This document shows positions 1-22,913 of a stretch of 22,913 bases of DNA, piece after piece. The stretch lies in IMG/VR virus record IMGVR_UViG_3300020438_000294, positions 1 to 22,913 of that record. One strand, written 5' to 3'. The notes under the pieces were generated by a model. The model saw only the letters and a list, made by a program, of their open reading frames with translations, had not been told where the DNA came from and made no database searches. A program made the translations under genes and the position numbers. Every line of letters begins with the position of its first letter. The first letter of the stretch is position 1. Source of the stretch: a virus.

Positions 1-105
1 TGTAAGTTCATTAATTTCATAATTGTTTCCGCAATAAACACATGTACAATTGAAGTGCTCTTTAATAGCTCTTCTCCATAGCCGTTTAGCATCAGGACTT
101 GTCAT
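1..105 (-). CDS. HNH endonuclease, 5' part only
   Basis: The gene runs off the left edge; 35 codons are visible from the ATG at 105. The translation begins MTSPDAKRLWRRAIKEHF and carries the pair C-T-C-V-Y-C-G, a zinc-knuckle CxxC of the kind that opens many phage HNH nucleases. The His-Asn-His core itself would lie outside the window. An in-frame ATG at 156 would add 17 residues and overlaps the stop of the upstream gene as ATGA; neither start has a clear Shine-Dalgarno, so the start is uncertain. In many tailed phages an HNH enzyme sits next to the terminase and helps cut DNA during packaging; the small terminase lies two genes upstream here. The family call rests on the N-terminal pattern and context. 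Confidence 0.72.
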   Translation of the reverse strand, partial: MTSPDAKRLWRRAIKEHFNCTCVYCGNNYEINELT

Positions 106-152
106 GGTTATTAGGTTGAATAAATAGTGATCAGGGGTTGGTAGTAGTGGGG

Positions 153-407
153 TCATTTACGAATTTTTAATCTGCTTTTACGGTTAATAGAAGGATCTTG
201 AAGTCTGCCTTTAGTAGTACTGCCTTTGTAGTGAGCAGCATCTTTACCGTCATGGTTTCCTTTAGTACCTAGCTTTATGTTTAACCTGTCAGCATTTCTT
301 CTGATTCGTTTACCCTTTGGGGTTTGCATGTAAGCTCGTTGTTGTTTATTTCTTTTCTTACGAGCTTCAGGATTACTCCTGTAGTATTCAGCTGTGTTTC
401 CTGCCAT
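153..407 (-). CDS. Small basic protein between terminase and HNH genes
   Basis: An 84-residue protein very rich in Lys and Arg. It has three visible parts: an N-terminal basic helix-like stretch (about residues 1-40, with EARKKRNKQQRAY), a glycine/histidine segment GNHDGKDAAHYKG (about 50-62), and a basic tail ending RKSRLKIRK. The start overlaps the end of the small terminase gene by 20 nt, so translation is probably coupled. The net positive charge suggests nucleic-acid binding, but I see no catalytic motif. Similar small proteins with a GDGKD-like segment are, from memory, common in marine cyanophages and are annotated as hypothetical. A role in packaging or head DNA is possible from position only. 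Confidence 0.8.
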   Translation of the reverse strand: MAGNTAEYYRSNPEARKKRNKQQRAYMQTPKGKRIRRNADRLNIKLGTKGNHDGKDAAHYKGSTTKGRLQDPSINRKSRLKIRK

Positions 408-633
408 AGAGTCTGCTCTGTACTAGTTCTGGATCTACTTTTGGCATTACGGCTGCAAGCTTGGAGAGTGGGTTGCCTTCAAATGCAATACCGCTAATGT
501 CGTTAGTTTTAAGCCATTCACAGGCTGCTTTTAAATCTTGAGTAGAAGCTTCGCCACTTTTGACCCTCTTTAGGAATTCAGTTGTGACGAGGTTATGTAA
601 TTCGTTAAATTGGTCTTCAGTGGCTTTCTTCAT
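388..633 (-). CDS. Terminase small subunit (DNA maturase A-like)
   Basis: An 81-residue helical protein (MKKATEDQFNELHNLVTTEF at the N-terminus) with a central ASTQDLKAACEWLKTNDI helix-turn region and the C-terminal motif DPELVQSRLYGR. This matches the pattern I recall for small terminase subunits of T7-like cyanophages and pelagiphages. The subunit recognises concatemeric phage DNA and hands it to the large ATPase/nuclease subunit. The start is well supported: GGAGGA lies 5 nt upstream of the ATG at 633, and the ATG overlaps the upstream stop as ATGA. T7 gp18 is of similar size (about 89 aa). The large subunit is not in the window and is expected further left, beyond the HNH gene. Confidence 0.8.
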   Translation of the reverse strand: MKKATEDQFNELHNLVTTEFLKRVKSGEASTQDLKAACEWLKTNDISGIAFEGNPLSKLAAVMPKVDPELVQSRLYGRKHS

Positions 634-1088
634 CTTCTTCCTCCGTAGTTTTTTGGTGCATCATCTAAAGTTCCTGATGCAAGTTTTCGTTGATCTGCTA
701 AAGACATCATTGTTGCAATAGACATCAGTAAGGGACGTTTTAAAGCAAATGAAGCAGCAGTTTTTTCAGGTTTGATTTTTAACAGTCTTTTTAATAATCT
801 TCGACTATGATCAGGTATGCCATACTTACCTTTCTCAGGTAACTTTCTTCCATACCTACCTGTGTCAGGTCTATATAATCTTTTACTTGGCTTTAACTTT
901 TTATAAGAGTCTCTAAGTTTATCTAATTTAAGTTTATATTTGTCACCCTTTTTCCAATTATCTAAAGCATTTTTAATCATCTCAGCAGCATCATCCAATA
1001 AAGCATCTTCAATTGCAGCTGGACCTTTAGGACGTATATTGTTATATGGTTTTATTTTTAAAGATCTAATATTGTTAGATGCTGTCAT
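630..1088 (-). CDS. Basic protein of unknown function
   Basis: A 152-residue protein with many Lys and Arg residues and no recognisable motif. Residues about 45-75 form a lysine-rich helix (KKGDKYKLKLDKLRDSYKKL). Residues 75-110 contain RLYRPDTGRYGRKLPEKGKYG and a second basic helix RRLLKRLLKIKP. Residues about 112-140 are mildly hydrophobic (ASFALKRPLLMSIATMMSLA). The gene lies between a 53-aa small protein and the small terminase, with a 4-nt ATGA overlap to the latter. A GGGAG lies 9 nt upstream of the ATG at 1088. DNA or membrane-surface contact would fit the composition, but this is inference. I do not recognise it as a standard member of the T7-like cyanophage core. Confidence 0.8.
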   Translation of the reverse strand: MTASNNIRSLKIKPYNNIRPKGPAAIEDALLDDAAEMIKNALDNWKKGDKYKLKLDKLRDSYKKLKPSKRLYRPDTGRYGRKLPEKGKYGIPDHSRRLLKRLLKIKPEKTAASFALKRPLLMSIATMMSLADQRKLASGTLDDAPKNYGGRR

Positions 1089-1093
1089 AAAAT

Positions 1094-1255
1094 CTAGCTC
1101 CCTGGGAATAAGTTTTTCTTGATTAATTCAACTGCCTTATCATCAATGGTGTTATCAGTAGATTCTGCGTAAGCTTCTAGTAGTTGTATAACTAACTCTT
1201 TAACAGCAGATGAGCTGAGAAATGCCATGAGGATGGGCTTGATAAGTACAATCAT
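1094..1255 (-). CDS. Small hydrophobic-helix protein (53 aa)
   Basis: A 53-codon gene whose product begins MIVLIKPILMAFLSSSAVKE and ends KKNLFPGS. The N-terminal 15 residues are hydrophobic. The rest looks like two amphipathic helices (LVIQLLEAYAESTDNTIDDK, then AVELIKKNLF). Its ATG at 1255 overlaps the stop of the upstream 27-codon gene as TAATG, which supports real, coupled translation. Similar short proteins starting MIVLIKPIL are familiar to me from marine cyanophages as hypothetical proteins. A membrane-associated or lysis-accessory role is possible from the helix and location, but nothing in the sequence proves it. Confidence 0.65.
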   Translation of the reverse strand: MIVLIKPILMAFLSSSAVKELVIQLLEAYAESTDNTIDDKAVELIKKNLFPGS

Positions 1256-1338
1256 TATTTAGTAGTGGTTTTCTTAGTTGTTTTTTTTGCTTTAGCTTCA
1301 GCTGCTTTCTTAGCTATTTGGTCGCTTAAAGTACTCAT
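1255..1338 (-). CDS. Lysine/threonine-rich 27-aa peptide
   Basis: A 27-codon reading frame, MSTLSDQIAKKAAEAKAKKT followed by TKKTTTK. It is linked on both sides: its ATG overlaps the stop of the upstream secreted-protein gene as ATGA, and its stop overlaps the next ATG as TAATG. Such perfect stop-start linkage at both ends in a compact phage operon is the main evidence that it is translated. The composition resembles short basic tails that bind nucleic acid or other acidic partners. It may instead be a translational relay between its neighbours. Confidence 0.5.
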   Translation of the reverse strand: MSTLSDQIAKKAAEAKAKKTTKKTTTK

Positions 1339-1913
1339 TTAAATAGTCCGAATTTCTTTTTAGGTTTTGTTGGTGGATTTGTTTCTTTGAGATATGCAGA
1401 TATAGCTATGACGTCGCTACACATACTGGCTACACGGCTACCAGGACGTAGCATAAAGCCTTTAGTTTGTAAGTCTGCACATTTCAATGCTCTGACTAAT
1501 TCGTAGTCCAGACGCATCTTTTCTTCTTGCCTTGCAGCAATAGAGAGACAACGCTTTAATCCTCTACGGTCCAAAGGAACCATAAAGTTAATCTGTCCTC
1601 CCCAGTTCTCAGCGACGGTATATGTTTGTTGAACCATCTCCTCGTCAAATGGAGTCGTATGATTTCCCATGTAGAATGGAGAGAAAGTCATAGTTGATCC
1701 GTTACACGAAATGTTAGGTCCGTAGTGCTGTCTCGACGGTGCTCCATTGTTCTGGAATTGCACCGCGCTATTTGTGACATTTCCTGTCGCAGCAGCTACT
1801 GGATTACTTACGTTATTCGTCTCATCCTCTGCACGTACGGGTGCTACTGAGAGAAGACTGATAAGGAGACCGTAGTAGACGAGGTGTCGATTTCTCTTTC
1901 TACTACTTCTAAT
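1335..1913 (-). CDS. Secreted protein overlapping the upstream secreted gene; start codon unclear
   Basis: The frame contains an apparent signal peptide (basic RKRNRH, then LVYYGLLISLLSVAPVRA, then EDE), followed by about 164 residues with four Cys (ISCNGS, KRCLS, LKCAD, MCSD) that could form two disulfides. Its first half overlaps the preceding secreted gene in the -1 frame. The only ATG upstream is at 2207, which would give 290 aa but put about 100 arginine- and serine-rich residues ahead of the signal peptide; that stretch looks like an out-of-frame shadow. No ATG, GTG or TTG lies just before the signal peptide; the nearest candidate is ATT at 1913, which I use here. From memory, marine cyanophages carry similar adjacent secreted pairs of unknown function. 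A virion or periplasmic/envelope role is inference. Confidence 0.7.
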   Translation of the reverse strand: MRSSRKRNRHLVYYGLLISLLSVAPVRAEDETNNVSNPVAAATGNVTNSAVQFQNNGAPSRQHYGPNISCNGSTMTFSPFYMGNHTTPFDEEMVQQTYTVAENWGGQINFMVPLDRRGLKRCLSIAARQEEKMRLDYELVRALKCADLQTKGFMLRPGSRVASMCSDVIAISAYLKETNPPTKPKKKFGLFK

Positions 1914-2215
1914 GAAAGTATTTGACTTGCTGCTCTTGATACCACTTCTAGTGAGAAGGGATCGCCAGCCGTGTGTAAAGTGTAGATCGAGTCTGAGTCG
2001 ACAATACCTCCTGAAGAAGCTGAAGTTTGGGTGACGTTTTCTCCACTCCACTTGTTCAGAGCTGACCCGTAAGTAGTTGTCGTGATCGTCTCCTCTATAG
2101 CCTGAGTTGTTGTTGTTGTACTGTTCATCGAACCCTGGGTGAAGTTTGGGGTTACTAATTCTGCTCTTGCTGCTGTGGGTGATGCCAGTAAGAAGAGTAA
2201 TAGCCATTTGTTCAT
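1844..2215 (-). CDS. Secreted Thr/Ser-rich protein
   Basis: A 123-residue protein with a clear signal peptide (MNKWLLLFLLASPTAARA, cleavage likely before ELVTP at residue 19). The mature part is rich in Thr and Ser, with runs STTTTTQ and ETITTTT, a TYGSALNKWSGENVT segment and a C-terminus ending VSLSVFSQ. The ATG at 2215 overlaps the stop of the upstream 56-aa gene as ATGA. The last 70 nt overlap the next gene in the -1 frame. The repetitive beta-prone composition suits an extended surface or periplasmic protein. Proteins with the same layout (LVTPNFTQG followed by Thr-rich repeats) are, as I recall, widespread in marine cyanophages without known function. Confidence 0.82.
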   Translation of the reverse strand: MNKWLLLFLLASPTAARAELVTPNFTQGSMNSTTTTTQAIEETITTTTYGSALNKWSGENVTQTSASSGGIVDSDSIYTLHTAGDPFSLEVVSRAASQILSLEVVEREIDTSSTTVSLSVFSQ

Positions 2216-2382
2216 TCTTCTTTTTTCTTATTCATTGGACAATTAACAGTTGCTTTACCGTTGCCATTTTTATTACCAGTGGTCAAGCCAAAAGTTGCTA
2301 AGGCTCCAGTAAAGACAGAAGCTACAAAAGTTATATCCGAGTTACCAGCTTTCTTTATCATGGGTAACTCTACATAATTCAT
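2212..2382 (-). CDS. Second half of a TGA-split membrane protein (holin candidate)
   Basis: A 56-codon gene beginning MNYVELPMIKKAGNSDITF. A hydrophobic segment follows at about residues 17-35 (DITFVASVFTGALATFGL), then a basic tail ending MNKKKEE. It is in the same frame as the 45-codon gene upstream and separated from it only by TGA and three codons. In related cyanophage proteins, as I remember them, these two parts form one continuous two-helix membrane protein. Two short membrane helices, a charged tail and a position after the fibre genes all fit a holin-like or lysis-accessory role (T7 places its holin gene 17.5 there), but this is inference. Its stop overlaps the next ATG as ATGA. Confidence 0.6.
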   Translation of the reverse strand: MNYVELPMIKKAGNSDITFVASVFTGALATFGLTTGNKNGNGKATVNCPMNKKKEE

Positions 2383-2391
2383 AGTTATGAT

Positions 2392-2529
2392 TCAAATAAA
2401 GCCCGACCAAACCACTACTCCTAGACGTACGAAAGTTCCAAGAATCTGTATTTGATGTTCTTGGTCTTCAGCAGCATCTTTGAGTTTTGTTAGGAGGCTT
2501 GGTTTCGGGCTTTCCTCTTTTCCTTCCAT
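2392..2529 (-). CDS. First half of a TGA-split membrane protein (45 aa)
   Basis: A 45-codon gene starting at the ATG at 2529, inside the end of the 94-aa gene upstream and in a different frame. The product has a charged N-terminus (MEGKEESPKP), an amphipathic helix (LLTKLKDAAEDQEHQIQIL), and a hydrophobic segment GTFVRLGVVVWSGFI that is cut off by the stop TGA at 2394-2392. The same frame stays open after the TGA for 60 more codons, containing the 56-aa gene. The KLKDAAEDQE...IQILGTFVRLGVVVW pattern is one I recall as conserved in marine cyanophage proteins. Either the gene is truly split, or TGA is read through, or the stop is a mutation or sequencing error. Confidence 0.6.
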   Translation of the reverse strand: MEGKEESPKPSLLTKLKDAAEDQEHQIQILGTFVRLGVVVWSGFI

Positions 2530-2774
2530 TTATCAATTTTAGTTTGTAGTTGTTTTTGAACTTTCTTTTTAATTGGTTCAAATAAAGATGAAGTTATAGA
2601 TGTAGTAGCTACAGCTACAACAGCAGTAGAAACAGCAGTCACTACAACCGCTGTCTCAGGTACTGGCATCTTTATATCTAGAACTGGAATCTTTAAACTG
2701 GGTGGTTCTGGTTGTTCTGTTGACTCTGCTTTAACATCTTCAGGTGCCTCCAGATCACTCGGAGGTATAACCAT
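2490..2774 (-). CDS. Single-pass membrane protein with basic cytoplasmic tail
   Basis: From the ATG at 2774 the product has 94 residues: a Pro/Glu-rich N-terminus (VIPPSDLEAPEDV, EQPEPPSLKIPVLDIKMP), one membrane-length segment at about residues 41-63 (AVVVTAVSTAVVAVATTSIT), and a Lys/Arg-rich C-terminal helix (KKKVQKQLQTKIDKWKEKRK). The frame is open upstream for 30 more codons encoding PKPDSLYFRPPTARIPSYKP, which looks like genuine protein and resembles the N-terminus of cyanophage relatives I recall. No ATG, GTG or TTG precedes it, only ATA at 2864 or 2858. The true start may therefore be further upstream. Function unknown; a membrane or lysis-related role is suggested only by topology and position. 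Confidence 0.75.
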   Translation of the reverse strand: MVIPPSDLEAPEDVKAESTEQPEPPSLKIPVLDIKMPVPETAVVVTAVSTAVVAVATTSITSSLFEPIKKKVQKQLQTKIDKWKEKRKARNQAS

Positions 2775-2860
2775 TGGTTTATATGATGGTATCCGAGCTG
2801 TAGGAGGTCTGAAGTAAAGTGAATCAGGTTTGGGTAGTGTTGCTCTAGGTAGATGTATTG

Positions 2861-3106
2861 TTATAGTTTAGAATTTCCTAAAGTTATAGCATTGTCTTTT
2901 GTTGTCCAATCTTCACTTGTCCAGATAGAAGAACCATTTTCGTGTTTATAAGATTTGATAATTTCTAAATGCTTTACATTACGACCTATAGTATTTTTTT
3001 CTTCATCTGTAAGAGATGATTTAGCAGCAAGTTCATTTATTAAAGTTACGCTATGTTCACCATGAGCAAATAGAGTAGCGATTTCGTCTGTTGTACGGTC
3101 AGCCAT
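2861..3106 (-). CDS. Small hypothetical protein (81 aa)
   Basis: An 81-residue acidic helical protein beginning MADRTTDEIATLFAHGEHSV. A tryptophan-containing C-terminal segment SIWTSEDWTTKDNAITLGN follows after about residue 60. I recall short cyanophage proteins with the same MADRT...LFA.GEHSV...ARNV.HLEI pattern, all of unknown function, located after the tail fibre genes. It starts 2 nt after the stop of the 54-codon gene upstream, which supports an operon. No signal peptide or membrane segment is visible. Confidence 0.75.
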   Translation of the reverse strand: MADRTTDEIATLFAHGEHSVTLINELAAKSSLTDEEKNTIGRNVKHLEIIKSYKHENGSSIWTSEDWTTKDNAITLGNSKL

Positions 3107-3108
3107 AA

Positions 3109-3273
3109 TTAAGATTCTTCTTCTGTAGTTGTTTCGTTTTCAGTTTCTTGCTCAGTTTCAGCCTGAGCGAGTTCATCTAAAATTTTTAATGCACCAGTGA
3201 TTTCGTTAAAACGAACCATAAGTTGATTTCTTTCTTCTATTAAGTTTTGAGCTTTTTCTTGGATGGTTGTCAT
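3109..3273 (-). CDS. Small acidic coiled-coil protein (54 aa)
   Basis: A 54-codon gene beginning MTTIQEKAQNLIEERNQLMV. The first 36 residues form a predicted amphipathic, coiled-coil-like helix (QEKAQNLIEERNQLMVRFNE, then ITGALKILDEL). The last 18 residues are almost all Glu, Thr and Gln (ETEQETENETTTEEES). It sits 6 nt after the upstream gene and 2 nt before the downstream gene. Similar short helical proteins starting MTTIQEKAQ are known to me from marine cyanophages. An assembly-chaperone or adaptor role would fit a short coiled coil with an acidic tail, but this is speculation. Confidence 0.65.
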   Translation of the reverse strand: MTTIQEKAQNLIEERNQLMVRFNEITGALKILDELAQAETEQETENETTTEEES

Positions 3274-3279
3274 AATATT

Positions 3280-3531
3280 TTAAAAAGGGTTTGAATCAGT
3301 CCAAGCATCAGTAGCAAGAATAGTTAGTATCTCACTATGTGTGTATGGACCTTCTGTACTAGAAATACTAGATACAAAGGATGGAGTTTCACCATCCCAT
3401 TTTATAAATGTTTTTGAATTATCTACTGATTTACGAAGAACGTTTTCAGTTTCAATAATTTTTGAAAAATCTACTTTAGATAATTCTGTTGTTGGGAAAA
3501 TAACCCAACGTCTATTTTCAAATCTTGCCAT
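3280..3531 (-). CDS. Conserved cyanophage hypothetical protein (83 aa)
   Basis: An 83-residue protein beginning MARFENRRWVIFPTTELSKV. It contains ENVLRKSVDNSKTFIKWDGE and ends EGPYTHSEILTILATDAWTD. The pattern RRWVIFP...ELSKVDF...VRKSVD..KTF.KW and the terminal TH.EI..IL...W are, from memory, recurrent in cyanophage genomes close to tail fibre genes. No signal peptide, membrane helix or catalytic motif is seen. It follows the lectin gene with a 6-nt gap. A role with the fibres or their assembly is possible from position alone. Confidence 0.78.
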   Translation of the reverse strand: MARFENRRWVIFPTTELSKVDFSKIIETENVLRKSVDNSKTFIKWDGETPSFVSSISSTEGPYTHSEILTILATDAWTDSNPF

Positions 3532-3537
3532 AGTTAA

Positions 3538-4344
3538 TTAAAGTCCAAAGGTTGATTTGGTTGCGTCATAGTTTTGGGTAACTTGAGCAGCTGTTAAACC
3601 AGTACCTTGATATATACGAACTTGAGCAATTTTGCCATTGAAGAAGTATGAGCTTCCACCATAATTACCTATATATGCAGTAGCTGTTCCATCATATACT
3701 GTCCCATTATGGGTGTTACTATATTTCTCTACTTTATCTATATATATTTTCCAAACATTACTAGCTCTACTTATAACAACATGATGCCAACCACCTGTTG
3801 TAAGACTATTACTTCCTGAATTTATACCAGTGACGAAATAGCTACCTGTGTTGTCTGCCGCAGAGAACCAAGCCATAATTTTATTGTCATACCAATAAAC
3901 TTGTATTGGAGCATTTTTAGACAATATACAATTATAATCTCCAGCCGCACCTGAATCTACATTGATCCAAGCTTCAAATGTCCAGTCAACGTTTGTAGGT
4001 TCTATGCTTGCATCATCAGGGATAGAGATGTAATCGTCTGTACCATCAAAATCAAATATTCCTCCATCAGAATTGCTATGGGTAGCTCCACTTATTGTTC
4101 CATCATTATCTTCACTGGTTAAATCAGTCCAAGTAGTACCACTACCTCCATATGAACTGCTATCTCCCGCATCTAAATGTAATTTTAAATTAGTAGATAA
4201 TACAGTCGGGATATAACCTTTCCAATTGGTTGATACGTTGGGATAAATATCTGAACCTGTTTTCCAAGTTCCACCTACATTGACGTAATAATTAGAAGCG
4301 GTTTTCCATGTTCCGCTAACATTTACATGAACAGTGTTAGTCAT
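3538..4344 (-). CDS. LamG/concanavalin A-like lectin, probable tail fibre tip or adhesin
   Basis: A 268-residue protein in two parts. Residues 1-45 hold three imperfect repeats of about 14 residues (VNVSGTWKTASNYY, VNVGGTWKTGSDIY, PNVSTNWKGYIP). Residues about 50-262 form a LamG-type jelly-roll: LKLHLDAGDSSSYGGSGTTW, FDFDGTDDYISIPD, WTFEAWINVD, GWHHVVIS, VWKIYIDKVEKYS, and GKIAQVRIYQGTGLTAAQVT near the end. Such domains bind carbohydrates, so the protein likely contacts host surface glycans as a fibre tip or accessory adhesin. It begins 3 nt after the giant fibre gene stops. The N-terminal repeats could be the docking part to a fibre or baseplate. No signal peptide is present, as expected for a virion protein. 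Confidence 0.85.
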   Translation of the reverse strand: MTNTVHVNVSGTWKTASNYYVNVGGTWKTGSDIYPNVSTNWKGYIPTVLSTNLKLHLDAGDSSSYGGSGTTWTDLTSEDNDGTISGATHSNSDGGIFDFDGTDDYISIPDDASIEPTNVDWTFEAWINVDSGAAGDYNCILSKNAPIQVYWYDNKIMAWFSAADNTGSYFVTGINSGSNSLTTGGWHHVVISRASNVWKIYIDKVEKYSNTHNGTVYDGTATAYIGNYGGSSYFFNGKIAQVRIYQGTGLTAAQVTQNYDATKSTFGL

Positions 4345-4347
4345 AAT

Positions 4348-7300
4348 TTAGGCAGTGTATTTAATCCAGATGTCGCCATCTGAACCACCTGAAGGTGAAG
4401 AAGTAGATGCTGTTATTTTACGTACACCAGCAGTTCCAGAAGCAGTAGAAGCAACACCAGAGAATTGACCACTATCATTTATTTCAAAACTATTTAATCC
4501 AGGTATTCTGAACTTGGTTATTGATGTATTACCTAAAGTTATTTCATTTGATACATCTGCTGCACTTGGATCTGAATTATTACCAAGGATAAGATTATTA
4601 CTTCCAGTAAAACTACTAATATCTCCAGCAGCTCGTCCGATACATGTGTTACTACCACCCGTACCATATCTAAATGAATCTTGACCAACACAAACGTTGG
4701 AAGAACCAGACGTAACTGCTTTACCAGCGTACGCTCCAATCAAAGTATTAGAACTACCCGTAGTAAGACCGGTACCGCATTGCGCTCCTATAATTACGGT
4801 TTCGCCTGATGTTGTAACTGCATTACCAGCATTAGTTCCTAAAGCAGTTGTATTAGTCGAAGTTGTAAGAGAACTTAAACACCCTTGACCAACGGCTGTA
4901 TTTGAAGATCCAGTCGTATTAGCTTTTAAAGCCTCATAACCAACGGCTGTGTTGCTGGCTCCAGACCCGTTTTCTTTTAAGGCATAACGTCCAACACCAA
5001 CGTTATTAGATCCAGTACAATCACCACCACCAATTGCTTCATCTCCAATAGCCGTATTCTGTGATCCTGTTGAAATATGGAATCCAGCTTTATATCCAAA
5101 ACTTGTGTTTGACGCTCCTGTAGTAGTTCTTTCTTGTGATTGAAATCCAACAGCAGTATTTTTATCGCCGGTTGTTAAATAATTAAGAGCTGAATAACCA
5201 ACTCCAACTGTATAATTAGCTGTTGTTGCAGCTTGAACAGCACCTGATCCAACTGCTGTGACTTGAGAACTTGTAAAACCACTTGCTGCATTGTAACCAA
5301 TAGCTACGCTACTTGACCCTTCTACCTGAGCATCTAAAGCAAATGATCCAACGGCTACATTTGAAGTTCCTGTAGTATTTACAAACAACGCTTGATAACC
5401 AAGGGCTGTATTGTTACTTCCCGTACAACCTGATCCACCTTTAAAAGCTTCCTTACCAACGGCAGTATTGTTACTTCCCGTTGATAATGCTCTTAAACAA
5501 TCTTGTCCAAGCCCAGTATTACCACTACCCGTTGTTATAGTTTCTCCACAAATAGCACCAATAAGTGTATTATTATCTCCAGTTGTTACTGCTTGACCAG
5601 CATCACCTCCATAAAGTGTATTTTCATTAGCACCACTAGCTAAACCATTTCCTGATCTATAACCTGCGTAAGTGTTATATCCAGAATCATTAGCATTACC
5701 ACTACCATTTTTTAGCTTTACATAAGTTTCACCAGTAGACGTACCACCAGCAGCTTCCCATCCAGCGTCACCGTTAGCGTCTACTGTTAAGACGTAGTTA
5801 TCGGTAGCCGTTGAATCTTTAATACTAAAATTAAGACCTGGGACTCTGAACTTGGTAACAGAAGCATTACCTAAAGTTATCTCATTACTTACACTTGTAG
5901 AAGATGGAGCTGCGGCATATCCAACTACAGTATTATTAGCTCCAGTTTGAGTACCGGAGTTAGCAGAATGACCAAGACTTGTTTGTTGACCACCAGTTAC
6001 CCCTCTTCCTGAATAATATCCAATGCTTGTATTATGAGCAGCTGTTGTTGCGAGTCTTCCAGCATCATATCCTATTGATACGTTTGCACCTCCAGTAGTT
6101 GATGAACCACCTGCATTAGAACCAATATAAACACTCATATAACCTGTTGTATTAAGAGCCGCTGCTTTATAACCTATAGCAACAGTATCGGTTTCATAAA
6201 CCCAAGCATCAGTATGGGTTTCTAAAGCACCAGATCCAATCGCTACTGTATTTTGCATTGCAGTAGCGGTCTTTGCTGCATTATGTCCTATTGCTACGTT
6301 GTTAGCTCCAGTACTTACTGTTAAAGCCTTAAACCCAACAGCTGTGTTACTGGCTCCGGATGTAACTGTTGAAAGAGCCCAACTACCAACTGCCGTATTT
6401 CCAGCACCTTCACTATCTCTTAAAGCTCTATAACCAACTGCTGTATTATCTTGTACGTCTGCACCACAACTACCTAATGCCGAATTACCCACTGCAGTAT
6501 TAAAATCGCCAGTAGTTAGAGCCTCCGTAGACTCAAAACCTATAGAGGTGTTTTTAGTACCGTCAGTACAACCTGTTAAAGCTTTAACTCCAAAAGCAAC
6601 ATTCTCACCGCCAGTAGTCGTTATTGAATCCAAAGCGGTTGAACCAACTGCAGTTGCGTATGCAGTTGAGATTCCAGAAAGCCCTCCACCAGAAGCAGCA
6701 GCCCATTTAACACCAGTAGCTTCACCAGAGTCAGCTGTTAAAACATAATCATTAGTTCCTACAGCTAAAGCAGTTGGATCACCTGAACCATCTCCTATTA
6801 ATAATTCACCCTTACCATCAAGGTCAGAGTTCATCACGGCTCCAGCCGTATTGACGTTAGTTGCATTTACTGTTGCATCTGAACCATCTGCACCTGCTGG
6901 TCCTTGTGGACCTGTAGCACCCGTAGAACCCGTAGCACCTGCAGCTCCTGCCGCACCAGTGTTACCTGTTGCACCTTGTGGACCTGCTGGACCTGTTGAA
7001 CCTGCTGGTCCTTGAGAACCTGTTGCACCGTCTGAGCCATCAGCTCCTGCAGCTCCAGTTGCTCCAGTACTACCTGCTGGTCCTGCTGGTCCTGTGGCTC
7101 CATCATTACCGTCAGCTCCCGCTGCTCCAGTTGCACCTTGTGGACCTGCTGGACCAGTTGATCCAGTAGCTCCCGCTGCTCCAGTAGCTCCTCTAGGAAT
7201 TGTAAAATTTAAAGTAGCTGCTGTTGATGTACCAGTGTTAGAAACTGAGGCGTTAGTACCAGCATTACCTGTAGTCGTTGAGCCAATACTTACCGTAGCT

Positions 7301-8319
7301 GATCCGTCAGCTCCTGCATTACCTTGCGGACCTGCATTACCTTGCGGACCTTGTGGACCTGTATTTCCAGTAGCTCCAGTATTACCAGTAGCTCCTGTAT
7401 TACCTTGTGGACCTTGCGAACCTGTAGCTCCCTGTGGACCTGTAGCTCCAGTCGGACCTGCAACTGTTGAATCTGCACCTGCTGCTCCAGTAGCTCCTTG
7501 CGGACCTGTAGCTCCAGTTGGACCCGTTGCACCCGTTGGTCCTGCAACTGTTGAGTCAGCTCCAGCAGCACCCGTAGCACCTTGTGGTCCAGTAGCTCCC
7601 TGTGGTCCAGTCGGACCTGCAACTGTTGAGTCAGCACCTGTAGCTCCTGTGGCACCTTGAGGTCCAGTTGGTCCTGTCGGTCCAGTATTACCTGTTGGAC
7701 CTTGTGCTCCAGTGTTACCTGTTGCACCTTGGCTACCTTGTGGACCTGTAGATCCAGTTGGACCTGTGGCTCCTGTAGCTCCGGTAGCTCCTACAAGAGT
7801 AGTAGCTGATCCCCATACACCATTAGCTTTAGGACCATAGATATTATCGTTAGTCGTATCAATATAAACATCACCGTCTTTACCTAGTCCCTGATCAGGA
7901 ACTCCTGTACCGTTATTTGTAGTAGCTTTGTTTTTAGGATTAGATGTATCACCTATCTCCTGTTCAGAGTATAAATTCTGGTCTTGGTTATTATTTAAAT
8001 CAGTTGCTCTAAATGCAGAACCAGAGGCAAAGACTGCTTTAGCAGATGCAACATCTGTATCTCTATAAATTAAGATTTTAACTCCACTCTTAGGAGCACC
8101 AGATGCTATTTGTGTATTAGTTTGGAACGTATCTAAAGTTCCACTAATAGAACTGAATTGGATGGATGTGGCTGTAGCGAATGTGTATTTAGTTGTTGCT
8201 AAAGTCTTACCGTTAAGTGAAACTTTAACATCTTCAGTTTTTAGATATGGAAATGAAAAACTATATGAAGTTGAACTTCCATTTCCTGTGTAATCAGTTG
8301 TTGATGCTGTAGTAGCCAT
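4348..8319 (-). CDS. Giant chimeric tail fibre: T7-type anchor, collagen-like shaft, two YadA-like head modules
   Basis: A 1323-residue protein. Residues 1-125 match the T7 gp17-type N-terminal anchor ([44 protein letters not shown]). Residues 177-340 and 377-482 are Gly-X-Y collagen-like repeats (GATGPQG, GPTGATG), separated by a short globular stretch ([26 protein letters not shown]). Residues about 550-830 and 875-1277 are tandem 15-30-residue repeats built on NTAVGxxAL/NTSIG, like the left-handed beta-roll head repeats of trimeric autotransporter adhesins. Each of these modules closes with [17 protein letters not shown]. The end is [15 protein letters not shown] trimeric fibre is implied by both collagen-like and YadA-like parts; the anchor should bind the tail and the heads the host. 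The gene starts 9 nt after the first fibre gene ends. Confidence 0.9.
4489..6672 (-). repeat. Two homologous YadA-like head-repeat modules
   Basis: Module A (6672-5830) and module B (5697-4489) are both built from NTAVGxxAL-type units and both end with SNEITLGN(A/T)S(V/I)TKFR(V/I)PGLN. The bridge between them ([19 protein letters not shown]) also resembles the lead-in of module A ([23 protein letters not shown]), so the duplicated unit is lead-in plus head. Module B has more repeats. Confidence 0.88.
6874..7791 (-). repeat. Collagen-like Gly-X-Y repeat region of the giant fibre
   Basis: Two Gly-X-Y runs (7791-7300 and 7191-6874) within the 1323-aa fibre gene, with triplets such as [15 protein letters not shown]. 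The first contains three near-identical DNA units starting at the [11 protein letters not shown] codons (spaced 25 and 28 codons), a sign of recent unequal recombination. A 36-residue non-collagen stretch separates the runs. Such regions change length easily between strains. Confidence 0.92.
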
Positions 8320-8328
8320 ATCATTTGT

Positions 8329-9519
8329 TTAGTATTTAATACATGCGAGTAATGCTATATTTCTTGGTCTTGACTCAGAACCTGATTTGCCTGATTTAAC
8401 TATATTTGATTCATTAGGTAGAACACATATTGTATATTCATAATTTGCGTTGCTCTCTGGTGAGCCTGACTCCTGTGCATGATATTCAGTAGCATCAACG
8501 GAAGGGGTTCGGTTAGCCCATTCAGAAATTGTTTCAGAGCTACCTGTTCCTGCACCCCCTTGTTGCGCGTTAGTGAAAAGAAAGTGATCATGCTCTTTGT
8601 TTTCCTCCGCTTGACTAGATCTTATTTGCCTTCCACTATCTGTACCTTTACCATCATCATAACCTCTTATAAATTCACCACGTAAGTCAGGTAAATTAGC
8701 TCCAACTATTGCATATAAGGCAGAGAAATCCGCTGTAATACTTTGTGTAGTACCACTACCATTAGCAATAGTATCTCCATTAGCTTTTAAATAACCCGCT
8801 GGTGCAGTTGACCCTGAGTACCAGATGACAGTACCTACAGGATTCAGTGAGTTTGCTACGGCAGCAGCTAACTTAGCTAATGTAATTTGACTATTAGCTA
8901 TATCTGCTGTTGCTATAGTTGAATCTACTAGGTTTGCACTAGCTACTGTTATATCTGTAGGTAATGCTCCACTATTCAGCTTAGCCATTGTTACTGCATT
9001 ATCAGCTATCGCTGCAGTATCAACAGCGTTGTCAGCTAACTCAGCAGCCGTAACAGCATTAGTTTCGATCTCATCAGTACCAACACTGTTGTCAGCCATC
9101 ATTGACTTCTCAACAGCATTAGCTCTTATAACCCAGTCAGTATCACTATTAACAGTAATGTCATTCTTATTACCTGTAGTGATACCTCCTGATGTAGTCG
9201 TTACTAACTTAGCTTCTTCTATTGCGTAGAGTGCTTGCTTTTGGTTTTCATTTAACCTTGCAGCAGTGATAGATGAACCTGCACTGTATTCATGTTCAGG
9301 TGTATCTATGTTTGTATTGCGGTATAGTTTAACGTTTGCTGTACCGGATACTGGAGCTGTTGTAAAGGTAACTGTATTTCCAGTAATTGAATAATCAGAG
9401 CCAACAGTTTTAGTTACTCCACCTACTGATACAGCTATATCTGCATGTGTTAAGTATGGGAATGTTATATCAAATGTAGTATCTGATCCATCCCCGTTAT
9501 ACGTCTTTTCTGTTGCCAT
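8329..9519 (-). CDS. Tail fibre with T7 gp17-type anchor and collar domain
   Basis: A 396-residue fibre protein. Residues 1-105 are the T7 gp17-like anchor (TYNGDGSDTTFDITFPYL, VKLYRNTNIDTP, LNENQKQALYAIEEAK) that attaches to the tail tube. Residues about 135-220 hold short beta-helix-like repeats (ELADNAVDTAAIADNAVTMA, TIATADIANSQITLAKL). Residues about 227-295 are a phage tail collar domain (NPVGTVIWYSGSTAPAGYLK, ALYAIVGANLPDLRGEFIRG), and the end is RPRNIALLACIKY, typical of collar-type fibre tips. It starts 2 nt after the gp16-like gene stops, the place of gene 17 in T7. T7 gp17 is 553 residues, so this version is shorter. Confidence 0.9.
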   Translation of the reverse strand: MATEKTYNGDGSDTTFDITFPYLTHADIAVSVGGVTKTVGSDYSITGNTVTFTTAPVSGTANVKLYRNTNIDTPEHEYSAGSSITAARLNENQKQALYAIEEAKLVTTTSGGITTGNKNDITVNSDTDWVIRANAVEKSMMADNSVGTDEIETNAVTAAELADNAVDTAAIADNAVTMAKLNSGALPTDITVASANLVDSTIATADIANSQITLAKLAAAVANSLNPVGTVIWYSGSTAPAGYLKANGDTIANGSGTTQSITADFSALYAIVGANLPDLRGEFIRGYDDGKGTDSGRQIRSSQAEENKEHDHFLFTNAQQGGAGTGSSETISEWANRTPSVDATEYHAQESGSPESNANYEYTICVLPNESNIVKSGKSGSESRPRNIALLACIKY

Positions 9520-9521
9520 GG

Positions 9522-12500
9522 TTATTTATAAATAGAGAGTATATTGTTGGTGCTTGTTTGACTACGAGATTGAGTTGTCCTCATATCTAATGATCGTTGA
9601 TCACTCATTAATTTCTGTACTTCACCATCATTTTGAATTTTAGACCAAGCTACTTTTCTAGCGTTTTCCATGATTTGCTTTATACGGTCGTTGTGGTAAT
9701 AAGCTTTCATAGGGTCTAACTCTTTATTAATACCTTTGTTATCCCTTTTCATTTGCTGTATAGACGCAATAATCCTTGGATCTTTTGCTAAAGCATTCAA
9801 CTGAGCTTCTATATTCTGATCACCAATAGCTTTTTGATATAGTGATCTAACTCTTGGAGAATTAGATAAGTTAATACCAGTTGGTGAAGAATAAGTAGAT
9901 GTTCTTCTATCGTAATTACTTTCAAAGAATAGTTTTCTACCAGGGCTTTGGTCCAAGTTAAATTGAACAGGACTTATGGCATTGAACATACGAGTTGGAA
10001 AGTCCCAGTCTCTTATTGGTTGACCATTAAGTAAGTCGTATTTAGTTGGTAGTTCCTGTGGAGCTAATACCTCCATAAATAAGTTTCTATTCCTAATCGA
10101 ATCAAAGACTCCTGAATTCAATTCTTTCATATAAGGATTGAATAATTTACCTAACTCATTTCTTAATGAAGACAATGGTACTGAGTTATTTAATAGACCT
10201 GAAATAACTCTATTTTGAGAACCCTCTTGGAATGTTAAAACTTCAGTAAATTGCTGTAGACCAGTTAGGTAAGACTTTGATGTTAGTCCTTGAGCAACTA
10301 TCATAGCCATTCTTTGAAACTGATTCTCAGTCCAATCTTCACCCATTAGTTTGTTTGCATCACCTACATCAGCAACACTTGAAAGTATTAGGTTAAATGG
10401 TTCTAATGATTCATAACCAACCCATACATCTCCTATTTTTATACTTCTAGGTCTCCAACCTGAATCTATCCAAGCTTGTCGTTGTTTACGATTTGGAGGA
10501 CCATTACCAGTAAGACCACCATTCATAAAGTGAATGTTAGCCATAGTAATTACCCCACCACCTATTGCTAATCTTCCGTTTTGTAATGCCTTAGCATTAG
10601 CTAACTCAGTAGCATTTGTAATTCCGTACTTAGCTACAGACTCTAAGTTATCAGGTGTAGCACGTGCTATTTGGTTAAATTCATCGACTACAAGATTTAG
10701 TAATGGTGTATGCTTTGCTGTTAGTTCTAGACCGTTAACACCTGTTCTTGCGAATAAAAAGAAAGGTTTAGCCCATGGTGTTTCTTCAAATACTTTATTT
10801 AAACCTTTAGCAAAGCCACTCATATCAGTGGTTAAAGTTGCCTCTTTCTTTGCATGTAAAGTTGCAGCATCAGCGATATTTCCATCAGCATCTAAAATAG
10901 TGCCAAGGAATCTATTTTCTGCATCTTTTAATAATCCTGGGGTTATCTCTGTAATAGTACCTTCAGTAAACTCATCCATAGCTAGACGCATTGCCTTTTC
11001 CCTAGCTTTAGCTCTGACTAAAAGATGACCAAAAGCATCATCAGTAGCAGCCATGATCTTAGTTGAATAAGTTAAGAACTTATTATCATTCGCAGATCTA
11101 GCCATGTTAGCTATATTGAATGCTGCTTTATCTCCAGCTGTTGCCTTGCCACTATTCTCTGTCCAATTCCGGAGCATATCCCATTGCTGATCTCCTTTTG
11201 TATAATCAGAGAAACGTGATTTAATAGTTGCTATATCTCCAGCCCAATAGGAATTAAGTTTAGTTTTAAATAAAGTAAACGCTTCTGGTAAGGTTTGAAG
11301 CATTGCATTCATAGATGCCATTGCAGCTCTTTGTGTGGCTCTATCACCAGATAAAGTTGCACCTAAAGCTGTGGATAATGGACGTAAGAAAGTAGCTGTA
11401 CCTGTACCTAGAATTGCTCTAACTGAAGTCTTAGGACCACTTAGTACGCTATTAATCATCACACCTTGCATCTCTTTTGCAAACACGCCTCGTTGTATCT
11501 GACCTTTAAAATCCCCACCTCTGATCTTTGCTTTCATATAAGCATCGAAATCCTCTAGATTTCTGATGTTATTAGACATAGATACTGTTTCAAATATTGC
11601 TTTGAATAGATCATCATTATCACTTTCTCCAGCAATTTTAAAAGCTAATCTAAAGGAATCTATAGAGTCTTGTATTTGGCTATCAACTACTTGATTAATA
11701 GCTCGTTGTTTACCAGCACCAAGGTTTCTAAAGTCTTGTGATCTGACAGCTTTAGCACGTTTTATATGAGTTAAGCCAACAATTACTTTGTCGTATAGAG
11801 CTTTAGCAGGACCATCTACATCAGCAAGGTCAGCTATATCAATTAATTCTCTACCAGCTATACCAAGATCTCTAATTTCTCTTATAAGAGAACCAATGAT
11901 TAAATCACCTGCTACAACGTCTCCAGTCTGCCAAACATCAATACCTTGAATCGTGTCTTTACCTAAATTAAATTCAGACCAAAACTCTTCAGCACTTAAA
12001 TCAGAAGTATTTCTACCTTCAATTACTTTTCTAGCTCTTTCAAGAGAATCACCCCAGACTTCACCAATAGTTTTACCAGCAGCCTTAGCCTTAGCTATCT
12101 CATCTTGTATGCGAGAATCACTCATAAAGTCTTTTAGGACTCTTTTTACGTGTTCCGTTGCCATACCTGATGACATACTTGTTCGATCAAGTTGAACAGG
12201 TGTATAGCTAGAATCAGCTGAACCCATTTCAGCACCCCATTCATTATCTATACGATTTAATTGCCGTCTTATATCATATGGTTTTCCATTTGATGTAGGT
12301 GCAGCTTGCCATTGACTAGATAAAGGTTTGTTTTTATATGCTCCATAACCTCTTAAAGTCTGAGCTTCTAACTGAGCTTTTTCTACTACTTGTTCTTTTA
12401 CACTAGCTTCTCTAGCTATAGCTTTATCAAAAGCCTCGCTTCCACCATCAGTAACTGTTTGCTTGTTACCTTTACCCTTTACAACTCTCCTACCTTTACC

Positions 12501-13232
12501 AATTAAAATTGTAGCTCCATCAAATAAAGCACCAATACCCATACCTTCTACGACATTTTTCAATGTCTTCATAGCAGGGTGATCTTCATCGTTGGTAGTT
12601 ATAGGCGTATCTATAAATCCATATCTATCTCTAAGTATCTGTAGACCATTATCTTCTTGAGAATATTTAGAAATAGTATCTGACGCAGCACCAATAGCTG
12701 CACCTTTAGCAAGCGTTGCACTAGCTCCAGATAAACCTCCAAATAACGCACCTGCACCTGCTGCCTTAGCAGCTGGAATAATTGCAGCAGCAAGAGTACC
12801 AAAATGAACAAGGCTTCTTAAAGCACCTCCCCACCATGTAGTCGTCTCTATTGGATTTTCATCATTTACAAACCAGTCATCCCACTCAGCTCCATAACCA
12901 TCATCTGTTTTACTCTCTTCAACCATCTCTCCACTAAACATGTCAAATGCACGTTCAGGGAGAGTGACAACTGAGGATGCAGTATCTTGAATACCACCTC
13001 CAAAAGCAGATTGAAGTTCTTTAACAGCACCTTTGAAGCCCCCACCACCCTCTTGTTTACGAGGATCGTTAGCTTCTAGTTGGGCTTGTTCTAAATTTTG
13101 TTGTTGTTGAAGTGCTTGTTCCTCCCTTAGAAGGTTACGTTGCTCTTCCTCATTAATATGTTCACCTAGACCTTCAGCTGATGACAACATAGCGTCAGTG
13201 TCAATCAGATTCGGATCGAATCCTGAATTCAT
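9522..13232 (-). CDS. Internal virion (core) protein, T7 gp16-like
   Basis: A 1236-residue protein in the gene 16 position, close to the 1318 residues of T7 gp16. In T7 this protein is ejected and helps form a channel across the cell envelope. Visible parts are a Gln/Glu-rich N-terminal coiled coil (residues 27-55), a Gly-rich linker (62-82), a hydrophobic Ala/Gly-rich stretch (about 138-185: [20 protein letters not shown] and following) that could enter a membrane, and a long helical remainder ending SIYK. I do not see the lytic transglycosylase motif (catalytic Glu-Ser plus GLMQ-type segment) that T7 gp16 has at its N-terminus. An AAGG lies 8 nt upstream of the ATG at 13232. Confidence 0.85.
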
Positions 13233-13251
13233 TTTATTACCTTAGTAATGT

Positions 13252-15777
13252 TTACATTCCTGCTTGTTGTTTAATCAAAGCTTCTTCTTCTGGACGTAGA
13301 TCAAATTCTCTAGCACCCTCGAACTCTTTACGGAATTTACCTTTCACTGGACTTGGTACCCAATCTCTACCATTCCAAATAACATAAGGTGTCTCAGTAC
13401 CCTTAGCTGTTGTCTTATACCATTCTCCTGGTCTTGGTGCGCCTTCTTTATTAATTGGATCATCACCACCAAAGAATGTAGTTCTTAGATCAGCACTCGT
13501 ACCGTCAAATGGTTTGTAATAACCATCTTGATCCATGAAGTCGTTAATTGGTCCAGAGTATTTCTGACCTTCTGTATTCCGTGTTGTGCTATATACCCAG
13601 TTCTCACCATCATAAACAGCATATCCAATCCTAAAGGCTCCAGGTAACTCTTTCCAATCACCTACTCTTGGTTCGAATGCACCTAATGTATGGGTATATC
13701 CAGCTTCTACACCTTCCTCGATTACCTCTTGTCCTGATTGAGCCATAGGTACATTTATAGCTTCTGGAAGTAGATGATCTATTTCATCATATGCAATAAC
13801 TTCATCATCACTGAATGCACTTATTTTAGCTCTGAGTACTCTAGCTGGATCTGGATGAAATTTTAATAACCTAAGACTCTTACCATTATCTAATTCATAG
13901 ATTTGTTTATCAAATTCAGACATGATAAGTTTCTCACCTTCTACTAAGGCAAGTTGTGCATTTTGTAAATCTCTAGCACTTACATATTTACCATTAACTT
14001 TCTTCTGATTCTTCATCAACTGCTTATAGAACAACTGAGTTTCACCTGGATTCTTTTTAGCAGCCTCTAAAGCTTTTTCTGATCCTGGTATAACTTCAGT
14101 TAAAATCTTGTTTGGATAAGTACCAACATATTCTTTTGCTACTTGTAATTTCTTAGAGTAGGTATTATCAAATGGGATGCCTTCATTTAACAGTTTTTGA
14201 TAGTGACCATTATCAATTTTTGCATAAACTCTTTCCTTAGCTTTTCTTAAAGCTTCACTTCTATTTGGTTCGTTTCCATACTCTTCAGCAAAATAGATTC
14301 TTAAATCTCCTTCCGCTAGGTTTAAAACTTCAGCTTGATCATTAGCTGTATAAGTAGCTATTTCTGGATGACCTTCTAATCTTGTTTTAAAGAAATCAGT
14401 TTTTATACGATTTGAATCAGTCGAGCTTAAACTCCATTCGTCTGATGTATCAACTCTGTTTTTCCATTGTGCAAATACATTAGGATCTTCTATCCCTTTT
14501 AAATCATTAAGAGAAATAGATTCAGAGTTTATATACTTATCAGTTAATTCTTCAACAACCTTGTCTTGTACCTTAGATTCTTCAGTTATACCATTTAGTA
14601 CTGTTGATGGTAAGTCAATACCTTGTTTTTGAAAACCTTCAATAAACTCTCTTTTTTCGTCGTTATTTGGAAATCTATTCTTTGTTTTAATAATATCTAA
14701 ACTCCAAGTTTTCCATTCAACTGCAGCCTTTTTAGACTGGTTTTCAATTTTCTGAACTTCTTTATTTATATATTCAGTATCTGCTTTGTGTAAAGCATCT
14801 TCCCATCCAGAAGCTTCAAAAATCTTTGCATGTATATCTTTAATGTTTTCTAGTTTACCTTGCTTCCCATAATGCTTTAAAAATATATCATCAATCTTAC
14901 GAGCTTGAGTTGTTGTTAACGCACCTGTTTTTACACCTTGAGTTAGATAACCTAATACTCTTGTTAAACCACCAGAGAACTTTTCATCTGTTTTAAATTC
15001 TTCAATAAGGCTAATTACTTGTTTTTCAAAGTCAGGACCATCTACAGCTTGGAAGACACCTGTAACTCTTAAGTAGTTCTCTTTTTCTAGGTTTGTTTTG
15101 GCTCTAGTTAAATTACTATTAATTGACTCTTGATATTTTGTTGCTCTAAATTCCTCTAAGTTTTGACGTGCCTGATCAACTAAAGCTTGTGGGTATTTTT
15201 GATCAGTATATCTATTTAATAGATCTTGTCCAAAACTTTTAACTGCGTTGTTTGCATCATCAATACTATATGAAGAAAAATTCGGATGTAAGTTTTCAAA
15301 CTTGACTTCTTTCTTTGCAAGATCATTGTATAGAACCGCTTGTCTTAGAAAACCAAACCTGCCTTTTCTCCATTCAGATTGAGTCATCAAACGGAGAGCT
15401 TCATACTTCTCTCCTTCAGCCTCAGATTTTGCAGCAAGCTTTAGTTTTTCCTTGTAATCTTCTAAGAGTATTTTTTCTCCGTTGTTATAAACCTTTATAC
15501 CTAAGTCAATTTCTTCTTGACTAAAACCAGATTCATCAGAGAAATTAATTTGCCTTTTTTGGCTTTGCTGTTTAGCGACTTGAGCCGCTTGAAAGGCTGT
15601 TTGAGAGAAAGCTCCTAACTGTTCAACTAACTGTAAAGGTACTCCAGCATTTTGAATACGTCTTTTATCATTAGCTTGTTCAGCTGATTCACGTCTCTCA
15701 AAACCTTTGTTGATTTTTTGATACTCTTTTTCAAGTATCGAAGCATAATCTGGTGCTTCTTCGAATTCTAATGCCAT
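13252..15777 (-). CDS. Internal virion (core) protein, T7 gp15-like
   Basis: An 841-residue, strongly helical protein in the gene 15 position (T7 gp15: 747 residues). In T7, gp15 stacks with gp14 and gp16 inside the capsid and is ejected to form the periplasmic part of the DNA channel. The N-terminus holds the coiled-coil-like EKEYQKINKGFERRESAEQA and a Gln-rich patch; the middle is rich in Lys/Glu helices; the last about 130 residues change to Trp/Gly/Tyr-rich sequence (VGDWKELPGAFRIGYAVYDG, NWVYSTTRNTEG, RPGEWYKTTAKG) suggesting a compact C-terminal domain. The call is based on order, size and composition rather than on a sharp motif. It lies 16 nt after the gp14-like gene. Confidence 0.8.
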   Translation of the reverse strand: MALEFEEAPDYASILEKEYQKINKGFERRESAEQANDKRRIQNAGVPLQLVEQLGAFSQTAFQAAQVAKQQSQKRQINFSDESGFSQEEIDLGIKVYNNGEKILLEDYKEKLKLAAKSEAEGEKYEALRLMTQSEWRKGRFGFLRQAVLYNDLAKKEVKFENLHPNFSSYSIDDANNAVKSFGQDLLNRYTDQKYPQALVDQARQNLEEFRATKYQESINSNLTRAKTNLEKENYLRVTGVFQAVDGPDFEKQVISLIEEFKTDEKFSGGLTRVLGYLTQGVKTGALTTTQARKIDDIFLKHYGKQGKLENIKDIHAKIFEASGWEDALHKADTEYINKEVQKIENQSKKAAVEWKTWSLDIIKTKNRFPNNDEKREFIEGFQKQGIDLPSTVLNGITEESKVQDKVVEELTDKYINSESISLNDLKGIEDPNVFAQWKNRVDTSDEWSLSSTDSNRIKTDFFKTRLEGHPEIATYTANDQAEVLNLAEGDLRIYFAEEYGNEPNRSEALRKAKERVYAKIDNGHYQKLLNEGIPFDNTYSKKLQVAKEYVGTYPNKILTEVIPGSEKALEAAKKNPGETQLFYKQLMKNQKKVNGKYVSARDLQNAQLALVEGEKLIMSEFDKQIYELDNGKSLRLLKFHPDPARVLRAKISAFSDDEVIAYDEIDHLLPEAINVPMAQSGQEVIEEGVEAGYTHTLGAFEPRVGDWKELPGAFRIGYAVYDGENWVYSTTRNTEGQKYSGPINDFMDQDGYYKPFDGTSADLRTTFFGGDDPINKEGAPRPGEWYKTTAKGTETPYVIWNGRDWVPSPVKGKFRKEFEGAREFDLRPEEEALIKQQAGM

Positions 15778-15793
15778 AGTTATTTTATTAGTT

Positions 15794-16393
15794 TTACCAG
15801 ATATCGGCGTTCACACCGCCTGTATAAATACTTGCAACAGAACTAGCTATCTTTAAACCATCCATTAACGCTGCAGCTCCAACACTCTGCATAACAGGTG
15901 CAGGTGGTGCAACATCAGCTACAGGTTGGAATGCTACCTGAGCAAACTGTTGATCTATATAACCCTTCGCTTGTGCTCCTGCTTTAGCATCTTCTCTTCT
16001 TAACTTGTAATCATTTTGTCTAATAGCACGACTAATCTTAGCCAGTTCTCTTCCATAATCAGCTTCCTCTGCTACACGTAGTCTATTTATTGATCTACCT
16101 GTTCTACCACTAGCCATTAGCTTGGCAGATTCACTTTCATTTAGCAGTTTGGCGTACATATCTTGGTACTTAAGCTCAGCTTCTGCTCTCTTCTCTTGCC
16201 TCTTACGTTCGTTTTCACCGTAAGCTGCCTGAGCTGCCATCTCTGCATTATTTGTATTGATATCATATTGAACATTCTTAGCTGAATAGACACTTAGATC
16301 TTGTATCCATTGTCTTTCACGTTGTTCATTTTGATATGCGTATTGTCTTCTGGCAGCTGCATTCGCTGCCTTAGCTTGCGCTCCTAAACACAC
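15794..16393 (-). CDS. Internal virion protein, T7 gp14-like
   Basis: A 199-residue protein, nearly the 196 residues of T7 gp14, in the matching position. The N-terminus is Ala-rich (MCLGAQAKAANAAARRQYAY). A long charged helix spans residues about 20-130 (NERKRQEKRAEAELKYQDMY, GRELAKISRAIRQNDYKLRR). A short hydrophobic C-terminal part follows (VGAAALMDGLKIASSVASIY, about residues 171-190). In T7, gp14 sits between portal and core, is ejected first and forms a pore in the outer membrane; the hydrophobic C-terminal helix fits this. The start overlaps the gp13-like gene by 23 nt. Confidence 0.87.
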   Translation of the reverse strand: MCLGAQAKAANAAARRQYAYQNEQRERQWIQDLSVYSAKNVQYDINTNNAEMAAQAAYGENERKRQEKRAEAELKYQDMYAKLLNESESAKLMASGRTGRSINRLRVAEEADYGRELAKISRAIRQNDYKLRREDAKAGAQAKGYIDQQFAQVAFQPVADVAPPAPVMQSVGAAALMDGLKIASSVASIYTGGVNADIW

Positions 16394-16817
16394 GGCAAAA
16401 CTCTATAAAGGATAATTTGTTTGGACCAAACTCAACTTCACGTAAGAACTTGAATCCAAGGAATTTAAGTAGCTTTAGATGGACTGTATTTCGTTTGTCA
16501 ACGACATTCCACAGCAACTTATCGGGTTGTCTTTCTACATAACGTCTAGCTTCCCTAGCAAACGTTATTGGGTAGTCATGAATAGCATGTGTACATAGCA
16601 TCCAGACCTGACCTCCATGGTCTACTCCAGCCATACCGGCAGTCTTGCCGTTAGGCACCGTGAAGTACACGCAGGAGGGCTTCTGAACTGCATCTAGCAG
16701 TGCTTCTGTTGCATCTATACCATGACCCTCTTCGACCTCTCTACGGTCTTCTGGACGTAGGTTAGAAGCCACCTCTTTGGCAGCCTCTAACGTTATTGGG
16801 TGAATAAATTTAGACAC
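16371..16817 (-). CDS. T7 gp13-like protein with GNAT (acetyltransferase-like) fold
   Basis: A 148-residue protein located exactly where T7 carries gene 13 (138 residues). The region DKLLWNVVDKRNTVHLKLLK followed by FLGFKFLREVEFG resembles the T7 gp13 segment LWNYVWVGNTSHIRFLKTIG and the C-terminal half of GNAT acetyltransferases, where an Asn/His-containing helix meets acetyl-CoA. The pyrophosphate-binding R/QxxGxG/A loop is not evident, so catalysis is doubtful. T7 gp13 is required for virion assembly but is not retained in large amounts. The start overlaps the tail tube B stop by 8 nt, so translation is probably coupled. Confidence 0.8.
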   Translation of the reverse strand: MSKFIHPITLEAAKEVASNLRPEDRREVEEGHGIDATEALLDAVQKPSCVYFTVPNGKTAGMAGVDHGGQVWMLCTHAIHDYPITFAREARRYVERQPDKLLWNVVDKRNTVHLKLLKFLGFKFLREVEFGPNKLSFIEFCRVFRSAS

Positions 16818-19758
16818 GTTTATAATATCTTTTGGAGTAGTCTCCTTCCCAGTTAATTGAATACAATGTGGAAGGTGTTGGGTGAGTAGATTTAAGGGTA
16901 AAGGTTAGATTTGTATTCTTTTCATATACTGGTAATGTAACTACTTGCTCTTTATCTATACCTACTGTGTTAGCAGTGTAGACATCAGCTAGAATTGATT
17001 CAAATGTTTCAGTATAATCTGGCTTACCAATTCGTTTTAAGGTTGTGTCATATACACCTGTAGGACCAAGACTCATCTTGATACGGTGTAGAACAAGTGA
17101 GCTTTGTATATCAGATTTAAAACGTTCACCTTCTTGTTGAGTTACATATAATGTTGGAAACTCAATCTCCATATCAAAGGCATAACCAAGGACAACATTA
17201 AATGCTTGGCTTGCAGTGCTTGTAGTCCAGTTACTAGGGATCTTTACCTTAGTTGTACCGTTATCATCAAATGTAGTGACCTTAGAGACAAGACCATTAA
17301 ACTCCTTATCTGTACTTGTAGATACAGCAACAGCATATAGCTGTCCTGAACCACTAAAGTCAGCAGCAGTATGATCGAACTTTGTATAGTCTCCATCAGC
17401 TACATACGTTAGGTTGGTATAAGTAAAGCTTTTAGAATTATCTAAGTGAACTCTATAAGTCTCATCTTCAACAATAGTATGAGAGTTATCATCTAATTTA
17501 AGGCTGAACTTCTGCATGGTATATCCAGTGTTCTTTACTACTGCATACAACGCATCATCAAGCATAGCTATGTGCTCTATAGTTCCACTTAACTCCCATT
17601 CAAACCAAGCCTGTTGTACTCTTCGTTCTCCTGTTTGGTAATACCTAAAACCATATAACTTATTAGTACCTTTAGTAGCAAAGAATATAGTGGCGTTCTC
17701 TCTTGAGTTAGCTATTAGATCTATATCATTAGGGAATAACTTAGATATATTTTTACTTTGTTCTAATACGTTTGGCTCACCTTCACGTAGTACAGCTTGC
17801 ATCTCAAAGAAACGTGTGTACTTACCTGCGTTATCTAAGAAAGCTATAGTTGTACCAAGTGATATAGGATTAGTATTAAAGTTAAAGTTATAAGAAGATA
17901 ATGAATTTATCTTTGCAGTTAAAGGGCTTAAGACATCACTATCTGTAGTCAACATAAACTGTTGATTCTTAGTAAATAATACTAAACCAGAGTTAACCTG
18001 TAACCCATCATAAACAATAGCTGGATACTCAGAACTACATGATATATCTATGTTATCTGTAGCTGTATATGTGATAGCTGACTTCGACCAGAAGTTATAA
18101 AAGTCTCCAGGTCTAGACATAATGACATTCTCATCGCTGAGTATGACAAGCCTGTTCCGAAAGAACAGCATCTTATTAACTGTCTTACCTATAAATGAAG
18201 GTTCAGGAACTGTTACGGTATCACCTACTAAACGATTATCCCAAGCTACTTGAGAAACTTTAAATGTTCCATCAGCTTGACGTACTAATTGAACAGGTAA
18301 AGTAGCTGCATCTAAAGTTGTTTTAACTCCAGGCTTAGCACATTCTTCCCAGACACCATCACCGTCTCTATCATTCTCTCCAATAAACTTTACATAGTAA
18401 TCATCTTCATCAGCTTCACTATTGGCTACCTTAACTACATAACCATGTTTGCATTGGTTAGGTAGATCAGCTACATCTTCTACTGAACCAGCTAATACAT
18501 TAAGTAATTCTCCTACTGGAGAGGTAATGTTAAATGTACCTGAAGCTCTGGTAATATAAAGACCATTACCTATTTGTTGAACATTAGCATCTGTAAAATT
18601 ACCAGCCGCTACTATACCTCCTCTAATATCACCAATAATACTTTCAGCAGTTACTACAGTTTTAGTATCAAAGGATGTAGGTGTAGGTCGAATTAAACCT
18701 AAGTTTGCTTGTACTTTAGATGTACTTATTTCATCAATAGTAATTTTATAATATCCATTCTTCATCCAAACATAAAAGTAATCACCATCTAACCAACCCT
18801 CTCCTCCATATAATAAATCGTGAGTTGTTGTGTAGCGAGATGCGTAAGTAATATTATTTGCATTATTTGGTACAGCTTGTCCTGTTGTTGTTATTCTAAA
18901 GTAAAGATCTTTTCTACCTGATGCTGTGTTATTACTTGCATCTTTAACTGTAACTGTATGCGTGTCAGTAATATCTGTGTAACTTGCACCTGATCCAATT
19001 CCTGATAATATTTCTGTTCCTGTATTACCAGCTAAACTATCAGCCATATCAATAGTGTTAACTACAGCTGAGTCATCATTACATCTGTTATTTCCAGAGC
19101 CGCTATTGTGGTTAGTAATCGCAGTAGCTTTATTAAAACCATTACTTTGACAACCATTATGTGTACCAATAATTCTTTCTACCTTTATTCGTGTAGCTGT
19201 AGTTACTGTACTTAAATTTGTATTATCAAATAAGTTAACTGAATACTGACTAGCATAAGCAACCTTCTTTAACTCTATGTATGCCTCTGGCGGTCTGACA
19301 GTCTCAACTGTCGCAGCCATAGCAGCAGTCTTATTTCTGTTGGTTAGGTAGGTGTAGTCGTTAAGAGTAAGTGTTTGTATATCTGCATCGGTAATAGTAC
19401 CACCACTATTAGTTTGCTTAAGGTAGTTCTTTAATGCTGTTGCTTGACCTGACTCATAGTTAACCGTACAAGCAGCTCCTGTATCACACTTCCACATCTT
19501 AATCTCACCAGAGCTTAACTGGATCTGACCTATGTACTGTTCGTTCTCATCTCTGTAGTAGTGGAACCACTTACTTGTTGTTGTATAAGCAGCTAAAGCA
19601 TTACCAATCAACCTACCTCCAGGTCTCTTTAATAGACCATGGGTGACATCAGGTACTACGTTCTTAGCTGATCTAACTTGTCCAGGTACTTTTAATTCGT
19701 CAGGCTGTTGTGATATACCTCCTACATAATTAGGTATCTGTTGTGTAATACTCGTCAT
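16810..19758 (-). CDS. Tail tubular protein B, T7 gp12-like
   Basis: A 982-residue tail nozzle protein. The opening TSITQQIPNYVGGISQQPDE with VKNVVPDVTHGLLKRPG-like text (residues 30-50: SAKNVVPDVTHGLLKRPGGR) is a hallmark of T7 gp12 homologues. Later landmarks are FFRNRLVILSDENVIMSRPG, DNIDISCSSEYPAIVYDGLQ and QNISKLFP-type text at LEQSKNISKLFPNDIDLI. Six copies of gp12 form the tapered nozzle that binds the fibres in T7. At 982 versus 794 residues it has extra sequence, apparently including a Thr/Asn/Gly-rich insert at about residues 190-330. It overlaps both neighbours: 4 nt with tail tube A and 8 nt with the gp13-like gene. Confidence 0.93.
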   Translation of the reverse strand: MTSITQQIPNYVGGISQQPDELKVPGQVRSAKNVVPDVTHGLLKRPGGRLIGNALAAYTTTSKWFHYYRDENEQYIGQIQLSSGEIKMWKCDTGAACTVNYESGQATALKNYLKQTNSGGTITDADIQTLTLNDYTYLTNRNKTAAMAATVETVRPPEAYIELKKVAYASQYSVNLFDNTNLSTVTTATRIKVERIIGTHNGCQSNGFNKATAITNHNSGSGNNRCNDDSAVVNTIDMADSLAGNTGTEILSGIGSGASYTDITDTHTVTVKDASNNTASGRKDLYFRITTTGQAVPNNANNITYASRYTTTHDLLYGGEGWLDGDYFYVWMKNGYYKITIDEISTSKVQANLGLIRPTPTSFDTKTVVTAESIIGDIRGGIVAAGNFTDANVQQIGNGLYITRASGTFNITSPVGELLNVLAGSVEDVADLPNQCKHGYVVKVANSEADEDDYYVKFIGENDRDGDGVWEECAKPGVKTTLDAATLPVQLVRQADGTFKVSQVAWDNRLVGDTVTVPEPSFIGKTVNKMLFFRNRLVILSDENVIMSRPGDFYNFWSKSAITYTATDNIDISCSSEYPAIVYDGLQVNSGLVLFTKNQQFMLTTDSDVLSPLTAKINSLSSYNFNFNTNPISLGTTIAFLDNAGKYTRFFEMQAVLREGEPNVLEQSKNISKLFPNDIDLIANSRENATIFFATKGTNKLYGFRYYQTGERRVQQAWFEWELSGTIEHIAMLDDALYAVVKNTGYTMQKFSLKLDDNSHTIVEDETYRVHLDNSKSFTYTNLTYVADGDYTKFDHTAADFSGSGQLYAVAVSTSTDKEFNGLVSKVTTFDDNGTTKVKIPSNWTTSTASQAFNVVLGYAFDMEIEFPTLYVTQQEGERFKSDIQSSLVLHRIKMSLGPTGVYDTTLKRIGKPDYTETFESILADVYTANTVGIDKEQVVTLPVYEKNTNLTFTLKSTHPTPSTLYSINWEGDYSKRYYKRV

Positions 19759-20378
19759 CTAAATAAAACTTGATAAGGTTGAAAGGCTTTATATGATGAT
19801 CCAAGTGGAATACCCATATAAGAATGATCACCCTGATTACATTCGTACTCAATACAAGTAGCTCTTGTTGTTGCTTCTTGTACTTGTAGTAGTTTAAATA
19901 ATTCTGAATTACTTACTAGCTGAGTAGCAGCTCTAACTGAAGCTCTAGATATTATGTATCTTTTAAATGCACTAGGTAGATCTGTGAATGGCCAAAGCCA
20001 AGTTATATCTAAATGTAGACTTGAATCAAATTCATCCTTTGGTTCTTTAGCAAGTGTGTCATATAGCCTACCGTTCCTTCTTACAATGTTTTTAGATCTA
20101 TCATTAAAATCACTATGGATGTCATATCTTAAAACGTTAGATGGGATAGTTATATGTTTAGTTGTAGCCTCTGGTTGTTTCTCTACATTATATTCTGTAT
20201 TAAATACCCAACCCTCGTTCTGTACATCCTTATTGACTTCGGTCAGTATGTTATAGATAAATCCTATTTCTGGATTCTCATAGTTTAGCGTTGTTACTGG
20301 TGACTGACCGATAGCTCCCAGTATTGAATTCACTGCGGATAGTTCTGTATCGGTGTCAACTGTTGTGGGAATAGTCAT
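19755..20378 (-). CDS. Tail tubular protein A, T7 gp11-like
   Basis: A 207-residue protein (T7 gp11: 196). The N-terminus TELSAVNSILGAIGQSPVTT followed by ILTEVNKDVQNEGWVFNTEY is the standard signature of T7 gp11-type head-to-tail adaptors. Later segments RPYDTLAKEP-type text appears as GRLYDTLAKEPKDEFD, and a helix FKRYIISRASVRAATQLVSN. Twelve copies form the ring that joins portal and nozzle in T7. It is the first gene after the strong terminator that follows the capsid gene (13 nt from the T-run to the ATG), so its transcription needs read-through or its own promoter. The stop overlaps the tail tube B start (ATGA). Confidence 0.94.
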   Translation of the reverse strand: MTIPTTVDTDTELSAVNSILGAIGQSPVTTLNYENPEIGFIYNILTEVNKDVQNEGWVFNTEYNVEKQPEATTKHITIPSNVLRYDIHSDFNDRSKNIVRRNGRLYDTLAKEPKDEFDSSLHLDITWLWPFTDLPSAFKRYIISRASVRAATQLVSNSELFKLLQVQEATTRATCIEYECNQGDHSYMGIPLGSSYKAFQPYQVLFR

Positions 20379-20390
20379 GTGTATATGAAT

Positions 20391-20417
20391 AAAAAAAAAG
20401 GGAGACCGAAGCCTCCC
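20391..20417 (-). terminator. Strong intrinsic terminator after the capsid gene
   Basis: On the minus strand the stem GGGAGGC / GTCTCCC (7 pairs, one G-T) closes a TTCG loop with a C-G closing pair, an extra-stable tetraloop, and is followed by nine T residues. It lies 11 nt after the capsid stop codon. T7 has its main terminator (T-phi) in the same place, after gene 10, to make capsid mRNA more abundant than the downstream tail mRNA. The same use is inferred here. Confidence 0.93.
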
Positions 20418-20428
20418 ATATATAAAAC

Positions 20429-21577
20429 TTAGAATGCAGCGTTACCTGAAGAACCTGCAGCAGCACCTGCTACTAGTTCAACAGCACAAGCTGGATTAAG
20501 ATAGTCAGCACCCATTGCCAAACGACCAAGAATAACGTCACCCTGATAAATCACGGATACGTCACCACTGGTTACTTGGACAGAAGGACCAATTGCTTCA
20601 ACACAACCTGCAGCTTCTTTCTGGAAGATCAAACCACAAGAGTTAGCGAATTCTGTTTCTTCACCGTACTCGTTGTTTATTCCAGTTACGTCAGCAGCAG
20701 CATCTTCTACAGCAGCTTCTACGAAAGAACCTACATTACCAGGAGAAGTTACTCCAGGGTTTGTAGCTGATGCAGAACCATACTTAGTACCATACTTACT
20801 CATGAACGGAATGTTCATTGACTTGTAGATCTTGATACCAGCTATCTCAATGATGCCGTTACCAGACTGTAAAGCAGTACCTTGTACGTCTCTGTTCACA
20901 AGACCATTAGATCCTACAGCTTGGATAAGCTCGTAGTACTGTCTTGGGTTAAGTACACCCACACGACCATCGGAGCTAACGCCCTTCTCGTCTAGTGCAG
21001 CTGCAGCGTCATAAAACGCATTGATTAGAGAAGCAGCAACGTAAGCATCAGATCCTTGGTTGTTAGTACCAACACGAATCTGTGTACCACCTGGCTCAAC
21101 AAAGTTAGCCTTAGTGATAGGTGATGCAGCTCTAGCTCCACGTGTGATAGCTCTAAAGATTAGACGGTCATACTTCTCTGCGAGTGCGTAACCAATCTTC
21201 TTAGAGATCTCTCCACGAAGCTCATAATGAGCAAGTGTCTCGTCCAGCTCGTAAACGAAAGCTGAACTAATAAGTAGATCATCAACAGTTATAGTTTTTT
21301 CTGCTATTGGTGGTGCGCCATCGGAGTTACCGAGGATGCTTTGACCAGGAACATGATACTCAGCTGTTGTTCTACCTGTATAAATAAACTGAAGAGACTT
21401 ACCGTTCTTTAGGGTTCTCTTCATAATTAGATCCCTAGCAATTGTATTGTTTTGGAATCCTTTGAACATCTCTCCTGAGAATAATTTCAGGTAAAGTGCT
21501 CTCTTGTCGCCTGCACCGTTGGCTTGACCCAGTTGGGTAAGATCGGCTAAAGGCTCATTACTATTTTGATGTGCCAT
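20429..21577 (-). CDS. Major capsid protein, T7 gp10-like
   Basis: A 382-residue HK97-fold capsid protein of the T7 gp10A type (T7: 345 residues). Landmarks: ALYLKLFSGEMFKGFQNNTI, IYTGRTTAEYHVPGQSILG, ISSAFVYELDETLAHYELRG, SKKIGYALAEKYDRLIFRAI and GIIEIAGIKIYKSMNIPF. It forms the icosahedral shell. A Gly/Ala/Ser-rich insert lies at about residues 265-305 (GTKYGSASATNPGVTSPGNV), probably a surface loop. The ATG at 21577 has no clear Shine-Dalgarno; the upstream 240 nt are AT-rich near the start and strongly structured further up. No frameshifted minor form (as T7 gp10B) is visible, since the stop is followed directly by the terminator. Confidence 0.96.
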   Translation of the reverse strand: MAHQNSNEPLADLTQLGQANGAGDKRALYLKLFSGEMFKGFQNNTIARDLIMKRTLKNGKSLQFIYTGRTTAEYHVPGQSILGNSDGAPPIAEKTITVDDLLISSAFVYELDETLAHYELRGEISKKIGYALAEKYDRLIFRAITRGARAASPITKANFVEPGGTQIRVGTNNQGSDAYVAASLINAFYDAAAALDEKGVSSDGRVGVLNPRQYYELIQAVGSNGLVNRDVQGTALQSGNGIIEIAGIKIYKSMNIPFMSKYGTKYGSASATNPGVTSPGNVGSFVEAAVEDAAADVTGINNEYGEETEFANSCGLIFQKEAAGCVEAIGPSVQVTSGDVSVIYQGDVILGRLAMGADYLNPACAVELVAGAAAGSSGNAAF

Positions 21578-21629
21578 TTATCTATATTTTAAAATGTATT
21601 GAATGTATAAATCATCATCGTGCACAATT

Positions 21630-21739
21630 TTAATTCGAAGTTTTGTGGTCTATCCCACCGTCTAGACGGCTAATAGGTATCCTGCGTACAGGGCTAAAAG
21701 CCAAATCAGTCAGAGATCCGACACTGAGGTGTCTCTGAC
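21630..21739 (-). promoter_or_regulatory. Structured leader upstream of the capsid gene
   Basis: The minus-strand RNA can form several local hairpins. At 21739-21709, GTCAGA pairs with TCTGAC, and inside it GACAC pairs with GTGTC around a CTCA loop, with GGATC bulged. At about 21692-21681, CCTG pairs with CAGG around TACG. At 21669-21658 there is a perfect 12-nt palindrome CCGTCTAGACGG. None is followed by a T-run, so they are not terminators. In T7 the mRNA start and RNase III processing sites for gene 10 lie in the equivalent place; a processing, stabilising or promoter role is inferred. I cannot identify a phage RNA polymerase promoter from one copy. Confidence 0.45.
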
Positions 21740-21828
21740 CTGTGGTAGTTCAAGTGCATTGTCTCTACCAAAATAAAAAAGGATAGAGCCATAAAGACTG
21801 CTATCCATAATTCATTAATCTTTTTCAC
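21706..21828 (-). CDS. Possible 40-aa single-pass membrane peptide (GTG start)
   Basis: From a GTG at 21828 the frame reads MKKINELWIAVFMALSFFIL, then VETMHLNYHRSETPQCRISD. A basic N-terminus is followed by a clean membrane-length hydrophobic stretch (residues 8-21). The GTG lies inside the end of the 39-aa gene upstream, in another frame, as seen for other small genes here. Evidence against it: no Shine-Dalgarno is visible, and the same DNA also carries a possible terminator and hairpins. An alternative ATG frame (MDSSLYGSILFYFG, 32 aa) covers the same stretch and is less protein-like. Confidence 0.4.
   Translation of the reverse strand: MKKINELWIAVFMALSFFILVETMHLNYHRSETPQCRISD
21775..21806 (-). 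terminator. Possible weak intrinsic terminator upstream of the capsid leader
   Basis: GGATAG pairs with CTATCC (6 pairs) around a 14-nt loop, directly followed by TTTTTT and, one base later, TTTT. The position, after the psbA/beta-barrel/39-aa genes and before the capsid leader, suits an operon end. The stem is short and only half G-C, and it lies inside a possible small gene, so it may be chance. Confidence 0.35.
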
Positions 21829-21934
21829 TAGGTTTAGTTTCTTCTTTATGCTCCTCTGGCTTATTGTGATGTGCGTCTGTCTGAAGACGGAACGAAGTCA
21901 CTTTAGCTGGATTACCTTTTGATTGGTGAGACAT
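21815..21934 (-). CDS. Small hydrophilic protein (39 aa)
   Basis: A 39-codon gene, MSHQSKGNPAKVTSFRLQTD followed by AHHNKPEEHKEETKPSEKD. Its ATG overlaps the stop of the beta-barrel gene as TAATG, which argues for coupled translation. The product is highly charged, His- and Glu-rich in its second half and probably unfolded. No family recognised. It is not a high-light-inducible protein: the chlorophyll-binding ExxNGRxAM motif is absent. Confidence 0.55.
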   Translation of the reverse strand: MSHQSKGNPAKVTSFRLQTDAHHNKPEEHKEETKPSEKD

Positions 21935-22296
21935 TAGAAACTGAACTTAGCTCCTATTTTTGTACCGTATGAATTATCAGCATCTTCTTTTGTGATGCCT
22001 GAGAACTCACCATAAACACCTAGCTTTTGAGACACGTTAAATGTACCTCCAAGCTTACCTGAGATTCCTGATTCAGTTCCATCTACATCAGCAACAGCAG
22101 TGAATGCTGGACCGCCTTGAATGTAGTAATCAAACTTCTTTATAGAACCTTCGTATCCAACATGTAGATCAATAGTTCTTCCTGAGTAGTCAGAACCTGT
22201 GTATCCATCGTTAGATTCAGCGTTTATATATACGCCAGCGGATGCAGGTGCAGACGCTAATGTGGTGGCTGCGAGAGCAAGTGCAATAGTTTTCAT
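21934..22296 (-). CDS. Secreted small beta-barrel-like outer membrane protein
   Basis: A 120-residue protein with a clear signal peptide (MKTIALALAATTLASAPASA, cleavage before G21). The mature 100 residues alternate hydrophobic and polar positions in strand-length units (TIDLHVGYEG, KFDYYIQGGPAFTAVADV, SGKLGGTFNVSQKLGVYGEF, YGTKIGAKFSF). The last residue is Phe, a classical outer-membrane beta-barrel assembly signal. Proteins of this kind next to photosynthesis genes are, as I recall, common in marine cyanophages and unassigned. It could change the host outer membrane during infection, for example permeability or exclusion of other phages; this is inference. It begins 4 nt after the peptide gene stop. 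Confidence 0.83.
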   Translation of the reverse strand: MKTIALALAATTLASAPASAGVYINAESNDGYTGSDYSGRTIDLHVGYEGSIKKFDYYIQGGPAFTAVADVDGTESGISGKLGGTFNVSQKLGVYGEFSGITKEDADNSYGTKIGAKFSF

Positions 22297-22300
22297 TTAA

Positions 22301-22363
22301 TTAAATTGATTTTGATTTTGTGTAAGAAATGCCGCGATACTTGTATGTGACTTTGATTGTCAT
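22301..22363 (-). CDS. 20-aa peptide with TYRG-like motif, downstream of riboswitch-like RNA
   Basis: A 20-codon gene that begins MTIKVTYKYRGISYTK. The core YRGxxY with flanking basic and polar residues resembles the short cyanobacterial DUF4278-type proteins (MTLTYRGxxY). GGAG lies 7 nt before the ATG but is enclosed in a small hairpin (TTGGA-GATT-TCCAA, 22376-22363) that also takes in the first base of the ATG, so translation is likely controlled. Codons 8-10 (AAGTATCG) are perfectly complementary to the first 8 nt after the psbA stop. Short peptides behind this class of RNA gave the name 'Downstream-peptide' to the RNA family. The function of the peptide is unknown to me; a nitrogen-related regulator is a guess. 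Confidence 0.6.
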   Translation of the reverse strand: MTIKVTYKYRGISYTKSKSI

Positions 22364-22376
22364 TGGAAATCTCCAA

Positions 22377-22440
22377 GTACCTCAGACCCCGTTCCATGTC
22401 TAAGGTTTCATGCGTCCCAAAGGGATGAACGGAAGTATCG
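22377..22440 (-). promoter_or_regulatory. Glutamine-riboswitch-like RNA (Downstream-peptide type) behind psbA
   Basis: Directly after the psbA stop, the RNA holds CCGTTC (22432-22427), hairpin TCCC-TTT-GGGA (22425-22415), ACGCATGAAACC, and a hairpin CCTTAGAC / GTCTGAGG (8 pairs, one wobble; 22405-22398 with 22387-22380). That hairpin's 10-nt loop contains GAACGG (22394-22389). CCGTTC and GAACGG are perfect complements, giving a pseudoknot. The CGTTCA-TCC...GGACG...GAACG arrangement is what I remember of the glnA and Downstream-peptide RNAs of cyanobacteria and cyanophages, reported to bind glutamine. A 3' hairpin then masks the ribosome site of the peptide gene. The class assignment is from memory of the consensus; the pairings are seen directly. 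Confidence 0.62.
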
Positions 22441-22913
22441 TTAAGCTATAGGTGCGATCTCTTTAGCCGCTAGATCAAGCGGAAAGTTATGTGCGTTTCT
22501 TTCGTGCATTACTTCCATACCTAAGTCAGCCCTGTTAAGAACGTCAGCCCATGTAGGAATTGTTTTTCCACTAGCATCAACTACGGACTGATTGAAATTG
22601 AATCCATTGAGGTTAAATGCCATTGTAGAAATTCCCATGGAGGTAAGCCATATGCAAACGACTGGCCAAGTAGCAAGGAAGAAATGAAGACTACGACTAT
22701 TATTGAAAGAAGCATATTGGAAAATTAATCTCCCGAAGTAGCCATGTGCGGCTACGATGTTATAGGTTTCATCCTCTTGTCCAAACTTGTACCCATAGTT
22801 CTGCGATACAAGTCCAGTTGTTTGTCTAACAAGTGAGGAAGTAACAAGACTTCCATGCATAGCAGCGAATAAAGCTCCACCGAATACCCCTGCAACACCG
22901 AGCATATGGAACG
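22441..22913 (-). CDS. psbA: Photosystem II reaction centre protein D1, C-terminal part
   Basis: The window holds residues from F197 to the stop. Using standard D1 numbering, H198 (ligand of the P680 chlorophyll), H215 and H272 (non-haem iron), H252 and S264 (plastoquinone QB pocket), and the manganese-cluster ligands H332, E333, H337, D342 and A344 are all present. The tail after A344 has only 8 residues (AKEIAPIA), shorter than the 16 usual in cyanobacteria. Cyanophage psbA is expressed during infection to replace fast-turning-over host D1 and keep energy supply going. The gene lies upstream of the capsid gene, as in other psbA-bearing cyanopodoviruses, and a riboswitch-like RNA follows its stop codon directly. 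The first 196 codons are outside the window. Confidence 0.99.

Follow-up and report, generated by a model that had tools for sequence, protein, structure and literature searches.

The Split DUF6450 Gene in the Window

The window is a stretch of 22,913 nucleotides (positions 1 to 22,913 of the virus record IMGVR_UViG_3300020438_000294), and the positions given below refer to it. On the minus strand, downstream of the tail-fibre genes, a single frame runs from ATG at 2529 to the stop at 2214-2212 and is broken only by TGA at 2394-2392, with an ATG at 2382 three codons past this TGA; these coordinates, taken from the original prediction, were confirmed. The features of the locus are as follows.

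2395-2529, minus strand: ORF1, the first part of the DUF6450 membrane protein, with 45 codons of which the last is the take-off codon (frame and PF20048 match)
2496-2513, minus strand: 5' arm of the RNA stem, with AAAGCCCGA at 2513-2505, an AA bulge at 2504-2503 and CCAAGCC at 2502-2496 (fold z and duplex)
2398-2413, minus strand: 3' arm of the RNA stem, with GGTTTGG at 2413-2407 and TCGGGCTTT at 2406-2398, adjoining the take-off codon (core pairs and compensation)
2395-2397, minus strand: putative take-off codon ATT (Ile) (comparison of split segments)
2392-2394, minus strand: stop codon TGA, passed over in the proposed hop (TGA in 64 of 64 distinct segments)
2389-2391, minus strand: putative landing codon ATC (Ile), with ATA at 2388-2386 as the next decoded codon (ATC, GTC, ATA or ATT in 63 of 63)
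2215-2391, minus strand: ORF2, the C-terminal half with the end of helix 1, helix 2 and a basic tail (open in 62 of 62; pN/pS 0.30)
2380-2382, minus strand: ATG suggested as a restart in the original prediction, unconserved (present in 27 of 63 split and in 72 of 134 unsplit alleles)

The insert in the window amounts to 6 nt, and hence ORF2 is in frame with ORF1; it continues for 58 residues past the landing codon and ends at TGA 2214-2212. An upstream membrane-anchored ORF (2490-2774) overlaps ORF1 at 2490-2529, which is where the 5' arm of the stem is located, and therefore the stem also constrains the C-terminus of the upstream protein.

Elsewhere in the window, two overlapping ORFs at 1335-2215 lie in different frames and match different PHROGs (650; 848 and 1755), and the longer of them probably starts well inside its listed frame. 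The minus strand at 4348-8319 encodes a fibre protein of great length, which has numerous short repeats and a collagen-like G-x-y stretch. A Glutamine-II riboswitch aptamer (RF01704, 46.6 bits) is located at 22381-22434 (minus strand), between the small ORF at 21934-22296 and a partial gene which we take to be psbA; nitrogen-linked control is possible in this cyanophage window. This aptamer was the sole Rfam match in the window, with none at the split site. Positions 1-407 hold a small basic ORF and an ORF truncated by the window end, presumably an HNH-like endonuclease, as its likeness to the P-SSP7 annotation suggests; T4 gene 60 likewise arose next to a homing endonuclease, a possible link. 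An early idea that the reverse complement holds a tRNA-like element or an attachment site was dropped; a tRNA search of the window returned none.

Family and Predicted Protein

The split gene belongs to the family DUF6450 (PF20048), for which the window gene scores 105.9 bits and an unsplit relative (locus L003) 112.7 bits at a curated cut-off of 25 bits; the read-through protein of the window matches PF20048 with an E value of 9e-31. Relatives were found in 157 of 50,697 phage records and include T7-like and T4-like cyanophages. The PHROGs matches of the window protein are all to families without a function, and Pfam, PHROGs and NCBIfam gave neither a function for the DUF6450 protein nor a match to a holin family. 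The size and position of the protein are compatible with the proposed holin role.

The P-SSP7 annotation of the gene records two transmembrane regions. The AlphaFold2 model of an unsplit relative, which is weak (pLDDT 54.7, pTM 0.28), predicts a helix at residues 23-51, and the break at residue 45 falls within this helix and within a hydrophobic stretch from about residue 26 to 56. The original prediction had assigned one membrane segment to each half, which holds only in part: the interruption lies within the first of the predicted hydrophobic helices. A product terminated after 45 residues would be truncated inside membrane helix 1.

Split and Uninterrupted Relatives

The same interruption occurs in 96 loci, a number in which overlapping fetches of one contig are counted, and these correspond to 63 distinct segments. 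Of 343 records, 241 were placeable and reduce to 197 distinct relatives; an ORF2 match was missing in 101 and the ORF1 end in 1. Loci L258-L282 were excluded from the counts. The WSG-to-NY distance was measured without demanding a stop, because pattern scans can bias counts. It was 15 nt without a stop in 134 of the 197, which read WSG-FIITM/L-NY or a close variant, and 20, 21, 22 and 23 nt in 25, 16, 7 and 15 of the 63 split relatives, respectively, with no other distance among the 197. One extra case, L368, carries a 12-nt insert with a longer spacer. The comparison with relatives bears out the claim that related proteins read straight through this point, as 134 of the 197 do, and the homologues are not always two separate genes.

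The set of relatives was partly gathered by pattern, and thus 63 of 197 is not a natural frequency; 18 of the 118 loci from the first pattern scans fall in the DUF6450 gene. The best 80 IMG/VR relatives of the window protein comprise 76 uninterrupted genes and 4 with the same TGA. In the two homology-only lists, both limited to the best 80, the split form accounts for 4 and for 15 relatives. Since the alleles share descent, the counts are not independent. A pattern scan of genome contigs returned 25 stretches in unrelated bacteria and archaea, which were judged from their titles to be chance matches.

The cultured cyanophage SS120-1 (HQ316584, host Prochlorococcus SS120) carries ATT-TGAAA-ATC-ATA together with the stem. 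A 48-base search of the phage collection returned SS120-1, as two records of the same phage, and a weak match in a Lactobacillus phage. The TGA is real rather than an artefact of assembly, and a sequencing error was rejected; with the same interruption in 63 distinct segments and in cultured SS120-1, the split exceeds chance. A single copy, in two halves, was found in 9 of 9 records searched, including the 46,997-base SS120-1 genome, with no intact second copy; the other eight are IMG/VR records that may be fragments.

The insert is absent from the sequences of P-SSP3, P-GSP1, P-SSP2 and P-SSP10, and a single annotated CDS spans the site in NATL1A-7 and P-SSP7. The P-SSP3 gene (HQ332137, L284:1480-1570) is an unsplit DUF6450 gene whose annotated CDS is shortened to 1645-1815; its frame is open across the hop site and seems to break near its start, in an A-rich run.

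Sequence of the Insert

The interruption consists of an Ile codon, TGA, 0-3 purines and a second Ile-like codon. The inserted sequence is TGA followed by purines and TC, TA or TT, so that the codon preceding ATA/ATT-AC is ATC, GTC, ATA or ATT. The stop was TGA in 64 of 64 distinct segments; some of the scans also permitted TAA, and the stem scan and the homology lists permitted any stop. The spacer from TGA to the last two bases was all purine in 63 of 63 distinct segments, a set that includes L368 and was de-duplicated differently from the 63 of the WSG-to-NY count. The gap between take-off and landing codons is 2-9 nt, and ORF1 is 42-50 codons long in the split alleles. The inserts of 5, 6, 7, 8 or 12 nt place ORF2 in any frame relative to ORF1.

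The pairs of take-off and landing codons were ATT-ATC (30), ATT-GTC (15), ATC-ATC (11), ATC-GTC (1), ATC-ATT (1), ATA-ATA (4) and ATA-ATC (1). An ATY take-off codon is thus followed by an RTY landing codon in 58 of 58 cases (42 ATY and 16 GTC) and ATA by ATA in 4 of 5, and the two codons match for the same tRNA in 46 of 63, the others being the 16 with GTC and the single ATA-ATC. Unsplit relatives have ATA as the first Ile codon in 53 of 134 cases, split ones in 5 of 63. The ATA-to-ATA match is suggestive, and four of the ATA cases are closely related and not independent. A hop from the first codon to the second would restore F-I-I-T in every insert class.

RNA Stem Upstream of the Take-Off Codon

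In the split alleles, the bases that directly precede the take-off codon pair with a segment located about 100 nt upstream, closing a loop of about 50-80 nt. In the window, AAAGCCCGA-AA-CCAAGCC pairs with GGTTTGG-TCGGGCTTT, and the duplex energy of −27.7 kcal/mol was reached by 0 of 2000 synonymous shuffles. The single-strand fold z was −5.05 for the window, −7.37 for L368, −6.31 for SS120-1 and −6.31 for L243. The mean duplex energy was −25.7 kcal/mol in split alleles (n = 61) against −14.0 kcal/mol in unsplit ones (n = 132), with a slight overlap (best unsplit, −22.8; worst split, −19.5), and the G+C content of the two groups was equal in earlier, smaller duplex sets. In protein-keeping shuffles, the mean z was −5.05 for split (n = 61) and −0.45 for unsplit alleles (n = 127); for L302, 4 of 2000 shuffles reached the observed duplex value.

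The stem was found in every testable split allele, and four core pairs are present in 61 of 61, although some 5' arms contain one mismatch, such as AAGCCCT in L001. Paired positions change together: C-G is replaced by U-A in L243, G-C by U-G in L291 and A-U by G-C at the outer pair, and the L368 stem is wholly different in sequence yet fully paired. Compensatory changes also occur in L302-type alleles, where the same AAGCCC falls in a different codon phase and encodes other residues. When 5' arms were swapped, foreign arms were equally good in 0 of 60 cases for L243, 7 of 60 for L236, 16 of 60 for L302 and 17 of 60 for L291; the specificity is clear only for L243, which is expected because most arms are alike. 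No take-off hairpin fits the gap, and folding downstream is the same as in the unsplit relatives.

Proposed Bypass of the Stop Codon

The conserved split, the gap lengths in all frames, the stem, the matched Ile codons and the selection on both halves suggest that the phage DUF6450 gene is probably expressed through a programmed ribosomal bypass, or stop-hop. After 45 codons the ribosome would arrive at AUU, with UGA occupying the A site. Directly behind the ribosome, the mRNA would then refold into the long stem, whose 3' arm adjoins the take-off codon, and the re-formation of the stem would pull the mRNA back through the ribosome, the stem acting as the motor. The peptidyl-tRNA-Ile would quit AUU, skip UGA and re-pair at AUC, or, across the family, move from AUY to RUY. 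Decoding would continue at AUA and yield a 103-residue protein as in the unsplit relatives, with the junction peptide LGVVVWSGFIITLNYVEIPMTK and no residue added, while terminating ribosomes would release a 45-residue fragment cut in membrane helix 1. The hop, the stem as its motor and the ratio of the two products are inferred. In the model of T4 gene 60 described in PMC5009743 and PMC11194080, the mRNA is pulled by a 5' stem-loop as its pairing is completed; this model would give the DUF6450 stem a natural role, and the DUF6450 bypass would resemble that of gene 60 in miniature. The GTC landing codon in 16 of 63 alleles speaks against the hop, since it would need a G-U pair of tRNA-Ile at the first position, as do the single case of ATA to ATC and, in contrast to T4, the lack of a take-off hairpin in the gap and of extra structure downstream.

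Alternative Explanations

The main rival to the hop is termination followed by restart at varied canonical and rare starts, namely at ATG 2382, at a TTG overlapping the stop or at AUC, GUC or AUA, which would produce two small membrane proteins. Restart is independent of frame, as is the hop, and AUC, AUU and AUA are known rare start codons. In 38 of 63 alleles the ORF2 frame has a canonical start, TTG in every listed case, ahead of the landing codon, and stop/start coupling is therefore possible in those. ATG 2382, at which the original prediction placed reinitiation, could serve in the window; its equivalent is present in 27 of 63 split alleles but is missing in the other 36 and is not enriched over the unsplit relatives (72 of 134). 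Furthermore, 5 of the 63 lack any ATG, GTG or TTG in the ORF2 frame, both in the stretch back to the preceding stop and within 20 codons. With 60 sequences for each half, pN/pS comes to 0.29 in ORF1 and 0.30 in ORF2, and in the 36 alleles without the ATG, codons 2-9 past the landing codon show a pN of 0.048 and a pS of 0.559, a ratio of 0.085. ORF2 is thus under purifying selection, which is strong in the codons ahead of the first start. Restart would also require a different start codon for each class and a break inside helix 1, and it leaves the stem and the Ile-Ile match unexplained. We therefore regard it as unlikely.

A mixture of plain recoding events, with readthrough at 6 or 12 nt, a −1 frameshift at 5 or 8 nt and a +1 frameshift at 7 nt, is considerably less probable than restart. 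In the window alone, where the gap is 6 nt, readthrough would preserve the frame and yield a product, as would restart at ATG 2382. Across the family, inserts of 5, 6, 7, 8 and 12 nt reach all three frames, which excludes plain readthrough or one fixed −1 or +1 frameshift; the downstream ORF lies outside the zero frame in the 47 of 63 split alleles with a 5-, 7- or 8-nt insert. The evidence favours the idea that a two-helix membrane protein encoded after the fibre genes is split and recoded, but plain TGA readthrough, one of the two routes in the original prediction, is contradicted for the family by these 47. The mixture would require a single site and a single common signal to serve three mechanisms and would add residues to helix 1 in numbers that vary by class, and the take-off site does not appear to be a usual slippery heptamer.

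Slightly less probable again, and very doubtful, is a decaying or dispensable allele maintained by recombination with intact alleles. In a tree of 193 alleles, from which the arms and the gap were omitted, the split/unsplit state needs 10 changes (shuffled mean about 52), of which 7 are forced by well-supported branches, and the gap length changes 15 times, within the limits that short sequences and recombination set to this tree. The split allele thus appears to have repeatedly moved, been regained or been lost, and the switches, at least 7-10 in number, would fit the exchange or regain of alleles. However, all 62 complete split alleles keep an uninterrupted ORF2 (51-65 residues), pN/pS is about 0.3 in both halves, the stem is compensated, and none of the 9 records searched has a second intact copy.

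A DNA- or transcript-level site lying within the gene by chance (an intrinsic terminator, a recombination site or an endonuclease site) is hardly credible: the inverted repeat followed by TTTATTT is terminator-like, but variants with TTCATATGA or TTCATCTGA lack the T tract, the stem closes a loop of about 50-80 nt, no Rfam match lies here, and the constant stop codon and intact ORF2 would be unexplained.

Comparison with Known Systems and Significance

For bacterial-type systems, T4 gene 60 is essentially the one example of efficient bypassing, and PMC3014915 calls it apparently unique. According to a 2016 review (PMC5009743), in-frame stop hopping has been shown with synthetic constructs but is not known to occur naturally, and short bypass counterparts with matched codons had long been expected. 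A literature search of open-licence PMC papers turned up no account of bypassing for cyanophages or for DUF6450.

T4 gene 60 resembles the DUF6450 gene in having a stop directly after the take-off codon (TGA in 64 of 64 DUF6450 segments), an upstream 5' stem-loop and an ORF1 of similar length (46 codons against 42-50), and in both a single peptidyl-tRNA re-pairs at a matching codon, which for DUF6450 is the proposal made here. The gap is 50 nt with a hairpin in T4 gene 60 but 2-9 nt without a gap hairpin in DUF6450, and the 3' stem-loop of gene 60 has no counterpart in DUF6450, where downstream folding is at the unsplit level. Gene 60 uses Gly, whereas DUF6450 uses Ile, always UGA, and a varied gap in many alleles; gene 60 also has a nascent-peptide signal, of which no counterpart was identified in DUF6450.

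The synthetic stop-hops of Escherichia coli (Weiss et al. 1987, with +5 and +6 shifts in the title as cited in PMC5009743) differ from the DUF6450 case, which is natural, conserved and coupled to a selected RNA stem. The mitochondrial byp elements of Magnusiomyces capitatus share with DUF6450 short inserts in many places and a tolerance of imperfect codon matches; DUF6450 is distinguished by a single gene, a bacterial-type ribosome and a strong mRNA context. For another reported short-gap phage gene, a UUA codon and a Shine-Dalgarno sequence were proposed, in contrast to UGA and the stem in DUF6450.

Gene callers and curators discard such genes, as in SS120-1, whose feature table has no CDS at the split gene and skips the locus tag CYYG_00023. 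If the stop-hop is true, dozens of alleles with natural variation in gap, codons and stem, together with a host and phage in culture, would open the rules of hopping to direct testing. Beyond the hop itself, we lean towards a stop-hop module that is widespread in marine cyanophages, in which a stem abutting an Ile codon would suffice for UGA jumps of +5, +6, +7, +8 and +12 nt and which would be switched on and off between lineages. Such a module would set the dose of the full-length membrane protein relative to the fragment cut in helix 1, and it may respond to release factor 2 and time a late step of infection.

Follow-up and report, generated by a model that had tools for sequence, protein, structure and literature searches.

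For the Glutamine-II (Downstream-peptide, RF01704) riboswitches of marine cyanobacteria, the aptamer class, its ligand and the link to short ORFs are already known (PMC2864571, PMC6698751, PMC6316151). In the crystal structure, glutamine binding stabilises the pseudoknot, which has been proposed to free the ribosome site (PMC6698751). These type 2 switches lie before DUF4278 genes, whose expression is activated when glutamine is high, and DUF4278 (PF14105) makes up the N-terminal region of IF17, a glutamine synthetase inactivating factor (PMC6316151). In Prochlorococcus, the Yfr6 RNA likewise combines a Downstream-peptide leader with a downstream reading frame of 33 aa (PMC1242208, PMC2864571). 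On the viral side, glutamine riboswitches have been reported in T4-like cyanophages, other marine myophages and a methylophage (PMC9964418, PMC9602691, PMC9004378). Our search of the literature on cyanopodoviruses and riboswitches, with most subscription journals outside its coverage, found no paper on the module described here. An early description of the Downstream-peptide motif reportedly already included one cyanophage.

We interrogated the region behind viral psbA in a 22,913-nt stretch of virus DNA (IMG/VR record IMGVR_UViG_3300020438_000294), called the window below. Phage loci of this kind resemble the marine picocyanobacterial Glutamine-II loci in aptamer sequence and fold (pseudoknot PK, stems P1 and P2), in the short ORF that follows and in the YRG motif of its product. 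Unlike their host counterparts, the phage aptamers are intercistronic, usually 7-16 nt after the stop codon of another gene, and the phage peptides have about 13-40 aa and mostly one repeat, whereas the host versions compared encode triple-repeat proteins of 55-65 aa. Yfr6 also differs, as it is a host transcript of about 240 nt that lies outside any phage operon. DUF4278 proteins, including the N-terminal part of IF17, share the YRG..Y motif and form the family behind cyanobacterial glutamine riboswitches (PMC6316151), whereas the 20-aa phage peptide is a single repeat without an HMM match. Glutamine-I (glnA, RF01739) RNAs have the ligand core in common with Glutamine-II, and their tandem copies in viral contigs precede YRG ORFs, mostly with two motifs; they differ in having a three-way junction without the Glutamine-II pseudoknot. 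What appears to be new in these podoviruses is that the aptamer is almost always linked to a YRG micropeptide gene upstream of the capsid gene; the likely use of peptide codons in closing helices appears new as well.

A Glutamine-II aptamer and a micropeptide ORF behind psbA

We scanned the whole window with covariance models of all Rfam families, and RF01704 was the sole match above its curated cut-off. The covariance-model alignment covers the full length of the model (1-60). The aptamer, its helices and the surrounding genes all lie on the minus strand:

22441..22905 (minus): psbA (D1), 3' part only, truncated at the window end; PF00124, E 5.8e-24; phrog_182
22381..22434 (minus): Glutamine-II (Downstream-peptide) aptamer, RF01704; 46.6 bits, gathering score 33, E 1.3e-8
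22389..22432 (minus): pseudoknot PK, CCGTTC (22432-22427) with GAACGG (22394-22389); sequence and Rfam consensus match
22415..22425 (minus): stem P1, TCCC (22425-22422) with GGGA (22418-22415); Rfam alignment
22380..22405 (minus): stem P2, 8 pairs, CCTTAGAC (22405-22398) with GTCTGAGG (22387-22380); GAACGG in the loop, covariation
22301..22363 (minus): ATG ORF of 20 codons, MTIKVTYKYRGISYTKSKSI, YRG motif at codons 9-11; YRG ORF conserved behind phage aptamers
21934..22296 (minus): next gene downstream, cyanophage outer-membrane-like beta-barrel protein; PF24653 Phage_OMP, E 8.6e-38
20429..21577 (minus): major capsid protein gene; tblastn identity of 74-82% to the major capsid proteins of P-SSP7, S-RIP2 and others

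The window aptamer contains the CGUUC/GAACG pseudoknot, P1, P2 and the conserved CGCA linker, and the 20-codon ORF lies directly 3' of it, matching the short downstream ORF typical of Glutamine-II RNAs. An earlier, sequence-only reading of this DNA had proposed a pseudoknot-capable fold, with CCGTTC facing GAACGG in the loop of an 8-pair hairpin, then a tiny 20-codon gene, and had related the RNA to the Downstream-peptide and glnA classes. Both the fold and the gene (22363-22301) are where it had placed them, and the covariance-model search that it proposed settled on the Downstream-peptide class (46.6 bits against a cut-off of 33). The glnA class is supported by a sub-threshold match of 16.1 bits and by the CGUUCA..GGAACG ligand core, which is common to both glutamine classes. 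Since that score falls below the cut-off of 35 bits, and a Glutamine-II pseudoknot and a covarying P2 are present, we rejected this class and see next to no chance that the window RNA is a glnA-type riboswitch.

We regard the aptamer, by its Rfam E-value and the P2 covariation described below, as certainly beyond chance. The window RNA falls in the Glutamine-II class, for which selective L-glutamine binding and ligand-dependent gene control would be expected, and it is sound to infer from this class that the phage senses glutamine. The gap between the D1 stop codon and the aptamer match is 6 nt, no promoter-like or terminator-like sites were found around the module, and the capsid gene lies further downstream in the same orientation; this layout fits an aptamer and micropeptide that would be carried on a transcript shared with photosynthesis and capsid genes.

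Covariation of stem P2

The sequence-only reading had also named compensatory changes in relatives as a check, and these were found in P2. Across 39 distinct P2 stems, 265 of 273 cells are paired, compared with 191 when the partners are shuffled, and six pairs are changed on both sides among 46 distinct aptamers. On a tree of 99 sequences we counted 37 double-compensatory branches and 5 breaks for P2, and every slid register gave 0 double-compensatory branches. These counts show strong covariation in P2 that is still going on among the phages. The innermost pair of P1 in relatives is CG, AU or UA, and in the SS120-1 pseudoknot the innermost pair is U-A instead of C-G (CGTTT/AAACG). Parts of the aptamer were fixed by the patterns used to scan contigs, which builds some of the pseudoknot conservation into that set; P1 and P2 were left largely unconstrained by these patterns.

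Distribution in relatives and gene neighbourhood

When whole records were searched, RF01704 scored above its cut-off in 15 of 25 isolate cyanopodovirus genomes. The first ten isolate loci, including P-SSP7, 9515-10a, NATL1A-7 and S-RIP2, all show RF01704 above cut-off (10/10), each followed by a YRG ORF. This ORF is absent from the gene listings of annotated short-peptide phages. A larger set of 328 phage Glutamine-II aptamers was assembled from five pattern scans of viral contigs together with the isolates, and a YRG ORF lies 3' of 318 of them, while 8 of the other 10 end at a contig edge. Real exceptions are L448 (near 835-900), which is without a YRG ORF, and L505 (near 216-330), in which the motif reads YYKR. 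A distinct host subgroup in Prochlorococcus (loci such as L137, L132 and L159; CGTTCATCC..GGACGCATGAAATGGGAGTAGGGAACGGGATTCTCATTAACT) has no YRG ORF in the stretch examined.

Diverged versions of the aptamer occur in two isolates. In S-SBP1 (L643, about 2180-2215) it is reduced to its 3' part, with 19.6 bits, and the YRG ORF is intact. In S-CBP3 (L648, 2130-2175) the aptamer is nearer glnA (21.7 bits, below cut-off) than Glutamine-II (16.1 bits); it occupies the same locus, ahead of an intact YRG peptide ORF of the same kind, and may represent class replacement or decay.

A capsid gene is found on the same strand within 3 kb in 184 of the 187 loci with enough sequence. Upstream, D1 is encoded in 83 of 147 loci, and an Hli protein or others can take its place. 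SS120-1 and S-TIP28 have the module, and psbA is not annotated in the region preceding their capsid gene; S-B28, 7B11-B and DSL-LC07 have psbA and lack the module. Because module presence does not track psbA and D1 is upstream in only that fraction of loci, we rejected psbA as a functional partner; as far as gene order indicates, the capsid gene is the neighbour that stays constant, and the association with psbA is incidental. The upstream ORF stops 7-16 nt before the pseudoknot in 141 of the 161 loci that have a stop within 60 nt upstream, a closeness that may partly reflect the compactness of phage genomes.

Since most related viruses examined keep the aptamer-ORF pair just ahead of the capsid gene, the arrangement suggests that cyanopodoviruses may read the nitrogen state of the host during infection. 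The switch and micropeptide motif are spread across cyanopodoviruses including the model phage P-SSP7, in which the peptide gene is unannotated. With P-SSP7, an existing infection system can be used to ask two things: which role the small DUF4278/YRG proteins of marine picocyanobacteria play, and whether an RNA sensor lets a lytic phage follow the nitrogen state of its host during late gene expression.

The micropeptide and its likeness to DUF4278

The window peptide contains YRGISY, and its relatives typically carry YRG[VI]xY. Phage peptides are mostly 13-21 or 27-40 residues long, with a pN/pS around YRG of 0.48 in short-peptide phages and 0.33 in long-peptide phages. We consider the 20-codon ORF, on the strength of the YRG ORFs behind 318 of 328 aptamers, to be certainly beyond chance. 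Compared with Pfam, the 20-aa peptide of the window gave no match, and the DUF4278 threshold of 25.3 bits was not reached; the longer phage peptides behind Glutamine-II aptamers score 14-18 bits against DUF4278, also under the cut-off. The 55-65 aa proteins encoded at host Glutamine-II loci have three YR[GR] motifs and match DUF4278 with 39-42 bits (E 9e-10 to 9e-11). The phage ORF looks like one YRG repeat of these host riboswitch-controlled proteins. As the motif also occurs in host genes controlled by this switch, our leading guess, and a doubtful one, is that the peptide might act in, or interfere with, the control of host glutamine-dependent nitrogen assimilation when glutamine is plentiful.

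In other viral contigs (such as L002, L013, L021, L027 and L029), tandem glnA-type aptamers lie ahead of ORFs with two YRG motifs, and the product of one such ORF is above the DUF4278 cut-off (27.9 bits).

Pairings around the ribosome site

Four further features of the window surround the start of the ORF and the strand that faces it:

22433..22440 (minus): 5' flank strand CGATACTT, adjoining the D1 stop codon; exact 8-nt complement of codons 8-10, P0-like helix
22371..22374 (minus): Shine-Dalgarno-like GGAG, 7 nt ahead of the ATG
22363..22376 (minus): hairpin TTGGA/TCCAA (22376-22372 with 22367-22363), covering GGAG and the A of the ATG; predicted probability 0.91
22335..22342 (minus): AAGTATCG, codons 8-10, the stretch that the flank strand can pair with; shares bases with CAAGTA (22343-22338)

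Three pairings around this site had been described from the sequence: a small hairpin hiding the ribosome site and the first base of the ATG, a perfect 8-nt complement between the start of the RNA and codons 8-10, and a TTCAT/ATGAA pairing that would compete with the pseudoknot. The hairpin is present in its described place, but we rejected it as a conserved part of the switch, since a perfect 5-bp hairpin occurs there in only 4 of 318 leaders. TTCAT/ATGAA is also present in the sequence, and 162 of 194 distinct phage aptamers could form three or more contiguous pairs there; however, it cannot covary, because the pseudoknot holds its 5' side constant, and folding of the window gives it a probability of only 0.20, so its standing as a demonstrated alternative state was given up. 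The complement is exact, with CGATACTT at 22440-22433 matching AAGTATCG at 22342-22335. Taken alone, it is weakly significant, and chance was dropped as its explanation because relatives show flank:codon pairing above controls.

For this helix, called P0, we anchored the 20 nt before CGTTC ungapped against the YRG codons and compared registers. Family-wide, the register in which flank position -x faces codon position +x reaches z 7.5 (next best 2.6), and it ranks top separately in short- and long-peptide phages; under stricter thinning of similar sequences its z is 4.9, 2.6 and 1.3. A second helix, P3, joins the ribosome-site leader to the codons, and in the window CAAGTA (22343-22338) can pair with the leader TACTTG (22379-22374). 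Leaders of short-peptide phages are predicted to form a duplex of -8.03 kcal/mol with codons 2 to Tyr of their own ORF, compared with -5.38 kcal/mol for permuted partners (z 11.7, or 6.1 with sequences under 75% identity). Long-peptide phages have no P3 signal, but show flank:leader pairing with z 8.0. Synonymous recoding and single-strand shuffling support both P3 and P0, with far-upstream and downstream-codon control regions null, and RNAalifold finds P3 unprompted in two alignments, giving ACTTG/CAAGT in the clade of the window.

On the tree, P3 has only 3 + 2 double compensations, with broken single changes about as many as kept ones. P0 does hardly better than slid controls and shows no double compensations beyond them; a sister-pair count finds it often broken among close relatives, and its register differs between clades. 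Host switches gave no P0- or P3-like signal among only 7 distinct host sequences. Because the tree-aware and sister-pair counts gave little support to flank:codon pairing, we toned down this claim: P3 is probable in short-peptide phages, P0 is plausible, and the pairings of the window itself are possible.

In the window, the flank CGATACTT and the leader TACTTG both hold TACTT and compete for the same codons, and when the window is folded without the pseudoknot, flank pairing is preferred (probability 0.96). With the aptamer locked, predicted ribosome-site access in the window is unchanged, and over 46 sequences mean access is 0.26 free versus 0.29 locked, which is no clear effect, so locked-aptamer folding was discarded as proof of switching. 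The unchanged access on locking and the competing strands together indicate that folding alone does not explain glutamine switching.

Proposed mechanism and alternative explanations

We propose that an intercistronic Glutamine-II riboswitch of a marine cyanopodovirus acts on the translation of a 20-residue micropeptide, and we give this reading a probability of about 0.82. Translational control is the simplest reading because of the intercistronic place, the 6-nt gap and the lack of promoter-like or terminator-like sites. As expected from the class, L-glutamine would stabilise the pseudoknot and raise translation of the next ORF, and without glutamine the ribosome site would be held closed. 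Comparison among relatives lends moderate support to a closed state that may be made from the peptide's own codons. Specifically, in P0 the flank strand, which runs from the upstream stop codon to the aptamer, would pair with the Arg-Gly-Val codons, and in the shortest-peptide phages P3 would join the ribosome-site leader to codons 2 to Tyr; we put the odds that P0 and P3 are closing helices slightly above even. Since the flank strand starts right behind the upstream stop codon, a ribosome ending upstream would cover it, and coupling to upstream translation is possible. A more speculative extension, which we think unlikely to hold, would give the gene a dual job. Its codons would form the P0 and P3 that close its own ribosome site, and its product would mimic one DUF4278 repeat, tuning host nitrogen assimilation to glutamine during capsid production; masking of P0 by the ribosome ending upstream would serve as a second input.

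Alternatively, the aptamer may work and P0 and P3 may be by-products of shared ancestry and codon constraint, with the true platform being P2 and the pseudoknot beside the ribosome site. This would account for the few tree-supported compensations outside P2, for a P0 register that differs between clades and is broken in many, and for the missing signal in host switches, of which only 7 distinct sequences were compared. The own-versus-permuted, synonymous-recoding and shuffling tests are nevertheless all positive with null controls, P0 was found in two phage groups separately, and RNAalifold predicts P3 without prompting. We rate this alternative as a serious competitor, at somewhat less than even odds.

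Another possibility is that the main target of the riboswitch is the late operon: the YRG ORF would be a leader cistron, and glutamine-dependent ribosome traffic through it would tune the capsid gene or downstream mRNA. The capsid gene as constant neighbour (184/187 loci, with D1 upstream in only 83/147), the module kept in SS120-1 and S-TIP28 where psbA is not annotated, and a second RNA-like element, conserved upstream of the capsid ATG and 51-93 nt away from it in most loci, all point this way. Against it, the distance from the YRG ORF to the capsid gene and the intervening genes vary widely, peptide conservation (pN/pS 0.48 and 0.33) exceeds what a leader cistron needs, and the peptide motif matches host proteins under the same switch, which makes a mainly operon-directed role improbable in our view. 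Far less credible still is an aptamer that is a relic inherited from a host gene, without a regulatory role in the phage. Such decay could be read from S-SBP1, which retains the 3' part alone (19.6 bits), and from the diverged aptamer of S-CBP3, both with intact YRG ORFs, but P2 still covaries strongly among phages, and in 318 of 328 phage loci the aptamer has kept its YRG ORF.

Conserved elements near the capsid gene

A second strongly conserved RNA-like element lies at 21646-21705 (minus) of the window and recurs in about 300 related loci (for example, L122:1625-1740), in most of them at 51-93 nt before the capsid ATG. It has the consensus TTGGC..GCC[small stem]GATACC..GCCGTCTAGACGGTGGGATAGACCA, and the small stem varies with compensation: one of its pairs is CG 61 times, GC 59 times and TA 22 times. 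The element matches no Rfam family. Just before it (window 21708-21740, minus; L122 about 1600-1670; L123:2739-2809), there is either a hairpin whose CACCTCAGAGTCGGA loop is conserved, a hairpin resembling a tRNA T-arm (GGGAGGTGCGAGTCCTCCC) or a true tRNA gene, and the site is perhaps an RNA-processing site before the capsid gene. NATL1A-7 has a real tRNA-Gly gene before the second element, and in P-SSP7 the hairpin and the final codons of the YRG ORF could together fold like a tRNA.
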